64,000 nt of DNA from contig NZ_CP037920.1 of the NCBI RefSeq assembly GCF_007748195.1, forward strand, positions 124,001 to 188,000, in the 5' to 3' direction. The stretch comes from Gimesia aquarii. Lineage in GTDB: Bacteria; Planctomycetota; Planctomycetia; Planctomycetales; Planctomycetaceae. Positions 1 through 64,000 of the stretch are shown here, piece after piece. Position numbers and translations under genes: made by a program. Positions within the stretch are counted from its first letter, which is position 1. Each line of letters begins with the position of its first letter. The notes under the pieces were generated by a model. That model was not told the origin of the DNA, did no database searches, and saw nothing but the letters and a program-made list of their open reading frames with translations.

Positions 1-1303
1 CCTGAGTGCCTATGGATTGCAGTATTTTGCAAGCTTCAATCCTCAGTGAGGAGTCGGGGTGGTTCAATAACCGAATTACCGGTTTTTCTGCAATTTGCCC
101 CATGATTTTAAGAGCCTGCCGAGCATCTTTCAAATCTTCTCGATTTGAGAGCCGGCCTGCGAGAACTTCAGCAGTCGTTTCCGAGTTAATTTTTGGTAGA
201 AGTTCGATGATTTCTTCACGTACCAGTACTGATTTTTCATCAGCGAGTAGAACTGCAAATGCCATTGTTGCTTCTTTGGTGTACCAGACAGCCATGGCAT
301 TGACGTGCTCCTTCATCCGAAAACCTTCTTTGGCTAAAGGTAATGTCGCAGCTAAGACAGATGAAACACGCTGAAGTTGACTATCGTCTGGTTTCATTCT
401 AGCCAGTTCTTTGCAGGCAGTATCGTGTGCAAACGGGCTGGAACCGGCAATCACACGCAAAGCCCAGTCGATAGTCTCTTCACCAGGGCGAGGTTTTAAG
501 TCACGATCATTAGAATTCGTAGGCTTCTTTTCAGGAGTTTTCATAGTCGGTTTACTAGGATTTTCTGCTGCATTACTTTTTAAGGAATTCGTGTTCGCAG
601 ATATCTTGACTGGAGGCTCTGACTGCATAGGAGCCGTTTTTTTCTTAAGTGCTGTAGAATTGAGCTGCTGAAGTTGTGTCTCCACGGTAATAATTCGATT
701 TTGTAAATCGATATCTTTCACCTTTCCCCAGTTGAGCTTCTGAGCAAATGCAAATAGATCATTTGGAACGGGACGTACAACCACAACGAGTTGTTTGTTA
801 AAAACAAAATTCTCAAAATCTTGTTGAGAGGACTCTGTAAGAGCGCCCTGTTTTTGTAAGTTGTTAGTTGACGGGTTCAAAATCGATGAGCGAATCTCTT
901 TTTGAAGAATTGGCAATGCCACAGGCTCGTCTCCACTAACACCACGTACAATGATGGCAACTCCCGGGCTATTACTATCTAAAGTTCGCTTACTAGTCTC
1001 TGTAATAATATTAGTTTGATTTGAAGTCCCGTTGACTTCCGGTTTGGAAGTTTTTTTAACAGTATCCGTTTTGTGCTTCGAAATGGTGTTGCTGTTCTTG
1101 CTTGGAGATTGTTGCCCCTGTTTGGTTTTTGGCCGCTTTATTGACTGCGGTCGTGCCGGTGCAAAATTACCATTTGAAGGGGCAAATGGATTCGATTTAG
1201 CCGAACGTTGGTTATTCGAATTGGATCCGCCACATCCCGATAGAATGAGTGTAAAGCTAATTAGGAAAGTAAAAAAAATTGCTTGATGAGGTAAGGCGAG
1301 CAT
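1..1303 (-). CDS. HEAT-repeat-like lipoprotein, C-terminus cut by window edge
   Basis: Reading the minus strand from ATG 1303 gives an uninterrupted frame to base 1, so about 434 codons are present and the end lies outside the window. Residues 1-24 form a lipoprotein signal: a hydrophobic stretch ending in LSGC at residues 21-24. A low-complexity Asn/Ser/Lys/Pro-rich linker follows. The last ~150 residues read like paired helices of HEAT/armadillo type (for example LLADEKSVLVREEIIELLPK, later LLNHPDSSLRIEACKILQS). The likely role is an envelope-anchored scaffold protein; no catalytic motif was seen. The plus-strand frames over this region are shadows. Function is unknown; the frame and the lipobox are seen directly. 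Confidence 0.82.
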   Translation of the reverse strand, partial: MLALPHQAIFFTFLISFTLILSGCGGSNSNNQRSAKSNPFAPSNGNFAPARPQSIKRPKTKQGQQSPSKNSNTISKHKTDTVKKTSKPEVNGTSNQTNIITETSKRTLDSNSPGVAIIVRGVSGDEPVALPILQKEIRSSILNPSTNNLQKQGALTESSQQDFENFVFNKQLVVVVRPVPNDLFAFAQKLNWGKVKDIDLQNRIITVETQLQQLNSTALKKKTAPMQSEPPVKISANTNSLKSNAAENPSKPTMKTPEKKPTNSNDRDLKPRPGEETIDWALRVIAGSSPFAHDTACKELARMKPDDSQLQRVSSVLAATLPLAKEGFRMKEHVNAMAVWYTKEATMAFAVLLADEKSVLVREEIIELLPKINSETTAEVLAGRLSNREDLKDARQALKIMGQIAEKPVIRLLNHPDSSLRIEACKILQSIGTQ

Positions 1304-1551
1304 AGGCGTTTTATTCTGTTTCTTCAAAGAATCAATACGTTTGTGGACTACTGCTATAGTATAGCGTGCACTTAATAGGTAGAAGATCAGGTGGGCAAGG
1401 TAAATTTGTCTGGTTAAGTAGAGAGATTATTATTAAATTTTAATCATAACTTAGTCCAGATGTATATACGATATCTATGTTTTATCGTAGATGCAACGCT
1501 GATTGGGCTCTCTATTTTACCGAAATTTTCTATTTGCTGGTGTAATTGATA

Positions 1552-2433
1552 CTATCCCCAATATTGAGACACTTTTGCCCTGAGAAAAGTTGCACTTTTT
1601 TGCAATTCTTTTATTCCATTGATTCCATCTTCGATACTAATCCAACTGTCAAAACCGACTTCCTTCAGTTGGGAGAAGATTGCATCATAATCATTGAGTC
1701 CTTGACCAATGACACCATGGCTCAATCGGCTTGCATATCCCAGGCTATTTTCTTCTTTTCGTAAATCTTTAATAGTGCCCTCAATTAAGTAACGGTCGCT
1801 TGCATGCATGGTGACTATCCGATGTTTCACTCGCGCAAGTAACTCTAATGGATCTTCTCCTGCCAGGATGGTATTACTTGGGTCGTAATTGACGCCGAAA
1901 TATGGAGAATCAATACGGGACACAAGCTCACAGAAAACATCGGCCATTTGTGCAAATTCTGGATACTCCCAATAATTGTCTTTGTAGTGATTTTCAATAA
2001 TTAATATGATCCCCAATTTTTCAGCCAAAGGAAGACAAGCTTCAATTGAAGAAACCGCATACTGAATGCCTGCTTCACGCGAGACTTCCGGACGTCTTTG
2101 ACCTGAAAGGACTCGGCAATATTTCCCTCCCAAGGCTGCCGTCATTTCCATCCAGAATTTTTCAGCTTCGATTTGTTCGTTTCGAAATGATTCATCGGGA
2201 TGAGTAAAGTCGGGTGAGCAACACATCATGGGGATTTCTAACCCTTGATCCATCGCCATTTTTTTCGCTTCCGACCAAAATTTCTGGTCCTTCATTTCCA
2301 GGAAGCCGGCATAAAATTCCAGTCCATCAATATCAAGAGTGGCTGCCAGATCAATCCACTGCCGAAGTGTCATTTCTCCGGAAATGCATAATTCATCCAT
2401 AAAGGCTTTAGGAAACGCAGCTAATTTTGGCAT
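1552..2433 (-). CDS. Sugar phosphate isomerase/epimerase (xylose isomerase-like TIM barrel)
   Basis: This 293-aa protein has the pattern of the AP-endonuclease-2/xylose-isomerase-like TIM-barrel family. Alternating strands and helices carry acidic and His metal-ligand candidates: DGLEFYAG near residue 35, IIENHY near 147, NYDPSN near 182, MHASDRYL near 213 and SIEDG near 267. Such enzymes isomerise or epimerise sugars or keto-sugars in the cytosol using a divalent metal. It is the last gene of a minus-strand set, 93 bp behind the alcohol dehydrogenase, so it probably acts on the same sugar pathway. The substrate cannot be told from sequence. The start ATG 2433 has no strong Shine-Dalgarno. 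Confidence 0.85.
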   Translation of the reverse strand: MPKLAAFPKAFMDELCISGEMTLRQWIDLAATLDIDGLEFYAGFLEMKDQKFWSEAKKMAMDQGLEIPMMCCSPDFTHPDESFRNEQIEAEKFWMEMTAALGGKYCRVLSGQRRPEVSREAGIQYAVSSIEACLPLAEKLGIILIIENHYKDNYWEYPEFAQMADVFCELVSRIDSPYFGVNYDPSNTILAGEDPLELLARVKHRIVTMHASDRYLIEGTIKDLRKEENSLGYASRLSHGVIGQGLNDYDAIFSQLKEVGFDSWISIEDGINGIKELQKSATFLRAKVSQYWG

Positions 2434-2526
2434 GAAATATTCAATCGAGTCAAAGTTGAAGAAACAAGAAATAGATGGAGGTACTTTTCCTGAGATAACG
2501 TAAGTCGTATAAACTCTCTCATTAGT

Positions 2527-3567
2527 TTATGGTGTTAGTACTGCTTTCACAATTTCACCGGAATGCATGGTTTCAAAGGCGGTGTGCCATTCATTTAATG
2601 ACCAGGTTCCACCAATGATCGGCTCTATGTTTAACTGGCCGGTTGTCAGTAATCGAATGACGCGTTCCCAAATGGGCCAATTATGGCTGAAGCTGCCTTG
2701 CAGCCGGATGTTTTTTTGTACTAAGGGATCTAAAGAAAAACCCAGGGGTTGAGGACCCCAACCCACTTTGCTGATCCAGCCACCCGGTCGCACAATGTCC
2801 AAAGACTTTTTTAGTGTTATAGAGACACCGGCTGCATCGACTACACCGTTCACGCCTAGGCCATCTGTTTCCATAGCCCACTCATCGAGTCCGTCAACGA
2901 TGGGTTGGCAACCGTAGAAGCGTTCGGCAATTTCCAAGCGTCCTTTGTCTCGTTCCAAACCAACAACAGCAACTTCAGCTCCCTGCAATCGTGCCATGGC
3001 GGCACAAAGTAAACCAATAGGCCCAGGTCCAAACACGACAACACGGTCGCCCGGTTGAATCTCTCCATTCAACACCACGGCATTAAAGGCGACACAGCAG
3101 GGTTCAGTAAGTGCCGCTCTTTCTAATGGTAAAGGTTCGGGGACGCGATGAAGACAACGTGCTGGAACGCGTACAAATCGAGTCATTGCACCGTTAACAC
3201 CATATCCAAAGCCTTTTCGTGTTGGGTCCAGATTATAGCGACCTTCTCGAGACATAGGATTATCCAGATCAATCACCGCTGCTGTCTCACTGACGACGCG
3301 ATCTCCTTCTGACCAATTTTTAATCAGGCTCCCTGTTTTATGAACGGTCCCTGCAAATTCATGTCCGAGTACAACAGGATAATTCACAGGCCAACTATGA
3401 TCGGCCGTCCATTGATGGAGATCGCTGCCACAGACTCCAACGGCAGAAACTTCCAGCAACACTTCATCTGCTCCGAAATCAGGAATTGGAATCTCCTGTA
3501 ACTCAACCGAATTTGCCTCAGGGGCAAAATTAACAACCGCTGTTTGTGTCACTTCTGCCTGACTCAT
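2527..3567 (-). CDS. Zinc-dependent medium-chain alcohol/polyol dehydrogenase
   Basis: This 346-aa protein is a medium-chain dehydrogenase of the sorbitol/threonine dehydrogenase type. Catalytic zinc ligands are visible: C46 in VCGSDLH, H69 and E70 in GHEFAG, with TEP at 154-156. A Rossmann nucleotide motif GPGPIG lies at 180-185. The lobe that normally holds the structural zinc (four Cys around residues 97-111) has no cysteine, although the neighbouring REGRYNL context is kept, so this protein probably lacks the structural zinc. Its ATG overlaps the stop of the upstream hexulose-phosphate-synthase-like gene (ATGA), indicating translational coupling. Substrate unknown; probably oxidises a sugar or polyol with NAD(P). 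Confidence 0.88.
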   Translation of the reverse strand: MSQAEVTQTAVVNFAPEANSVELQEIPIPDFGADEVLLEVSAVGVCGSDLHQWTADHSWPVNYPVVLGHEFAGTVHKTGSLIKNWSEGDRVVSETAAVIDLDNPMSREGRYNLDPTRKGFGYGVNGAMTRFVRVPARCLHRVPEPLPLERAALTEPCCVAFNAVVLNGEIQPGDRVVVFGPGPIGLLCAAMARLQGAEVAVVGLERDKGRLEIAERFYGCQPIVDGLDEWAMETDGLGVNGVVDAAGVSITLKKSLDIVRPGGWISKVGWGPQPLGFSLDPLVQKNIRLQGSFSHNWPIWERVIRLLTTGQLNIEPIIGGTWSLNEWHTAFETMHSGEIVKAVLTP

Positions 3568-4271
3568 TTTTGTACTCCAATCGGAATATCACCATAAGCA
3601 TGTACTCTTTCGCAGATCAATTTTAATGAGTCTTCCAGATTACCGGAGGCAGTTTTGAACGAATCGGCGTCAATGGTAAGCGGTGCTCCCAATACAACAA
3701 GTGGGGCACCGTATTCTGGTGTTGTGATGGCTTGTTCCAATGAGAGCCCTCCTACTGCCTGGACAGGAATATTGGTGGCTTCCACGACTTCTTTTAATTG
3801 ATCCAATGGGCTTGGCATTCGTTCTCCCTTTGCAGCAATTCCACGACGTTCATCGTAGCCGACATGATGAACCACATAGTCACAGCCCAGGTCTTCCAAC
3901 TTCCTGGCTGCTGAGACCATGTCATCAGCCAAGTTGTCTCCCATGACTTTTACACCATGATCTTTACCGGCTTTCACGACACAATGTATGGTTTCTTCAT
4001 GAGCACGCGACATCACAACAACATGTGTTGCACCTGCCTGTGCCATCATTTCTGCTTCAAGATAACCACCATCCATTGTTTTTAAATCTGCAACTATGGG
4101 CGTTTCAGGAAATTGTGCTCTGAGTTCCCGAACACAATTCAAACCTTCGGCAAGAATTAAGGGAGTTCCTGCTTCCAGCCAATCTACGCCAGCTCGTATC
4201 GCCATCGCCGCTGTTTCCAGGGCTTCATGTATATTTGTCAGATCTAATGAGATTTGTACGATCGGCTTCAT
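3564..4271 (-). CDS. 3-hexulose-6-phosphate synthase / KGPDC-family protein
   Basis: This 235-aa protein belongs to the orotidine-monophosphate-decarboxylase superfamily, on the hexulose-phosphate-synthase / 3-keto-L-gulonate-6-phosphate-decarboxylase side. Evidence is EAGTPLI at 33-39 and the metal/catalytic DxKxxD motif at D62, K64, D67 (ADLKTMD), followed by GATHVVVMSRA and VVHHVGYDERR segments. Enzymes of this kind make or break a C-C bond next to a carbonyl on a pentulose or hexulose phosphate with Mg2+. It leads a three-gene operon (dehydrogenase overlapping by 4 bp, then an isomerase). No phosphohexuloisomerase partner is adjacent, so formaldehyde fixation is not implied; a sugar-acid or keto-sugar pathway is as likely. 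Confidence 0.85.
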   Translation of the reverse strand: MKPIVQISLDLTNIHEALETAAMAIRAGVDWLEAGTPLILAEGLNCVRELRAQFPETPIVADLKTMDGGYLEAEMMAQAGATHVVVMSRAHEETIHCVVKAGKDHGVKVMGDNLADDMVSAARKLEDLGCDYVVHHVGYDERRGIAAKGERMPSPLDQLKEVVEATNIPVQAVGGLSLEQAITTPEYGAPLVVLGAPLTIDADSFKTASGNLEDSLKLICERVHAYGDIPIGVQK

Positions 4272-4738
4272 GAATCCTATTTCACTTTCGTTACCATTGT
4301 GTTTATAAGTACTTGTTTTATTAACAATTTGACAATTACTAAAAAACGGTTACGAATCATCCTAACGGAAGAATTCTGGAATTGCGACCACATAAACATT
4401 GTTGTTACTGAACTTGATGATTGCCTTATTCAAAGTTCAAAGAGTGACTAATAAATCAACTTCAATTGATGGAATCCAATCTGATGAGGAATTCTTACTA
4501 GATGGATAATGAACCATTCTGACAGTTTTGCGATGCTCAAGAAATCTGAGAATGTATACAGATGGCAACTTTCCTTGGGTGGTTGATTACACCACAAATT
4601 TCGTAGGCGTTAAAGTTTAACAGAAATGTCTAGGGGAGGATGTATTTTGCTGGATTTGAGGTAAATTCTGGTTGCTTAGTATCCGATTCGATAAATGGCG
4701 TATTGTGTAGCGCGAGCGATACCACTGAATAAATCTGG
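4272..4738. other. Intergenic region between divergent genes, nothing clear
   Basis: This ~470-bp AT-rich spacer separates the minus-strand sugar operon from the plus-strand HlyD-like gene, so it should hold both promoters. I saw no clear promoter pair, riboswitch, terminator or RNA gene. Short open frames here lack initiation signals and protein-like composition. Confidence 0.5.
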
Positions 4739-5902
4739 ATGATTTTAGGACAGCCAGAAATGCCTTCTGAATTATTGGATGACTATCAAGTTCAAAATGA
4801 TTTGCACGAACATTCCTCTTCATTTGGGCTTCGGGCATTGATTATTTTAATGCTTGCATTGGCTGGAGGAATCTGGTGCTCACAATGGGTGAAAGGTGTT
4901 CGCGTTGAAACCTATATTGGCTCTTTGCAAGCTCCAAAAACGATCATCACAGCTAAAAATGACGCAGTAATTCAGGAGATCTATGTTACGGAGGGGCAGG
5001 CAATCTCCAGTGGAGAACGGATTCTGTCTCTCTTTGATCATTCTTTAGATAGAAGCTGGAACCGAAAACAGCAGGAATTAATTACACTTGAAGCCGAGCT
5101 TGAGCAATCGAAGGCAAAATCAGAAGTAGAATTAGCATTGCGAAATAAGGACATTGAATCTGAAGTATTTAATGCCAAGTTGAAATCTTCCCAGTATCTT
5201 AAAGAGCAATACATCCACCAGATAACCAATTTGGCATGGCAGGATTTTTTACAAGATTATAACTCCGTTTCCAGCAACGGTTCCAAGGAAGAAGTTTTTC
5301 GGTCATTGGTTTATGAGAGCCGATTACCTGATGAAAACCGAATCACGGCGATGTTACGTCAGGAGTCTGCTCGTAACTCTGCGGAAGTGTTTGCTGCTCG
5401 GGTCAAACTCTGTGAAGAGCAGATGGAAGAGTTGAAGGCGATTCAGAAAAAACTTCCCAAACAGATCCGGCTGGCAATGGGGGTTGAAGTTATCATGAAT
5501 CGATTGGACCGAGTCAAAAGTGAGCTGAAAAACTTGGAATCACAACGGGATGCGTTACAACTGAATGCGGACCGATTTGGCATCGTTGGAATCTTCAAAA
5601 AAGAAATCGGAGACTCCGTACAGAAAGGTACTCCGATCGTAGAACTATTCGATAAAGAACGCCCATTTTTGCTTGTGGATGTTCCTTCTCGTAAGCTAAG
5701 TCTCTTCAAGGAAGGGACGGAAGTCAAAATCGTCTTTTCTGGAAACATTAAAGGAAAAGGAACTGTTAGCAAAATTTCAGAGCAAGCAGTTTCAAAGCCG
5801 GGATTTCGTGAAAGCGTTGTTATGGTTTACATTGAGCCATCAGGACGCCTTTGGCCCGATTTGCCTATGGGTAGTACAGTCGATGTCTCTTTAGCAAAAT
5901 AA
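4739..5902 (+). CDS. HlyD-family membrane fusion (periplasmic adaptor) protein
   Basis: This 387-aa protein starts with a short cytosolic segment, one transmembrane helix at about residues 29-47 (ALIILMLALAGGIWCSQWV), then a biotinyl-lipoyl-like half (around 70-105), a long Glu/Lys-rich helical hairpin (about 107-270) and a second lipoyl/beta-barrel portion (VGIFKKEIGDSVQKGTPIVEL). That order is typical of HlyD/EmrA adaptors that link an inner-membrane pump to the outer membrane. No transporter ATPase, permease or outer-membrane channel gene is adjacent, so its partner must lie elsewhere. ATG 4760 is an alternative start. The family call is well supported; the substrate is unknown. Confidence 0.82.
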   Translation: MILGQPEMPSELLDDYQVQNDLHEHSSSFGLRALIILMLALAGGIWCSQWVKGVRVETYIGSLQAPKTIITAKNDAVIQEIYVTEGQAISSGERILSLFDHSLDRSWNRKQQELITLEAELEQSKAKSEVELALRNKDIESEVFNAKLKSSQYLKEQYIHQITNLAWQDFLQDYNSVSSNGSKEEVFRSLVYESRLPDENRITAMLRQESARNSAEVFAARVKLCEEQMEELKAIQKKLPKQIRLAMGVEVIMNRLDRVKSELKNLESQRDALQLNADRFGIVGIFKKEIGDSVQKGTPIVELFDKERPFLLVDVPSRKLSLFKEGTEVKIVFSGNIKGKGTVSKISEQAVSKPGFRESVVMVYIEPSGRLWPDLPMGSTVDVSLAK

Positions 5903-6240
5903 AGAGGTCTATGGGCAGAAAACATTATTAGACTTTAACGGCGCCGAAACTCTAACTCTAATTATAATTTGATCTTCGGTCATTAATGTTCTTTGTTACT
6001 GAATTTCGGCTTGAAATTATGGCAGATTAGATACAATATGTGACAAATCTGGTGACGAATTTCAGGATTGGTCTTCACCGGAAACCTGAATCACTCTCTC
6101 ACAGCCTGATGGAACCAAATGAGGGCTTTCCTTAGTTTGAGAGATCATTCAGGCTTGTTCTTTAACAAATAGGGTCTCGCGGCTGCAGGAAGCTGGTTCG
6201 ACGAGTTTCATTCTCAAGATTATGTGTGAGGAGTAGACCG
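5903..6240. other. Intergenic region, nothing clear
   Basis: About 340 bp without a convincing gene. No strong hairpin with a T-run follows the HlyD-like stop. The right end carries a GAGGAG ribosome-binding site (6228-6233) for the small gene that follows. Confidence 0.5.
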
Positions 6241-6420
6241 TTGGGTATTTCAGCTACGATTTCTTTTTCGGCACAAGAAACAAACAGACTTTCAGTCGAT
6301 GCCATTGAGGAGATGCGGCTGCGCACCTGGGCTAGAAAGAATTACACAGAGCAATCGCAGCGCGACGATCTCTGGCACCCTGTCATATTAGATGAAATGC
6401 TTCGTATAGATCAGGAATAA
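6241..6420 (+). CDS. Small protein of unknown function, 59 aa
   Basis: I place the start at TTG 6241 because GAGGAG at 6228-6233 sits 7 nt before it; an in-frame GTG at 6226 has no such site. The product is soluble and charged, with IEEMRLRTWARKNY in the middle and WHPVILDEMLRIDQE at the end, consistent with two helices. The amino-acid composition and the ribosome-binding site favour a real gene. No family could be assigned from sequence alone. It lies convergent to the M24 peptidase, 30 bp away. Confidence 0.6.
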   Translation: MGISATISFSAQETNRLSVDAIEEMRLRTWARKNYTEQSQRDDLWHPVILDEMLRIDQE

Positions 6421-6450
6421 CAAAGATCAAGATAACTTGCACGAGTTTCG

Positions 6451-7641
6451 TTAATACTCGCTCAAGATTGATAGAATCTTTGTTTGACGCTCTCCTGCAG
6501 TTACGTGAACTATATTTTGTCCATCAATATAGACATTCACTTCGCTTCGAACGCCAAATTCTGGAAGATAAATTCCTGGCTCAATTGAGAAACAGGTTTG
6601 AGGTAGGATTAGGCGCTCTTCGTGTGTTTCAAGGTTGTCCATGTTGGCGCCATTGCCGTGCGTCTCCTGTCCGATGCTATGGCCAGTACGATGCACAAAA
6701 TACTGGCCGTAACCTGCTTCTTGAATAACATCTCTACAAGCCTGATCGACTTCCCAACCTTGAAGTGGAGTGCCTGATTGAAACGCCTTTTCAACTAAAG
6801 TGATTGCCGCGTCCCGGGCGTTGGTAACAACTTGAAAAATTTGAGAATATCTTTCGGGAACCTGTTGGCCGACAAAGCCGACACGAGTCATATCGCTGTA
6901 AACGCCTCGCGGAACGTCCAATTTGGCCCACAAGTCAATTAGTACAAAGTCGCCTTCTCGGATGTCAGTATTCGAACCGGTTCCCGTTTCGTAATGGGGG
7001 TCACCGCTGTGTGACTCACGTGCTACAATCGGAGGGTGATAGGTTGTTAATCCACTCTGCTTAAAATGTTCCATAATCACATCTGAAACGGATTGCTCTT
7101 CAACGCTTCCTTGTTTTCGAATTTGAGTCGCTATGAATGACCAGGCGATTTCAAAAGCTTTGTCTGTTTCTACACCCGCTTTTTGATGTAATTCCCATTG
7201 CTCGATATCCCACACTGCTTCGAAGAGTTGAACTAAATCTCCGGAAGGAACGATGGACTCAACTGATTCACGAACCAGTTCTACAGTTCCCGCATCGACA
7301 CGAGAAATGTAAGGATTCGAATTCCGAGGTGAATATTCCATAGCGATTCGATTTGCATTGCGCAAGATTGTTTCAATCCCCGCTTCCAATTCCTGCCATT
7401 TTAGATAGACAACTTTTTCCCCCGGGAGGTGGTCCAGTGCTTCTGATTCAATTCGGTGAACCAGTTTCGTAGGCAGGCCTGACTTAGGGACAAAGTAGAA
7501 AAAGCGTCGTGATCCCATCGCATCTTCAGGGATATCGAGGATTCGTCTCGCCAGAACATTACTCCCTCGAAAATCATAGAATAACCAACCATCAAGCGAG
7601 AATTGTTCTAATGCTGCTTGCACCTTTGTGAGCTCGAACAT
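6451..7641 (-). CDS. M24-family metallopeptidase (Xaa-Pro aminopeptidase-like)
   Basis: I start at ATG 7641, which has AGGTG 8 nt upstream; the longer frame begins only with TTG 7704 and adds 21 residues unlike the family. The 396-aa protein has a creatinase-type N-terminal domain (about 1-150) and a pita-bread catalytic domain. The five metal ligands are all present, numbered from ATG 7641: D236 (DLWAKLD), D250 (YSDMTR), H321 (HRTGHSIG), E354 (SIEPGIY) and E367 (VRSEVNV). It should cleave an N-terminal residue ahead of proline, or a dipeptide, in the cytosol. No signal peptide is seen. Proline dipeptidase is the alternative within the family. Confidence 0.9.
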   Translation of the reverse strand: MFELTKVQAALEQFSLDGWLFYDFRGSNVLARRILDIPEDAMGSRRFFYFVPKSGLPTKLVHRIESEALDHLPGEKVVYLKWQELEAGIETILRNANRIAMEYSPRNSNPYISRVDAGTVELVRESVESIVPSGDLVQLFEAVWDIEQWELHQKAGVETDKAFEIAWSFIATQIRKQGSVEEQSVSDVIMEHFKQSGLTTYHPPIVARESHSGDPHYETGTGSNTDIREGDFVLIDLWAKLDVPRGVYSDMTRVGFVGQQVPERYSQIFQVVTNARDAAITLVEKAFQSGTPLQGWEVDQACRDVIQEAGYGQYFVHRTGHSIGQETHGNGANMDNLETHEERLILPQTCFSIEPGIYLPEFGVRSEVNVYIDGQNIVHVTAGERQTKILSILSEY

Positions 7642-7889
7642 ATCGAAAGCACCTGAATAAAAAGAGGGAACTGTGTTAGGAGAAATCGTCGTTAAACAAA
7701 TCAATGTAAGAGGTTAGAATCGCAAATTCAAGACGAGGTGTGTAACGTATTCCTTCAAATTAAGGTGTTCTCCAGGAAAAACAGTTTGAATCAATCAGCT
7801 TTCAGTTGCGATTCCTTGTGAGTGTCTAGACAATGAATTCCTAGTTCACTGATTTTAAATCTTCAATGATCTAACAAATGAGAAAAATA

Positions 7890-7906
7890 GAGGAGAAACT
7901 ACGATT
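7890..7906 (+). promoter_or_regulatory. Ribosome binding site defining a non-canonical thrC start
   Basis: GAGGAG at 7890-7895 stands 8 nt before ATT 7904 and 5 nt before ACG 7901, both in frame with threonine synthase. The frame is closed by TAA at 7856-7858, and between that stop and the GTG at 8117 it contains no ATG, GTG or TTG. The site therefore points to an ATT (or ACG) start codon. Confidence 0.6.
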
Positions 7907-9307
7907 TCCACTGTATCGACTGAAATTGCTTATCAAAAGTGCATTTCACCCTGTTGCCAGTCAACTTATTCACTAAATGAAGTTTTAACAAGCTGCCCTA
8001 AATGTGGCGAGCTCCTGGATATTTCTTATGACTGGGATCAGGTTCCAGTCCCTCAGTCATTACGAGATTTTGAAAAACGCTGGGGGAATCGTAATCGTCC
8101 TATCGACTTCAGTGGTGTGTGGCGGTTTCGTGAACTCTTGCCTTTCGCTGAAGATGATCAGATTATTACGATTGGTGAAGGGCAGACGATGCTAAAAGCT
8201 TCTCAGCCTGTCGCTCGATATGCAGGGCTGAATGATGACTGTCTTTTTCTACAATATGAGGGGCTGAATCCCTCTGGTAGCTTCAAAGATAATGGTATGA
8301 CGGCTGCGTCGACGCATGCTGTGATGGTGGGGGCTAAGGTTGCCGCATGTGCCTCTACTGGTAATACCAGCGCTTCCTTAGCAATTTATGCAAGTGTGGC
8401 CCAGAAATTCAAAGTGGTTGTTTTTGTAGGCAGTGGAAAGATTGCATTTGGGAAATTATCACAAGCACTCGACTATGGCGCAAAAACCGTTCAAATTCAG
8501 GGAGATTTTGATGATGCGTTGGCGCGTGTTCGAGAAGTATGTGCCTCAGAAGGAATTTACCTGTGTAATAGTGTGAACCCATTTCGACTGGAAGGGCAGA
8601 AATCAATCATGTTTCGTGTCCTTGAAAGTCTGAATTGGGAAGTACCCGATTGGATTGTGGTTCCGGGTGGAAATTTGGGAAATTCCAGCGCGTTTGGTAA
8701 AGCATTTATGGAATTGAAAGCGCTGGGACTCATTGACCGAATTCCCCGTTTGGCAATCATCAACGCGCAGGGAGCAAACACGCTTTATCAACTTTACGAA
8801 CAACAAGGGCTGCGATGGAACGGTGGCCATTACGATAAATCTAATTCTTCAGAATTCTTTTCTCAGATGGATAAAGAAGATCGGCGGGCATCAACTCTAG
8901 CAAGCGCGATTGAAATAAACCGTCCGGTCAATTTTTCTAAGTCCTTGAGAGCACTTGATGTATGTAACGGTGTTGTACGCGAAGTCAACGACCAGGAGAT
9001 CCTTGATGCGAAGGCACAGATTGGGGCAGGCGGATTTGGATGTGAACCAGCGAGTGCAGCAAGTGTGGCTGGAGCAAAGCGATTAAGAAACGAAGGGGTC
9101 ATTGCCTCCAGTGATCGCGTTGTTTGTATTTTAACCGGTCATCAGTTAAAAGATCCTAATGCTACAGTGGCTTATCATTCTGCAACTAATGAACATATGG
9201 ACGAAAAACTAACAAGCCACGGCGTAAGCGAAGCCCTTTTTTCAAACGGACCTATTGTCGTTGAGAATGATTTAGATAAAATAATAAGAGTGATTCATTC
9301 TTTTTAA
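7904..9307 (+). CDS. thrC: Threonine synthase with N-terminal zinc ribbon, start codon probably ATT
   Basis: This PLP enzyme converts O-phosphohomoserine to threonine. The PLP lysine lies in [11 protein letters not shown] (K128 counted from ATT 7904) and a Ser/Gly-rich segment [14 protein letters not shown] follows. A conventional start (GTG 8117) would drop the first 71 residues, which encode a zinc ribbon (C13, C17/C18, C31, C34, with CPKCGELLD) and a linker into [14 protein letters not shown], all typical of bacterial threonine synthases. Coding therefore begins well upstream, at ATT 7904 or ACG 7901 behind a good GAGGAG site. The C-terminal end has [11 protein letters not shown]. Single gene, plus strand, divergent from the M24 peptidase. 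Confidence 0.88.
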
Positions 9308-9425
9308 CTATGATTTCTAAAGTTGTATTTCTTGTTACAAATCACAAAACATTACGGTTTTTCAACCTCAAAATTAAAAATATTATGATTGCAGCGTCGG
9401 TTGGAATTGAGAAAAGGGGCAGGGA

Positions 9426-9920
9426 ATGAGTACACCCTTTGAAGAATTGGAATATCTAGCTGATTTTCTTCCTGATGAAGGAGAGTCAGTTATAGTTTCA
9501 CGCAGTCATGGCGAATTGACTTGTGAAAATTTCCAGAAAGAACGGTCACTTGATGAGATGGCGAGCCCGGAATTTTATGGGCACTTAGTTCATGCGAATG
9601 AGAGGCTAAATTCATTGATCGCGCGGCCAGTCTGGATCTCTACTCTTGCTTGGTTCTGGGCTTGTGTTTTAATTCACAACTACTTTGGCTTGGGTTGGGA
9701 AAGCTGGTATTTAGACCTGGGGCTAGCACTTGTTGCAATGGCAGCTAGCTTTGTGGCAATACGACTTCGTCAGGATTTTTATTTCAAGAAAGAAGTTCGT
9801 CCGACATTGAATCGGCAAATGTACGGCAGCAATTTGAGTAAGTATGCACTTGTAGGAGTGATTAGACAACGCCCCGAGCTGCGAACACTGCTTGATACAC
9901 TTTCTCGCTCATTGCATTAA
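9426..9920 (+). CDS. Membrane protein of unknown function, 164 aa
   Basis: An acidic cytosolic N-terminal part (about 60 residues) is followed by two hydrophobic segments, about 74-92 ([18 protein letters not shown]) and about 101-118 ([17 protein letters not shown]), and a basic C-terminal tail with [22 protein letters not shown]. This suggests a two-helix inner-membrane protein with both ends in the cytosol. ATG 9426 has a purine-rich GGGGCAGGG just upstream. It lies 118 bp after thrC in the same direction and convergent to ribD. No family was recognised. Confidence 0.75.
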
Positions 9921-9947
9921 GTCTTTAAAATCTATATCAAGTCAAAA

Positions 9948-11081
9948 TTATCTCTCATAATTTAACAGGCCATGTACATAGATATCTGAGTCCAGTAATT
10001 GAATCTGGTGTTCAATGATATTTTGAAATTGTGGAATCATTTCTAATCCTTGTCCTGCAATAGGAGTAATTGCTGTTTTTCCTCCTATAATTTTTGGGGC
10101 GATGAAAGCGTGAACCTCATCGATAAGTTGTGCATCAAAACAGGATCCCAGTAAACTCCCTCCGCCTTCGATGAAGATATTGGTCATTTCCTTGTGTCCT
10201 AGTTCCAGCAGACATTTCTCGAGGTCAGGATGGGCTGTGTTTGATCCTGGGGCACTTTGAATCTGCAAGACTTCGACACCCGCGTTTTCAAGACCTTTGA
10301 TGTTTTTGCTGGGAGCCGATTTGTGTGCGATGACAATGACAGGCGCATCATTAATGGATTGGACTAATTTTGATTCACTTGAAAGTCTTGCCTGCGAGTC
10401 GATAACAATTCGTGCGGGGGTTCTTGGTCCTGCAGGACGAGCGGTTAGAAGCGGGTTATCTTTTTCTGCAGTGAGATGACCAACCATAATCGCGTCCATG
10501 CGACCACGAAGCTGATGTACCAGCTCGCGCGAACGTTCGTTGGAAATCCATTGTGAATCACCTGTTTTTGTAGCAATCTTTCCATCAAGTGTCATTGCCC
10601 ACTTAGCATGGATCCAGGGCAACCCTTTAGTGACTCGCTTTACAAAAGGACGAACCAATTTTTGTGCATCAGATTCCAGTAGTCCAACTTCAACTTCAAT
10701 TCCGGCCTGTTCCAACTCAGCAATTCCACCTCCATCAACGTGCGGTGCAGGATCACGCATTGCGATGACTGCTTTCTTGATATCAGCTTGAATAATTGCT
10801 TGGGAACAGGGGCCTGTTTTGCCTTGGTGACAGCATGGTTCCAGAGTAACATAAATGGTCGCGCCGTTCGCTTTTTCTCCGGCGCCGTTCAAAGCATGAA
10901 TTTCAGCATGAGGTCCGCCATATTTTTGGTGATAACCTTCACCAATGAGGTTCAGGTTGTTGTCAACAATCACTGAACCTACAGCTGGATTAGGTTCAAC
11001 AAATCCTTGCCCTCGACTGGCTAATTCGAGGGCTCGTTGCATCACAGCTTCTGAATTGAAAAACTGCTTGGTCGTATCCAC
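9948..11081 (-). CDS. ribD: Bifunctional riboflavin deaminase/reductase RibD
   Basis: The N-terminal half is a zinc cytidine-deaminase-type domain: PNPAVGSVIV, then HAE in GGPHAEIHAL and PCCHQGKTGPC, which give the His/Cys zinc ligands and catalytic Glu. The C-terminal half is the RibD reductase (WIHAKWAMTLDGKIAT, SQWIS, RIVIDSQARL, IFIEGGGSLLGS). Together they do the second and third steps of riboflavin synthesis, deamination then NADPH reduction of the pyrimidine intermediate. The start is uncertain: GTG 11081 is chosen, ATG 11042 begins right at MQRALELA, and TTG 11150 is longer. No FMN riboswitch was seen; it lies close behind the SEC-C/TPR gene and may share its transcript. Confidence 0.92.
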   Translation of the reverse strand: MDTTKQFFNSEAVMQRALELASRGQGFVEPNPAVGSVIVDNNLNLIGEGYHQKYGGPHAEIHALNGAGEKANGATIYVTLEPCCHQGKTGPCSQAIIQADIKKAVIAMRDPAPHVDGGGIAELEQAGIEVEVGLLESDAQKLVRPFVKRVTKGLPWIHAKWAMTLDGKIATKTGDSQWISNERSRELVHQLRGRMDAIMVGHLTAEKDNPLLTARPAGPRTPARIVIDSQARLSSESKLVQSINDAPVIVIAHKSAPSKNIKGLENAGVEVLQIQSAPGSNTAHPDLEKCLLELGHKEMTNIFIEGGGSLLGSCFDAQLIDEVHAFIAPKIIGGKTAITPIAGQGLEMIPQFQNIIEHQIQLLDSDIYVHGLLNYER

Positions 11082-11174
11082 TGACTGAAGTACTTTCCTG
11101 AACGGGCATGCCCGAGAGTGGTAGTTCTTAATTAAAAACAGCGAGTTCAACGCGAGGAAAATTCATTATTACAA

Positions 11175-13361
11175 TTATTCACCTGGAAGCCAGAGTTTCT
11201 GTCCTGAGCTGGAACTATCGTCAGGTGTTGTATCCCCAGGAGACCAAATGCCTTCCCCGGAAGAATTGCCTAGCTCTCCTAAAGTTGATTCGGTCATCCA
11301 GGATACATCAAGATCAAATGCCTGCGCGAAAGCTTTGAGATAGTCTTTGATTTGTGGGGTCTTTTTACCATACTGATCCCAAATCTGTTTCATAAATCCT
11401 GAAAGTCCGGGATCGGATGTATCTTCCAATCGAAATGAGAGTTCTCGCATTTTCCATTGCAGCTCACTTTCAAAAGCGTTGGTTGGTTGTGATTGAGCAT
11501 TTTCCTGACCTTTATGAATCCAGGAGAGTGTCTCATTTCGATGGTTACGTTTATGGCAAATTTCAGTCAATGTCGAATATACCCGGTCTAGGTCGACTTC
11601 TTTTTTACATTCTTCACGCCCCAAGATTTCAAGTAAAACATCATACAGAAAACGTGGATGCCTTATGAGTAATGCGCGGTTGAATATATACATCAATTGC
11701 GCATCGCTTAGCTCTTTCGCTGGAATTCTGTTTTGAGTCATAGATGAGCAGGTGTTAAAGCGGGAGGACTCATCAACATCAAAATGGGGAAGTTCTGAAA
11801 TGCCGAGTTTGGGATCGAGCTCGGCAAACTGCAGGAAATGACCTAATGAAAGTGATTGTGCATCGAGTACATAAGCCGCCGCAGTTAAAGCGACTTTCAG
11901 ATCATCTTCACTCGCAGCTTCCCAAGGAGTTTTTTCATTTAGGCCTGCTAACTTTGTATTAGACCAGACTTCAGAGAGAAGTTTTTTCCATTGTTGTGCT
12001 TCAAGTTCTCTACGTTTGATAATAGGCATTTTCTGTGGAAAACTCCACCGAAAAAAGAGAGGCCATTGTTCTGAAGGGATGGGAGAGAGCGGGTTACTGG
12101 ACGCTTCGTGATCTTGATCTAATAATTTTAGACCACAGTCTTTTTTGCCTTGTTCATCTAAGGCTTCATCAAGAATTTTTTCTGCTAAAGAGATTTGCTC
12201 CCCTTCGTAAGCATACAGTCGAACGATCGCAGGTTGATCCATCTGTCGGTCAGCATCAAAGACATCAATATCGCCAATCACGACCGGCACATTATCAATG
12301 TGAATCTCTTCTCCCTTTGATTCTGCATTGACGGGAGAGCTTACAATTTGAAAGTATGCGGTAGGTATATTTTCATCCGAATCCTGGTCTTGTTCTGAGG
12401 GAACATTTCCTCGCAGTATCTGATGGTGTTTTTCTAATAATGTGAGGAACTTGGAAAGCGAATCAACTTCGTAAACTTTTTCTATGGAATCAATGACTTC
12501 ATCTGTGTTGTTTAAATCAAGCAATTGTGCCAGAGTTTCGAGTTCTACTGCTTCAGCAAAGTCGTTCTCTAGTTTCGCAGCTTCATGAAATAGTTCAGCT
12601 GATTGTGTTTCATCGGTTGCCCAGGCGTAACAGAATGCGGCATTTTTCCATAAAGTTACCTGACCCGTTGCTTCTGCAAGTTGTTTGAACAAGCCAGCTG
12701 CTAATCGGTAACATCCCAAATTAGCAAGTCGTTGTGCGCGTTCAAATGTTTCTTGATGTTCAGAATTTTCAATAGGGCATCGTTCCAGGACATGTACTCC
12801 GCGGAACTGATAAGGAATTTGATCGTCACCGTCAAATTCTAACAGATTCATAAACAAGTTCTGTTGATACTCTTGTGAAGCAACGCGCATTGCCAACGCG
12901 AAATGCTCACGTGCTGCTAAATAAAAACCGCGCATTTGTAACGCGATCGCGATGCTGATCGCCAACGGTGTTGCCAAACTAACATCGACGGCAGCGCACT
13001 TTTGCAACGCGGAGTAAATAGTTTTTTGTGCTTGCTTGTAGCCTTGAGCAAGAAAAGTTGAGGTGGCCAATAAGGAATGGGCGGCGGGATGATCCGGGTC
13101 ACGTTCCAAACATTCTTCCAGAGGCTTGCAGGCATCTTCAAACCGTCTTTCAGCCATTAAAATTTGGGCTTCTGTTATGAAACTCAAAGGTTGTTCAGGG
13201 TGATTCTTCTTGAGTCGATCCAGCAACTGCAGTGCAGTTGCTGTCTGGTGCGTTTCATGCAGGTGTGAAATTTTACTGATTTCTTCGCCAATCGAATGAC
13301 AACAGAATTTGTATTTCTTTCCGCTATTGCAGGGGCAAGGATCGTAAGAATCGATACTCAT
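11175..13361 (-). CDS. SEC-C motif and TPR-repeat protein
   Basis: I start at ATG 13361, where the SEC-C zinc motif begins (DPCPCNSGKKYKFCCH, residues 6-21); the longer frame to 13484 adds 41 unrelated residues. After the zinc motif come TPR-like helix pairs over about residues 30-280 (for example AHSLLATSTFLAQGYKQAQK), then an acidic middle and a helical C-terminus ending in a Ser/Gly/Pro-rich tail. SEC-C motifs mediate zinc-dependent protein contacts, as in SecA, so this is probably a cytosolic adaptor or chaperone-like protein, 728 aa. Partner unknown. It is upstream of ribD with a gap near 90 bp. Confidence 0.85.
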   Translation of the reverse strand: MSIDSYDPCPCNSGKKYKFCCHSIGEEISKISHLHETHQTATALQLLDRLKKNHPEQPLSFITEAQILMAERRFEDACKPLEECLERDPDHPAAHSLLATSTFLAQGYKQAQKTIYSALQKCAAVDVSLATPLAISIAIALQMRGFYLAAREHFALAMRVASQEYQQNLFMNLLEFDGDDQIPYQFRGVHVLERCPIENSEHQETFERAQRLANLGCYRLAAGLFKQLAEATGQVTLWKNAAFCYAWATDETQSAELFHEAAKLENDFAEAVELETLAQLLDLNNTDEVIDSIEKVYEVDSLSKFLTLLEKHHQILRGNVPSEQDQDSDENIPTAYFQIVSSPVNAESKGEEIHIDNVPVVIGDIDVFDADRQMDQPAIVRLYAYEGEQISLAEKILDEALDEQGKKDCGLKLLDQDHEASSNPLSPIPSEQWPLFFRWSFPQKMPIIKRRELEAQQWKKLLSEVWSNTKLAGLNEKTPWEAASEDDLKVALTAAAYVLDAQSLSLGHFLQFAELDPKLGISELPHFDVDESSRFNTCSSMTQNRIPAKELSDAQLMYIFNRALLIRHPRFLYDVLLEILGREECKKEVDLDRVYSTLTEICHKRNHRNETLSWIHKGQENAQSQPTNAFESELQWKMRELSFRLEDTSDPGLSGFMKQIWDQYGKKTPQIKDYLKAFAQAFDLDVSWMTESTLGELGNSSGEGIWSPGDTTPDDSSSSGQKLWLPGE

Positions 13362-13629
13362 AACCTCGGCCTTCTTTGTTTTCAGGAGGTTGTATTGTGG
13401 AATTGTATCTCTAAGTGAAAACAGAGTTCTCTTGTAGAATCGAAGCAGCATTACGCTTTTTTGAATTACAATAGAGTTCAACAAAACATCATATCATAAA
13501 AGAAACGTAGATTGCACGCGCTTAACGATTCCATCTGAGAGAAATTACATACTCCCTTACCAAGATTAACATTTTGTTCAATCAGGCGGGTTTATTCTAC
13601 AAATCGATGGGAGTGCGATGGTGGTCAGA

Positions 13630-14775
13630 TTAGCTATCCAAGGCTTGCTTCATGTCAGCAATCAGGTCATCACTGTTTTCGATTCCAACTGAGACTCGAA
13701 CTGTTTTTTCAGTAATTCCCGCCGCGCGCCTTGCTTCCAGAGTCATTGAGGCATGGCTCATGCTTTCCGGGTATTCAATCAATGATTCCACTCCCCCCAG
13801 TGATTCTGCCAGGAGAAACAATTTTGTATTTAACATGACTTTTTCAGCAGCAGGTCGGCCTTCTTTCACATCAAAACTCAGCATCCCTCCGAAGCCATCT
13901 TGCTGACTCTTTGCTAATTCATGATCTGGGTGTGACTCCAAGCCCGGATAGTAAACATGTTCTACTTTGGGATGTGTTTCCAGCATTCGAGCTAAAGCCA
14001 TTGCCCCATGCTGATGCGCTTCCATACGAGGCCCCAGAGTTTTGATGCCACGTAAGACCAGCCAAGCATCGAAGGGAGAGCACCCCAGTCCGAGTGAATT
14101 CGAATTATAAGCGACTCGTTCGGCGAGTTCTTCAGTACGTGATATGACACAACCACCGACGACGTCTGAATGCCCATTCAAGTATTTTGTTGTCGAATGT
14201 ATAACAATATCGACACCATATTCAATCGGTCGTTGAAGATAAGGAGAACAAAATGTATTGTCAGCGATTGTGGTAATATCGGTATCTGCATCAGAGGCAA
14301 CTTTGACTACGGCTTGAATATCGACAAGGTTCATTAAAGGATTACTGGGAGTTTCGATCCAGATCGCTTTGGTTTCTGGTGTCAATGCTGATTTGACATT
14401 CTCAATATCTCCCATTTTTACAAATGAGAATTTGATTCCCCATTTTGTAAAAACATCTGCAAACAAACGATACGTTCCACCATAAATGTCATCTCCTGCG
14501 ATGATATGGTCACCAGGTTTAAATAAATGCATAACCAGAGTGATCGCAGACATTCCAGTTGAAGTAGCACGGCAAGACACGCCACATTCTAATGCAGCAA
14601 TGTTTTCCTCCATGGCACTTCGAGTTGGATTTCCACTACGTGTGTAATCGAAGCCCTTGTGGTTTTCCAAGCTATCCCAGTAAAAGGTTGATGTTGTATA
14701 AATGGGGGTTGTACAGCTGTTAAATGTACCGTCTTTGTCGACTCCAGTATGAACACACTTCGTTTCAAAACGCAT
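13630..14775 (-). CDS. Cystathionine gamma-synthase/beta-lyase family PLP enzyme
   Basis: From ATG 14775 the product has 381 residues, the usual length for this family. It carries TRSGNPTRSAMEENIAALE, the TSTGMSAI cofactor segment, SNPLMNLVDI, DNTFCSPYLQRP, and the Schiff-base lysine at K197 in STTKYLNGHSDVVGG. The reaction is trans-sulfuration or direct sulfhydrylation around cystathionine/homocysteine; MetB, MetC and CGL cannot be separated by eye. The next gene upstream on the same strand is cysK, ~260 bp away, consistent with sulfur amino-acid metabolism. No SAM riboswitch signature was noticed in the spacer. Confidence 0.9.
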   Translation of the reverse strand: MRFETKCVHTGVDKDGTFNSCTTPIYTTSTFYWDSLENHKGFDYTRSGNPTRSAMEENIAALECGVSCRATSTGMSAITLVMHLFKPGDHIIAGDDIYGGTYRLFADVFTKWGIKFSFVKMGDIENVKSALTPETKAIWIETPSNPLMNLVDIQAVVKVASDADTDITTIADNTFCSPYLQRPIEYGVDIVIHSTTKYLNGHSDVVGGCVISRTEELAERVAYNSNSLGLGCSPFDAWLVLRGIKTLGPRMEAHQHGAMALARMLETHPKVEHVYYPGLESHPDHELAKSQQDGFGGMLSFDVKEGRPAAEKVMLNTKLFLLAESLGGVESLIEYPESMSHASMTLEARRAAGITEKTVRVSVGIENSDDLIADMKQALDS

Positions 14776-15032
14776 GGCAATACAATCCAAATGTTAGTTG
14801 GTTACTCGAGAAATCCCCGTTCTTGTCTGGAGACTCACACACTTCTTCAGGAGACACGAGACAGAACTTGGGGTTCTACATTATTTTATGTAGTGAAGAA
14901 TACAGTCACCGGATACTGGTCGCTACTGTTCTGAGTTCAGATTTTACACTAAAGGTGATTCTGCATCTCATTCATGTCGATACAGTTTTCTGAACTTGTG
15001 ATTTTGTAATAACTTGTGGCGTTATAGTATGG

Positions 15033-15962
15033 TCAGCGCGCATCATCAAACAGCGGTGTTGACAAGTAACGCTCTCCCGAGTCAGGTAGAACGACCACGA
15101 TTGTTTTTCCTTCTGCTTCCGGGCGTTTAGCAATATCCATGGCAGCGTGCATCGCTGCACCACAGCTAATTCCACAAGTGATTCCTTCCTGGCGAGCGAT
15201 TTTTCCTGCCATTTCAAATGCTTCGTCATCTGTAACCTGAATAACTTCATCAATGAGTGATGTGTCACAGTTCTTCGGGATGAATCCCGCGCCGATTCCC
15301 TGAATCTTGTGCTTGCCTGGTTCTCCCCCTGAGAGAACAGGACTGCTCGTTGGCTCGACAGCGACGGACTTGATGTTAAGGCCTTTTTCTTGTTTTAAAT
15401 AACGTGACACTCCTGTAATGGTACCACCAGTCCCAACGCCAGCTACAAAGTAATCAATGTTGCCTTCTGTATCGTTAAAAATTTCGGGGCCAGTGGTCTT
15501 AAAATGGATTTCCGGATTCGCAGGGTTTTCAAATTGCTGAGCCATGAAATATTCAGGGCTGGCAGCTAATTCTTCTGCTTTTTGGATTGCTCCTTTCATG
15601 CCATCAGCGCCTGGAGTAAGTACCAGATTGGCACCAAAGCCTTTCAACATCAAACGACGTTCTACAGACATCGAGTCTGGCATCGTTAGTGTTAACTTAT
15701 ATCCTCGAGCAGCACATACGAACGCGAGTGCAATTCCAGTGTTACCGCTGGTCGGTTCTACAACCTGCATACCTGGTTTCAGTTTACCGCTTTTTTCTGC
15801 GTCCCAAATCATATTCGCACCGATTCGGCACTTCACGCTGTATGCGGGATTCCGTCCTTCAATTTTGGCAAGTATTGTTGAACTAAGCCCCTCAGTTAAA
15901 TGATTGACTTTCACTAAAGGAGTTTGACCGATTGTTTCCGAGTTGTCTTTGTATATTGACAT
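15033..15962 (-). CDS. cysK: Cysteine synthase A (O-acetylserine sulfhydrylase)
   Basis: 309 aa, full length. The PLP lysine is K44 in [19 protein letters not shown], a segment nearly identical in style to proteobacterial CysK. The phosphate/substrate loops [13 protein letters not shown] (~68-80), the QQF-containing segment around residue 142 and [16 protein letters not shown] (~176-191) are intact. It makes cysteine from O-acetylserine and sulfide in the cytosol. It is transcribed in the same direction as, and upstream of, the cystathionine-type enzyme, so the pair covers cysteine to homocysteine interconversion. Confidence 0.95.
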
Positions 15963-16247
15963 GTCTCTTTCTTTCAGCGAGAGGTAATTCTGGGAGAATC
16001 ATCAAAGTATAGCCAAAGGCTTGATGAGTATGTTATGTGGTAAAGACGACTAAAGGGCTAAATCTCAACACCTCTTCGTCAGATTACCAGTATTATGTAA
16101 AATCATTGAGAAAGTGGCAATCCCTTTATTGAGCTGTAAAAAAGTGGCATGCATCAATGTGAATCGATATTAGTGCCTATTTTAACATGCTGAAAGTTGT
16201 CTAAATTGAGGGATTTGTTTAAGAGATTTGATGATTTAAAATTCAAA

Positions 16248-17999
16248 TCAAATTTTCAAAATGGATTCAAAATAAGGAATAATTTGTACTTGAAAAGCCT
16301 GTAAACTGAAATAACCGAAGAAAGCGGCAGCCCAAACCATTAAAACAAATCTCAAGGGACTGGTGCTGATGCTACGGCTCAGTATTTTCGTATTCATATA
16401 CAACAATATCATTGAATAGAGAAACATCACTCCACCGTTCATGGCGGCGGAAGTTTCAATCAGAAATAATGGTTGCTTGAATAGAGGGTTAATTGAGCCA
16501 TAAAGCAGGATTGCAGAACCCAGCAAAATTTCGCCCCAAAGAAAGACGTAATAAAGTTTACTCAATGACCAATTTTCATTTTCTCTTAAATAGTTCACTT
16601 TCAGGATATCAGCAGAGATACGGGCAGTTACGTCAAGGACTCCCAATTCAGTTGTGAGCAGTATGGCAGTACCCATAAGGAGGAAAAGCAATTTAAAGGT
16701 TCCGCCGAGCTGGTCTTCAAGAAGAGTTGCCTGTCCCCAGATAAAATTAAGGCCGGAACTAAACTGGGCCATGCCTTCTTTCAGTTGTCCATTTGCGTCA
16801 TAAAACAAAGAATAAGAAATAAGTGATAGTAAAACCAAACAAGCCAGACAGGTTAGAAAAAAGCTTAAGAAGTGTTCAATATTGGCGGCACGCCACCATT
16901 GTTGCCAGCGATTTCGATTTTCATCAGTATGTTTAAAGTGATATCCGGCTTCACTGGCAGCTTCATCTTGTCCGGTTATCGGGCTGGTAATTCGACCGAT
17001 GTACTTGCCCATTCCATAGCCTTTATCTTTGATGAAATTACTTTGGCCAAGGTTCATGGTTCCGCCAGCGCCGGCAAATGCTAATGCCCCGAGAAGTGCC
17101 ATAGTTGACAGACCACTGGATTCGTCAGGCATCTGCCCAATACTCACAGCTCCTTGCATCATTGATGTAATGGCATATGGCTTAATGAGATAGATACCGA
17201 GAATCACTGCGATGATAAAGATTGACCCGACCAGAAAAATCTGTATTTTTTCAACGGTGTTATAAACCACTGGGCCAGTCGTTAAGACAATGCCTACTAA
17301 GAGTAAGCCAGCAATTCCCAGAAACGAACTATACTTGGCCTCATATTGCAGGTCGTATCCTTGATTAATTTTGTTGAACAGTTCATTTGAACGATCTGTG
17401 CTCTGATTCTTAGTGAAAGCGCTACTTAAGCTATTTCGTTCAGATTCATCCATGGATCCACGCCACTTCAAAGTGCTTGTTTTGGGAGAGTAAGAGGCTT
17501 TGCTAGGTAAATCTTGAAGTGAGAATTGAGACGCAGTTGGTTCTACTCGAACACTGGCGATGGTTTCTGGACCAAAAAAAGTCCAGCTTAGCATGGTGCC
17601 AGCACCGGTTGCCCAGCCCGGCCATGCCCACGGAATGATATTTAACAGTAGCATGATCCAGGCCCAGTGTTTGTTCATGCGACAGAAACCGATAATAGCA
17701 GTTTCTCCTGTTGCTAAAGTCCAACGCTCAATTTCCATATTCAAAAAAAACTGAGTGATCACACCCAGTAGGCAAGCCCAGAAAAATAAAAATCCAGCTT
17801 TGTAAGTTATGTAAGGCCAAAGGACAAATTCACCTGAACCGAGTGAGAGACCTGCCAACATAATGCTGGGACCGATCATTTTTTTCCAGGAGATGGCTGG
17901 TGGTAGGTCTTTGTACTTCAGAGGTGGTAGCGATTGGTGTGGAATCACCTCATCAGGGACTAATTCTTCATTGAGATCAGAGTGGATTTGATCTGCCAT
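16248..17999 (-). CDS. Nramp-like multi-pass transporter with large internal loop
   Basis: 583 aa with about ten or eleven hydrophobic helices starting near residue 42 (MIGPSIMLAGLSLGSGEFVLW). The layout resembles the Nramp/LeuT-fold divalent-cation transporters. The family's helix-1 DPGN metal motif is not present; GSGEF stands in a comparable position, so manganese/iron transport cannot be assumed. Between helices around residues 150 and 225 there is a hydrophilic insertion (from ETIASVRVEPTASQF to NQGYDLQYEAKYSS), unusual for a compact Nramp. The N-terminus is a Pro/Asp-rich cytosolic tail. No regulator or partner gene is adjacent. The transporter class is moderately sure, the substrate unknown. 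Confidence 0.72.
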   Translation of the reverse strand: MADQIHSDLNEELVPDEVIPHQSLPPLKYKDLPPAISWKKMIGPSIMLAGLSLGSGEFVLWPYITYKAGFLFFWACLLGVITQFFLNMEIERWTLATGETAIIGFCRMNKHWAWIMLLLNIIPWAWPGWATGAGTMLSWTFFGPETIASVRVEPTASQFSLQDLPSKASYSPKTSTLKWRGSMDESERNSLSSAFTKNQSTDRSNELFNKINQGYDLQYEAKYSSFLGIAGLLLVGIVLTTGPVVYNTVEKIQIFLVGSIFIIAVILGIYLIKPYAITSMMQGAVSIGQMPDESSGLSTMALLGALAFAGAGGTMNLGQSNFIKDKGYGMGKYIGRITSPITGQDEAASEAGYHFKHTDENRNRWQQWWRAANIEHFLSFFLTCLACLVLLSLISYSLFYDANGQLKEGMAQFSSGLNFIWGQATLLEDQLGGTFKLLFLLMGTAILLTTELGVLDVTARISADILKVNYLRENENWSLSKLYYVFLWGEILLGSAILLYGSINPLFKQPLFLIETSAAMNGGVMFLYSMILLYMNTKILSRSISTSPLRFVLMVWAAAFFGYFSLQAFQVQIIPYFESILKI

Positions 18000-18135
18000 G
18001 GAAACCTCTTTTATGAACGGCGAGCTGAATTCAGAATGGTTTCATTCTAAGTCTGGAACATTCTATCCGCCACTCAACTTAAGACAGGATTGAGGGGAAT
18101 AAGGAAATGCTTCTTGGTTGATGATAACTCGAAAA

Positions 18136-19206
18136 TTAGTCAGAATGGATTTTCTTAATCCAGGAGACTTGTGTGATCAAATGATTTAATGAGGCAAACG
18201 AAATATGCGCATTTGTTGCATATTTCGGTGAAGAGTTGGCAGGAAATGTGGCGAGGCTTGCATCACCTACCAGGAATACATTGAAATCGCGTGAGAGGTT
18301 TTCATAGCCGGCAGTGGTTTTACAGAAGCACATATCTGTTGCATATCCTGTTAAGAGGACATGTCGAATGCCCTCTTTTTTCAAAAATTTCTTTAGTGGC
18401 TCATATCCCTCTTGGTCAAAGATCAAGACATCATCATCATGAACAGTAACATCGCTTGTAACGGGAACAGGTACATTCCAGAAACCTTTACCATTAAATC
18501 GATCACCTGCGCTCAGGCCAGAAAATTGTTTGAAATAATCGATCACTGGCTGTTCTTTGGAAAGTGTCAAGCGATTCGGTAATGGCTCTCCTTGATAAGG
18601 TAAGCTCTTTAATTGTTTTGCGAGATCCTTTCGAGCCTGTTCTCGCTCCGTTTTTGTAGGATTATAGTCAAACGTGCGGTATAATTTTTTTCTGATAGGA
18701 TCCACTTTACCGATAAGACTATACATAACCAGGGCAACATCTTTTCTGGAACGCTTTAAAAATGGATCAATGACCTCGCGTGTATGCCGTCCTGCAAGAT
18801 GATTTTTTTCGGGCGTACAAAAGTCAGCAGCGCCAGCAGGTTCAGGAGTTTTCCAGCCTTGACCATCATCAATTCCCCAGGGATGGACCATGATCACGGC
18901 AGTTTTGTCAGCGCGAATTTTATTAGGAATTTCAATGATGCCTCGTGCATTATATGAAAATCTCCAGGCCCTTACACTCAAGTCTGCCCCTTCGTCATCA
19001 ACTAACAATGGTGCTTCAAATCGTCTAAGCTCTTCAATAGGTTGAATAAATTCGGGGTGATCAGCCAATAATGGAGAGGGAGCTTTCAGTTTTTTTAATG
19101 TATTATGATAAACGCGTATTTCTTCACCAGCATTAGTGAGTTGTGAATTTAAAATTAAAGAGAATGTAAAGAACAAGCCAAAAAGTAAATCACGTGAACC
19201 AAACAT
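18136..19206 (-). CDS. Secreted isochorismatase-like cysteine hydrolase
   Basis: 356 aa with a Sec signal peptide at 1-26 (LLFGLFFTFSLILNSQLTNA). The core fits the isochorismatase/nicotinamidase fold: the C-terminal motif LLTGYATDMCFCKTTAGYE carries the candidate nucleophile Cys, followed by FLVGDASLATFP. The first motif, normally a strand ending in catalytic Asp (xxxIDMQ), reads VIMVHPWGIDDG here, so the usual Asp is replaced by His or shifted. It may hydrolyse an amide or be a degenerate relative; substrate unknown. The downstream end is 248 bp from the Nramp-like gene start and the polysaccharide deacetylase lies just upstream on the same strand. Confidence 0.75.
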   Translation of the reverse strand: MFGSRDLLFGLFFTFSLILNSQLTNAGEEIRVYHNTLKKLKAPSPLLADHPEFIQPIEELRRFEAPLLVDDEGADLSVRAWRFSYNARGIIEIPNKIRADKTAVIMVHPWGIDDGQGWKTPEPAGAADFCTPEKNHLAGRHTREVIDPFLKRSRKDVALVMYSLIGKVDPIRKKLYRTFDYNPTKTEREQARKDLAKQLKSLPYQGEPLPNRLTLSKEQPVIDYFKQFSGLSAGDRFNGKGFWNVPVPVTSDVTVHDDDVLIFDQEGYEPLKKFLKKEGIRHVLLTGYATDMCFCKTTAGYENLSRDFNVFLVGDASLATFPANSSPKYATNAHISFASLNHLITQVSWIKKIHSD

Positions 19207-19265
19207 CTTTACTGTAGCTCCCTTGATCTCTAAAGAATTGTGATATGGGTGGATTAGTTCTGATT

Positions 19266-20270
19266 CTAAGAAACGCGTTTTGCAATGTCGCTCACGCCCA
19301 CAATTTCAGCTTTGTCCTTTTCTTGGTTAACAAGATTACAAATCAATTTGATAGTTTCAAATTTTGGGTCTTCGACATACATAATGGATGGATGACACAG
19401 AAAATCAAATACACCCCCTTGTTTTATTGCCTGTTGCACGCATAGTTCAACAGATTTGAGAAAGTATTTTAATTTCCAGTATCCAGATCGAAAGGCCCCT
19501 ACATCACTAATGGGACTCATTGGAATTTCAATCAGGCCAGTTGGATAGACGTAAGGTTGTGCTTCTTGTTGTGCGAGTAAGATCGATTGATAAATTTCCT
19601 CTGTGGGCTTTTCCTTAGGTTGGCTGTATTTATGTTTTGGGTACTTCGAGCTGACCCATTTAAACCCCTCCACAAGCAACATTTTTTGCAAATCTGCTCG
19701 ATTGTTAAGTGCATTGCTCGAGCCACCGGGCGTTCTGAATCCATCAGGCACGATTCCTAATCGTTGTTTCATTGCTTCCGTGGTCAATCGAATATTTTGA
19801 CGAATGACTTCTTCTGCCGATTTCCCACCGAGTAACCAGGGAGAACGTTGAAAACGAAATTGTGTTTTTTGAGGTTCATTAGCCCATACATTGACATGGT
19901 CATAAGTATGATTTCCGATGGGATGGCTCATTTCTGAGATACTTTTAAGCCAGGTAATATCTTTTTGTTCCAGGACACGACCCACACAAAAAAAATGAAT
20001 CAACCCGCTTGATTGCTTCGCAATCTCAGCTGCTTTCAATGAATAGTCTTTAGTTTCTTTGTTTAGATTACCTTTTTGAAAGTCCCATTCGAATATATTC
20101 CTCTGCGGATATTGGCGGCTCATTTCCAGATCAAAGGTAATCGCAATTTGTGCTTTTTTCGGAGCATGAGTTTCTGCAGATTGTGCGAATACTGTTTGTA
20201 TTCCTAAGGCCGAGCCTGTTAGTGAAGTCAGGAATGACCGGCGAGAAATTACAGCTTTTGAGTCTGACAT
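19266..20270 (-). CDS. Tat-exported polysaccharide deacetylase-like protein
   Basis: I start at ATG 20270, which places a twin-arginine motif (SRRSFLTSL) at residues 9-17; the longer frame to 20387 hides this signal. The NodB-type motifs are IAITFDLEM (strand 1), HPIGNHTYDHVN (the H-x3-H metal pair) and GFRTPGG (catalytic Arg/Pro motif). In most NodB enzymes the first motif is TFDDG; here the second Asp is Leu, as in some more distant members. The protein should act in the periplasm on an N-acetylated or similar carbohydrate. It is 59 bp upstream of the isochorismatase-like gene and may be co-transcribed. Confidence 0.83.
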   Translation of the reverse strand: MSDSKAVISRRSFLTSLTGSALGIQTVFAQSAETHAPKKAQIAITFDLEMSRQYPQRNIFEWDFQKGNLNKETKDYSLKAAEIAKQSSGLIHFFCVGRVLEQKDITWLKSISEMSHPIGNHTYDHVNVWANEPQKTQFRFQRSPWLLGGKSAEEVIRQNIRLTTEAMKQRLGIVPDGFRTPGGSSNALNNRADLQKMLLVEGFKWVSSKYPKHKYSQPKEKPTEEIYQSILLAQQEAQPYVYPTGLIEIPMSPISDVGAFRSGYWKLKYFLKSVELCVQQAIKQGGVFDFLCHPSIMYVEDPKFETIKLICNLVNQEKDKAEIVGVSDIAKRVS

Positions 20271-20764
20271 CAGCGTTTTTCCAATGCTATAAGTGATTTC
20301 AGCCGAGCAAAAAATCAAATCTAGTGGCTTTTTTAAGCTTATTATATAAAAATCTATCGATGTTTCATCTGGTATCACTCGAGGCAATCATCAAATTAAA
20401 GGCCGGATTGGCATTGCCCTGCAAATAAAGGGTTTTTGACAGAAGTTGGAATGAATAAATTTCAGAAAAAACAAAAATGTATATTGCTTTGTTCACTGTT
20501 TGGCGTTAAGATGATTTCTGTTGTTTTGGGGTGGTTTTGCCACAATTCCACATCTGCCAGGAGGCAGCCGCGTAGTGACCGCTGTAGGTGTCACTGAACT
20601 TTTTCTCGCGTTGTTTCTTTCCAAATCTAAATAAACATCGGACATCTTTGCATCCGATTTAATCAGTCTGAAGTAATTTTCCTGATGATGAATTGCGCAC
20701 AGTGTGCGCGCTTTATAGAGATTTGAAAAACGGTGCTTGAAAAATTCTGGTAAGGTTTGGTCTC
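20271..20764. other. Intergenic region upstream of the accessory segment
   Basis: About 490 bp between the divergent deacetylase and HTH genes. It holds small hairpins (around 20576-20595 and 20639-20656) and a perfect palindrome at 20695-20709 listed separately. No tRNA, attachment repeat or transposon end was identified by eye. Confidence 0.5.
20695..20709. promoter_or_regulatory. Perfect palindrome, candidate operator of the HTH gene
   Basis: GCGCACAGTGTGCGC is a 7+1+7 perfect inverted repeat lying 55 bp before the start of the small HTH protein. Its position and symmetry suit a dimeric repressor site, perhaps autoregulatory. No T-run follows, so it is not a terminator. Confidence 0.5.
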
Positions 20765-21019
20765 ATGACGGAATCAAACAAATACATTGAGTCAGATAAA
20801 TTTGCATTTGATCTTGTTGCAAATATTGTAAGTTCTCCGGGTGCTTTTCCTCAGACAGGAAAATACAGTAGTAAAATTTGGGCGCAGCTGTTTGGAATGA
20901 CAGAAAAAAATTTTAAGGAACTTTTAAAAGAATCTGGCATCCCTTATTTTAAATTTGGGAGCAATGTTATTGTTGATGCACAAGATTTTTGGAAAAATCA
21001 GGGGCAGAAGGAATCATGA
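20765..21019 (+). CDS. Small HTH (excisionase/MerR-like) DNA-binding protein
   Basis: 84 aa. Residues about 36-75 match the pattern of helix-turn-helix domains of the excisionase/HTH_17 type: SSKIWAQLFGMTEKNFKELL, a turn, then GIPYFKFGSNVIVDAQDFW, in which the wing reads like the usual G-x-K-x-G-x-x-I-x-x-x-D-F-W ending. The product probably binds DNA as a regulator or recombination directionality factor. A perfect 15-bp palindrome lies upstream. Its stop overlaps an ATG (ATGA) that opens only a 17-codon frame, hinting that a coupled second gene has been lost. Confidence 0.7.
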   Translation: MTESNKYIESDKFAFDLVANIVSSPGAFPQTGKYSSKIWAQLFGMTEKNFKELLKESGIPYFKFGSNVIVDAQDFWKNQGQKES

Positions 21020-21069
21020 ACGAGCTCAGATCGTTTGATGGAGCGGGACAGATGGTAAATAGAATTTGA
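21016..21069 (+). other. 17-codon frame coupled to the HTH gene, possible gene remnant
   Basis: ATG 21016 overlaps the HTH stop codon (ATGA), a typical coupling arrangement, but the frame ends after 17 codons at 21069. It may be the start of a deleted or frameshifted second gene, or chance. Confidence 0.2.
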
Positions 21070-21262
21070 TTTACGCTTAGAAAATGAGCATGATTTACTC
21101 AGTTGTCGAAAAGGCGTTTAAAGATAAGAAATACTAAAAAATTTCTGATCTTAGCTCACTATCTATTATGCCCCAAGCTAGAATTATTGGAGACCTTTAG
21201 TGATGTTTAATTATCAGTAAAGTACTTTTTTCTCTTGATAGAAATTATATAATTGAGAAGCT

Positions 21263-21601
21263 ATGGCAAAGTGTGATCAAGGTTATCTCTGCGTTGTGTG
21301 TGGTCGAGAGGTCGAGAAGATCGAAGACAGCGCGCTCTATCTGCGTTATATTATTGGAGAAGTAGACGAAGATGAATTGAACTCGCAACCCGAGCATCAT
21401 ATTCGATGCAATCCTATTTTAGCTCAATTCATTACCGATGATCACTTTGAACCGGTTTTTGTAGAGGGACCATTTGATAAACGTGAACTTGATTCGTCTG
21501 AGGCTTTGCTAAGAGAGAAGTTAATCACTGATGGCTGGAGAAGACTATGCGAGGTAAAAAGCAAAAATATCACAATCAGTGAATTTCCATTAAAAGAATA
21601 A
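21263..21601 (+). CDS. Small Cys-containing protein, probably planctomycete-conserved
   Basis: 112 aa, soluble. The N-terminus GYLCVVCGREVEKIEDSALYL has a CxxC knuckle, followed by EHHIRCNPILAQFI with one more His/Cys pair, so one metal site (Cys, Cys, His, Cys) is possible. The style resembles small conserved planctomycete proteins, from memory and not verified. It ends at 21601 and is followed by a strong terminator, so it is a single-gene unit separate from the downstream cassette. Function unknown. Confidence 0.75.
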   Translation: MAKCDQGYLCVVCGREVEKIEDSALYLRYIIGEVDEDELNSQPEHHIRCNPILAQFITDDHFEPVFVEGPFDKRELDSSEALLREKLITDGWRRLCEVKSKNITISEFPLKE

Positions 21602-21680
21602 AGAATCCTACGATGATTAGTAGCTAAGTCGATTCCTGTCGCCGACTGTCTTTGAGACTAAATTTATCTGGTTCTATTTA

Positions 21681-21719
21681 AGCACCTGTCGTTCTGTGCA
21701 ACGACAGGTGCTTTTTTTT
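21681..21719 (+). terminator. Strong Rho-independent terminator
   Basis: A 12-bp perfect stem (21682-21693 with 21700-21711, GCACCTGTCGTT and its complement), 6-nt loop and eight T residues at 21712-21719. It ends the 21263-21601 transcript and insulates the cassette that follows. Confidence 0.93.
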
Positions 21720-21807
21720 GCAAAATAACGTTGTGCGACTCACGCCATTAACGAGTATTAGTGATTACAAATGTTGCATCCTACTTCTGCTGATTACCGA
21801 GATCATA

Positions 21808-22053
21808 ATGCCTGAAACAATACGCAAAGGAATTTTTATTCCAGCATGGGTGATTGCATGTGTTTTTTCTCCCATTATTGCTGGAGGTGTTGGAGCTGTT
21901 ACGTGGACTGCCAAAACATTGATCGAACATAGTCAGCGACTAATAGAAATTGATGAAAAGCTCGATTCCAATAAAGAGTTACTCATCGAAATGGTGAATT
22001 CGCATGAGAGGCGGATCAGTCGATTAGAAGACAAGGCTTTTGGAGAAAATTGA
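21808..22053 (+). CDS. Holin-like small membrane protein with coiled-coil tail
   Basis: Starting at ATG 21808 gives 81 aa; a longer TTG frame from 21718 overlaps the terminator and is unlikely. One transmembrane helix covers about residues 9-31 (FIPAWVIACVFSPIIAGGVGA) and the rest is a charged helix (IEIDEKLDSNKELLIEMVNSH) with coiled-coil spacing. This one-helix-plus-coil layout is seen in small phage membrane proteins next to lysis genes. It overlaps the next gene by one base (TGATG). No family could be fixed by motif. Confidence 0.65.
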   Translation: MPETIRKGIFIPAWVIACVFSPIIAGGVGAVTWTAKTLIEHSQRLIEIDEKLDSNKELLIEMVNSHERRISRLEDKAFGEN

Positions 22054-22427
22054 TGATTGAAATCACGACTGACGATCTGCCAGCCAAGCTTATCCAACTA
22101 ATGGAAGGTCCCACACCTCCCGTTTATTTTGTTTCGAATGGTTGTAGTTTCTCTCCAGATCGGTGGGGAGGTGTTGACATCAGGGCAGCCTGCCACTGGC
22201 ATGATTACGCCTATCAAATAGGCGGTTGCAAGCAGGATCGCCAAATAGCTGATTCGTCATTTTATCGAAATCTCAGACGCTGCGACTTAGGAAAGTTCAT
22301 GGCGAATATTTATTACCGCCGTGTGCGGTTGTTTGGAGTTGCCGCTTTTAACTGGGCTGAAGGGAAAGTCCCTTTGAATCCCTGGCATTACTGTTTACTG
22401 TTTTTTGAAAGGTACATTCAATGGTGA
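22053..22427 (+). CDS. Phospholipase A2-like protein with CxxHDxxY motif
   Basis: Start ATG 22053 (GGAGA 8 nt upstream), 124 aa. The motif NGCSFSPDRWGG at 29-40 looks like a glycine-rich calcium loop, and C47-H50-D51-Y54 in AACHWHDYAYQIGG matches the CxxHDxxY active-site helix of phospholipase A2-type proteins, with D67 in DRQIADSSFYRNL as a candidate second Asp. Parvovirus VP1 and some prophage proteins use the same HDxxY pattern. It could attack host or target membranes during lysis or entry. The C-terminus has an aromatic, amphipathic segment. It lies between the holin-like and protease genes, overlapping the latter by 7 bp. Confidence 0.65.
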   Translation: MIEITTDDLPAKLIQLMEGPTPPVYFVSNGCSFSPDRWGGVDIRAACHWHDYAYQIGGCKQDRQIADSSFYRNLRRCDLGKFMANIYYRRVRLFGVAAFNWAEGKVPLNPWHYCLLFFERYIQW

Positions 22428-23263
22428 GGGTAATCACTATTATCGTTGTGCTGATATTGGCCACTATTGTGCAGGCTCAGGCATTGGTTCTCCGAACGGT
22501 GGGAAAGCAATGTACTGCTTATGGTTGCCACCAAATCATTGGTACGGGAGCTTGTGCCTACATCGGAAACATTGATGACAGGTCGATTTATTTGACAGCT
22601 GCTCATAACCTGGAAGGGAACCCGGCAGTGTTTGTTGGCTATGCAGGCAGGTGGTGGCAAGCCAAAGTCATCCATAAGCGATATCAAAAAAATATCGATT
22701 ATGCTGTGATCGAAACACAGAAAATATCAGCCAATAGATGTTTTAAAATAGCAGAGCATCAACCCGACAATGGTGTTGATGCAGTGGCTTATGGCTATGC
22801 AAATGGTATCTATAACATGAAGACCATCAGAGCAAAAATTCGAGTGAACAGAAATGGGAGATTCTTTTCGAAGCTCGTTGCCAAGGGCGATTCAGGTGGA
22901 CCAATTGTCGTGAATGATCGCATTGTGGGAATAATTAAAGGTCACGATTACAAGAACACACTCTATACAGAATCGGACCTGATTAGAGTTGAGTTATTCA
23001 GAATTTATGGAAGGTTGCCTGCGTGTGGGGGATCAGTGATTATTGCGGAAAACCCACCAAAGCCTGATACTCCCGTTCCAAAATATGATGAAGAAATCGC
23101 CATATTGGAGGGGGAAATTTCAAAATTACGAGGGCAGTTAGATCAGCTTTCAAAAACAAAAATACCAGTTCAAATCATAGGTTCAAACAATAAGGTCTTA
23201 AGCGAGCAAAAATACCTGCTTGGCGACCCTATTAAACTACGTTTTAAAGCCGTTAAAAAGTGA
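22421..23263 (+). CDS. Secreted trypsin-like serine protease with coiled-coil tail
   Basis: 280 aa. Signal peptide about 1-20 (VITIIVVLILATIVQAQA). The chymotrypsin-fold triad is readable: H62 in YLTAAHNLEG, D93 in KNIDYAVIET and S158 in AKGDSGGPIVV, with GIIKG after the oxyanion loop. Cys residues at 31, 36 and 45 may form disulfides. After residue ~200 comes a Pro-rich linker and a coiled coil (EEIAILEGEISKLRGQLDQL). GAAAGG at 22407-22412 supports ATG 22421. A secreted protease in a phage-like operon could mature or degrade envelope proteins; the target is unknown. Confidence 0.85.
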   Translation: MVRVITIIVVLILATIVQAQALVLRTVGKQCTAYGCHQIIGTGACAYIGNIDDRSIYLTAAHNLEGNPAVFVGYAGRWWQAKVIHKRYQKNIDYAVIETQKISANRCFKIAEHQPDNGVDAVAYGYANGIYNMKTIRAKIRVNRNGRFFSKLVAKGDSGGPIVVNDRIVGIIKGHDYKNTLYTESDLIRVELFRIYGRLPACGGSVIIAENPPKPDTPVPKYDEEIAILEGEISKLRGQLDQLSKTKIPVQIIGSNNKVLSEQKYLLGDPIKLRFKAVKK

Positions 23264-23272
23264 GGCCTCATA

Positions 23273-23545
23273 ATGCCAGGCGGCGAGATTTTAGATGTTG
23301 AAATCCCTATTGAGGATGAAGGAGAAAAGGAGATGGCTGCTGTGGATTTATCGGAAAACGTTGCGAATCACATGTTGACGCAACTCATGCAAACCGGGAC
23401 TGTGGCACAGAATAACTTTGTGACCGTTCAAAAAATTGTTGATTATGACTATTTGGAAAACAAGCGAATGGTAACCCTTGATGAAGCGGTTGGTATTCGT
23501 GAGGTTCAATCCAAAGTCAATCCAGGTGGGCCGGCTGCTGCATAA
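23273..23545 (+). CDS. Small acidic protein of unknown function
   Basis: 90 aa, no signal or membrane segment. The N-terminus is very acidic (VEIPIEDEGEKEM), the middle is helical (SENVANHMLTQLMQTGTVAQN) and the tail is Gly/Pro/Ala. A GAGG sequence before ATG 23273 and the tight spacing on both sides support a real gene. It could be a small virion or scaffold component; no family recognised. Confidence 0.65.
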   Translation: MPGGEILDVEIPIEDEGEKEMAAVDLSENVANHMLTQLMQTGTVAQNNFVTVQKIVDYDYLENKRMVTLDEAVGIREVQSKVNPGGPAAA

Positions 23546-23793
23546 TGGACGATCCTCTGGAAGAATTGATCAGGCAAAACAATGAGTTTCATAACAGCTT
23601 GATTGAACAGAACAACGAGTTAGACCGAGCGTTTCAAAACGGAACGTTCGGTCAACTTGTACAATTATGGAGCGAAAAAAATGATGGAGGAGACCCAACC
23701 GAAGACGTGGCAGGAGAAGGTAGCGAAACAGTTTTGGTCAATCAAAGCAGGGGAGAGAGCGGAGAATTTGCGGCAAGCGAGCCGCCGATTTAA
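23545..23793 (+). CDS. Small helical protein, overlaps the next gene out of frame
   Basis: 82 aa. The first half is strongly helical and Asn/Glu-rich (LIRQNNEFHNSLIEQNNELD), the second half is Gly/Glu/Ser-rich and looks disordered. ATG 23545 shares a base with the previous stop (TAATG). From 23681 on, the same DNA also encodes the next protein in another frame. The low-complexity tail may simply be imposed by that overlap; the first half is the better supported part. Confidence 0.55.
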   Translation: MDDPLEELIRQNNEFHNSLIEQNNELDRAFQNGTFGQLVQLWSEKNDGGDPTEDVAGEGSETVLVNQSRGESGEFAASEPPI

Positions 23794-24109
23794 CAATGTC
23801 GAATCGTTGGTGATGTCCACACGAGAAAAACTACTCGGGAAAGAGATCACAAACAATAATCGCCCAGAGGGTGAGGATATGCATATCGGAGACGACAATA
23901 GTGTGATTCATCAGTATCTGTCAGCAGAGAAGAAAGGAACTGCAGGTACAATCGCCAAGCTAACATTGGGTGCGGGAATGCTCGCTATGGGTGCAGGTGT
24001 GCCGATTGGTGGTTGGTTGATTGCAGAGGCTTTGAAAAACAATTCCGTTAAAGAGGTCGTAATACCCATTGATAGCGATACTTTATTTGATTTAGAGCTG
24101 GTGAAGTAA
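23681..24109 (+). CDS. Small membrane protein of unknown function, 142 aa
   Basis: Start ATG 23681 is preferred because GGAG lies 9 nt upstream; the TTG at 23657 has no site. The N-terminal half is a basic, helical segment (KTWQEKVAKQFWSIKAGERA), and a glycine-rich hydrophobic segment covers about residues 90-115 (KLTLGAGMLAMGAGVPIGGW). HIGDDNSVIHQYLS precedes it. One membrane helix with a cytosolic N-terminus is likely. The first 113 bp overlap the previous gene in a different frame. No family recognised; a phage minor membrane protein is possible. Confidence 0.62.
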   Translation: MMEETQPKTWQEKVAKQFWSIKAGERAENLRQASRRFNNVESLVMSTREKLLGKEITNNNRPEGEDMHIGDDNSVIHQYLSAEKKGTAGTIAKLTLGAGMLAMGAGVPIGGWLIAEALKNNSVKEVVIPIDSDTLFDLELVK

Positions 24110-24240
24110 GAATATAAATTGTTGTTCTGTTTGAGCACTCATGCTTAAATGCACCTCATGACAGCGCTGGGCTTTCCTTTAGAATGAGCATTGAACTTCG
24201 TTTAAGACTCATGTATCCCCGCTTGAAAAGGACTGTGACA

Positions 24241-24501
24241 ATGCCTCATTTTATTGTTTATCTTGCTCGTGAAAAAAATCAACGTCCTGTAAAACGTCTT
24301 GATTGTGAAGCGCAAACACATGTATTGGCGGCGAAATTGATGGAAGCTGAATATCCTGATTTGGTAGTCAATTCTGTACTGGTAAAGCATGAACCGATTT
24401 CGTCTTGTTCACGATGCGGAGCACCAATTTTTAAAGGCGATTATCACAAAGATCAGATACGCCAGCGCTATGGAGCCAATCGCTGTTTGGACTGTATGTA
24501 A
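24241..24501 (+). CDS. Small zinc-ribbon protein
   Basis: From ATG 24241 (AGGA upstream) the product has 86 aa; ATG 24184 would add 19 basic residues. The C-terminal third is a treble-clef-like zinc site: CSRCGAPIFKGDYHKDQIRQ followed by NRCLDCM, giving two CxxC pairs. The N-terminal part is a small alpha/beta unit (MPHFIVYLAREKNQRPVKRL). It lies just before the ParB-like gene; it could be a nucleic-acid-binding helper. In phage Mu a small zinc protein (Com) controls translation of the mom gene, but no homology is claimed. Confidence 0.65.
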   Translation: MPHFIVYLAREKNQRPVKRLDCEAQTHVLAAKLMEAEYPDLVVNSVLVKHEPISSCSRCGAPIFKGDYHKDQIRQRYGANRCLDCM

Positions 24502-24529
24502 TAGAACTTAAAACGAGTGATTATGTAAA

Positions 24530-25081
24530 ATGAAAGACCGCGTAAAAAGCTTCCGGCGTATTAAAGCTTCACAACTCAAACGCAATGTGAAAAACTGGCG
24601 CGTTCATCCTCCATCACAAAAGTCAGCATTAAGTACAATTCTAAGAGATGTAGGGTTTGCTTCGGCTTGCCTTGTAAGAGATTGTAACAATGGGACGTTC
24701 GAATTAATTGATGGTCATTTACGCGCTGATCTCGCTGAAGATGAAAAAGTCCCATGCCTGATTTTGGATGTGACAAAATCTGAAGCCGATAAAATATTGG
24801 CAACATTTGATATGGTTACATCCATGGCAGACGCTGATCAGATTGCATTAGATAAATTGATTTCTTCGATTTCTACCGAATCAAAGGAACTACAGAATTT
24901 ACTGAATACTCTGATAAGTCATGATTCTGAATTGTTGGAAATGGTAACCGGTAAAGACGAGTCACATCTCTTAACAGACTCTTTCAGTATTTTGATTGAT
25001 TGCAAAGATGAATCCGAACAGGTAATGCTTTTACAGCGACTGAAAAAAGAAGGTCTGACATGTCGCGCGTGGATATTATAA
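24530..25081 (+). CDS. ParB/sulfiredoxin-like domain protein
   Basis: 183 aa. The N-terminal ~95 residues follow the ParB-like nuclease/Srx fold: RIKASQLKRNVKNWRVHP at the start, a strand with ILRDVGFASACLVRD, then LIDGHLRADLAED at 59-71, which matches the conserved ParB box (DGHxRxxA). The C-terminal part is helical and ends in a segment with QVMLLQRLKKEGLTCRAWIL. Phage ParB-like proteins often sit beside methyltransferases, terminases or modification enzymes and may act as CTP-dependent clamps or nucleases. The next gene starts inside this one (22-bp overlap), so the two are translationally coupled. Confidence 0.8.
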   Translation: MKDRVKSFRRIKASQLKRNVKNWRVHPPSQKSALSTILRDVGFASACLVRDCNNGTFELIDGHLRADLAEDEKVPCLILDVTKSEADKILATFDMVTSMADADQIALDKLISSISTESKELQNLLNTLISHDSELLEMVTGKDESHLLTDSFSILIDCKDESEQVMLLQRLKKEGLTCRAWIL

Positions 25082-26178
25082 AGGAAAGTAATATCGTACG
25101 GACTCCTCGTGTCATGCAACTAGAGGGGATATTTGGCATTGCAGTTGAAAAAAAGAGCCGTGTTGAGTTTTCTGTAGAACTACCTCTAAATGATCACACA
25201 TGGAACATTGGTTTAATTGTCGGTCCTTCTGGATGTGGAAAGACTACCATTGCCAAAACGCTTTTCCATAAAGAGTTGATTAGAGACTTCAAATGGTTTG
25301 AAAACAAAAGTATTCTGGACTCTTTTCCTAAGGATATGGGAATTAAAGAAATCACAGGCCTCCTTTCTTCAGTTGGTTTTTCTTCACCTCCCAGTTGGTT
25401 AAGACCATTTCGTGTACTTTCCAATGGCGAACAGTTTCGTGTGACGATAGCACGGGCTTTAGCCGAGCAACCAGAATTTGTGGTCATCGATGAGTTTACG
25501 TCAGCCGTTGATCGGACTGTTGCCCAAATCGGAAGTAGTGCCATTGCAAAATCAGTTCGGAGAAGGCAGCAAAAATTTATCGCCGTTACGTGCCATTACG
25601 ACATTATCGACTGGCTTAATCCTGACTGGATTTATCAACCAGCGTCTGAGGAATTTCAATGGAGGTATGAAAGGCAGTCGCGACCCCCGATTTCCCTCAA
25701 AATTATTAACGTGCATCGAAGTGCGTGGTCACTATTCCGGAAACATCACTATTTAGATTCAACAATTCATAAGTCTGCTAACTGTTTTATAGCATTAGTC
25801 GACGATAAGCCAGCAGCTTTCACTGCAGTGATTCATTTTCCACACAAAACAACCCCATCATTCAGAGAGCATCGAACAGTCTGTCTCCCTGACTTTCAAG
25901 GAGTTGGTATTGGAAATGCCATGAGTGAGTATGTGGCATCTCTTTACGTTTGCAAGAAACCGTACACAAGTGTCACAGGACACCCTGCCATGATTCGCCA
26001 TCGAGCGAGGTCAAGTTTATGGAGAATGACTCGCAAACCATCTACAGTTCAGCATCAATATGGCTTAGAGCGAATCAGAAAAAGTCGAGTTTCTGGCAGT
26101 GCGGGAAGAATTACCGCCAGCTTTCAATTTATCGGCGCGGGACGAAAGAAAGAAGCAATGAAATTTGGCCTGATTTGA
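25060..26178 (+). CDS. ABC-type ATPase fused to a GNAT-like acetyltransferase (COG2401-like)
   Basis: 372 aa, soluble. N-terminal ABC ATPase: Walker A GPSGCGKT at 55-62, signature LSNGE at 120-124, Walker B VVIDE at 141-145 and H-loop H179. C-terminal GNAT-like domain about 213-315: WSLFRKHHYL, FIALVDDKPAAFTAVIHF, then FQGVGIGNAM at 279-288, matching the acetyl-CoA pyrophosphate loop (Q/RxxGxG/A). It has no membrane partner, so it is not a transporter. COG2401 groups ABC ATPases fused to predicted acetyltransferases, and Mu Mom, which modifies adenine in DNA, also has a GNAT fold. A role in base modification with the coupled ParB-like protein is my inference. Confidence 0.83.
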   Translation: MSRVDIIKESNIVRTPRVMQLEGIFGIAVEKKSRVEFSVELPLNDHTWNIGLIVGPSGCGKTTIAKTLFHKELIRDFKWFENKSILDSFPKDMGIKEITGLLSSVGFSSPPSWLRPFRVLSNGEQFRVTIARALAEQPEFVVIDEFTSAVDRTVAQIGSSAIAKSVRRRQQKFIAVTCHYDIIDWLNPDWIYQPASEEFQWRYERQSRPPISLKIINVHRSAWSLFRKHHYLDSTIHKSANCFIALVDDKPAAFTAVIHFPHKTTPSFREHRTVCLPDFQGVGIGNAMSEYVASLYVCKKPYTSVTGHPAMIRHRARSSLWRMTRKPSTVQHQYGLERIRKSRVSGSAGRITASFQFIGAGRKKEAMKFGLI

Positions 26179-26208
26179 ATAGAGCGAAAGCCTTCTGCCT
26201 CACAAGTA

Positions 26209-26928
26209 TTACCATGCAGAACAGCGTTTCCAGGCGATATGGCATTGAAAGGCCTCTGCAGACGGGACACCCGACTGAGTGCCACGAACCCTGCATTGCT
26301 GGAGCATAAGGTCTTGAAGAGGTGAGAAGCTCGAGTCCTTGCCGCGTTGTAATTGGCTTTGGTGGCAGTTGAGCATGTCCAGTTTTGTGCTAACATATTC
26401 ACTTATATCGATGTATAAGTGTGGCTCAAATTGTGTCATGTTAACAGTATCCATCCACCAGAGAACAGGTGGCTGGTTCAAAGCCGATGACTGTGTCTGG
26501 TTTCCAGTAGAGGCACTGAACCACGTAGCCGCTTCCGTGATAGCTGAGGCTGCACGGTGGTCGGCGTGATAGTCTGTTTGTGAATGTGCCAATACAAGCG
26601 TCGGTGAAAACTGCCGCATGATCTCTGTCAAATTACGGCGCTGTTCTAAGCTGTCAAATAGGGCGCCATCCGGATTTTCACCAAAGAAGAGATCTGCACC
26701 AAGTAGTTTCGCTGCTGTTTGCATTTCTTGACGTCGTACTTCGGCTAGTTTCTCGATAGGTGGTTCTGGCTGTCCTTTGTCTCCTTGACAGAGTACGCAT
26801 ATTCCAACGGTAGCGCCTTCATGATGGGCACGCGCCAAAGTACCCGCGCATAATAATTCTGCATCATCGGGGTGAGCTACAACAGCGAGAATGCGTTCTT
26901 GTAGGAAGTTTAATTTCATTTTGCTCAA
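26209..26928 (-). CDS. PIG-L (LmbE-like) deacetylase
   Basis: 239 aa. The metal-binding AHPDDAE motif is at about 18-24, GATVGICVLCQGDKGQ follows, and the second metal motif reads HSQTDYHADHRAAS. These features define the PIG-L family of zinc N-acetylglucosamine deacetylases (MshB, BshB, GlcNAc-PI deacetylase). The C-terminus RGTQSGVPSAEAF is typical, then ends within 13 residues, slightly short. It follows the glucosamine-6-phosphate-deaminase-like gene by 33 bp on the same strand, which suggests amino-sugar deacetylation coupled to deamination. It is convergent with the phage-like cassette, 30 bp from its last stop. Confidence 0.88.
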   Translation of the reverse strand: MSKMKLNFLQERILAVVAHPDDAELLCAGTLARAHHEGATVGICVLCQGDKGQPEPPIEKLAEVRRQEMQTAAKLLGADLFFGENPDGALFDSLEQRRNLTEIMRQFSPTLVLAHSQTDYHADHRAASAITEAATWFSASTGNQTQSSALNQPPVLWWMDTVNMTQFEPHLYIDISEYVSTKLDMLNCHQSQLQRGKDSSFSPLQDLMLQQCRVRGTQSGVPSAEAFQCHIAWKRCSAW

Positions 26929-26961
26929 CAGAGTTCATTGCAAGTGGATTAAAATATAAAA

Positions 26962-27840
26962 TTAGCGTAGCCGAATGTCGGGGAGATCAGCAACGTATTC
27001 CGCAACTGTGAGAGAAACATCAGTATGCGTTCGCAAAAGCGAAGCCGGGCAGTCGCCAGTAATGGGGCCTTGAAGGACTCTGCGAATGACCGAACTTTGC
27101 CAGATGCGGTTACAATAGAAATGCTGTTCTTTAGCAGCAAGAATTTCTTTCATTCCAATCGTAACAGCGCGCCAGGGGATTATGGAAATTTCACCACCTA
27201 CGGTTACAGAGTTAATAGTCCTTGTTTCCCGGGTTAAATTGAGGTTACGGGTAGGGAGCTGTAAGAATTCTTCCGTTGGGATCTTATGCCCTGGTTCGGG
27301 TGGTTCATTGAAGGCGATATGACCATTAATCCCAATTCCACCAAAGCAGGCATCCACTCCTTCCCGTTGATCAATCAATTGTTGGATAGCACCAACATTA
27401 TTTGGATCGGGACAGATGCGATTTTCGGGTAAAGGTGACAATTCCGGATTCAATAAGTCGTAGAATTTACGATTCATATAGCCGCGAAAGCTGAGTGGGT
27501 GGGAGATATCGACCCATTGATCGTCGTCTGTCAGATATTCATCCATATTGATCAGCATGACATCTCTAATTGAGTATTGGTTTTGATTCAACATGTCAGC
27601 CAATATAGGGTATTGATCGACGGGGCCAACAGGAACGATCAATGTGGCAGGGTGACCATTTTGCTCTGCCACTTTGATAGCCTTAAACATTGCCGTTGCC
27701 ATATGTTGAGCAATCTCAGACATATCTTTAACTATAGAAAGTTTAACTGCCGTTCCTTTAGCTAAAGCGTCACGATTGATTTTAAGGTAATCAGGAAATT
27801 CAGTCGTCATTGTATTGAGAGTACTTTTGCTTTGAGGCAT
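26962..27840 (-). CDS. Glucosamine-6-phosphate deaminase-like (NagB family)
   Basis: 292 aa. Family motifs: VMLINMDEYL (the DEY segment of NagB), CFGGIGINGHIAFNEPP (active-site His in GxGxxGHxAFNEP), and a C-terminal MKEILAAKEQ segment. The reaction is glucosamine-6-P to fructose-6-P plus ammonia in the cytosol. ATG 27810 is an alternative start. The next gene downstream is a PIG-L deacetylase (gap 33 bp) and the divergent gene is a fructose-6-P aldolase/transaldolase-like enzyme, all pointing to amino-sugar carbon entering as fructose-6-P. Confidence 0.87.
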   Translation of the reverse strand: MPQSKSTLNTMTTEFPDYLKINRDALAKGTAVKLSIVKDMSEIAQHMATAMFKAIKVAEQNGHPATLIVPVGPVDQYPILADMLNQNQYSIRDVMLINMDEYLTDDDQWVDISHPLSFRGYMNRKFYDLLNPELSPLPENRICPDPNNVGAIQQLIDQREGVDACFGGIGINGHIAFNEPPEPGHKIPTEEFLQLPTRNLNLTRETRTINSVTVGGEISIIPWRAVTIGMKEILAAKEQHFYCNRIWQSSVIRRVLQGPITGDCPASLLRTHTDVSLTVAEYVADLPDIRLR

Positions 27841-28025
27841 GATTTAGCTTTGATAACTTATTTCGGTGTGAAATATTCATGGAATAAAATCGCAGGATAG
27901 AATTATCAAATCAGATGAACTTATAATAAATGTATTAGAACACAACAGGTCTTCGCGACCAATTGATTTCAAAAGTTTATGTTACGATTTTCAAATCATT
28001 TTTCTCTTGAGTAATGGAATTCACA

Positions 28026-28688
28026 ATGAAATTGTTTCTGGATAGTGCAATCACAGATGAGATTAAGCACAGCCTTGAATATTGGGACTTGGATGGACTT
28101 ACAACAAACCCCAAGCATATCAATAATTCTGGTAAGCCTTTTTTGAAAGTAATTGAAGAGATCGCAGAATTGTTCACTGGCACTGATAAACCTGTGAGTG
28201 TGGAAGTGGATCCACATGTTACAGATTGGGAACAGATCGTAGAACAAGGAATCCAGCTTTCCAAAATGTCTCCTAATTTTGTAGTGAAAGTGGGCGCCAG
28301 CGAAGAAGGGTTTAAAGCGATTCGCGAGCTGACTAAGCAGGGAATTCGGACGAATGCCACTTTAATTTTTTCAGTTGCTCAGGCATGGCATGCGGCTCGA
28401 GCGGGAGCGTACTTTATCAGCCCCTTTATTGGATGGAAAGAAAATTATGGCGATTCGACAACAGAATTTATTCTGGAAGTCGCCGAAATGCTGGAACGAC
28501 ATCAATATGATTCACAAATTATTGCGGCTGCGATTCGTAATGCTCGGCAGATTGCAGATGTTGCTCTTGCGGGAGCCCATTGTGTGACTGCAGGTCTTGT
28601 TGTGTATCAGGATAGCATGCAAAACCCTTACACAGTCCATGGAGAGAAAGTATTCCAGAATGCATGGGACGCGACGCCAAAAAGTTAG
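28026..28688 (+). CDS. Transaldolase / fructose-6-phosphate aldolase-like protein
   Basis: Starting at ATG 28026 gives 220 aa, the short form typical of TalC/FSA proteins; ATG 28014 would add 4 residues. MKLFLDSA opens the barrel, GLTTNPK at 24-30 is the first motif, the Schiff-base lysine is K88 in NFVVKVG, followed by NATLIFSVAQAWHAARAGA and SPFIGW. It transfers or cleaves three-carbon dihydroxyacetone units with fructose-6-P. It is divergent from the NagB-like gene. One oddity is the segment ENYGDSTTEFI where the family usually has a fully conserved GR-type loop, so the exact substrate is open. Confidence 0.88.
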   Translation: MKLFLDSAITDEIKHSLEYWDLDGLTTNPKHINNSGKPFLKVIEEIAELFTGTDKPVSVEVDPHVTDWEQIVEQGIQLSKMSPNFVVKVGASEEGFKAIRELTKQGIRTNATLIFSVAQAWHAARAGAYFISPFIGWKENYGDSTTEFILEVAEMLERHQYDSQIIAAAIRNARQIADVALAGAHCVTAGLVVYQDSMQNPYTVHGEKVFQNAWDATPKS

Positions 28689-28752
28689 CTTTAGGCATTT
28701 TTAAATTCATGAATCTCTTCGCTTCAATGTTTCGATCAAGTCAGGACTTAGT

Positions 28753-30141
28753 ATGTTCATTATCAGTGGTATTTGCTCTGGAATAACGCGGTTTGGTTTT
28801 CTCTTATATTTTTTGAGTGTGTATCTATGCTTAGTATTATTTTCTACCAACAAGGCGTGTGCATCAGAGCGTTCAGAAAAACCGAATGTAATTATTATTT
28901 TTACAGATGATCAGGGATCTATTGATCTCAATTGTTATGGAGCGAAAGACTTGATTACACCCCATATGGATTCGATTGCCAATAGGGGAATTCGGTTTAC
29001 ACAGTTTTATGCCGCGGCACCTGTTTGCTCCCCTTCTCGTGCAGGTTTGTTGACAGGTAAGTTTCCTCAGCGAGCGGGTGTTCCCGGAAATGTTTCATCG
29101 CAACATGGCAAAAGTGGAATGCCTGCCGAGCAGGTTACGATTGCCGAAATGTTAAAAGATGCAGGATATCGAACAGGGCATGTGGGTAAGTGGCACTTGG
29201 GTTATACAAAAGAAACAATGCCAAATGGACAAGGATTTGATGAATCGTTTGGCCATATGGGAGGCTGCATCGATAACTATTCCCACTTCTTTTACTGGAA
29301 TGGTCCCAATCGACACGATTTGTGGAAAAACGGAAAAGAAGTATGGCATGATGGTACATATTTTCCTGATCTGATGGTTCGGCAATGTCAAAACTATATC
29401 AAAGAACACAGAGATGAACCGTTTTTTTTATATTGGGCGATCAATGTTCCTCATTACCCCTTGCAGGCAACTGATAAGTGGCGAAAGAAATATGCACATC
29501 TTCCTAGTCCACGAAATAAGTATGCTGCGTTTGTTTCTACGATGGATGACTGTATCGGCGAAGTATTAAAAACACTTGATGAGTTCAAACTTCGTGAAAA
29601 TACAATCGTCATTTTTCAATCTGATCATGGGCATTCACAGGAAGAAAGAACATTCGGGGGGGGAGGTAGTGCAGGACCTTTCCGTGGCGCCAAGTTTAGT
29701 TTATTTGAAGGAGGAATTCGTGTCCCTGCCATGATTTCCTGGCCTGGAACAATTGCAAAGGGAGAAAAACGTCATCAAATGGCAACAGGCTGTGACTGGC
29801 TACCGACCATCGCAGAACTAACTGGTACACCTCTTCCACAACAAAAACTAAACGGGAAAAGTCTAAAAACAGTCATTGATTCATCAGAAGCGCAGAGCCC
29901 CCATCGTGATTTCTATTGGCAAATTGGTAAAAGCTGGGCCATTCGAGAAGGTGATTGGAAGTTATTGGGGAATCCCCGTGATACGAGTCAGCAAGGTCAA
30001 CTTACCAAGCAGGATCAACTTTTTCTGGTAGACTTATCGAATGATCCTGGCGAAAAACGCAATCTTGCTGCCAGCAATCCTGCGAAACTAGAACGCCTTA
30101 AGCAAATTTATCGTCGCTACCAAACATCGCTCTCGAAATAA
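28753..30141 (+). CDS. Secreted sulfatase (arylsulfatase family)
   Basis: 462 aa. An N-terminal hydrophobic export signal covers about 14-31. The metal site begins with TDDQG at 51-55, and the formylglycine motif is C92 in VCSPSRAGLLTGKFPQR, which needs activation by a formylglycine-generating enzyme. GKWHLGY and QSDHGHSQ are the further active-site segments, and the C-terminal subdomain ends with RNLAASNP. It removes sulfate esters from carbohydrates outside the cytosol, a hallmark activity of marine planctomycetes. The next gene follows 37 bp later in the same direction but is unrelated. Confidence 0.93.
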   Translation: MFIISGICSGITRFGFLLYFLSVYLCLVLFSTNKACASERSEKPNVIIIFTDDQGSIDLNCYGAKDLITPHMDSIANRGIRFTQFYAAAPVCSPSRAGLLTGKFPQRAGVPGNVSSQHGKSGMPAEQVTIAEMLKDAGYRTGHVGKWHLGYTKETMPNGQGFDESFGHMGGCIDNYSHFFYWNGPNRHDLWKNGKEVWHDGTYFPDLMVRQCQNYIKEHRDEPFFLYWAINVPHYPLQATDKWRKKYAHLPSPRNKYAAFVSTMDDCIGEVLKTLDEFKLRENTIVIFQSDHGHSQEERTFGGGGSAGPFRGAKFSLFEGGIRVPAMISWPGTIAKGEKRHQMATGCDWLPTIAELTGTPLPQQKLNGKSLKTVIDSSEAQSPHRDFYWQIGKSWAIREGDWKLLGNPRDTSQQGQLTKQDQLFLVDLSNDPGEKRNLAASNPAKLERLKQIYRRYQTSLSK

Positions 30142-30178
30142 AACTGATCCTTCTAAAAGCAAAAATAAGATACGAACT

Positions 30179-30955
30179 ATGAACCAGCCAAATAAACGAC
30201 CTCGAACAAAAATTAGCTCGTTGGGTTGGACAGTTACAGTGGTTCTTTTTCTGATTATCTACTTAGTGATACAGGGCGAGAGAAACCATACGAATGATCA
30301 ATCGGTTTTAAATTCTGAAGAGTCGAGAGCACAAAACGTTCTTGATCCTTTTAAAGAAGCAAGTCGTCAATCAAATCTTGAAAAAGAGTTAGAGGCTCAA
30401 CAATCGGATCTGGTTCAGCAAAATGAAACTGATATTTCAAAATCAAAGAACTATCCGGTTACCTCTTCACAAGTATCTAAAAAACAGACTCCAGCGAATT
30501 CGAACCGACCACCACCACGAAACTCTTCAAAACAATCAAAAACTGCAAAGCCCAGTCTAGAATTAGGACAGCTTCGAGATTTAGGCAGTAAAGTCTGGGA
30601 GTCAGCTGCCGGCTTAAAATATGGCCCCGGTAGCCGAGAAAAACATCGGCTACTTCATGTTATGCGTCATGCTGAAGATCAGCCTAACCGTCCAGGGAAA
30701 CATGGAGTTTTTGCTGGGGAGGGCAATAGAAAAAAGGTACTTGTATTAATTGATGAGGCCTATCTTCAAGCGAACAAGGGGGGAAAGAACGTAGAGAAAA
30801 AAAAGGAAAGGAATCGAATCGTCTATACTGTAGACATGGGGCGTCGTATTGGATTTGTTGGAGGTCAGGTTGGGAACAAACAGGGGAAACCTCCTGCCTT
30901 CAAAATACGATTAATACTCGAAGGAACCAATGTGATCACAGCATTTCCTTTGTGA
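30179..30955 (+). CDS. Membrane-anchored protein with BECR-RNase-like C-terminal domain
   Basis: 258 aa. One transmembrane helix at about 15-32 (LGWTVTVVLFLIIYLVIQ), a Gln/Ser/Lys/Pro-rich linker (about 40-130), then a compact domain from ~140. That domain has HRLLHVMRHAEDQ, HGVF, VLVLIDEAY, TVDMGRRIGFVGGQVG, and ends in GTNVITAFPL. The His-rich opening, the DEA helix and the closing TAFP strand resemble the barnase/EndoU/colicin/RelE (BECR) nuclease-toxin fold in my reading. An inactive structural role is possible. A zinc-ribbon protein follows 25 bp later, in the position where an immunity gene would stand. Family assignment is tentative. Confidence 0.72.
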   Translation: MNQPNKRPRTKISSLGWTVTVVLFLIIYLVIQGERNHTNDQSVLNSEESRAQNVLDPFKEASRQSNLEKELEAQQSDLVQQNETDISKSKNYPVTSSQVSKKQTPANSNRPPPRNSSKQSKTAKPSLELGQLRDLGSKVWESAAGLKYGPGSREKHRLLHVMRHAEDQPNRPGKHGVFAGEGNRKKVLVLIDEAYLQANKGGKNVEKKKERNRIVYTVDMGRRIGFVGGQVGNKQGKPPAFKIRLILEGTNVITAFPL

Positions 30956-30980
30956 TGTTTTGAGGGCAAGGTCAAAATTT

Positions 30981-31259
30981 ATGTACTACGTTGGGACTTG
31001 TCCCTTTTGTGAACAAGGGAACTTAGGAATCCGCATCTGTAGCAAAGAAAGTGACGTGCTGATTTTGTGCGATGAATGCGACGCGGTTTGGCTTTCAACT
31101 AATTTAGACAGTAAGCCTCTGTTTCCTGAGCAACCACTTCTTCCTTGTCCTTATTGTCAAGGAAATCTTTCCGAAGGCTCTGCACACTGGGCCAACTTTG
31201 GGGAGATTTATATGAACGATTGGATTCATATTATCAAGGGAGAGGCCGATGAGTTTTAG
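30981..31259 (+). CDS. Small protein with two zinc-knuckle pairs
   Basis: I start at ATG 30981; the TTG at 30960 adds 7 residues. 92 aa. Cys pairs: GTCPFCEQGNLG, LCDECDAVW, and PCPYCQGNL give three CxxC units, enough for one or two zinc sites. The C-terminus WANFGEIYMNDWIHIIKGE is aromatic and acidic. It directly follows the membrane-anchored BECR-like protein, so it could bind and block it, but a generic zinc-ribbon role is equally open. Convergent with the next minus-strand gene, only 11 bp apart. Confidence 0.75.
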   Translation: MYYVGTCPFCEQGNLGIRICSKESDVLILCDECDAVWLSTNLDSKPLFPEQPLLPCPYCQGNLSEGSAHWANFGEIYMNDWIHIIKGEADEF

Positions 31260-31270
31260 AGTGAATTATT

Positions 31271-32293
31271 TTAAAAGACAATTTCTAATGTGTGTTTCTC
31301 TTTAAGAATTTTAGACTCGATTTTAATAGTGTCACGAGTTGCAGGAATTTTTGAGCCTGGGACTTTTACGATTAATTGTGAGACTCGCTTCTTTACTGGT
31401 AAGTAACCCCCTTTTTTGACAGGCCTGACTTGGCCTTTGAGCTGGGGTGTAAAGGTCGAGTTTGGCCAACGGACGTCCCAGGGTATTGATTGGCGGTGCT
31501 TATCTGTTCCAAGTACAATTCCCGATAAATCTGAAGCGCGATAACGGGTTGATTTGTAACTATAGGGTAGTTTGACCTGAATAATAATCAAGTAATCTTC
31601 GTTGAGGTCTGGATCCTTGGGGACTGTCCAGGCTGTAAAGCTTCCTACAGTAACGGCATTTCCCATGGGTTTGAATTTAAAATCGCCTCCCCCATTTCCT
31701 TTTCCGTCTCCGTCTTCTTCTCCTTCACCTTTTCCGAGATGCATAGAGAAATCTTCTTCAATTTCCTTTAGTGTCGAATCATTCTCACCTGTCAACGTTT
31801 TTACCGGCTGCATAACATTGAATTCGGTCGTTTTTCCACCTGCTTCTTCATCAATGCGTGTGTCCAATGGGTCGTTTAAGCCAAAGTTATCTTTGTCATC
31901 GAGGCTGGCAAGTGTCGAGAAATCATCATTTCCCTGGATGCCACCCACAATGACTATCGCCATGATTGTCAGAGCGGTCGAATGAAAAAGAAATGAAATT
32001 AAGTATCCCGTCGCTGTGAAACTGGCAATCCAAATAACTGCCTTTTCTTTAAATGAAAGGACAGGCTCATCATCCTCTTTGGCTAGTGACTGAGGTTGAG
32101 CAGAAAAACTCTGTCTCTTCATTTGTGATGACTGAGATAAATTCATCACATCTTGAGTTGCAGAATTAGTTTGATTCGACATGGAAATCGTAGCCGACTG
32201 GGAGAAAACTGTCTGGAGATTCTGAGAGAGTTCTTTACCAGACATTTCTGTTTTGTTTAAATTCATTGGACGCGATCTCACATCAAACTGCAT
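31271..32293 (-). CDS. Single-pass membrane protein of unknown function, 340 aa
   Basis: The N-terminal ~90 residues are Gln/Ser-rich and look disordered and cytosolic. One or two transmembrane helices lie at about 87-116 (AVIWIASFTATGYLISFLF and ALTIMAIVIVGG). Then comes an acidic, Gly-rich linker (GKGEGEEDGDGKGNGGGDF) and a C-terminal beta-rich domain of ~130 residues (SFTAWTVPKDPDLNEDYLII, YRASDLSGIVLGTDKH). This TM-plus-linker-plus-beta layout suggests an envelope protein exposed to the periplasm. ATG 32266 is an alternative start. No family recognised. Confidence 0.78.
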   Translation of the reverse strand: MQFDVRSRPMNLNKTEMSGKELSQNLQTVFSQSATISMSNQTNSATQDVMNLSQSSQMKRQSFSAQPQSLAKEDDEPVLSFKEKAVIWIASFTATGYLISFLFHSTALTIMAIVIVGGIQGNDDFSTLASLDDKDNFGLNDPLDTRIDEEAGGKTTEFNVMQPVKTLTGENDSTLKEIEEDFSMHLGKGEGEEDGDGKGNGGGDFKFKPMGNAVTVGSFTAWTVPKDPDLNEDYLIIIQVKLPYSYKSTRYRASDLSGIVLGTDKHRQSIPWDVRWPNSTFTPQLKGQVRPVKKGGYLPVKKRVSQLIVKVPGSKIPATRDTIKIESKILKEKHTLEIVF

Positions 32294-32512
32294 TGAACAA
32301 TGGGAGATGGCCCGACCGATAGATCTTAGATTTGAATATACTCCTAATTGTAATTATATATCGGACCGATTAGAATTGAATTCTTTTTTTCTTAAGAAGT
32401 AAGAGATAATCGGCAAAACCGGAAGCAGAATGCAAAAAATCCTTTTTTACTGTACAAACAGGTCGAGTTAGACCTCGAAATTCTAAATGGATGCTACTTT
32501 TAGTCGGTTAGA

Positions 32513-33751
32513 CTAAACAAGAACACGATGAAGTTCTTGTACGGTCGTAACTCCTTCAAGTATTTTTGCTTTACCAGAGTCTTCCATGGTGGTCATTCCC
32601 GAGCCAATTGCCATCTTTTGGATTTCTGTTTGTGATGCTCCTCTAAGAATGGCATCTCGCAATTCACCTTGAATTCCAAGCGTTTCAAAAATACCTGTAC
32701 GACCTACGTAACCAGTCTGAAAACAATGCTCGCAACCAGCCCCTTTTGCTATTTTAGAGTCTGGCAATTGATCTGAGTTGGTTCCAAGATATTCACAGGC
32801 TCCCGCATCTAATTGATCAGGTATTCGGCATTTTTCACAGATACATCTAATTAAACGTTGAGAAATGATGCCTTGGAGACTATCCGTAATGAACATTGAA
32901 GGTATTCCAAATTCTCTGAATACGTCAATTGCAGCAACGGCATCATTGGAGTGAAGAGTCGAGAGCACACGGATACCAGTGAGTCCTGCTCTGACGGCAA
33001 TATGTGCCGTTTCAGAATCACGGATTTCTCCTACCATGATTACGTTAGGATCTTGTCGAAGAACTCCCCTTAAGGCTTCGGCAAAACTAAACCCAATTTT
33101 GGGGTCTATTTGAATTTGATTGACACCTTCGATCCGACGTTCAACTGGGTCTTCAATCGTTGACAGACTCATTTCGGGTTGGTTTAGGTAGTCGAGACAA
33201 CTATAAATGGTTGTGCTCTTTCCCGAACCTACGGGCCCAACACTTAAGATCATTCCGTAGGGAGCATGGCAGTACCCGGTAATCTCGGATATCTGATGAT
33301 CGCTAAGTCCTAATTCGTTAAATTCTGTAAAACGCTTATGGTCTGGCATTAGTCGCAAGACAAGTCGTTCACCGTGAATAGTTGGCCCTGAACCAACTCG
33401 AATATCACGGCGATTTTGAAGTGTCTCATTATTAATGTGACCATCCTGAGCAAGGCGTCTCTCAGTGATATCCATATTTGCAGCTAGTTTGAGCCGTGAG
33501 ATGACTGAGGCAGCGGCTTCTTTGGGAAGCTGTATAATATCATGCAACATACCATCCACTCTCAAACGAAGTCGCAGACCATCCTCGAGAGGGTCCAAGT
33601 GGATATCAGTCGCCTGTAACTGAAAAGCTCTTTCCATCAATAGATCAACGAGTGGTCCTGGACCTACGACATCGACTAGTTCTCTTAGCTCTGCCTGTAG
33701 TGCCTGCTGGCGTCCCTCTTTCTTGTTTGCATTATCTGGTTTCTCTGACAT
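32513..33751 (-). CDS. Type II secretion / type IV pilus assembly ATPase (GspE/PilB-like)
   Basis: 412 aa from ATG 33751. It has the AAA-like core of secretion ATPases: ATDIHLDP (N-terminal domain), LRLRVDGML, Walker [10 protein letters not shown], the Asp box with [19 protein letters not shown], Walker [14 protein letters not shown], the His box LSTLHSNDA, and a tetracysteine zinc module (CICEKC ... GCEHC) before the C-terminus. The N1 domain usual in PilB/GspE is absent, so it begins close to the N2 domain. It drives assembly of a pilus or pseudopilus. No other secretion gene is adjacent; pseudopilins lie at 63 kb in this window. Confidence 0.92.
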
Positions 33752-33827
33752 CACTTTGACTCTTTCTGTCCTAACATTAATCGCTGAATTGGGTTTATCG
33801 AATCTAGAAATCGTTTATCATCAACAT

Positions 33828-34478
33828 TTAGATAAGTTTGACTAAACCGATTCCTCCTAAGATGATGCTACAAATCAGAACTACCACTCCCATAATTCTC
33901 AAATTTTTTCTTCGGTCTTTCAGAGCGGTTGCTCCAAGAAGTACTCCCGCAACTGAGAAGGAGATCGTAGCAATTAATGTGGATTTTGGATTGAGATTTA
34001 GGGAGTCACTTATATAAAGAGCAAAACAAGCAGCGGCAGACAAGAGTGCAACAATGCCCAAGAGTATCGGCATAGAGAAAATACGTCGCCTTTCAATCCG
34101 TTCTTGTTTTAAAGCCTGACTTAAATGCGCAATTGCTTCTTCTTCATTAGAGTAAATACGCCAAACTTTTTGGAGCCCGGAAATCTTAAGCACCTCTTCT
34201 ACCATATCACTGGTGTTGAGAATCGCCGTTTTTCCACCTTGTTCATCAACCAGTTTCCACACTTGAATAACAACAGCAACCAACGAACTGCTGATGTAAG
34301 TCAGTTTTGTTAAATCAATGATAACTGATGGACTCTTTTGGTTTTTGAGTTCCAGAAGGAGTAGGTCCCCTAAAGCCTCCAATTCGTTCCAGGCAGATTC
34401 ATTAAGTTCTGGAAGGAGTTGAACCTTGAGGTGGTCTTTGACAGTGGTAATGAGGTAAGGAACTTCTTGGGTAGCCAT
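33828..34478 (-). CDS. STAS-domain protein with C-terminal membrane segments
   Basis: 216 aa. Residues about 1-115 form a STAS/anti-anti-sigma fold (PSVIIDLTKLTYISSSLVAV carries the serine-containing loop, then NTSDMVEEVLKISGL). After a short linker there are three hydrophobic segments at about 139-158, 169-187 and 197-215. This couples a phospho-switch or ligand-binding domain to the membrane. GGAG precedes ATG 34478. It lies 77 bp upstream of the secretion ATPase on the same strand and may be co-transcribed. Partner kinase not seen here. Confidence 0.82.
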   Translation of the reverse strand: MATQEVPYLITTVKDHLKVQLLPELNESAWNELEALGDLLLLELKNQKSPSVIIDLTKLTYISSSLVAVVIQVWKLVDEQGGKTAILNTSDMVEEVLKISGLQKVWRIYSNEEEAIAHLSQALKQERIERRRIFSMPILLGIVALLSAAACFALYISDSLNLNPKSTLIATISFSVAGVLLGATALKDRRKNLRIMGVVVLICSIILGGIGLVKLI

Positions 34479-35265
34479 AAACCAATCTCCAACTAATCTC
34501 GATACAGACTGTATCGGGGCCCTGCATTAGCTCAATGTTTCATCATTGCATACTGGTTTTGTGTCACTGCTTTAGTGATAGCAATAAATTTCTGAATCTG
34601 ATTCAAAATAGCAATGCAGTTAGATTTTACCTATCTCAATTCGGACCAAAGTACAAGATTTAATAAGTATTTCTAGAGAAACGAGTTTGCTTAATTACAT
34701 ATTAACAAATGCGAATTACAATTTTTATATAGTGTGAGTGCATAAGGGTTCAATTGATCACTTTAAGGCTGTGTAGACTGAGTTGAGATGATGATTTCAA
34801 CACAAATTGCGATATATCCATTAACAATGTCATCCTGAAAGCCACTTTGACAGTCTGGATATTATGTCAAGTTTTCTGAAGGTAGGGATTGTATCTGCCA
34901 GCCAAGTTAGAAAGGTCAAACAGTTAAATACCAAACAGTTAGCTGAAATTCAGTTTGACTATGGTTTTTAGGCGTACTTATAATCAAAGAATGACCGATT
35001 TCACAAAATAGGTTGTTTTTGCGCACAAGTTGTGGGTAGTATTTTACATTACACGTCTGAAGAATCGTGATGAATTCTGAATATTGGCTTCTATTTAAAG
35101 CCAAGCGATGATGAAAACGGATTCATTTCAAGCTTTTATTCAATGAAAACAATTATTATCTCGAGCTTAGATCGAAGTAGATAGATAAAAGTCAAATTAT
35201 AAATCATAATTAGTTTGAACCAGTTAATAAGATAAAGGTCTCTTTAGAGATCCAGGAATGAATCA
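34479..35265. other. Long AT-rich intergenic region, nothing clear
   Basis: About 790 bp between the divergent STAS and coiled-coil genes. No tRNA, hairpin terminator or good ORF was found. The length allows divergent promoters or a small RNA, but no specific signal was identified by eye. Confidence 0.5.
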
Positions 35266-35949
35266 ATGACCCGTTTTAGTAAAATCCTGTTAGTACTAGT
35301 GCTCTTTGCTAGTATCGCTTTTATGGGATTTGCCGCAGTTAGTTCAGTGGGAGGCCCCAACTGGCAAAAAGAGGCAGCGAAAATGACGGACTACCTGTTT
35401 GAACCTCAGCCAGGCGAGATATTGACATGGTCAGTTAAAACCAGACGGGGGGGCGAGCAAATTTCAACGTCTCCTGTTTTAGCAAAAGTGATCGTTGCTG
35501 CTCAGAAGCATAAGATTCAACAGCAAAACGAAAAAATTGATCAAATCACAAAGACAATACCACCCTTAGAAAAAGCAAAAGCGAATTGGAAAAAGATCAA
35601 TAAATTAGATCGTGAGGCAATGGACTTAATGGCAGCAGAGTTGAGTCAAAAAATTGCTACCTTGGATACTAAGATCACTCAACTTGCCAATGACGGCATT
35701 AAAATCAGCCAACAGACATTAGAAGTAAATCAAGAAGCAGCGGAACGAAGGTCTGATATTTTTCGGTTACAAGATCAGATTGATGAAATTCGGAATGAAA
35801 ACTATTTAGCACAAGAGCAACAAAAAACGCTACGTGATTATATTGCCAGGATCCAAGGTAAAGTACAGCGTCTTCAAAGGCAGAAAAAATTGCTGCAGAA
35901 GGCAGTTAAGGGTACTAACTATGAAGAAAATAGTATCTCACAAAAATAA
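35266..35949 (+). CDS. Membrane-anchored coiled-coil protein, paralogue A
   Basis: 227 aa. An N-terminal signal anchor at about 6-26 (KILLVLVLFASIAFMGFAAV) is followed by PNWQKEAAKM and then long helical segments with heptad spacing (about 80-220, for example IRNENYLAQEQQKTLRDYIA). It lies 66 bp ahead of a second coiled-coil protein whose N-terminus has the same pattern (KILVV...CFMGFAG...NNWRAES), so the two are related by duplication. AGGA 7 nt before ATG 35266. Envelope scaffold is the likely role. Confidence 0.85.
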   Translation: MTRFSKILLVLVLFASIAFMGFAAVSSVGGPNWQKEAAKMTDYLFEPQPGEILTWSVKTRRGGEQISTSPVLAKVIVAAQKHKIQQQNEKIDQITKTIPPLEKAKANWKKINKLDREAMDLMAAELSQKIATLDTKITQLANDGIKISQQTLEVNQEAAERRSDIFRLQDQIDEIRNENYLAQEQQKTLRDYIARIQGKVQRLQRQKKLLQKAVKGTNYEENSISQK

Positions 35950-36015
35950 CGGAATTTTAACTCAAGTGCTATCAAAACAAACTCGTCATTAAAATAAGTA
36001 TTTAGGAGCGATTAG

Positions 36016-36888
36016 ATGTCGTTTGTCGGCAAAATACTGGTCGTCGTTCAAGTTATTCTCAGTGTCTGTTTCATGGGCTTTGCAGGGGCTGTCTATACAG
36101 CCCAAAATAATTGGCGCGCAGAGAGTAAAAAACTTGAAGGTAATTTAAAAAACGTACAGACAAGTATGGCTGAATTAGAATCTGAGTACAGTAATTATAA
36201 AACTGAAACGACTCAGAAAGTAAATGATGCTCTTAGTGAAGCACAAAAAGCTAAGGCTGCGAATAAGCTCCTAGAGCAACAGAGTAAGTCTTACCAAAAT
36301 CAGTTAGAAACAGTACGTGCTGAACGAGATACTTCGGTGGCACAGGCAGAAACGACTGGTGAGGAAGCAAAGTTTCGACGTCAGGAATCAGGCAGACAAC
36401 GAGTTGTCAATAAGACACTTCACAATACCGTCAACGACCTGCGAGCAAAGATCAAAAATTTAGAAGATACAATTTTTACTCAATCGATTCGAGAAAAGAA
36501 TTTGGTCGCTAAGCAAAATAAGCTGCTGAATGAACTCAAATACTTAAATAAAATAGTTTCTAATCTTGGAGTCGACCCTAAGGATCCGGCGATTGCTGGT
36601 ATGCAATCACCTCCACCTGCTGTGGAAGGTTTGATTCTCAATACCAAAAAGGATAAACGAAATGGAACTAAGTTTGTCGAAGTTTCATTAGGAAGTGATG
36701 ATGGTCTCAGCAAAGGGCATCAATTGTTCGTTTATCGTTTTGGTACTGAGGCCAATGGAAATCGTCCTAAATATCTTGGTAAGATTGAACTTGTATATGT
36801 AGATCCTGATAAAGCTGTCGGGACTGTTATTGACGCTGCTAAGAATGGCGTAATTGAGAAAGGTGACCATGTCAACTCGAAGCTCTAA
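36016..36888 (+). CDS. Membrane-anchored coiled-coil protein, paralogue B
   Basis: 290 aa. A signal anchor (about 5-26, KILVVVQVILSVCFMGFAGA), a coiled coil over about 35-190, then a C-terminal beta domain (about 200-290: VEGLILNTKKDKRNGTKFVE, GKIELVYVDPDKAVGTVID) that the first paralogue lacks. That end resembles a small OB/barrel-like envelope domain. AGGAG precedes ATG 36016. The last 20 bp overlap the start of a 54-aa membrane protein, so all three are likely one operon ended by the terminator at 37059-37092. Confidence 0.86.
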   Translation: MSFVGKILVVVQVILSVCFMGFAGAVYTAQNNWRAESKKLEGNLKNVQTSMAELESEYSNYKTETTQKVNDALSEAQKAKAANKLLEQQSKSYQNQLETVRAERDTSVAQAETTGEEAKFRRQESGRQRVVNKTLHNTVNDLRAKIKNLEDTIFTQSIREKNLVAKQNKLLNELKYLNKIVSNLGVDPKDPAIAGMQSPPPAVEGLILNTKKDKRNGTKFVEVSLGSDDGLSKGHQLFVYRFGTEANGNRPKYLGKIELVYVDPDKAVGTVIDAAKNGVIEKGDHVNSKL

Positions 36889-37033
36889 ATCAAAAGGAAA
36901 AGCTGCCTCAGGTGAGTCGGGGGGGCCCAATATCTACGTAGGACTGCTTTTTGTTTCATTGGCTGCCTTGTTATTTGGGATCTTGTTTCTTGTAATGGAA
37001 TTAAGCAGCTATAATTGGGAGTTAGGCGGCTAA
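36869..37033 (+). CDS. 54-aa single-pass membrane protein, third gene of the coiled-coil operon
   Basis: ATG 36869 lies inside the end of the previous gene and the frame runs to TAA 37031-37033. The N-terminus is basic and Ser/Gly-rich (STRSSKSKGKAASGES), followed by one strong transmembrane helix (about 21-44, NIYVGLLFVSLAALLFGILF) and a short acidic tail. The overlap indicates translational coupling, and a strong terminator follows immediately. A real small gene is well supported; it may anchor the coiled-coil pair. Confidence 0.78.
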   Translation: MSTRSSKSKGKAASGESGGPNIYVGLLFVSLAALLFGILFLVMELSSYNWELGG

Positions 37034-37058
37034 AATTATTCAAAAAATCGACGATAAA

Positions 37059-37092
37059 AAGCACTGTGCCTAGTAAGGCACAGTGCTTTTTT
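37059..37092 (+). terminator. Rho-independent terminator of the coiled-coil operon
   Basis: Perfect 10-bp stem GCACTGTGCC (37061-37070) with GGCACAGTGC (37077-37086), 6-nt loop, and six Ts at 37087-37092. It sits 26 bp after the small membrane protein stop. Confidence 0.93.
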
Positions 37093-37159
37093 AGTGTGAT
37101 TCAATATTATTAATAGAATCATTATTTAATTCCAATGATTGGCATTTGAGAGGTGATAT

Positions 37160-37540
37160 TTACGCTTCAGTTTCAATTTCAAATCCCGCGGCTTTCCAGC
37201 CGCTAAATCCTCCATCCATAGAAATGACTTGTGTATAGCCCATTTTCTGCAGATTGTCTGCCGCCAGAGCAGAACGAAAACCACCTCCACAGTAGAGTAT
37301 CAAAAGTGAGGATGTGTCTGGTATCATCTGTTCTACATCTCGTTCAATGATTCCTTTACCAAGATGTTTGGCATTTGGTATTCTTCCTGCACTAAACTCA
37401 TGATCCTCTCTTACGTCGATGAGATGAAACGCTTCACCTTGTTCTCCACGCCTTTTTACATCATGAACTGTGCATTCAAGAATGCGTGATTTTGCATCCG
37501 CAACGATGTCCAGAAAACGTTTAGAATGATCTTTAGCCAT
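37160..37540 (-). CDS. Rhodanese-domain sulfurtransferase
   Basis: 126 aa, a single rhodanese domain. IDVREDHEFSAGRIPNAKHL at 41-60 is the substrate-side motif, and the catalytic cysteine is C84 in LYCGGGFRSA, heading an active-site loop. The C-terminus GGFSGWKAAG is typical. It handles persulfide or sulfur transfer in the cytosol. Convergent with the coiled-coil operon. The upstream hydrolase is co-directional but ~130 bp away. Confidence 0.93.
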   Translation of the reverse strand: MAKDHSKRFLDIVADAKSRILECTVHDVKRRGEQGEAFHLIDVREDHEFSAGRIPNAKHLGKGIIERDVEQMIPDTSSLLILYCGGGFRSALAADNLQKMGYTQVISMDGGFSGWKAAGFEIETEA

Positions 37541-37671
37541 CTCATGCCTCTAAATTTAGGGAGTAGTTATATTATTTTGAGCATAAGAGTCTTAGTAAAG
37601 ACTCAAATTTATTATGTCATATCTCTGTTTAAAAAGCTGGTGAAAAATTGATTCACTCAAAGACTTGCATA

Positions 37672-38478
37672 TTAACAGGAATTTAAAAAATCTTCTATTC
37701 CCTGATTCACAGCGCAAGGTGCTTCCATCGGTGCCATATGACCCGCATTAGGTATTTCAAGATATGTTGCAAATGGTATTTGAGCATACATTGATTTCAT
37801 AACGTCTGGTGGCGTTAATTGGTCTTCACTTCCGACGATGACTAAAGTAGGAACTTGTATCTCGGACATCATATGAGTGTAATCTTTTCGTTCTGCCATT
37901 CCACGTTGGCTGGCAGCAATTCCTTCACGGTCCGTCGATTCAATCGTCTCAATAAGACTTTTGGCTATCTCAGGTTGATCACGTTGAGAAGACTCGCTAA
38001 TTAGATTTGGAACCATAGACGATGCAATTGATTTTGATCCGTGTTTCAGCACAAGGTCAACCATTTTTAATCGATTGTTGATGCCTTCCTCTGAGTCCGA
38101 ACCCGGACGTGTATCACAAAGAATGAATGCACGTAAACGCTGCGGGAATTTTTTCCAAAATTCCCAGGCGATATACCCTCCCATGGAAAGACCACAAAAA
38201 ATGATTGGCTCTGCAAAGTTCAGCTGATTCAGTAAAGTATTCAAGTCCTCAGCATGTTGTTCCATTGTGACAGTTCCATAAGTCACTTCGGAATGTCCAA
38301 AACCACGTAAGTCAGGAGCGAGTACTGTGAAGTCCTTTTTAAAATATTCTGTTTGTGCCTGCCACATTTTGTGATCTAATGGAAATCCATGAACAAAGAG
38401 CAGCGGGGGGCCTGCCCCCTCCTTGAGTACATTCATTTTGATCGTATTGACATTTATCTCAACGAACTGGTGACGCAT
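37672..38478 (-). CDS. Alpha/beta hydrolase
   Basis: 268 aa. LLFVHGFPLDHKMW is the oxyanion strand, nucleophile Ser in FCGLSMGGYIAWEF (GLSMGG), acid Asp in VIVGSEDQLTP, catalytic His in IPNAGHMAPME. This resembles 3-oxoadipate enol-lactonase and haloperoxidase-like members, but the substrate cannot be assigned. No signal peptide, so cytosolic. It precedes the rhodanese gene. Confidence 0.92.
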   Translation of the reverse strand: MRHQFVEINVNTIKMNVLKEGAGPPLLFVHGFPLDHKMWQAQTEYFKKDFTVLAPDLRGFGHSEVTYGTVTMEQHAEDLNTLLNQLNFAEPIIFCGLSMGGYIAWEFWKKFPQRLRAFILCDTRPGSDSEEGINNRLKMVDLVLKHGSKSIASSMVPNLISESSQRDQPEIAKSLIETIESTDREGIAASQRGMAERKDYTHMMSEIQVPTLVIVGSEDQLTPPDVMKSMYAQIPFATYLEIPNAGHMAPMEAPCAVNQGIEDFLNSC

Positions 38479-38562
38479 TCGTCTATCCTTTTGTATGCAT
38501 CGAGAAAAAATTGATTTGTAATAATCAACAAAGAACGAAGATAAGCTTTTTGAATTAACTGC

Positions 38563-39126
38563 TTATTGAACCTGAGTCAAAGCACGGGTGATACCCTGTT
38601 CTAAGGATTCTTTAGGCTCAGAATCAACATTCCATACGATTTTCCCATCAGGTCCGATCACCCATACTTGCGGAATAAAATCTGCATTGAAAGCAATGAG
38701 CGTATCGAGAGCTCCGTATCCGTTTGACCAAGTAATCCCGGTTTCTTCGAGCCACTGTTGAATTGCAGGGAGCATTTCTTCACCTTCAGCAGTGAGCCCA
38801 ATGAAGACGACATCCTGGTCTTTGAATTTTTGGTACGTTTCGACGATGTGAGGCGCTTGTAGTCGACAAGGTAAACACCAGGTTGCCCAGGCATCTACGA
38901 CGATGACTTTGCCTTTCAGATTGCCTTTTTGATAAGGGTCGCCGTTTACCCAGCCTGCGGCTTGAATGGGAGGAGCGGTTTTTCCTACCTTTAATTCCGC
39001 ACGGTTACTCGTTGCTTGAGGTGTACCTAGTATTTTGAAACCAAACCAAGCAGAAAATAAAATTGTTCCAGCAACGACAAGTGCAAGAGCCAGTAAGAAA
39101 TCTTTTTTAACACTTTGATTGGCCAT
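38563..39126 (-). CDS. TlpA-like membrane-anchored thioredoxin
   Basis: 187 aa. An N-terminal signal anchor (about 9-29, DFLLALALVVAGTILFSAWF) is followed by a thioredoxin fold with the redox site WCLPCR in VVDAWATWCLPCRLQAPHIV and the cis-Pro loop IPQVWVIGPDGKIVW. The peroxiredoxin/TlpA group usually reduces exported cysteines or apo-cytochromes. It lies 84 bp upstream of the hydrolase and 42 bp downstream of the M32 peptidase, on the same strand, so all may share a transcript. Confidence 0.92.
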   Translation of the reverse strand: MANQSVKKDFLLALALVVAGTILFSAWFGFKILGTPQATSNRAELKVGKTAPPIQAAGWVNGDPYQKGNLKGKVIVVDAWATWCLPCRLQAPHIVETYQKFKDQDVVFIGLTAEGEEMLPAIQQWLEETGITWSNGYGALDTLIAFNADFIPQVWVIGPDGKIVWNVDSEPKESLEQGITRALTQVQ

Positions 39127-39168
39127 AATAGCACTTTCTGCAAATATGATTCGTTTCTGAATTAGATA

Positions 39169-40683
39169 TTATAAATTGTAGAGTTCACTGTATTTGCTTT
39201 GTAATTGACTAATTAAGGGCTTATGAGAGAGTGATTCACCTGCAACGACTTCAACTAAGCGATTTGCCCGATACAGTTTGCCTCGTCGATGAATATTTTC
39301 GTTTAGCCAATCTTTTAAAGGTGAAAAGGAACCTTTTCTAATGAGCTGAGTGATGTCCCCCAGCTCTTTTTCTGCCGCGTTGAAAAAATGAGCGGCGTAC
39401 ATGTTGCCCAAAGCGTAAGTAGGGAAATAACCAATCAATCCAGCACTCCAATGAACATCTTGTAGACACCCGTTTGAGGAACTATCAGGAGTGATTCCAA
39501 AATATTCTGTGAATTTCTCATTCCAGACAGCCTCCAGATCGACTGGTTTGAGGTCACCTGAAATTAATGACTTTTCTAACTCAAAGCGTAACATAATATG
39601 CAAATTATAGGTCACTTCATCTGCTTCTACGCGAATAAATGAAGGGCGGACATCGTTAATAGCTCGATAAAAATCTTCTTGATCAATGTCCGAAAGTGCT
39701 TCTGAAAATAGATTCTGGGCGGGTTTATAAAAATAGTCCCAGAATGCACGACTTCGCCCGATAAGATTTTCCCACATTCTTGATTGTGATTCATGAATAC
39801 CAAGCGATGTTGAACTGCCCACCGGAGTTCCAAAATGCTCCTGGCAAAGCCCTTGCTCATAAATTCCATGTCCTGCTTCGTGAAGAGTTCCAAAGAAAGC
39901 TCCGGGGAAATGGTATTCGTCATAACGTGTTGTTAATCGACAATCCCCTGGTCCGAAACCGCTACAGAAAGGATGAGCCGCAATATCGAGCCGGCCAGCA
40001 TTGAAATTAAAGCCAATTGCTTTGGCTGCTGAAATGCTAAATTCACGTTGCTTCTCAACGGGATACTTTCTCGTCAGGATTGAGATATCAGGGGTAATTC
40101 CAGAATCTTTGATCGCCGAAACCAAAGAAACCAATTCATTGCGTAAAGGAATAAAAGCCTGCTCTATCATTTCAGAAGTGGCACCAGGTTCATAACCATC
40201 AAGAAGAGCGTCATAGGCGGTCGTCCCCTGATAGCCTATCGCGGATGCCTGTTCTCGTTTGAGGTCTATCATTTGCTCTAGCCAAGGCAAAAAATCCTGA
40301 AATCGATTTTTTTTGCGTGCTTCAACCCAAGCATGATGTGATAGAGTAGCTACTTTCGAAAGTTCTTCGACCAGCCGCCGTGGTAGCTTCGTGGCCCGGT
40401 CATATTCATGACGAGCTTCTCGAATGTTAGCGCTTTCCATGGACTCTTGATCAAAGATCGAATCTGCTTCCAACTTATGAAGCAGAGCCCCTATTTCGGG
40501 ATCTGTGGCCTGCTCATGAATTATACCAGCCAGCAACGCAAGCTGATCAGCTCGATGTGAAGTTCCATCAGGAGGTAGATAAGTTTGCTCGTCCCATTCC
40601 AAAACGGCGGAACTGGAAGCCAATAAAGCAGTCTGCTTTAGTCGTGTAACTAATTCATCGTATGCTTTGATTGAAGCATTCAT
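39169..40683 (-). CDS. M32-family carboxypeptidase (thermostable carboxypeptidase-like)
   Basis: 504 aa, normal family length. The zinc motif HEAGHGIYEQG carries both His ligands and the catalytic Glu; SLGIHESQSRMWENLIGRS supplies the next Glu ligand region. The N-terminal half is helical with LALLAGIIHEQATDPEIG. It removes C-terminal residues from peptides in the cytosol. ATG 40683 begins MNASIKAYDELV. Regulation not visible. Confidence 0.95.
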   Translation of the reverse strand: MNASIKAYDELVTRLKQTALLASSSAVLEWDEQTYLPPDGTSHRADQLALLAGIIHEQATDPEIGALLHKLEADSIFDQESMESANIREARHEYDRATKLPRRLVEELSKVATLSHHAWVEARKKNRFQDFLPWLEQMIDLKREQASAIGYQGTTAYDALLDGYEPGATSEMIEQAFIPLRNELVSLVSAIKDSGITPDISILTRKYPVEKQREFSISAAKAIGFNFNAGRLDIAAHPFCSGFGPGDCRLTTRYDEYHFPGAFFGTLHEAGHGIYEQGLCQEHFGTPVGSSTSLGIHESQSRMWENLIGRSRAFWDYFYKPAQNLFSEALSDIDQEDFYRAINDVRPSFIRVEADEVTYNLHIMLRFELEKSLISGDLKPVDLEAVWNEKFTEYFGITPDSSSNGCLQDVHWSAGLIGYFPTYALGNMYAAHFFNAAEKELGDITQLIRKGSFSPLKDWLNENIHRRGKLYRANRLVEVVAGESLSHKPLISQLQSKYSELYNL

Positions 40684-40856
40684 TGGTTGGTTCTTTCTTA
40701 GGGAAATGACTGATTAAAACAGTCATCGTTTTCAGTGTGATATTTTGATTATTGTGAAATGCAAACTATATCACAGTGTGATGTACAGGATGTGAAAAAA
40801 TAAATCAATTTGATCAGCGAATGCAACAATTTTTGATTCTATTGTTTCTGCTTTGT

Positions 40857-43091
40857 TTAATCTTCATATCGGCCTCCCATTTGATAGAGAGGTAAAAAAC
40901 GATAATAGACTTCAAGGCAGAGGGTGCTTAACGTCGTTGAGTAGAGTCGCCCTCCATATAGTCCCCACGGTGGTCTTGGATCCCAACTTCCTGCATTTTC
41001 TCCATGTGTAATTTGTTCAGAAATTAGTAATTCACGCAAATCTTCGTTCCATTCTCTCCAGGGAGTACCACCGTACTGATACATTGCTAATGTGCCATAG
41101 TACCAATAATAGAGATTGTATTCTGAACGGCGTGGAGGACGCTCTGCGATAAACTGGATGGCTTCCTTACAGGATGGATTATCTCTTCTGATTCCCAGCA
41201 TCTGTTTACAAAATAATGATTCCGCGGTCATAGCTGGTGTTGGTGGCGTCGGAGGCTCAACCATCCTGTATGTTGCAAGACCATTGTTTTTACCCAAACT
41301 TCGATCTTTCAAAAACTTAACCATTAGTTGCTTCGTATTTGCTGGAATTGGAATGCCTGCAATTTCTGCACTTTTGAGAGCCATTAATTGCCATCCGAAC
41401 ATGCTCATGTCACTTTTCTGACCTTTTACGTACCGCCAACCACCGTCATAGGGATTCTGGTTTTCTACGATATACGAAATAGCCCGCGCAATCGCCTCAC
41501 GCAACTTTGGGTTTAATTTGGGATTGTTTTGTAAACCATACGCTTCGGCTAAAGAATAGGTTGCCATCGCGTGTGAGTACATACGGGCATAGTGAGTTGC
41601 TTCACCTCCAAGGAATCCGTCGGGCCTTTGATGATCTATCATCCACTGGATGGCGCGATTGATATTATCGGAATATTGTCCTTCTTCCTGGGTATAACCT
41701 GCGCCTAGAAATGCCAGAATTGCTAAAGAGGTCAATCCAGCATCGGCTTGAGCACCCGCATTCCGTCGGTCGATTCCCTGTTCATCAATTCTCACTTTTC
41801 CTGCACCAAACCGATCTGCATCCCAAAAACCGGCTTGATCCTGATGAGTTGCCAACCATTTCAAGCTGGCTTCAACAGCTCTCTCAGATTCTTGTGTACC
41901 TCCAAACCGCTGAGCGATCTCTTTACGCTTGGAGAGGTTTCTTAGTCGATATGTCGCTGGAATATTTGCTTTCGTTCGATTTGAGACTGCGTCGAAGTTT
42001 GGGCGAAATGCATCAGGCTGAGGCCCTTGCCTACTCATTGAGAGTGGAAGACGGCTTCGCTCAGCCAGTAAACGCTCTGAATTCGGATTTGCTTTTCCTG
42101 ATGGAGTTTGCGGCGCAGAACGCTGAATTACGCCCTCAGACGCAGACCGCATTGTTTTAGTTTTCCTCCTCGTAAAACGTGGTTTGGTTGGTGCCACATT
42201 CGAATTACTTGATGTTGAGCTCCCTGACTCAACCCCGGTTGTATTCAACTTCAAATTGGAAGGAGCAGGGCCTGTTCTTTTTCGGAGCATACTACCTTGG
42301 GTTCTACGTTCCAATGTAGACTTGGGATCAGATTGTGCATTGAGTGCAAGAGTTTTCTGTTCGTTTTTAAATGTAGGTTGTATTCGATCAACGGTGCCAA
42401 GGGCCGATTGTCGTTCAACATTCTGATTTTTTTGGCCTGTACGTACCATTTTGCTTCGAATTGTTGACGTTGAAGGAACAGAAACCTCAGCACGTGATTC
42501 AGCTGTAATGTCTGTAATTTCGAGTGGGGCCTGAGATTGAATTCGTTTTTGGCTTATACTTTCGGCTTTAACTTTCGAAGGGGTAATGGGTAGCTCAGTT
42601 TTAGAAACGACATCGGGAATTGGTGACTCAGAGATTTCCTGAGGACGTTTTTTTTCAGGCGGAGCCATTAAAGGAGTGAATTCTGGTCTTGTTAGATCGA
42701 TTCGTGACAGTTCCTGTTTTTTAGGATTGGTAATCTTCTCCCAGACCGGTGTGTTTCCAGTTTGTTTACTTTCTGTGGTTTCTGTACTCTCTGCCAGAAT
42801 TTGTTTAATTTCAATTTCCTCTTGTTCTGGTTGAGTTTCTGCCAAAGATTTTGGTGCATAATCAGGCCATAATGTTACAACGCCCAAAGATAATGACAGA
42901 TGAACAATAATTGAAAAGAGTAGCGCTTTTGACGATGCATTTTTGTCTCCCCATCGTGTTACCAGCATGGATAATAAATGAATCGAGGCGAAGATTGCCG
43001 CCAAAATTAAGACGCCCCAAAGAACCTGGTCAAAAGAAACGTTTCGACCAGCTAGAATTTTCTCTATTAGGTTGTCGATTCGATTATTCAT
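40857..43091 (-). CDS. Membrane-anchored terpenoid-toroid (SQHC-like) protein
   Basis: 744 aa. Two transmembrane helices at about 22-47 and 54-76, then a long Ser/Thr/Pro/Gln-rich linker (about 85-400) with no fold, then a C-terminal alpha/alpha-barrel domain of repeated helix pairs: ASLKWLATHQDQAGFWDAD, AGLTSLAILAFLGAGYTQ, AIQWMIDHQRPDGFLGG, AISYIVENQNPYDGGW. Such repeats occur in squalene/hopene cyclase and prenyltransferase beta subunits, but the DxDD cyclase motif was not seen, so this is probably binding rather than catalysis. The stop of exbD lies 8 bp before its ATG: the two form one operon. Confidence 0.87.
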   Translation of the reverse strand: MNNRIDNLIEKILAGRNVSFDQVLWGVLILAAIFASIHLLSMLVTRWGDKNASSKALLFSIIVHLSLSLGVVTLWPDYAPKSLAETQPEQEEIEIKQILAESTETTESKQTGNTPVWEKITNPKKQELSRIDLTRPEFTPLMAPPEKKRPQEISESPIPDVVSKTELPITPSKVKAESISQKRIQSQAPLEITDITAESRAEVSVPSTSTIRSKMVRTGQKNQNVERQSALGTVDRIQPTFKNEQKTLALNAQSDPKSTLERRTQGSMLRKRTGPAPSNLKLNTTGVESGSSTSSNSNVAPTKPRFTRRKTKTMRSASEGVIQRSAPQTPSGKANPNSERLLAERSRLPLSMSRQGPQPDAFRPNFDAVSNRTKANIPATYRLRNLSKRKEIAQRFGGTQESERAVEASLKWLATHQDQAGFWDADRFGAGKVRIDEQGIDRRNAGAQADAGLTSLAILAFLGAGYTQEEGQYSDNINRAIQWMIDHQRPDGFLGGEATHYARMYSHAMATYSLAEAYGLQNNPKLNPKLREAIARAISYIVENQNPYDGGWRYVKGQKSDMSMFGWQLMALKSAEIAGIPIPANTKQLMVKFLKDRSLGKNNGLATYRMVEPPTPPTPAMTAESLFCKQMLGIRRDNPSCKEAIQFIAERPPRRSEYNLYYWYYGTLAMYQYGGTPWREWNEDLRELLISEQITHGENAGSWDPRPPWGLYGGRLYSTTLSTLCLEVYYRFLPLYQMGGRYED

Positions 43092-43099
43092 AGTACTAC

Positions 43100-43513
43100 T
43101 TACTCGTCACTCAAACGATTTGCCAAAGAGACAGAACGTATTTTTACACGGTGACAAATCTCTAGAATATTCATTACGTTCTGATAAGGTCCTGTTGCAT
43201 CACCTCTGATCACAACAGCTTGACCTGGAAAATTTTGTCTTGCTGTTTTTAAGGTAACTTCTAATTCCGAAAGAGTTTTATTTTCACCATTTACGGAAAC
43301 TTCTCCATCCTGTTGTACATTTACTACAATATCATCAGGCAGGTTCGTTAATGGTTTAGCATCAGTTACCGTTGGTAGTTTGATATCGTATTGACGTTCC
43401 ATTTCCGTAAATTGAGTTCCAACCATAAAAAAAATGATCAGTAAAAAAACAATATCAATCATGGGTGTTAAATCGAGCTTAGGCTCTTCAACAGTACCCG
43501 TTTTTAACGGCAT
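43100..43513 (-). CDS. ExbD/TolR-family protein
   Basis: 137 aa from ATG 43513; the start at 43549 would add 12 residues. LDLTPMIDIVFLLIIFFMVG is the single transmembrane helix with the family's conserved Asp in TPMIDIVFLL, followed by a periplasmic alpha/beta domain (VVNVQQDGEVSVNGENKTL, VVIRGDATGPYQNVMNIL). Such proteins harvest the proton motive force with a TolQ/ExbB partner. No ExbB/MotA gene is adjacent, so it must lie elsewhere. Confidence 0.9.
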   Translation of the reverse strand: MPLKTGTVEEPKLDLTPMIDIVFLLIIFFMVGTQFTEMERQYDIKLPTVTDAKPLTNLPDDIVVNVQQDGEVSVNGENKTLSELEVTLKTARQNFPGQAVVIRGDATGPYQNVMNILEICHRVKIRSVSLANRLSDE

Positions 43514-43798
43514 GCTTACACTCCTGAAATGTGCTATAGTAGTCCGCAAAAGTTCTTTTGTTCTTTTTATGTAACTTGACCGGGGCGTATACTGTATGCG
43601 AAGTTTTGTATGTGATTCAATAGGTGAATTTTATGCAGTAGACGACTGGTTTCGATGTATTATATCACTATTATAGCTAAGAGGCTGCCAACAAGAATCG
43701 TTCATTAGAACACAACGATATTAGAATATAACAATCATGTTGCTAATTTCTTATAAGGTTCAATCAATTAAAATAGACAAAAGTTGTTTAGGTTGTTG

Positions 43799-44731
43799 AT
43801 GTTAAGTAAAATGTATTACAGAATGTTTGGGAATTCCTCAGCGATAGATGTTTCATACTCAGATGCAGGTGCACATTCAGAAAGTGGCTTTCGAGAATTC
43901 TCAAAAAGGGCAATTCTGCTCATTAATTCAACAAGTTTTGATGCTCCTTTTGTGGGAGTAGTCTGGCTTTGGTGTTTTTCCTCTATATACTCAGTTGATA
44001 TCCACTTCCATCATTATTTGATCTTATTTAGTGTCACCTGGTTATCTTATTCTGGTGATCGCCTGCTAGACAGTCTTCGGATGCCTGCTGTTTATTGTAA
44101 ACTACCGCGACACCAATTTGCCACAACTCATTTTAAACCATTGATATGTATCTGGGCATTGATTGCTACTTTTTCAGTCCTGTTTTTATTTCATGCCTTG
44201 AGTCTCACTGAAATCGTGTGGGGCTTTTGTTTATTGGGGTTATTATCAATTTATTTCCTGGGTTGTTTTTGTTTTCCACGCCAAATAAGAGGGATAGTTC
44301 CTAGAGAATTTCTAGTGGGGTTGTTCTTTACCTCGGCCTGCCATTTTTTTGTACTACTTCAAATAGGTTACTGGAGTTTGAATTCAGTCTGGACTTTTTT
44401 TTGTTTTTTGGGTCTGTGTAGTTTGAACTGTCTTTCAATTTCTCGCTGGGAGTATTCAGCGGATGAACAAGTGGGAGAAGTCTCTTTTTTTACAAGAAAC
44501 CCAAGACAAATTCATCACTTTCAGTCTATTTTACTTTGGTTTGTTTGGTTCCAAGTCATTGTCTGTTGTTTTGTGGTATTAATGGGTCGAACTCCAGTAT
44601 TTGAGTTCTCGGTATTGTTGAGCGCATTTTTATTATTAATGCTTGACCGACGCTCACTAAGCACTCACATAAAACCTGTTTTGGCAGATTTTTCGATGCT
44701 CACACCGTGTATTTTTTTGAGTTTTTCGTGA
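43799..44731 (+). CDS. UbiA-like multi-pass membrane protein (divergent)
   Basis: From ATG 43799 (43811 and 43823 are also possible) about 310 aa with eight to nine hydrophobic helices. WLSYSGDRLLDSLR lies where UbiA-family prenyltransferases have the first Asp-rich Mg/polyprenyl-diphosphate motif, and SISRWEYSADEQVGE resembles the second Asp-rich region in degenerate form. The likely role is transfer of an isoprenoid chain, but the motifs are poor. It overlaps the next gene (TGATG), which encodes a SAM methyltransferase, as expected of a small quinone or terpenoid-tailoring unit. Confidence 0.6.
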   Translation: MLSKMYYRMFGNSSAIDVSYSDAGAHSESGFREFSKRAILLINSTSFDAPFVGVVWLWCFSSIYSVDIHFHHYLILFSVTWLSYSGDRLLDSLRMPAVYCKLPRHQFATTHFKPLICIWALIATFSVLFLFHALSLTEIVWGFCLLGLLSIYFLGCFCFPRQIRGIVPREFLVGLFFTSACHFFVLLQIGYWSLNSVWTFFCFLGLCSLNCLSISRWEYSADEQVGEVSFFTRNPRQIHHFQSILLWFVWFQVIVCCFVVLMGRTPVFEFSVLLSAFLLLMLDRRSLSTHIKPVLADFSMLTPCIFLSFS

Positions 44732-45372
44732 TGAGTTTCAATCGGATTGCTCCTTATTTTGAACGGCTGGAAAAAATAGCCTTTAACAACCAAATGCAAT
44801 GTTGTAGGACAGCATTCCTTTCTGAATTACCCTGTGTAAAAAAAGTTGCATTAATTGGTGAAGGGGATGGTCGATTCTTAGTAGAGTTGCTCAAAGAGAA
44901 CAAATTCGAAAAAATTCATTATATTGATTCCAGCGAGAAGATGTTGGAACTCGCCCGAAAACGGCTACAGAAATTTTCATCGAATGAGTTGAGCCTTGTT
45001 GAATTTTTTCATTGTGATTTAATGTCTGAGTCAATGCCTTGTCAGAATTATGATTTGGTTGTGACCAACTTTTTTTTAGATCTTTTTAATGAACAGGGAT
45101 TGAAAAAAAGTATCTCTAAAATTGCGGCAGCCTGTGAAGAGACCGCTATTTGGTTATATGCTGACTTTCAGATCTCCAGTGGATTACTTCCACGAGTAAG
45201 GTCACTCGCATGGATGAAGGTTATGTATGTATTTTTTAGAGTTGTAGCTAAAATTCAATCGCGCAGTTTGATCGATCCAGCTGAAATTCTTGAAAGCAAA
45301 GGCTTTCAACTGAGAGCGCTAAGAGAGTTCCAAAGAGGTTTGATGAAGGCTGAATTAAGGCAACGGATTTAA
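44731..45372 (+). CDS. SAM-dependent methyltransferase
   Basis: 213 aa from ATG 44731; this overlaps the preceding stop by one base, so the longer frame from 44707 is unlikely. Motif I is VALIGEGDGRFLVELL, motif post-I IHYIDSSEKMLELARKRL, and NYDLVVTNFFLDLF is motif III-like, typical of Rossmann-type class I methyltransferases related to UbiE. Substrate unknown; the UbiA-like partner suggests a membrane isoprenoid. Confidence 0.87.
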   Translation: MSFNRIAPYFERLEKIAFNNQMQCCRTAFLSELPCVKKVALIGEGDGRFLVELLKENKFEKIHYIDSSEKMLELARKRLQKFSSNELSLVEFFHCDLMSESMPCQNYDLVVTNFFLDLFNEQGLKKSISKIAAACEETAIWLYADFQISSGLLPRVRSLAWMKVMYVFFRVVAKIQSRSLIDPAEILESKGFQLRALREFQRGLMKAELRQRI

Positions 45373-45395
45373 GCAATGGCTAAGCAGTTTTTAAC

Positions 45396-46238
45396 CTATG
45401 CTGATAATTTATTTAAAAAAGAATAATCGATCGTACATACTAGAAGAAACACGATTTGAAAGAGAGATGCAAGTCCTTCGAGGTGAGTATCTGTGACTTC
45501 TTCGTCATGGTCAACTAGTTTTCTCATAATCCAATACAATAGTAAGCCAGAGACTAAGAGTGCTGGGAATAAACGATTCAACGAAGCCCAGGTTCCCAGC
45601 AGAAGCAATCCGATTAAGAATGAACTGCCGTAGATCAGTTGTTTCTTAGATAATGGACGGTTGGGATTAACCCATCTGGCTGATTCGTCGTGAGATATGG
45701 TAAAGCTGATAGAAAAAGGGATAATCCAGGTTCCTAAAGAAATCGAAGTTAGAATCAGGATACAAGCTGTGAGCATCGAACTAAAATCAACAATAAGCTG
45801 ATAAATGAGGCCCATCCGCAATAGCATGAAAATGATAGTCAGAACAAAAATGTTGCCAGATGAAATAGATGATTTTTGAGGAGCTAACAGCTCACGGCAT
45901 TGAGGGATCGCTTCAGGAACGAAAGTACGCAGAAATAGCAGCTCTAGTGAGCCAAGTAACAAAACAGCAATTCCTAAAGGCCAAAAAAACTGTAAGACAG
46001 CCAATAGCAAAGTTAGTAACAAAGCTAAACTAGTACCTGCTAAAGGTAAAAAAAGAGTGCTTCTTTTTTCGATGGTTTCTTTTCGATCAGCCTGAAGATG
46101 TAACAGTGGGATTCGAAAAAATCGTTGCAATGCCACGATATAGGCGACAATATAATCTACCCAATCGGTTTCGTTAAAAGCATTTGGGGCATGCTTATTA
46201 AAGTGCGATTCGTCTTTCTCAGGCATGGAAGAATTCAT
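45396..46238 (-). CDS. Membrane protein, degenerate CobS-like
   Basis: 280 aa with five to seven hydrophobic helices. The order resembles adenosylcobinamide-GDP ribazoletransferase (CobS): RFFRIPLLH at ~40, FLPLAGTSLALLL for the FPLVG-type segment, and a late acidic HDEEVTDTHLEGLASLFQI that aligns loosely with the CobS C-terminal TGD region. The catalytic HxDGLAD motif expected in the first third is missing. So it is probably a diverged relative, not an active cobalamin synthase. ATG 46226 is an alternative start. Convergent with the methyltransferase. Confidence 0.55.
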   Translation of the reverse strand: MNSSMPEKDESHFNKHAPNAFNETDWVDYIVAYIVALQRFFRIPLLHLQADRKETIEKRSTLFLPLAGTSLALLLTLLLAVLQFFWPLGIAVLLLGSLELLFLRTFVPEAIPQCRELLAPQKSSISSGNIFVLTIIFMLLRMGLIYQLIVDFSSMLTACILILTSISLGTWIIPFSISFTISHDESARWVNPNRPLSKKQLIYGSSFLIGLLLLGTWASLNRLFPALLVSGLLLYWIMRKLVDHDEEVTDTHLEGLASLFQIVFLLVCTIDYSFLNKLSA

Positions 46239-46340
46239 CGTATGATCAAATTACCCAGAACGAATTATAAATATTAATGAGTTATATTACTTCGTGTTTG
46301 CTTACAGAAGAGATGGTTAATCTATTTCTATTCCTTTGCG

Positions 46341-46374
46341 CAAAAACAAGGCCCTCAATTTATATGAGGGCCTT
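46341..46374 (-). terminator. Rho-independent terminator of the 46401-48050 gene
   Basis: Palindrome AAGGCCCTCA (46348-46357) with TGAGGGCCTT (46365-46374), loop 7 nt. On the minus strand it is followed by TTGTTTTTG, so it ends the minus-strand gene whose stop is 26 bp upstream. Confidence 0.85.
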
Positions 46375-46400
46375 GAATCTAAAACGGTTTAATGTCTCTC

Positions 46401-48050
46401 CTATTTTGTTGCATACCGCAGGTCCATCAACATTTGGGTGATGCGAACAGCTGTTTCTTGAAGTTGATATTTTTCACGAGTTTCACAACGGGAAATTTTT
46501 TCATGTACTCGGAACCAAATTTCAAATAGCTCAGAACTCTTAGTTCGCATGAGTGCCATTGGAACTGGTTGTCTTAAGGAAATTCGATGAAGTTCATGTG
46601 CAATTGCGCTGAATTCACGAATGGCATCTTGGGTTGATCTCCTGAAAGAAGGTGATTCTGTTGCCAACCATTGCTCAGCAACTATAGAAAGTTGAGCACT
46701 CTGTGCTTCAAGTCCAACAATTAATTTGACGGTATTAATGCTGTCTGATGGTTGTTCGATACGGAGTGAAATTCGTAAAGCGTCAATTGAATCATTCACC
46801 TTATCTAGCAATTGTAAAGCAGCTGGGCTCTCTACACTGTGAAATAAGGTGGAAAATTCTTTCCATGACTGATCAATGTACGAGAAGGAAGTAATGAGAT
46901 CCTGAGTAGATTCATTATGATTCACTGTATCAATTAGATTTTCTACAGTCCCATAAAATTCGTCGGAGGTTGAAATATAATTTGCAGGAGGCAAACTGAT
47001 CAAAAGACGAAGTGTCGCTCTGCGGTAAAATTCATCCACATCTCTTTTTAAAGCTTCGGTCAAGTGGGCAATTTCCGGCAGATTTACTCCATCTTGAGGC
47101 AACCACAAAAGTTCTTGTATCGAACGGTCTTGTTGTACGATGCGTTGGATTCCACGGCTTAAAATGCGATTATGATATGGACGCAGTCGAGTCGCAAAAG
47201 AATTCCAGGAATCACGAAAACTCAAATACTCACGTTTAATGGAATTGTAACTTTGCCGATCAATAAGCAGATTAGAAACCTGAATAATTCTTTGTTCAAC
47301 TCTTTGTCCTTCTCGCAATAGTTCAAATTTTTTGGGTTCTCGCGAGAGTTCGATATCAATATCTTCCAGCAAAATGCTCATTGCATTGGTCATGGCTGAA
47401 GTTTGTCTTAATAGATCAATTCTCTTAAGTTGAGGGCCCGTTTGCAGCAATTCGACTAACTTTCGATCGAGTTGTTTCATACGTGCAATCAAGTTTTTTG
47501 ATTCTCGATCTAAGCCACGTACTTGGTCTAACTGATGAGAGACGACTCTCCATAATTGATCAATTTCACCATACTCTGCTGCAATCAAAGCAAAGTCACT
47601 ATCTCTACGAACTTTGTCAGCAAGGATTGATGAACGAGCTCTTACTTTTAACACATCAGCGATATAGCTTCTAACCCCAGGGATTTGATACATTACGCGA
47701 TTGAGATTTGTTGCGAGCGAAGAGCTGTCTCTAGAAAATTTATCAAGAGTGTCTCTTACTTCGCTGATCTTATTCCTCGAAATCTCTAATTGTGGCGTCG
47801 GAGGAAGTTCTAAGCCTGATGGTTTGTATTCACGATCGCGTGTTGCTAGTTCCGACTTTTCCAACAGATGAAGTAAATCATTAATTAACTTGCTGTTACT
47901 ATCGTTAGGTGATTGTGCTTGTATATTTGCGCTAAAACAAATAGTTGCTAACCCAGAAATCAAAAGCGCGATGAGAAATTTTGGGGAAGAGGACGAGAAG
48001 TTCCTCTGATTTTGGGAATAACAAATGGTGTGGCTGGAGCGGGAATACAT
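46401..48050 (-). CDS. Exported helical (coiled-coil) protein of unknown function
   Basis: 549 aa. A signal peptide lies at about 24-45 (KFLIALLISGLATICFSANI). The rest is almost entirely helical and charged (QLDRKLVELLQTGPQLKRID, SLATNLNRVMYQIPGVRSYI), with no Cys and no catalytic motif. Repeated helix patterns over the length suggest a rod or layered bundle in the periplasm or on the surface. A strong minus-strand terminator follows. No family recognised. Confidence 0.8.
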   Translation of the reverse strand: MYSRSSHTICYSQNQRNFSSSSPKFLIALLISGLATICFSANIQAQSPNDSNSKLINDLLHLLEKSELATRDREYKPSGLELPPTPQLEISRNKISEVRDTLDKFSRDSSSLATNLNRVMYQIPGVRSYIADVLKVRARSSILADKVRRDSDFALIAAEYGEIDQLWRVVSHQLDQVRGLDRESKNLIARMKQLDRKLVELLQTGPQLKRIDLLRQTSAMTNAMSILLEDIDIELSREPKKFELLREGQRVEQRIIQVSNLLIDRQSYNSIKREYLSFRDSWNSFATRLRPYHNRILSRGIQRIVQQDRSIQELLWLPQDGVNLPEIAHLTEALKRDVDEFYRRATLRLLISLPPANYISTSDEFYGTVENLIDTVNHNESTQDLITSFSYIDQSWKEFSTLFHSVESPAALQLLDKVNDSIDALRISLRIEQPSDSINTVKLIVGLEAQSAQLSIVAEQWLATESPSFRRSTQDAIREFSAIAHELHRISLRQPVPMALMRTKSSELFEIWFRVHEKISRCETREKYQLQETAVRITQMLMDLRYATK

Positions 48051-48653
48051 TCACACAATCCTTTCTTGTGAATTCTACGGCTTGAATAACCAGTGTTTTC
48101 AATAACGCGCACGCTGTTAAGTAACAGAATGAGCAGTAAACTATGATTGATACATTAGGCCCGTTTTAAGTAGCTAACACGTCTTAAGTTTCAAGAGTGA
48201 TGAGGGAGTATCGTCTTTCCATAAACAGAACTTCCACTTTTAAACTTATCATACAGGCGGCGAAGTTTACTCGTTTTGCAAACTACGTCAAGACCATGCT
48301 TACGGTCGTTTTATGCAAGGTCATCTGATCTCTGTAAAAATGCCTGTCATCGAAATGAGTAAATAATTTTCCAAGGACAAACAGATAACACGTCTGTTGG
48401 TTTGGGCTACCAGCGTTGAATTGATGGTTTGCGGCGAGATTAACGATTTTTCTAGGTTGTTGAATCATTTATGTGTAATCATAAAATGGACGATTGGTCG
48501 TTTGATCCATTGTAAAATTGGGGACGTTAATAGAGATGTTGTCAATGTTACACTCAATAAAGTGATTCCCGGATCGATCAAAAATTTTTTAAAAAGACGG
48601 AAGTCATTTTAAAACAGTAAGATACATTTTAAAAAAATGTTGTCATATTTAAT
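48051..48653. other. Intergenic region upstream of csrA, nothing clear
   Basis: About 600 bp between the divergent helical protein and the csrA promoter area. Short frames here show no coding character or initiation sites. It may contain upstream activator sites for a sigma-54 promoter but no specific repeat was defined. Confidence 0.45.
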
Positions 48654-48668
48654 TGGCACAGTGAATGC
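48654..48668 (+). promoter_or_regulatory. Candidate sigma-54 (RpoN) promoter of csrA
   Basis: TGGCACAGTGAATGC matches the -24/-12 consensus TGGCACGNNNNTTGC with the GG and GC doublets exactly 12 bp apart; only two consensus positions differ. It lies 99 bp before the csrA ATG, placing a start site near 48680. Confidence 0.55.
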
Positions 48669-48752
48669 TAAGTATCTCTTTCAGCCACTTAACAATAACA
48701 AAATGACATCAATATGATTGTTTTGAAGAAGAAATATTGATGGCCAGTGATA

Positions 48753-48763
48753 ACAGGAGATGT
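48753..48763 (+). promoter_or_regulatory. Possible CsrA self-binding site over the csrA ribosome-binding site
   Basis: ACAGGAGATGT overlaps the Shine-Dalgarno AGGAG of csrA. CsrA prefers ACARGGAUGU-like targets with an exposed GGA, so the leader may allow autorepression. The match has a two-base insertion after GGA. Confidence 0.4.
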
Positions 48764-48767
48764 TGTG

Positions 48768-48992
48768 ATGTTAGTTTTAACTCGAAAACGAGATGAAGTG
48801 ATTCAAATTGGTGACAATATTGTCATTAAAATTTTAAAAACCGGCAAAGGGGCTATCAAAATTGGCGTCGATGCGCCGGGAAATATTCGAGTGATACGAG
48901 GAGAACTACTCGAAGAAGAAGCGCAACCAGATTCGATTGACACTGCCACCTCGACTCAAATTGAACAAGCATTAAATACTCAGTGTGCTTAA
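48768..48992 (+). CDS. csrA: Carbon storage regulator CsrA
   Basis: 74 aa from ATG 48768 (AGGAG ~9 nt upstream); the frame start at 48747 is earlier but not needed. MLVLTRKRDEVIQIGDNIVI is the family N-terminus. RNA-contact residues L4, R6 and R44 (VIRGEL) are present. CsrA binds GGA motifs in mRNA leaders and represses or stabilises them; in flagellated bacteria it also affects motility. The C-terminal tail (about 50-74) is acidic and longer than in the shortest homologues. Confidence 0.95.
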   Translation: MLVLTRKRDEVIQIGDNIVIKILKTGKGAIKIGVDAPGNIRVIRGELLEEEAQPDSIDTATSTQIEQALNTQCA

Positions 48993-49124
48993 TTCTCGAA
49001 CGTGGAACGGGACATAATATGTGATCCGTTAATTATTTCATTCACTAGTTTCCGTTGAGCCATCACAGAGGAAGTTGATTGGCCGGACTTAGGAGTCGCC
49101 AGGCGACTTATATCGGAGGGGATC

Positions 49125-51092
49125 ATGAACCGATCACAATTTAAAAATAGTCAAAACGAAACCGTAAATTCTGCTCGACTTTTTGTTTGGGGAATGGTTG
49201 TACTGATGACAGCTGTGTTCTTGTCTGGATGTGCGACCCTTTCACATGCAGCAGAGAACGAGTCATACCAAGAGGATGTCTATCAATGCATTAACAATCG
49301 ATCTTTTGATCGTAACTTCGGTCATTCATCTGAAGGGTTTCTGCCAGCTTCCTATTCCGAAGATCGTCGTTATCAAAGACAGCACCCAGTGGGAAGTAGT
49401 TCTCGGTTTGATGAATATGAGATCAAATTGCGACGGTTATTGTCTGGAAATGATCAGCGGTTTGACCAATCGCACGATCGTTATCCTCGAGAAAGAAGTG
49501 ATTTTAGATCAAGAAGGCAGCCTCGAAATTCTTTTGAAGACAACAGCAACAGTCAGAAACTAAGAGAACTGATTCGGGAATTACGAGAACGCGTCTTGCC
49601 TCAGTATGATCGTGAGCAATATGAAACCGAATTTCCGAATAATTATCCAATCGATCCTAACCAAGAACTAAAAAATAAGTTATCGCAACGGTACTCTAGT
49701 GCTTCGGTTGTAGGAACTCTACAGAATCTTGACCCTCAGAGAGCTTACGCATTCTATCTGGAAGTAAACCGGATGATAGATTCACGTCATGTTCAGCCCC
49801 CATCTTATGATGTAAGAACTAAGAAAGGTCTACAGAATTTGATATTTGCTGTGGAAAACAGAAAATTTCTGAGTGTCAATCGTATTTCGGCATCGCCCGA
49901 ACAAATTAGGATGGCACAGCAAAAGTGGCAGCAATTGATAGATCAACATCCAGCGCGTTCACCTCAAGATGCTGTAGTAGTACTACGTCAAGCAGCCGAC
50001 ATCGCTGGGAGTCATCTACGAATGCAGGCGACGGGAGTGATTTATGAGTTTGCCTATGGTTCATTGTATGCTCTCGATAAACATTCACGATTTGAATTTA
50101 CCCCCAGTGTTTCTGGCCCACGAGTCGATGTAGGAGGCGAAAGCGTAGTAGGTGTCGGAGTACAACTCAAAGTACATCGCGAAGGTGCTGTGATTCTACG
50201 TACTCTCAATGGGGGTTCTGCACAAAGAGCAGGGCTTCAACGAGGAGACTTGATCGTGGGTATTAATCAGCGTACTTTAGCTGGACTTTCTCTCGATGAA
50301 ATTGCAAATATGATTACAGGGCCTCTTGGTTCAACCGTTTCTCTTGAAGTTCGAAGGGGAAGTAGGAATGCCAGGATCAATCTAAGTCGTCAATCTGTTC
50401 GAATCACAAATATCAGTGAAGTGAAGATCGTTGATATGCAACAAAAAGTAGGTTTGATTCGATTGGAAAAATTTGGCGAGGGAGCAGTCCAGGAGATAGA
50501 CCAGGCATTGTGGAGCCTGCATCGACAAGGTATGAAGTCCCTGATTTTCGATTTACGTGGAAACCCAGGAGGTTTATTAACTGAAGCTATTTCAATCTCG
50601 AATCGGTTTGTTCCCTCTGGTCAAATCGTTTCTACGAGAGGAAGAAACCAAAGTGATAACACCGTTGAATCAGCTACTCATGAACGAACTTGGAAGTTAC
50701 CTCTTGTTGTATTAGTTGATGGAGATAGTGCCAGCGCTAGTGAGATATTCGCTGCTGCTATTCAAGAGAATCGACGAGGGTTGGTTGTCGGTAGAAAGAC
50801 CTATGGAAAGGGAACTGTTCAAACACATTTTCCTTTACAATCAGTCTCTGGAACGTTTTGGCTTACGACTGCCAAGTTTTATTCACCGACAGGTCGCGAA
50901 ATGGCAGGAGTGGGTGTGAAACCCAATGTTCCAGTAAATATGTCAGAGCAAGAATTGGAAGAGGTTGGTCCTGTTGATCGAGATCTTGAGGCAGGTATAA
51001 ATACGATTTTAAGTCAAAAACCTGCCGAACTCGTAAATAATTTCGCATCACAACAGCAGGTAACTCCTCTGAGATTCAATTTTTCAGGATAA
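49125..51092 (+). CDS. S41-family C-terminal processing protease with PDZ domain
   Basis: 655 aa. A lipoprotein-like signal (about 23-38, VLMTAVFLSGCATLSHA) with LSGC. After an Arg-rich, disordered region (to ~170) comes a helical part, a PDZ domain (GVGVQLKVHREGAVILRTLN, SAQRAGLQRGDLIVGIN) and the S41 catalytic core: LIFDLRGNPGGLL, nucleophile Ser in DGDSASASEIFAAAI, Lys in GRKTYGKGTVQT. It cleaves C-termini of exported proteins. GGAGG precedes ATG 49125. It follows csrA by 132 bp; co-transcription is possible. Confidence 0.94.
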   Translation: MNRSQFKNSQNETVNSARLFVWGMVVLMTAVFLSGCATLSHAAENESYQEDVYQCINNRSFDRNFGHSSEGFLPASYSEDRRYQRQHPVGSSSRFDEYEIKLRRLLSGNDQRFDQSHDRYPRERSDFRSRRQPRNSFEDNSNSQKLRELIRELRERVLPQYDREQYETEFPNNYPIDPNQELKNKLSQRYSSASVVGTLQNLDPQRAYAFYLEVNRMIDSRHVQPPSYDVRTKKGLQNLIFAVENRKFLSVNRISASPEQIRMAQQKWQQLIDQHPARSPQDAVVVLRQAADIAGSHLRMQATGVIYEFAYGSLYALDKHSRFEFTPSVSGPRVDVGGESVVGVGVQLKVHREGAVILRTLNGGSAQRAGLQRGDLIVGINQRTLAGLSLDEIANMITGPLGSTVSLEVRRGSRNARINLSRQSVRITNISEVKIVDMQQKVGLIRLEKFGEGAVQEIDQALWSLHRQGMKSLIFDLRGNPGGLLTEAISISNRFVPSGQIVSTRGRNQSDNTVESATHERTWKLPLVVLVDGDSASASEIFAAAIQENRRGLVVGRKTYGKGTVQTHFPLQSVSGTFWLTTAKFYSPTGREMAGVGVKPNVPVNMSEQELEEVGPVDRDLEAGINTILSQKPAELVNNFASQQQVTPLRFNFSG

Positions 51093-51109
51093 ATGAAACC
51101 CCTTCGATA

Positions 51110-51127
51110 ACCAAGTTTTCACTTGGT
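51110..51127 (+). terminator. Weak hairpin after the S41 protease gene
   Basis: ACCAAGT (51110-51116) pairs with ACTTGGT (51121-51127) around a 4-nt loop, 18 bp after the stop. No clear T-run follows, so termination is doubtful. Confidence 0.3.
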
Positions 51128-51309
51128 CATGATAAAATCAAGACTCTTGCTTTCTTACCAGTTTCGATACTAAGCAGTGTGCTTTTCCGGTTGCCCCGGG
51201 TATTGAGGTTGGTATGATGCGAGAGTCTTTTTTTAATCTTTCCAGGGACTCATTCGCTAATGAATTTGGGAAGTGACGATTTTTGTTTGTTAATTTCTTA
51301 AGATGTAAA

Positions 51310-52287
51310 ATGAAGTGCGTAATCAGCCAGGATATCAAAGCCGGCGCAAAGTTGATTCGTGATGGTGAGCTTGTTGCATTTGCAACGGAGACGGTTTATG
51401 GTCTCGGAGCAAATGCCCTCAATCCAGAAGCAGTGGCTCAGATATTTGAAGTGAAACAAAGGCCTTACTTTGATCCATTAATCGTTCATATTTCTAATGT
51501 CGCTCAGCTTGAAAATATAACTTTAGGGTTGTCAGAGCACGCTAGAAAACTGGCAGACCGATTTTGGCCTGGACCTTTGACGCTGGTACTTCCTAAGAAG
51601 AAAGTGATTCCAGATCTTGTCACAGCAGGTTTAGAATCAGTTGCTGTTCGTATTCCTGCCCATCCCGTCGCTCGAGAGCTATTAGAAACGACAAACTTAC
51701 CTATTGCAGCACCCAGTGCTAATAAGTTTGGCAATCTTAGTCCCACTCAAGCCAAGCATGTAGAAGAACAACTTGGAAGCGAAATTAAACTCATTTTAGA
51801 CGGAGGTCCGTGTTCTGTGGGAGTTGAATCTACAGTAATTCAATGTGCCGAGGGCTCGCCTATTTTACTCCGACCAGGAGGAGTTTCGCTTGAAGAAATT
51901 GAATCGTGTATCGGGGAGGTGCAAATTGCAAGGATCGAAGATCATGCAGAGACGAACTCTCCTCTCAGCCCTGGCATGCTGCCTAAGCATTATGCCCCAA
52001 AGACTCGCTTATTCATCGTGAATAATTCGGATGAGATCCCTAAAACTGGTAGAAATGGATTGTTAAGTTTATACCCAATAGAGGAAACATGCTTGCGAGG
52101 ATACCAATTTTCAGCTAAGGAAATACTCTCTCCAGCAGGTGATTTGAAACTTGCTGCGTGCAAATTTTTTACAGCGCTGAGAAATCTTGATAAAGCAGAA
52201 ATTGATAATATTATTGCATTACGTATGCCAGAAAAAGGATTGGGAAGAACGATCAACAACCGTTTGGAGCGTGCGTCGTCGTCCTGA
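51310..52287 (+). CDS. L-threonylcarbamoyladenylate synthase (Sua5/YrdC)
   Basis: 325 aa from ATG 51310. YrdC domain: LVAFATETVYGLGANALNP, KQRPYFDPLIVHI (the K-R/P binding motif), FWPGPLTLVL, VAVRIPAHPVA, APSANKFGNLSP. Then the Sua5 linker SPGMLPKHYAPKTRLFIV and a C-terminal Sua5 domain. It makes threonylcarbamoyl-AMP from threonine, bicarbonate and ATP for tRNA t6A synthesis. Its stop codon directly abuts that of the convergent kinase gene at 52288. Confidence 0.94.
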   Translation: MKCVISQDIKAGAKLIRDGELVAFATETVYGLGANALNPEAVAQIFEVKQRPYFDPLIVHISNVAQLENITLGLSEHARKLADRFWPGPLTLVLPKKKVIPDLVTAGLESVAVRIPAHPVARELLETTNLPIAAPSANKFGNLSPTQAKHVEEQLGSEIKLILDGGPCSVGVESTVIQCAEGSPILLRPGGVSLEEIESCIGEVQIARIEDHAETNSPLSPGMLPKHYAPKTRLFIVNNSDEIPKTGRNGLLSLYPIEETCLRGYQFSAKEILSPAGDLKLAACKFFTALRNLDKAEIDNIIALRMPEKGLGRTINNRLERASSS

Positions 52288-54678
52288 TCAATGCGTCGTT
52301 CCCATATGTTCTCGATACTCTGTGATACTTTTCTGAATTGTTGTAAAGAATTGGGTACGATTAATGGGCTTAGTCGCATAATGATTGCATCCTGCTGCGA
52401 TGCATTCTTCTTTTGCTCCGTTTGTTGAATGGGCCGTTAAAGCAATAATCGGATACTCAAAGCCTTTTGATCGAAGTACTTTTGTAGCAGCATACCCATC
52501 TAGTTCCGGCATTTGCATATCCATTAATATTACGTCGAAAGGATTGCCTTTCTCTATTGCCTCTAGTGCTAAATTGACTGCGATTTGACCATTCTCAGCT
52601 AAAGTGACTTTTGCTCCTGATTTCTTAAGTAAAAAGCTAATTAATTTCTGATTATCCAAGCCATCCTCGGCCAATAATATGTTGTAGTTCATCTCGAAGT
52701 CAGATGTAGTGCCAGTTTTGCTTAATGCCTTTTTGACTTCGTTTTTGAAAATCTGATCATCAAAAGATTCTTTATCAGAAATCGGTCTCATTTTTATAGT
52801 CACAGTAAATGTTGTTCCAATTCCGTATTCACTGTTGATATAAATCTCCCCACCCAAAATATTGGAAAGGCGTTTGCATATAGTTAAGCCTAAACCTGTT
52901 CCCCCGTACTTACGAGTTGTAGATGAATCTGCTTGAGCAAATGGTTGAAAAAGTCGAGAAATTTGTTCTTCTGTCATGCCGATTCCAGTGTCTATGACAT
53001 CAAACTGTAAGCACGGACTTTTAGAATCTTCTTCAATGGTTCTGATAACAAGCTGAACACTTCCTTGTTTAGTAAATTTAATCGCATTACTCAGCAGATT
53101 TATAAGAATTTGACGAAGCCTAATAGGATCACTAAGAATAAATCTTGGGACTTTTCCATCGATTCTTACGAGAAGTTTGAGTCCTTTGTCGATTGCTCGA
53201 ATTTCCATCAATGTTTTAACATCTTCAATTAGTTCTATAAGTGAACATTCGATTTCTTCTACTTCAAGTTTATCTGCTTCAATTTTTGAAACGTCTAGAA
53301 TATCATTGATCAATTCAAGTAGATACTCACCATTCTTTTTAATGGTATCAATATGCCGAATTGTTTCCGGGTCTTCATTTCTTTGTCGCATAATTTCTGC
53401 AAAACCCAAGATTGCAGTCATAGGTGTGCGAATCTCATGGCTCATGTTAGCCAGAAAAGCGCTTTTGATGTGGCTGGCTTGTTCGGCCTCCTGGTGAGCA
53501 ATCACAAGGTCATCTACCATATGGTTAAATGTTTTTGACAGGCGTCCTATTTCATCCTGAGAATCAACTTCTATACGATGTTCAACTTTACCAGCTGCGA
53601 TAAGTTCTGCGCTCTCTGAAAGTTCTAGTATCGGAGACACAATTCCACGTGAGATTATCCAAGCTGAAAACAAGCCAAAGACAGTACCAATGATGGCTAA
53701 TAAGCTGATTACTATTTTAGCTGATCGAATTGAAGAATCTGCATCATGGGTTGCTTGTACTGTTTTAGCATAGATCAAGGGATGTGCTTGATTATGCAGC
53801 AACTCGTCAATTGAATCCAGATTCTGCTCGAAACTAGCAAGTAGCTGGTCCAATTCAATCGTGATTTTCATGACTTGATTGCCTTGAACGCTTGCTTTTT
53901 CGAACTCATTACCAATGTCTTTTATCCGTTGTTTCTCAATGTGATCAGACATCGAATTTAGATATTTTCGCTCAAAAAATTTGAATTTTTGTTCTGCATC
54001 AAAAATACGAGATAATAAACTGTGATTTCGCTGAACGATATATTCCTCAACTGAGCCAAAAGCAATATTGAGATATTTTTCCATATTGTGAGAAGCATCG
54101 GCTCTTACAATCTCACCATCAGGCGTATCGACGTTTGTTTCCAGTCTTTCACTTTCAATGAGCTTATTGATATGCTTTACTTGCTTCATAAATTGAGCTA
54201 AGGCAGCATCTCTTTGGTCGACCAAACTGGTAATTGAAGTCGCCATTTGGTTATAGTTCGAGTATCTTGTACCAATTTTTTGGCTCAAGATTTTTTCTTG
54301 TTTCGTTGATGCGAGGTTTTGGTATTGGATATGACTTTTCGTAAAACCATTTCTAGAAATATTCAGTTTACTGAGGTCCTTTGGGTTCCGATCCCGCACA
54401 TAATCTAGAACAGCTCGCGCAATTTCTCCTGCTTTAATTTCCATCTCAAGAATTGATTCTTCGAGTGGTTCTTCGACATTCACAAGCCGTGAAATATCTT
54501 GATTTATATTTGAGATCTGATAGAAAGTCACCAAGCCACTTACAACTTGTACTAACACCAGTAATCCAAAGGCAATTTTAAGCCGATTTGAGATAGGCCA
54601 CTTTCTCAATTTTGTTGTGAGGTGGTGAAAAGGTCTTTGCTTTTGAATGGATTGATTGTTCAATTGATTCTGTTTCAT
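52288..54678 (-). CDS. Hybrid sensor histidine kinase with receiver domain
   Basis: 796 aa from ATG 54678 (the TTG at 54696 adds 6). Two transmembrane helices (about 35-55 and 320-344) enclose a helical periplasmic sensor, then HAMP (about 345-395), HisKA with the phospho-His in ANMSHEIRTPMTAIL (H414), HATPase_c (LLSNAIKFTKQGS, DTGIGM, GGTGLGL) and a C-terminal REC domain (NILLAEDGLDNQKL, phospho-Asp in VILMDMQMPELDG). It senses an unknown envelope cue. No cognate response regulator output gene lies directly beside it. Confidence 0.94.
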   Translation of the reverse strand: MKQNQLNNQSIQKQRPFHHLTTKLRKWPISNRLKIAFGLLVLVQVVSGLVTFYQISNINQDISRLVNVEEPLEESILEMEIKAGEIARAVLDYVRDRNPKDLSKLNISRNGFTKSHIQYQNLASTKQEKILSQKIGTRYSNYNQMATSITSLVDQRDAALAQFMKQVKHINKLIESERLETNVDTPDGEIVRADASHNMEKYLNIAFGSVEEYIVQRNHSLLSRIFDAEQKFKFFERKYLNSMSDHIEKQRIKDIGNEFEKASVQGNQVMKITIELDQLLASFEQNLDSIDELLHNQAHPLIYAKTVQATHDADSSIRSAKIVISLLAIIGTVFGLFSAWIISRGIVSPILELSESAELIAAGKVEHRIEVDSQDEIGRLSKTFNHMVDDLVIAHQEAEQASHIKSAFLANMSHEIRTPMTAILGFAEIMRQRNEDPETIRHIDTIKKNGEYLLELINDILDVSKIEADKLEVEEIECSLIELIEDVKTLMEIRAIDKGLKLLVRIDGKVPRFILSDPIRLRQILINLLSNAIKFTKQGSVQLVIRTIEEDSKSPCLQFDVIDTGIGMTEEQISRLFQPFAQADSSTTRKYGGTGLGLTICKRLSNILGGEIYINSEYGIGTTFTVTIKMRPISDKESFDDQIFKNEVKKALSKTGTTSDFEMNYNILLAEDGLDNQKLISFLLKKSGAKVTLAENGQIAVNLALEAIEKGNPFDVILMDMQMPELDGYAATKVLRSKGFEYPIIALTAHSTNGAKEECIAAGCNHYATKPINRTQFFTTIQKSITEYREHMGTTH

Positions 54679-55375
54679 GAAATCTGGTGTGTTCAAAAAT
54701 GAGATGTTTTCACTGAACAGGGGAATCTACTGCTGCAAGGATAGGGCATATACCTCCTGCAAACTATATCTTTCAAAAGGATAGTGATTGATGTGGTTGT
54801 GGTAATCGTTTAAAGATTATGAGAATGATTTAAGGGAAATGTTGAGGGTAGGGAATGCAGCGATCATAGCAGGCAAAAGCTGTCTCATTATTAACAACTG
54901 AGAATTAACGAAATGTTGTCGTTAATATTAAGGTAGGGATAATTCTTAATTTGAGATTGAAACTAATAAAAAACGCCAGCACCGTTCAGAGGGGGGTGAA
55001 CGATACTGGCGATCAACAAAAATCTGGTTTTCTAATTGAAAAACTAGGGCGATCTAAAAGCTACTTTTTCAATTCGGCATGGATGAAATCTAAGTAGAAG
55101 ATCGTGTAAGCTTCACATCCAACCAGACAGATTCAAAGCTGCAATCTCTTGAGTGGGTAATATAGTCGTGAATCTGATAAGTTTTGGCTAACACTAAATA
55201 TGAAATAGCCTTTATCAGGTCATTTTAGAGTATCGTAATGCTCATGAGTATCACACTAGGTGAATCTGAAAATCGACTTTTAAAGCGATTTTCTTAGATT
55301 GCCGGGTCATTACAGGATTATCGATTGTGACGATATTATTCTCTTGAGAAAAGCTCTTTTTAGATCGAGGCGTAA
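54679..55375. other. Intergenic region holding an orphan minus-strand terminator
   Basis: About 700 bp. It contains a strong terminator at 54968-55011 with no minus-strand CDS immediately before it; cheB ends 365 bp away. Nothing else clear was seen; a minus-strand small RNA is possible. Confidence 0.5.
54968..55011 (-). terminator. Rho-independent terminator, minus strand
   Basis: The minus-strand RNA forms a 15-bp stem from 55011-54997 with 54988-54974, followed by UUUUUU at 54973-54968. On the minus strand the two apparent mismatches become G-U pairs, supporting that orientation. Confidence 0.9.
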
Positions 55376-56485
55376 TTATGCTCGGATTAAACACTGTGAC
55401 TTTATTTCTGCTGCAATTTGAGAAAGGGGTAAGATTTTATCAGCTAACCCAGCCCCAGCGACTGCTGCTGGCATACCCCATACAACACTACTTGCCTCGT
55501 CTTGCGCAATAATTGTACCGCCTGCACGAGCAATATCATGGGTACCTTCAATCCCATCTTCACCCATTCCAGTTAACATCACGGCTAAGGTTGTGTTTCC
55601 AAAGTGCTCCGCAGCAGATCGAAACAAGGGATTCACAGAAGGTCTACAGAAATGCTCGGGAGGTGCTTGGTTTATTAGAGTTACCTTTTGACCATTTTGT
55701 TCACCGATCAGGAGATGGCTGCCTCCTGGTGCAACGTAAGTTTTATGGGATTCCAGCGGTTCATTATGCTTAGCTTCTACGGTCGTTCGTCCAGTATCTG
55801 TTTGGATATGAGACGCCAGCATTTCTGTAAATCCTGGTGGCATATGCTGGACGATCAGAATTGGAATTGGGAAATCAATTGGTATTTGAGGCAATAATTC
55901 TGCAAGCGCTTTAGGCCCACCTGTACTTGTACCGATTACTAAAACTTCAGGTTGTTTATAGAACTTTAAGTTTTTGTTATATACATCCTTGTTTTGTGAG
56001 TCAGAATGAGCCAATTGTGATTGATGACTTGAGCGATTTTGCTTTAGATCACTAGATGAAGAAGGCGTTGTTTTCTTAGATCCGACAGCTTTTATCATCA
56101 TTACCAGTTCGCGTGAGAGTACACGAATACTCTCAGCAGCACTACTTGTCTGTGGCTTCGCAACACAACCAACTGCACCTAACGAAAGGGCCTTAACAGT
56201 GGTTTCTGCTCCTTTACTAGTCAATCCACTGGCCATGATTACTGGTACACCTGGGTAATCTTTTTGGATCTCTTGTAAAGCAGTCAACCCGTCCATAACC
56301 GGCATTTCGACGTCAAGAATTACAACGTCAACAGGATTGGAACTCATCCAGCTTAACGCACGCTCACCGTTCATAGCAGTGCCTACAACAACAATTTCAG
56401 TCTCTTGTTCGAGGGATTTCGAAACCAAACCTCTAATTACAGCTGAATCGTCGACTACTAAGACGCGAATGGGATTGGGACTCAT
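55376..56485 (-). CDS. cheB: Chemotaxis protein-glutamate methylesterase CheB
   Basis: 369 aa from ATG 56485. REC domain first: IRVLVVDDSAVIRGLV and phospho-Asp in VVILDVEMPVMDGL, then linker, then CheB methylesterase: nucleophile Ser in VLVIGTSTGGPKAL, His in IVQHMPPGFTE, Asp in VMLTGMGEDGIEG. It removes methyl or amide groups from chemoreceptor Glu/Gln. No CheA, CheW, CheR or receptor gene is in the neighbourhood. Confidence 0.95.
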   Translation of the reverse strand: MSPNPIRVLVVDDSAVIRGLVSKSLEQETEIVVVGTAMNGERALSWMSSNPVDVVILDVEMPVMDGLTALQEIQKDYPGVPVIMASGLTSKGAETTVKALSLGAVGCVAKPQTSSAAESIRVLSRELVMMIKAVGSKKTTPSSSSDLKQNRSSHQSQLAHSDSQNKDVYNKNLKFYKQPEVLVIGTSTGGPKALAELLPQIPIDFPIPILIVQHMPPGFTEMLASHIQTDTGRTTVEAKHNEPLESHKTYVAPGGSHLLIGEQNGQKVTLINQAPPEHFCRPSVNPLFRSAAEHFGNTTLAVMLTGMGEDGIEGTHDIARAGGTIIAQDEASSVVWGMPAAVAGAGLADKILPLSQIAAEIKSQCLIRA

Positions 56486-56762
56486 TTTTAAACTTCCCTG
56501 TGTGAATTGCATTTTTGGATGAATAGATTTTCAACTGTATGTTTAAAATTTGACAAAAAAACCTACAGACTTCACTATGATTACTATAGTTCAAAAAAAC
56601 GTCCGTTGCCGAGAGCGCTTTTTTTTGAAACGAATTCTATTAGACCATTATCGGGATAATAGATGTATTTGTTATAATTGGCATGTCACGTATTCAACTA
56701 TTGATAATTAAAAGATACTTACTTAGTGAATCAAGCAGATAAATCCCTCCAAGGAATTTCAA

Positions 56763-57698
56763 ATGTCGGTCCACCCTCAGGTTAGTAGATACCTTGATGA
56801 GATTTCAAAAGTAGACATACCTCCATTTGAAACGATCACTCCAGAGTTTATACGGTCCACCCTAACTCCCTCCCCTGAAGCTCACATTCCAGCCAAAAAG
56901 ATTGAAAATCGAGTGCTCTTGGTCAATGACACAGAAATACCAATCCGAATTTACACACCTGCAAGTATCTCGGAAGTTTCTAATTCCAAAGCTCCTGCTC
57001 TTGTTTACTTTCATGGTGGTGGTTGGGTAATGGGAACATTGGACGCTTATGATGGATTGTGCCAGGATCTAGCAGGTACGGGAGATTGTAAGGTTATCTC
57101 AGTCGATTATAGAATGGCTCCAGAAAATCCCTATCCACTGCCATTCAAAGATGCATATTCTGCAACAGAATGGGTTTCAAGTAATGCCAATGATCTAGAC
57201 ATCGATCAAAATAGAATCGCGGTTGGTGGTGATAGTGCTGGAGGGAATCTGGCAGCTGCGGTTGCTCTTAAAGCAAGACAGTCGCAACAGCTGAATTTAT
57301 CCTTTCAAATGTTGGTTTATCCTGTCACCAACTATCGGTTTGATACAGAATCATACCAAAAGTATGGAATCAATTACTTTTTAACTAAACGCGCTATGCA
57401 GTGGTTTTGGGAGCAGTATCTTCCTGATGAATCCGCTGGCCGCGAAGTTTACGCTTCTCCATTGCGTTGTAAAGACTTAACCGGGTTACCTGATACGATA
57501 GTAATTACAGCGGGATACGATCCCCTTTATTCTGAAGCGGTACAATATGTAGAACAAATGCTGCATTTCGGAAACAACGTTGAGCACATTAATTATGAAG
57601 ATATGATCCATGGTTTCTTTAGACGTTCGGACCTATATGATCGGGCATTTGAAGCGGTTCAGTTAGCTGGTCTTAAATTAAAGCAGGCTTTCTTATAA
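56763..57698 (+). CDS. HSL-type alpha/beta hydrolase (esterase/lipase)
   Basis: 311 aa. YFHGGGWVMG is the oxyanion HGGG motif, nucleophile Ser in VGGDSAGGNLAAAV (GDSAGG), Asp in ITAGYDPLYSEA, and His in MIHGFFRR. The hormone-sensitive-lipase family hydrolyses short acyl esters. No signal peptide; cytosolic. ATG 56763 has AAGGA 7 nt upstream. Single plus-strand gene, convergent with the ABC-2-like permease. Confidence 0.94.
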   Translation: MSVHPQVSRYLDEISKVDIPPFETITPEFIRSTLTPSPEAHIPAKKIENRVLLVNDTEIPIRIYTPASISEVSNSKAPALVYFHGGGWVMGTLDAYDGLCQDLAGTGDCKVISVDYRMAPENPYPLPFKDAYSATEWVSSNANDLDIDQNRIAVGGDSAGGNLAAAVALKARQSQQLNLSFQMLVYPVTNYRFDTESYQKYGINYFLTKRAMQWFWEQYLPDESAGREVYASPLRCKDLTGLPDTIVITAGYDPLYSEAVQYVEQMLHFGNNVEHINYEDMIHGFFRRSDLYDRAFEAVQLAGLKLKQAFL

Positions 57699-57723
57699 AA
57701 GTAAGCTCAGCATATGTAACTTG

Positions 57724-59298
57724 TTATTCTTCTGAAGCAATCTGATTCAAACGCTTTCCAATCAATATTTGTAATACAAAGCAACTCAAGAGACTTAAAT
57801 AGAATAAAGGCAAGAGAAAACCCGTTTCGCCAAAAACCTTACCAAATAGAAGATACGTTATTTGTAAAAACGGTGTCGCACAAGATGCCATCAAAATCAT
57901 AGTGCCAGCTGCAAATGCAAGAGCCCCCCAACGCACAACGATAGAAAAGTAAGTCAGGAAATGCAGGAATAGAACTAACTGGATTAAAAAGACAATAAAT
58001 AGAGAGTGATATCCTGAGTCAAAAAGATTAAATGCGCTATCTGGTGAAATAAGTACAATGATACAAATCCCAATACAAACTGGCATCAAAGCAAGTAAGT
58101 AGCCCCCTATTTTTTCATAAGCAATACGCATTATTGACAGGGGGAGAATCGAGAGCAACGGGATCATTTTTTGTGTTCTTTCTTCACGAAAGATTCTGGA
58201 AAAATAGATAGTGCATTCTACTACAAAGCCAGAAACTAATAATATTAGGGATGTATTCATTAACTCCTTCCATGAATATGAAAAAACAAAAGTAGGACTG
58301 GAGTATTGGTCCAAGATCATTCCCCCTCCTACGATCGTCAGAATACCAGACAAGTAAAGGGTCGACTTGAGCTGTAATGCTCTATTACCCCCAGATAAAA
58401 AGTGAAATTCCCTCCAGGAAATAGCCAGTCGTCCCGGTCTCGATTTTCTTCTTTTTCGTTTATACCATTTTATCCTGCTTCGTTTTTCTAAAACCGGTTT
58501 CGTTTCTGTGCAACGCTCAAAGATTAACCAGGCGATGAAAAAACAACTCAATCCAATCAATAAATTATTGATGACCTGAGTAGTCATCACTGATTCTGAA
58601 TAACCTGTCGTCAGAATTGTATTGAGACTATTGGTCACCGAAATTTCTTTACAATAATTAACACAAAATAGGATGCCCTGATAAAGAGAATCATTCGTTG
58701 TCACATATCCTCGTGACTGAAGGTCTGTTAAGAATTCTGTCATTAGGAAGGGGAAGAAGAAAAAGAGGAAAAATGCAGTCAATACAAGAGCAATTGCTGT
58801 TCCAGAACGTTTTGCGTAAACAGAACAAAGTAAGGAAAAATTGGCTACTAGTAAGACATAAGCAACCATCGCTCCAATTGCGGCATAAATCTGGTGAGAT
58901 GTAATTCCTCCCAAAGCAACGGCGATCATCAAGAAAGGGAGTTGTCCAATCAACAACAAGATCACTCTAGAGACTCTGACGGTTGATTTCCCCAAAAGTA
59001 ATGCGAGTGTATTAATACCAGCTAATTTCAACAATGGAAGTGTTTCTTCTTCTTTTTCCTCAGTGATGGCCGTTGAAAAAAAACCAATTCCCGTCAGTGT
59101 AACCAGCCAGAAGTTAAGCCAAACAATTTTTGTGAAAAAATCGAGTCCTGGAGAACTTGTACTTGAGCTGGTTAACCAAGAAGAAAATAGAATTAAAAAA
59201 ACAAGCCCAACACACGCAAAACGAAGAATGTGTGTTTTTTTGAGAAGGATATCCTTTTTTAATGAGAAGCTGCAAAAAATCAAAGATCCTCGAAACAT
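57724..59298 (-). CDS. ABC-2-type membrane permease-like protein
   Basis: 524 aa with roughly ten to twelve hydrophobic helices grouped as two halves, separated by a basic loop (RSRIKWYKRKRRKSRPGRLA). ITEEKEEETLPLLKLAGI after helix 2 is the amphipathic segment often found in ABC-2 permeases after the first helix. No ATPase gene is adjacent on this side. The upstream 616-aa gene ends 29 bp before its start, so both are co-transcribed. Function unknown. Confidence 0.72.
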   Translation of the reverse strand: MFRGSLIFCSFSLKKDILLKKTHILRFACVGLVFLILFSSWLTSSSTSSPGLDFFTKIVWLNFWLVTLTGIGFFSTAITEEKEEETLPLLKLAGINTLALLLGKSTVRVSRVILLLIGQLPFLMIAVALGGITSHQIYAAIGAMVAYVLLVANFSLLCSVYAKRSGTAIALVLTAFFLFFFFPFLMTEFLTDLQSRGYVTTNDSLYQGILFCVNYCKEISVTNSLNTILTTGYSESVMTTQVINNLLIGLSCFFIAWLIFERCTETKPVLEKRSRIKWYKRKRRKSRPGRLAISWREFHFLSGGNRALQLKSTLYLSGILTIVGGGMILDQYSSPTFVFSYSWKELMNTSLILLVSGFVVECTIYFSRIFREERTQKMIPLLSILPLSIMRIAYEKIGGYLLALMPVCIGICIIVLISPDSAFNLFDSGYHSLFIVFLIQLVLFLHFLTYFSIVVRWGALAFAAGTMILMASCATPFLQITYLLFGKVFGETGFLLPLFYLSLLSCFVLQILIGKRLNQIASEE

Positions 59299-59327
59299 AT
59301 TCAGCGACTTTCAAAAAAATAAGACTC

Positions 59328-61178
59328 TCAACCAGCTTGGCCTGTCAGTGGAACATCGAGACAATAGAGCACCAGACCCTCTTTTCGAGAAAGGTCAGGA
59401 GATTCAGGAAACAATTTATCGGGAATTGAACTGAAAACCAAAAGCTTTCCATGGTTACTAGTAAGTTGAAAATTAAGTCCTTGTTTTCTTGATGAAAGTT
59501 TCAACGCACGTTGCAGTAAAATTGGGGCTAAGTGTTTTATAGAGAGACTATTTTGCAGGTCTTGTGGTTTGACAAAAGAGCTAATTCCCTTTGGAGTGAA
59601 ACGATACTCATCATGGAGAGGGTTTACGCTGAGAACTGAACGCAGATTTCGGGAAGTACCTCGATATTTTAACTGATCCTTTTCTTTCTTTAGCTCGTAT
59701 AACTTTGCACCATACAGGAAATGGATCTGGTCAATCTCCTGGGGAAAATCGTTATCAATTCCCAGTGAAAGCACTTCTATTCCGAGGTCATTCGTTAGAA
59801 ATGAATTGATTTTTACACCAAAAATGGTTTCTGTAGTTTTCCCTCGATGAAAGAAGGTGCGAGATGAGTTTGTCGGAATATCAACCTGTATTCTCCCTTC
59901 CCTTCCACTGATGGCAATACCATTCACTTTTGAGTATTGTTGACATGTAGAATAGATGTGTGAGTCACCGAGATGGGATATTGTAAAATTCCCCCCCGAT
60001 GCAATCCCCAGGCTCGACCATTCTGTGATATCGATTTCATTTTCTGGCAATATATTTGCGATGATTAGCGAATGTATTTTGGATGTGCGATTTGCGCTGT
60101 ATTGTCCAATTATCAAGAAAATGAAACAAAAAATAGCTGTGCTTAATAAGTAGACACCATAAAAAGTGAAGTGGTTATTTGAAATTTTTGTAATCAAATA
60201 ATAGCCTGGTCCAGCAACAATTAAGTAAATGAACGAGAGCAAAAAAATGAAGTACCAAATTTGTTTTGGTTTACTTAAATCATTCAATGTCGCTAAAATT
60301 TCTTCGTCATTCGTTGGTGGATTGTATGAGACCGCAGAAAATTCATCATAAGAGAAATTCGAATTTTGCGAAGAGGTAGCTCTCTCTCCTTTCATGAATT
60401 GGCTTTCTAAGGAACGATTGTTTCTCATAATTAATTGCTTAAGTTCCAGCGATGGTAAGTCATCCAAACGATTCTGATGACGGTAGATAATTCCATTCCC
60501 AAAATGAACAGTTGATGTAGTACTGTTTAAAGGTAAAAAGGAATCGGGAAACGTAAGTGGGTTCCCATTCGAATTTTGGAAAAGATGTACGGTCCCTCCG
60601 GTAAATATCCATTGCATAAACGCTGTTCTGCGAGATTTTTCCCACTTGGGAACATGGTCCAAAATAATTGTGTCTAATGAATCAATTGCCCCTAAAAAAG
60701 GTGGAAACAGGTCTTCAGGATACTGTTTAATTCCTGGAATGGCTTTGCTTAAACTATTTGGTGTTACTAATTGAACCGTTATGAGTTCTTTCGAAACCTG
60801 AGGTGACAAAAAAGACTGAGAATGTTGCTTATTACCACTTTGCCAGCTTAGGTTCCAATGACTGTTAGACTCCATGAGATAGGGATAGAACTGGAGCCAT
60901 TTTTTTTCAAAAGGCGCGATATAAGTTGAAGTCGAAAGTGTGATATCAATTTGCTGTCCACGAAAGGTCTCTTGGTGAAAAATGAAGTCACTCTCAAATG
61001 GTACCGGGTCAGTATTTTCAACTAAGATCGTAACGGGGTTAATTTTAAAAGCCACTGGACTGCCATTAAATCCCCAGCGGATATCATGAATCTCAATTGC
61101 TTCAACAAACTGAGGAAACAAAAATGTGGCCATCAAAAAAAAGATGCTCCACGCTAATCCAAAATTTGCTAGCTTCAT
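59328..61178 (-). CDS. Exported membrane protein of unknown function, 616 aa
   Basis: Start ATG 61178 (TTG 61208 overlaps the upstream stop). Signal/anchor at about 5-27 (LAWSIFFLMATFLFPQFVEA). The N-terminal ~290 residues form a beta-rich periplasmic part (TILVENTDPVPFESDFIFHQ), with LDTIILDHVPKWE like a small alpha/beta module, then two helices at about 309-360 (IWYFIFLLSFIYLIVAGPGY) and a second outside domain. The layout (substrate-binding-like domain plus TM helices before an ABC permease) resembles GldG/DUF-type partners of gliding or export ABC systems, but no motif confirms it. Confidence 0.7.
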   Translation of the reverse strand: MKLANFGLAWSIFFLMATFLFPQFVEAIEIHDIRWGFNGSPVAFKINPVTILVENTDPVPFESDFIFHQETFRGQQIDITLSTSTYIAPFEKKWLQFYPYLMESNSHWNLSWQSGNKQHSQSFLSPQVSKELITVQLVTPNSLSKAIPGIKQYPEDLFPPFLGAIDSLDTIILDHVPKWEKSRRTAFMQWIFTGGTVHLFQNSNGNPLTFPDSFLPLNSTTSTVHFGNGIIYRHQNRLDDLPSLELKQLIMRNNRSLESQFMKGERATSSQNSNFSYDEFSAVSYNPPTNDEEILATLNDLSKPKQIWYFIFLLSFIYLIVAGPGYYLITKISNNHFTFYGVYLLSTAIFCFIFLIIGQYSANRTSKIHSLIIANILPENEIDITEWSSLGIASGGNFTISHLGDSHIYSTCQQYSKVNGIAISGREGRIQVDIPTNSSRTFFHRGKTTETIFGVKINSFLTNDLGIEVLSLGIDNDFPQEIDQIHFLYGAKLYELKKEKDQLKYRGTSRNLRSVLSVNPLHDEYRFTPKGISSFVKPQDLQNSLSIKHLAPILLQRALKLSSRKQGLNFQLTSNHGKLLVFSSIPDKLFPESPDLSRKEGLVLYCLDVPLTGQAG

Positions 61179-61194
61179 CTTCAGGAGGGAAATG

Positions 61195-62172
61195 TTAATA
61201 CTCTCCAATCAAGTTGCTATCGTGACGATTGGCAAGATTCCTTAGAATTTCAAAATCAGTTTTTTGTCCAATATATCTTACCGAACCATCTCCCATGCAA
61301 AAGTGAGCTCCTTCCGCATGAAAGCTTGAAAATCCACCTACTTGAAGCAAAAGCTGTCGTTGTTTGGGTGTCAGGGGTACTTTCTCTTTTTTGATGTCTA
61401 AGTCGTCTGATGGTGAATCAGACATCTCATATTCTTCGTCATACAGTTCTTTTTCGAAAGAAAAACCACCAGCTCTTCCAAATGGAGAGCTTTGCTTGAA
61501 AATATTTCCATTTGACATGACAGTGTTAATTTTAGTTCCCATATTGCGGAGTGTAGATGAAGTTCCAGAAGTCCAACTCAAAAAACCTCCATCACAGGCT
61601 TCTCCGACAAAAATCGTATGTGAACGTCCATCTTTAAGATCTTTTTCACGAATGCTGCTGTTTAAAAATAAGGCTCCGTTATTGCCAGTGTCAATTGGTA
61701 CTTTTGTGTCATTGTGGCAGCCGACATAATTGTATGCTTGATTAGAGCTGGATGGGCATATAAAGCCGGAGAGACGATAATTTGCCGTTGTTCGATTGAT
61801 GGGGGCATAAACGCCATAACGAAAGTCATAACTATGAAAAGCGGCTCTTTCATCTAAAAATGGTAGAATCTGAATGACCCAACTTACATGATAGCCTTTT
61901 GGATGATTGAGAATAGGTCCTTTTGAATTGACAGATCCCGAAGGAAGGACTAAGTGAGCCATTTGATAATGATTGAGTGCTATACCAATCTGCATCAAGT
62001 TGTTTTTGCAATTTGTGCATCGTGCTGCTTCACGAGCCTGCTGAACTGCGGGAAGTAAAAGCGCAATTAAAATTGCAATAATGGTAATAACTACAACTAG
62101 CTCAATCAGTACAAATCCGGATTGAACCTGGGAAGCTCTATGCTTAGAAAACATAATATTAAGTTTTTTCAT
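61195..62172 (-). CDS. DUF1559 protein with prepilin-type N-terminus
   Basis: 325 aa. After a basic leader, the prepilin site reads [20 protein letters not shown] (cleavage after G), then [17 protein letters not shown], the hallmark of planctomycete DUF1559 (H-X9-DG) proteins. The C-terminal HFCMGDGSVRYIG is the family's closing motif. These are very abundant in planctomycete genomes, thought to be secreted pseudopilin-like surface proteins of unknown role. It is a tandem duplicate of the next gene (10 bp gap). Confidence 0.93.
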   Translation of the reverse strand: MKKLNIMFSKHRASQVQSGFVLIELVVVITIIAILIALLLPAVQQAREAARCTNCKNNLMQIGIALNHYQMAHLVLPSGSVNSKGPILNHPKGYHVSWVIQILPFLDERAAFHSYDFRYGVYAPINRTTANYRLSGFICPSSSNQAYNYVGCHNDTKVPIDTGNNGALFLNSSIREKDLKDGRSHTIFVGEACDGGFLSWTSGTSSTLRNMGTKINTVMSNGNIFKQSSPFGRAGGFSFEKELYDEEYEMSDSPSDDLDIKKEKVPLTPKQRQLLLQVGGFSSFHAEGAHFCMGDGSVRYIGQKTDFEILRNLANRHDSNLIGEY

Positions 62173-62182
62173 GATTGATCGT

Positions 62183-63100
62183 TTAATACTCGGAGATTAG
62201 TTGTCCATCGTGTCGATTAGCTAGCGCTTGATAAGTTTTGGTATTGATATTCTCACTTAGAAAACGTACTGAGCCATCACCTGACCCGAAGTGAGCCCCA
62301 CCAGTGTGGTAACTGGAAAATCCGCCAACTATCAGTGCTTCATTTTCATTGCCGGAAGATTCAGGACTTTTTTCTTCATTCTCAGTGTCTTCTTCAACAT
62401 CTTCCGAGTCAAAACGTTGTTCAAAGGAAGTTTGTCCCGCAAAAAAATTAGGAGAATTAGAATTAATAGGTTCACCCGCGTTTCTCAGCGTTGATCGAGT
62501 TCCCGAAACCCAGCCCAGCTCATTTCCTTGTGTAATTTCTCCCACAAAAATTGTTTTTGAGCTTCCGTCTAAAATCTCATCATAGCGAACACTGCTATTC
62601 AAGAATAAAACACCGTTATTATTGACATCAATGGGTGTTTCTATATCGTTCTGCATTCCAGCGTAACAATGCCCACGATTGGGGTTTGAAGGACAGCGTA
62701 AAGTCGAAATACGGTAGTCGGCCACTTCTTTATTAATGGGGTCATAAACGCTTTGGTTAAAGTCGAACTTATTAAAAGCAGTCTGTTCATCTAGATACGG
62801 TAGAATTTGTATAATCCAACTCACATGGTATCCCTTAGCCTCGTTTCGAATCGGGCCTGTTGGATTAACCGTGCCAGAAGGTAAAACGTTATGAGCCATC
62901 TCATAATTTTGGAGAGCAACGCCAATCTGCATCAGATTATTTTTACAAGAAGAGCGTCGTGCTGCTTCTCTTGCCTGCTGAACTGCCGGCAGGAGCAAAG
63001 CAATTAAGATTGCAATAATGGCGATGACAACTAGCAATTCAATGAGCGTAAATCCACGACGGGATCTCATTTCTGTCAATTGAAAATGGGAATGTGACAT
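62183..63100 (-). CDS. DUF1559 protein with prepilin-type N-terminus (tandem paralogue)
   Basis: 305 aa. The prepilin segment [20 protein letters not shown] is the canonical form, followed by [20 protein letters not shown]. The middle contains [18 protein letters not shown] and the end has [15 protein letters not shown], the family's C-terminal motif. It shares most of its layout with the protein encoded by the adjacent gene downstream. A longer acidic linker ([19 protein letters not shown]) is specific to this copy. Confidence 0.94.
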
Positions 63101-63143
63101 AATGATTCTTTCGATGTAATATTGTTATAATCAGAAAAAGAAT

Positions 63144-63608
63144 TTAATTATTAGTTGCGATAATTCTTAACTGAAATGGCCATTCACGTATGACACGGAC
63201 CCGTTCTGTCGACTTTGCAGGATAACTGGCTGTGGTTCGAATTGTGATCGAATTGTTTTTTTGAATGGAACGATCAATTTCGATCAGAACTTCGCCGGGA
63301 AATTCTCCACCAATGTCTTCAGGTGAAAGCGACCACATTTCTCCATCATAGTCGGTTTGATTATTAAGTTTTGTGATTGCGCGCTGTGCCGCAGCATCTG
63401 CTAACCAAATAGATTGAAGACGGTATTGCTCTTTTTTTAACTGCTTGATTTCGGTGGATGATTGCTTCAGTAGTTCTCCAATGATTGTCAAAGACAGTAT
63501 GAGACAAATCATGGGGATCAGAGCAACTGAACCGCCCCGATTCGTTTTACCTCCTTGTCGCTTTTCCGAAATGTTTGACCTTGAATGATCCGTTATTTGT
63601 TTCATCAT
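63144..63608 (-). CDS. Minor pilin/pseudopilin-like membrane protein
   Basis: From ATG 63608, 154 aa; TTG 63617 adds 3. A basic N-terminus (SRSNISEKRQGGKTNRGG) is followed by one hydrophobic helix SVALIPMICLILSLTIIGEL and then a periplasmic part with helix QYRLQSIWLADAAAQRAITK and beta strands (VLIEIDRSIQKNNSITIRTT). The single helix followed by the LADAAAQRA segment resembles PilX/GspK-type minor pilins. It lies between the edge pseudopilin and the DUF1559 pair. Confidence 0.7.
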   Translation of the reverse strand: MMKQITDHSRSNISEKRQGGKTNRGGSVALIPMICLILSLTIIGELLKQSSTEIKQLKKEQYRLQSIWLADAAAQRAITKLNNQTDYDGEMWSLSPEDIGGEFPGEVLIEIDRSIQKNNSITIRTTASYPAKSTERVRVIREWPFQLRIIATNN

Positions 63609-63624
63609 TTTCTTCAATTCTATT

Positions 63625-64000
63625 TTATTTTGGAATTCTTTTTTGAATTGAAAATTTACGGTTTACTTGAGACTCTACTTTGAAGGAGTTACCAGGTTTG
63701 TTGAGCGTTTGGTTTTCATGTAGTACTTCTGGAAGTATTCTAAAATTCATAGAGACCATTAGGATTGGGTTTTGTTTTTCAATTTCAAAGTAAAGCGTAT
63801 CTTCAGAGATCGGATATTCAGTTCGAGTAATGGTTTTATTTGATTGCTTTTTTACACGCAGAATCCCATTTCCCTGGTTATTTTCTGAATAAAGAATTGA
63901 AGTTTCGGGTTTCATCTCGAATTTGAGAATTGTAGCTTTTTTGTTATCCTCAGGAACAATTTCTACACTTTGAGCGCTTCTTGCATCCTCTCGAAATTGA
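63625..64000 (-). CDS. Pseudopilin-like protein, N-terminus beyond window edge
   Basis: The minus-strand frame that ends at 63625 stays open to base 64000, so about 125 codons are present. Before the internal ATG at 63915 it reads QFREDARSAQSVEIVPED, like the region after the helix of GspJ-type pseudopilins. The rest is beta-rich (TLYFEIEKQNPILMVSMNFR). Calling it from ATG 63915 would be a mistake. It lies 16 bp before the minor-pilin-like gene; role inferred from the neighbours. Confidence 0.72.
   Translation of the reverse strand, partial: QFREDARSAQSVEIVPEDNKKATILKFEMKPETSILYSENNQGNGILRVKKQSNKTITRTEYPISEDTLYFEIEKQNPILMVSMNFRILPEVLHENQTLNKPGNSFKVESQVNRKFSIQKRIPK

What the first reader, a model, noticed from the sequence alone, without database searches (positions are those of the whole stretch)
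24241..26178. ParB-like protein coupled to an ABC-ATPase/GNAT fusion: candidate Mom-like DNA modification module
Seen directly: the ParB-like gene (box DGHLRAD at 61-67) overlaps by 22 bp a 372-aa gene carrying a full ABC ATPase (Walker A, LSNGE signature, Walker B, H-loop) and a C-terminal GNAT-like domain (FQGVGIG), with no membrane partner. A small zinc-ribbon gene sits just before. Established: COG2401 describes ABC ATPases fused to predicted acetyltransferases, and Mu Mom has a GNAT fold and modifies adenine in DNA, with a small zinc protein (Com) controlling it. Inference: the three genes form a modification or anti-restriction system on a phage-derived cassette, with the ATPase and ParB-like protein selecting DNA.
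Basis: partly seen in the sequence, partly recalled or inferred. Interest (0 to 1): 0.85.

Follow-up and report, generated by a model that had tools for sequence, protein, structure and literature searches.

The report
Phage-derived DNA base-modification gene pair
A planctomycete carries a phage-derived pair of overlapping genes, a ParB-like DNA-binding partner and an ATPase fused to an acyl-transfer enzyme, that most likely add a chemical group to DNA bases much as phage Mu's Mom does, and the pair is kept intact across the bacterium's genus.

Summary
Window 24530-25081 encodes a ParB/Srx-like protein that overlaps by 22 bp a 372-aa ABC-ATPase/GNAT protein (25060-26178), a full-length match to phrog_11143. 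The cassette is of phage origin but syntenic in Gimesia (window plus 14 of 14 genomes fetched), and the pair is under purifying selection. ABC-GNAT as a DNA base-acylation system was predicted in print before (Iyer 2013, as cited in PMC7824862), so the core idea is not new. I add four things. (1) A partner with ParB domain and ~35-aa C-terminal tail, separate or fused, in 134 of 171 loci; the tail occurs without ParB in 16, including two transposable phages. (2) In syntenic Arthrobacter phages EastWest and Sonny, ABC-GNAT and a Mom-like enzyme occupy the same locus; the ParB domain is kept, its tail replaced by a zinc ribbon. (3) In both transposable phages read, the module follows the tail genes, in one at mom's right-end position. 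(4) Formyltransferase-like (11 loci) or aspartate-decarboxylase (8 loci) genes follow directly and were found nowhere else among 7,155 same-strand ORFs. Not supported: a Com role for the zinc-ribbon gene, or sequence kinship of the GNAT with Mom. Modified base and donor are unknown.

The parts
20765..21019 (+). small HTH-like gene at the left edge of the conserved block; may be a host gene
   Evidence: present in 14 of 14 Gimesia loci; a response-regulator gene lies between it and the next gene in 8 of 10 intervals read; HTH by look, only weak family matches
21263..21601 (+). 112-aa conserved protein, no family match
21808..22053 (+). small protein with one apparent membrane span (holin-like by look only)
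   Evidence: no family match in Pfam or NCBIfam, PHROG best 0.058
22053..22427 (+). phospholipase-A2-like protein with CHxHD motif
   Evidence: profile hits PLA2 structures, best 1.3e-8; 77% and 63% identical proteins in two viral contigs
22421..23263 (+). trypsin-like serine protease with apparent signal peptide
   Evidence: Trypsin_2 7.9e-5; homologues follow the PLA2 gene in both viral contigs
23273..24109 (+). three small genes (23273-23545, 23545-23793, 23657-24109; the last two overlap in different frames)
   Evidence: all three in 14 of 14 Gimesia loci and in viral contig L360
24241..24501 (+). 86-aa zinc-ribbon protein (two CxxC)
   Evidence: in 14 of 14 Gimesia loci; not found in 97 other loci searched; no similarity to Com
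24530..25081 (+). ParB/Srx-like partner protein, 183 aa
24545..24823 (+). ParB/Srx domain of the partner (residues 6-98)
   Evidence: predicted fold aligns to ParB/Noc
24974..25078 (+). C-terminal tail module (about residues 149-183), proposed adaptor to ABC-GNAT
   Evidence: aligned with the tails of other partners; weak match to phrog_28816 (E about 0.01, residues 152-176), the family of free-standing tails
25060..26178 (+). ABC-ATPase/GNAT protein, 372 aa, phrog_11143
25060..25671 (+). ABC ATPase half (residues 1-204)
   Evidence: VIA-align Z 15.4, rmsd 2.7, 178 aligned to 6xji_C
25672..26178 (+). GNAT half (residues 205-372) with QxxGxG acyl-CoA motif at 280-285
   Evidence: Acetyltransf_7 1.1e-3, phrog_7693 3.7e-4, model topology, invariant W, F, Y, R, V, P, Q, G positions

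Best explanation
The two genes are the core of a DNA base-acylation module that works like Mom. Shown by computation: the two proteins form one conserved, translationally overlapped (twice fused) unit; the enzyme has an intact ABC ATPase site and a GNAT-like second half; the module and a Mom-like gene alternate at one phage locus, and it stands after the tail genes in two transposable phages; in Gimesia it is a vertically inherited remnant of a phage with the key catalytic residues kept. Inferred: the ParB domain binds or clamps DNA; its C-terminal tail docks the ABC-GNAT enzyme; ATP-driven ABC dimerisation brings the enzyme onto DNA or opens the duplex; the GNAT half transfers an acyl or aminoacyl group from a CoA-type donor to an exocyclic amine of a base; in some lineages a second enzyme (formyltransferase-like or aspartate decarboxylase) finishes the group or supplies it. 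In phages this would protect DNA from nucleases. In Gimesia it would mark or protect host DNA, by an exapted route.
For: (a) ParB+tail as a separate gene in 132 and fused in 2 of 171 loci; tail without a recognised ParB domain in 16; neither found in 15; contig ends in 6. Fusion L181 scanned on its own: phrog_498/620 (ParB) then phrog_11143. (b) EastWest (ABC-GNAT) and Sonny (hit of Mu Mom, E 8e-8) share nine homologous gene pairs around the site; the ParB domain is 54.5% identical over 132 aa, but the tail is in EastWest only (it is one of the sequences the tail profile was built from) and a CxxC ribbon in Sonny only. (c) A ParB-like ORF is in 10 of 119 Mom loci, none with the tail. (d) Komp_PAO1_1 and Porphyromonas phage007a have transposase, transposition-protein and Gam genes; tail+ABC-GNAT+formyltransferase-like gene follows the tail genes, as com-mom follows them in Mu. 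(e) Formyltransferase-like genes in 11 loci (9 without near-duplicates) and PanD in 8 (6), all overlapping or within 107 bp of the ABC-GNAT end, and nowhere else in 7,155 same-strand ORFs. (f) The ParB domain matches the N-terminal part of the DNA methyltransferase family phrog_498. (g) Prediction in print that GNAT+ABC acylates a DNA base (PMC7824862 section 3.4.7, passages read). (h) Gimesia: synteny in 14 of 14 fetched genomes; dN/dS 0.08-0.33 for abcgnat and 0.09-0.27 for parB in seven pairs; abcgnat distances follow nagB, r 0.959, 0 of 2000 permutations as high (13 genomes); key residues kept in 15 copies.
Against: No direct chemical evidence. GNAT and Mom do not align significantly (hhalign probability 1.3%, E 0.039); an ordinary GNAT of the same genome scored better than any Mom protein (0.0018 against 0.13). 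One well-supported clade (12 loci, including T4-like PX29 and jumbo phage pT24) has no ParB or tail, so the partner is not indispensable. PX29 carries both a Mom-like gene and ABC-GNAT, so the two are not always alternatives. ParB beside Mom is a minority: 109 of 119 Mom loci have no ParB-like ORF in the stretch held. The formyltransferase-like proteins aligned (7 of 11) keep His and Asp but not the Asn of the N-H-D triad (triad recalled). Most downstream genes are neither formyltransferase nor PanD (those are 12 of 122), and the window has neither. The GNAT half was not compared by fold; ABC fold hits are mostly transporter ATPases. Only one syntenic Mom/ABC-GNAT pair of phages was examined. 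One small cassette gene (23545-23793) has dN/dS up to 0.81.
Confidence: 0.62

Rival explanations
1. ABC-GNAT acylates a protein (ParB itself, RNA polymerase or another host protein); ParB is a partition or transcription factor whose activity is tuned this way.
For: The phage GNAT Rac acts on RNA polymerase (PMC7824862 passages). The GNAT half is no closer in sequence to Mom than to ordinary GNATs. The tail protein lies next to the enzyme in most loci and could be its substrate or regulator.
Against: The site is occupied by a Mom-like enzyme in the syntenic phage Sonny. The same ParB domain type is part of a DNA methyltransferase family. Tail-only partners lack a recognised ParB domain to act on.
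Confidence: 0.15
2. The module modifies RNA (tRNA or mRNA) rather than DNA, in analogy to the ATPase+GNAT enzyme TmcA that makes N4-acetylcytidine.
For: ASCH-domain genes lie downstream in two loci; a profile of the GNAT half has a weak hit to RNA cytidine acetyltransferase (E 0.13). That TmcA is an ATPase+GNAT enzyme and that an ASCH protein hydrolyses acetylcytidine is recalled.
Against: ParB is a DNA-binding fold in its solved relatives. In four phages read, the genes sit near terminase, and in Sonny a Mom-like gene, a DNA enzyme family, holds the site.
Confidence: 0.1
3. In Gimesia the cassette is mainly a domesticated lysis or defence locus (protease, PLA2-like, membrane proteins), and the ParB/ABC-GNAT pair acts as a sensor or effector rather than a modifier.
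For: Other cassette genes occur in two viral contigs, one with a terminase about 3 kb further on, and all cassette genes are retained in the 14 Gimesia loci. The ABC half hits defence proteins such as mad3 (1.8e-14), probably through the ABC fold.
Against: None of the other cassette genes was found by tblastn in 97 viral, phage or other planctomycete loci, nearly all of which hold the pair or the enzyme. No PADLOC model fits the pair as a whole.
Confidence: 0.1

Closest known systems
GNAT coupled with an ABC ATPase, predicted base-acylating system (Iyer 2013 NAR, as cited in Iyer 2021, PMC7824862)
   Same: Same domain pair; that paper names Tenacibaculum phage pT24, whose record is a hit of ours (33.8% identity, 99% of the query). 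The DNA-acylation prediction is theirs.
   Different: The passages read name no ParB partner, tail, downstream enzymes or fixation in a bacterial genus. The 2013 paper itself is not held and was not read.
Phage Mu Mom/Com
   Same: GNAT-type enzyme (Mom's superfamily as stated in PMC7824862), phage context, position after the tail genes in two transposable phages, alternation with ABC-GNAT beside ParB in EastWest and Sonny.
   Different: Mom has no ABC ATPase; no significant sequence similarity; the zinc-ribbon gene here is not Com.
ParB domain joined to DNA methyltransferase (phrog_498) and phage ParB-like proteins (phrog_620, phrog_723)
   Same: Same ParB domain type joined to, or placed beside, a DNA-modifying enzyme.
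   Different: Acyltransferase-type enzyme instead of methyltransferase; partner ends in a specific C-terminal tail.
TmcA/NAT10 RNA cytidine acetyltransferase (recalled)
   Same: ATPase plus GNAT acting on a nucleic-acid base.
   Different: Helicase-type rather than ABC ATPase; acts on RNA; only a weak profile hit (E 0.13).

Membership tests
phrog_11143 (phage ABC-GNAT family) | full-length profile match | tested here: met
   1.5e-107, residues 14-362, profile 11-353 of 357
phrog_11143 (phage ABC-GNAT family) | intact ABC motifs and GNAT QxxGxG | tested here: met
Mom family | sequence-profile kinship with Mom (phrog_1384) | tested here: not met
   hhalign probability 1.3%, E 0.039; no Mom protein under E 0.13
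Mom family | GNAT fold | tested here: inconclusive
   strand/helix order in the model fits, but no fold comparison of this half was possible: the ABC half filled the lists
Mom family | modifies adenine in DNA | not testable with these tools
   needs LC-MS
COG2401 | membership of that orthologous group | not testable with these tools
   no COG models on hand; the paper search for COG2401 gave 2 unrelated papers
ParB/Srx superfamily | ParB-N fold and sequence profile | tested here: met
   6sdk_A Z 12.8, rmsd 1.9, 92 aligned; Noc 1.5e-19 by profile; single-sequence Pfam match only E 0.052
ParB/Srx superfamily | CTP or ATP binding, or nuclease activity | not testable with these tools
   box is GHLR here; canonical GERR is recalled
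Com (zinc-finger translational regulator) | sequence similarity to Mu Com | tested here: not met
   BLASTP E 0.21; only PHROG match is phrog_26059 at 0.065, not Com

The most novel reading that the evidence does not exclude
The ParB domain is a general DNA platform on which phages mount interchangeable base-modifying enzymes through swappable C-terminal adaptors (tail for ABC-GNAT, zinc ribbon for Mom, direct fusion for methyltransferase). ABC-GNAT installs an amino-acid-like group on a DNA base, which partner enzymes formylate (formyltransferase-like) or which is built from beta-alanine (PanD). A whole bacterial genus has fixed such a module as its own DNA mark.
Probability: 0.3. Interest if true: 0.87.

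Novelty: new variant of a known kind. Interest (0 to 1): 0.66.

Why it matters
If right, it makes a decade-old prediction (ABC+GNAT acylates DNA) directly testable in well-kept laboratory phages. It supplies a likely partner (ParB+tail), hints at the chemistry (amino-acid-like group, sometimes formylated) and gives a natural control: sister phages EastWest and Sonny that differ at this locus. It also points to a bacterial genus in which a phage DNA-modification module has become a fixed part of the chromosome, which would be an unusual host epigenetic mark.

Tried and rejected
Zinc-ribbon gene as Com: rejected. Recent prophage cassette: rejected, because the block is syntenic across the Gimesia genomes fetched. 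Sequence kinship of the GNAT with Mom: no support. GNAT half against PDB by profile: only weak general acetyltransferase hits (best 4e2a, E 0.016). Fold search of ABC-GNAT: the ABC half filled the lists, so nothing is learnt about the GNAT half. The iterated PanD profile drifted into shadow frames of the ABC gene; its list was dropped and redone with a single seed and no iteration. Literature: 9 of 10 searches used. Those for COG2401, ParB+Mom+ABC, Mom/momylation, Mom-like with ParB-like (no paper), formyltransferase+ABC, hypermodified+ABC+GNAT, leptophage restriction and Com/Mom/GNAT listed no title or abstract start that describes a test of this family; of the papers listed I opened only PMC7824862, PMC12839542 and PMC10853773, passages only. 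Own-genome GNAT scan: the window GNAT is the weakest of 26 hits, so it is a divergent GNAT. Nonomuraea and Endozoicomonas copies also have conserved surroundings; not followed further.

Caveats on counts. The 171 loci are best matches by similarity plus 11 phage records that I chose, not a random sample; 150 remain after removing near-duplicates, and two (L160, L161) are Gimesia. The ParB and tail profiles were built from partners in these same loci, so their E-values are generous; the Mom-associated ParB proteins, searched with the same profiles, gave no tail. An earlier count on the same 171 with other rules gave ParB of 100 aa or more in 135, short partner in 11, none in 20 and contig end in 5. 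In one search some rows are artefacts of contig ends or distance (tail-only L019, L196, L213; none L188), and three 'none' rows (L188, L192, L199) were taken out by hand before the tree test, which is why 15 became 12. The tree read split ABC and GNAT genes through in one frame, stops as X, so the GNAT half of those few rows may be out of frame. The Pfam scan of downstream ORFs used 121 of the 122 picked (L204 was left out by oversight) plus the annotated gene of L012; picks were by a simple length rule, and 28 of 150 loci had no pick. The 119 Mom loci are strongly redundant with Mu itself, some contigs entering twice.
Full report
WHAT IS THERE. The latter is a full-length match to phrog_11143, function unknown (1.5e-107). 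Core residues of all ABC motifs and of the GNAT QxxGxG motif are invariant or nearly so in a 56-sequence alignment. AlphaFold gives an ABC domain followed by a domain with GNAT-like strand and helix order (mean pLDDT 92.2, pTM 0.85). The ParB model (mean pLDDT 87.7) aligns to ParB/Noc (6sdk_A Z 12.8, rmsd 1.9, 92 aligned; 7bnr_A Z 13.0, rmsd 6.7, 124 aligned).

A FIXED LOCUS, NOT A VISITING PHAGE. ABC-GNAT is in 16 of 17 genomes of the genus (window included; the other 15 at 68-96% identity), the exception being a 76%-complete one (G034); the ParB gene is in the same 16. In all 14 genomes whose region I fetched, the 11 genes 20765-26178 keep order and orientation, with orthologous PIG-L deacetylase and NagB genes to the right in 13 (the contig of L134 ends); in L146 the PLA2-like gene is interrupted. 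In 8 of 10 intervals read, a response-regulator gene lies between 20765-21019 and the rest; L133 and L134, the two nearest relatives, lack it, as does the window by its 0.2-kb gap. dN/dS in seven pairs is 0.08-0.33 for abcgnat and 0.09-0.27 for parB; one small cassette gene (23545-23793) reaches 0.81. Over 13 genomes, abcgnat distances follow those of the flanking gene nagB (r 0.959; 0 of 2000 permutations as high). The key Walker, signature, H-loop and GNAT residues are kept in 15 copies (one copy is cut by its contig). So this is vertical inheritance of an intact enzyme under purifying selection.

PHAGE ORIGIN. Of 40 viral-contig stretches matching the PLA2-like gene's patterns, 2 encode relatives (77% and 63%). 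In both the protease gene follows, and L360 also has homologues of the three small genes; L361 has a large terminase about 3 kb further on (phrog_38 3.2e-29). Neither 10-kb stretch fetched holds ParB/ABC-GNAT. In turn, none of the other cassette genes was found by tblastn in 97 viral, phage or other planctomycete loci; a profile search gave one marginal hit (E 0.012).

THE PAIR IS ONE MODULE. 78 of 50,697 phage records match ABC-GNAT, 41 over at least 80% of it. Of 171 loci (80 viral contigs, 80 genome contigs, 11 phage records; 150 after removing near-duplicates), 132 have a separate ParB+tail gene, 2 have ParB, tail and ABC-GNAT in one ORF (L181, L238), 16 have the tail without a recognised ParB domain, 15 have neither, and 6 end too close. 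In 61 of the 86 loci with a ParB-like hit (103 examined) an in-frame ATG, GTG or TTG lies exactly 22 bp before the ParB stop. The tail is a ~35-aa C-terminal element. Free-standing short partners are 42-87 aa; the three of them scanned match phrog_28816, function unknown; in L057 the tail follows a zinc-ribbon-like sequence instead of ParB. The tail-less ABC-GNATs (12 loci; 8 in the tree, after three doubtful rows were set aside) form one clade with support 0.998, which includes pT24 and T4-like PX29. Some phages have ABC and GNAT as two genes behind ParB.

LINKS TO MOM. (i) EastWest and Sonny share nine homologous gene pairs around the site, including sliding clamp and ParB (54.5% over 132 aa). 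EastWest has ABC-GNAT and a ParB with the tail (i-E 1.7e-15, though it is one of the profile's own sequences); Sonny has a Mom-like gene (E 8e-8 to Mu Mom), a 74-aa gene in between, and a ParB ending in a CxxC ribbon, without the tail. (ii) A ParB-like ORF is in 10 of 119 Mom loci, none with the tail, 6 ending in a CxxC motif. (iii) In Komp_PAO1_1 (transposase, transposition protein, Gam) and Porphyromonas phage007a (transposase, MuB-like, Gam), a tail protein, ABC-GNAT and formyltransferase-like gene follow the tail genes; in the second they are the last genes of the record, like mom in Mu. Against a family link: GNAT and Mom profiles do not align significantly, and an ordinary GNAT scores better than any Mom. 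So 'works like Mom' is supported and 'is a Mom' is not. PX29 has both genes.

DOWNSTREAM ENZYMES. Pfam on 122 downstream ORFs: Formyl_trans_N 7, Asp_decarbox 5, ASCH 2; the rest are a mixture, among them HTH, sigma-70 region 4 and terminase domains (56 families, first 25 shown). By own search, formyltransferase-like genes are in 11 loci and PanD in 8, all overlapping or within 107 bp of the end of ABC-GNAT and none elsewhere in 7,155 same-strand ORFs of the 171 loci. The formyltransferase-bearing loci fall in one clade (9 of 15 tree members, support 1.0); four of the other six (L066, L068, L069, L080) end within 2 bp of the ABC-GNAT end, and two (L070, L078) have sequence there without it. PanD is scattered over the tree. 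Of seven PanD copies aligned, six keep the Gly-Ser cleavage pair and one is truncated; seven formyltransferase-like proteins aligned keep His and Asp but not the Asn of the triad (catalytic residues recalled). These suggest an amine-bearing, amino-acid-like adduct; this is inference, and the window itself has neither gene.

PRIOR ART. PMC7824862 (passages of section 3.4.7 read) says its authors had earlier identified a GNAT coupled with an ABC ATPase predicted to carry out an acyl modification of a DNA base, citing Iyer 2013 (NAR gkt573, not held) and naming phage pT24. The basic prediction is therefore known. In the listings I saw no statement of the ParB/tail partner, the alternation with Mom, the downstream enzymes or the genus-wide fixation; the unread 2013 paper may hold some of it.

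VERDICT. Observation confirmed; interpretation partly supported. Best explanation: ParB-guided, ATP-dependent acylation of a DNA base, domesticated in Gimesia (0.62). The modified base, the donor and the benefit to the bacterium are unknown.

Noticed in passing
L273:4654-4728 (Microbacterium phage Antuna): A tRNA-Gly gene lies directly after a ParB-like/Mom-like pair, suggestive since Mom's adduct is glycine-like (recalled); MismyG (L155:4320-4398) has a tRNA-Tyr just before ParB/ABC/GNAT.
   Followed up: no
L157:5001-6173 (Tenacibaculum phage pT24): The ABC-GNAT frame of this record is annotated as two CDS and holds an internal stop codon.
   Followed up: no
L158 and L278 (Aeromonas phage PX29): One T4-like phage carries both a Mom-like gene and an ABC-GNAT gene at different places.
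   Followed up: partly
L146:11578-13748: In one Gimesia genome the PLA2-like gene is interrupted by about 1.8 kb, while the rest of the cassette is kept.
   Followed up: no
window 21019-21263: A response-regulator gene present here in sister Gimesia species is missing in the window lineage.
   Followed up: partly
L361:4995-10325: Viral contig with a PLA2-like gene, a secreted trypsin-like protease and, about 3 kb on, a terminase: possibly a lysis module adapted to planctomycete envelopes.
   Followed up: partly
L208, L209, L215, L219, L220 (four Endozoicomonas loci and Salinisphaera sp. G21_0): ParB/ABC-GNAT lies in a block conserved among these loci, another possible fixed or prophage-borne copy.
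   Followed up: partly
L155:6117-6482 and L011:5151-5528: ASCH-domain genes follow the split ABC and GNAT genes in a streptococcal and an oenococcal phage.
   Followed up: partly
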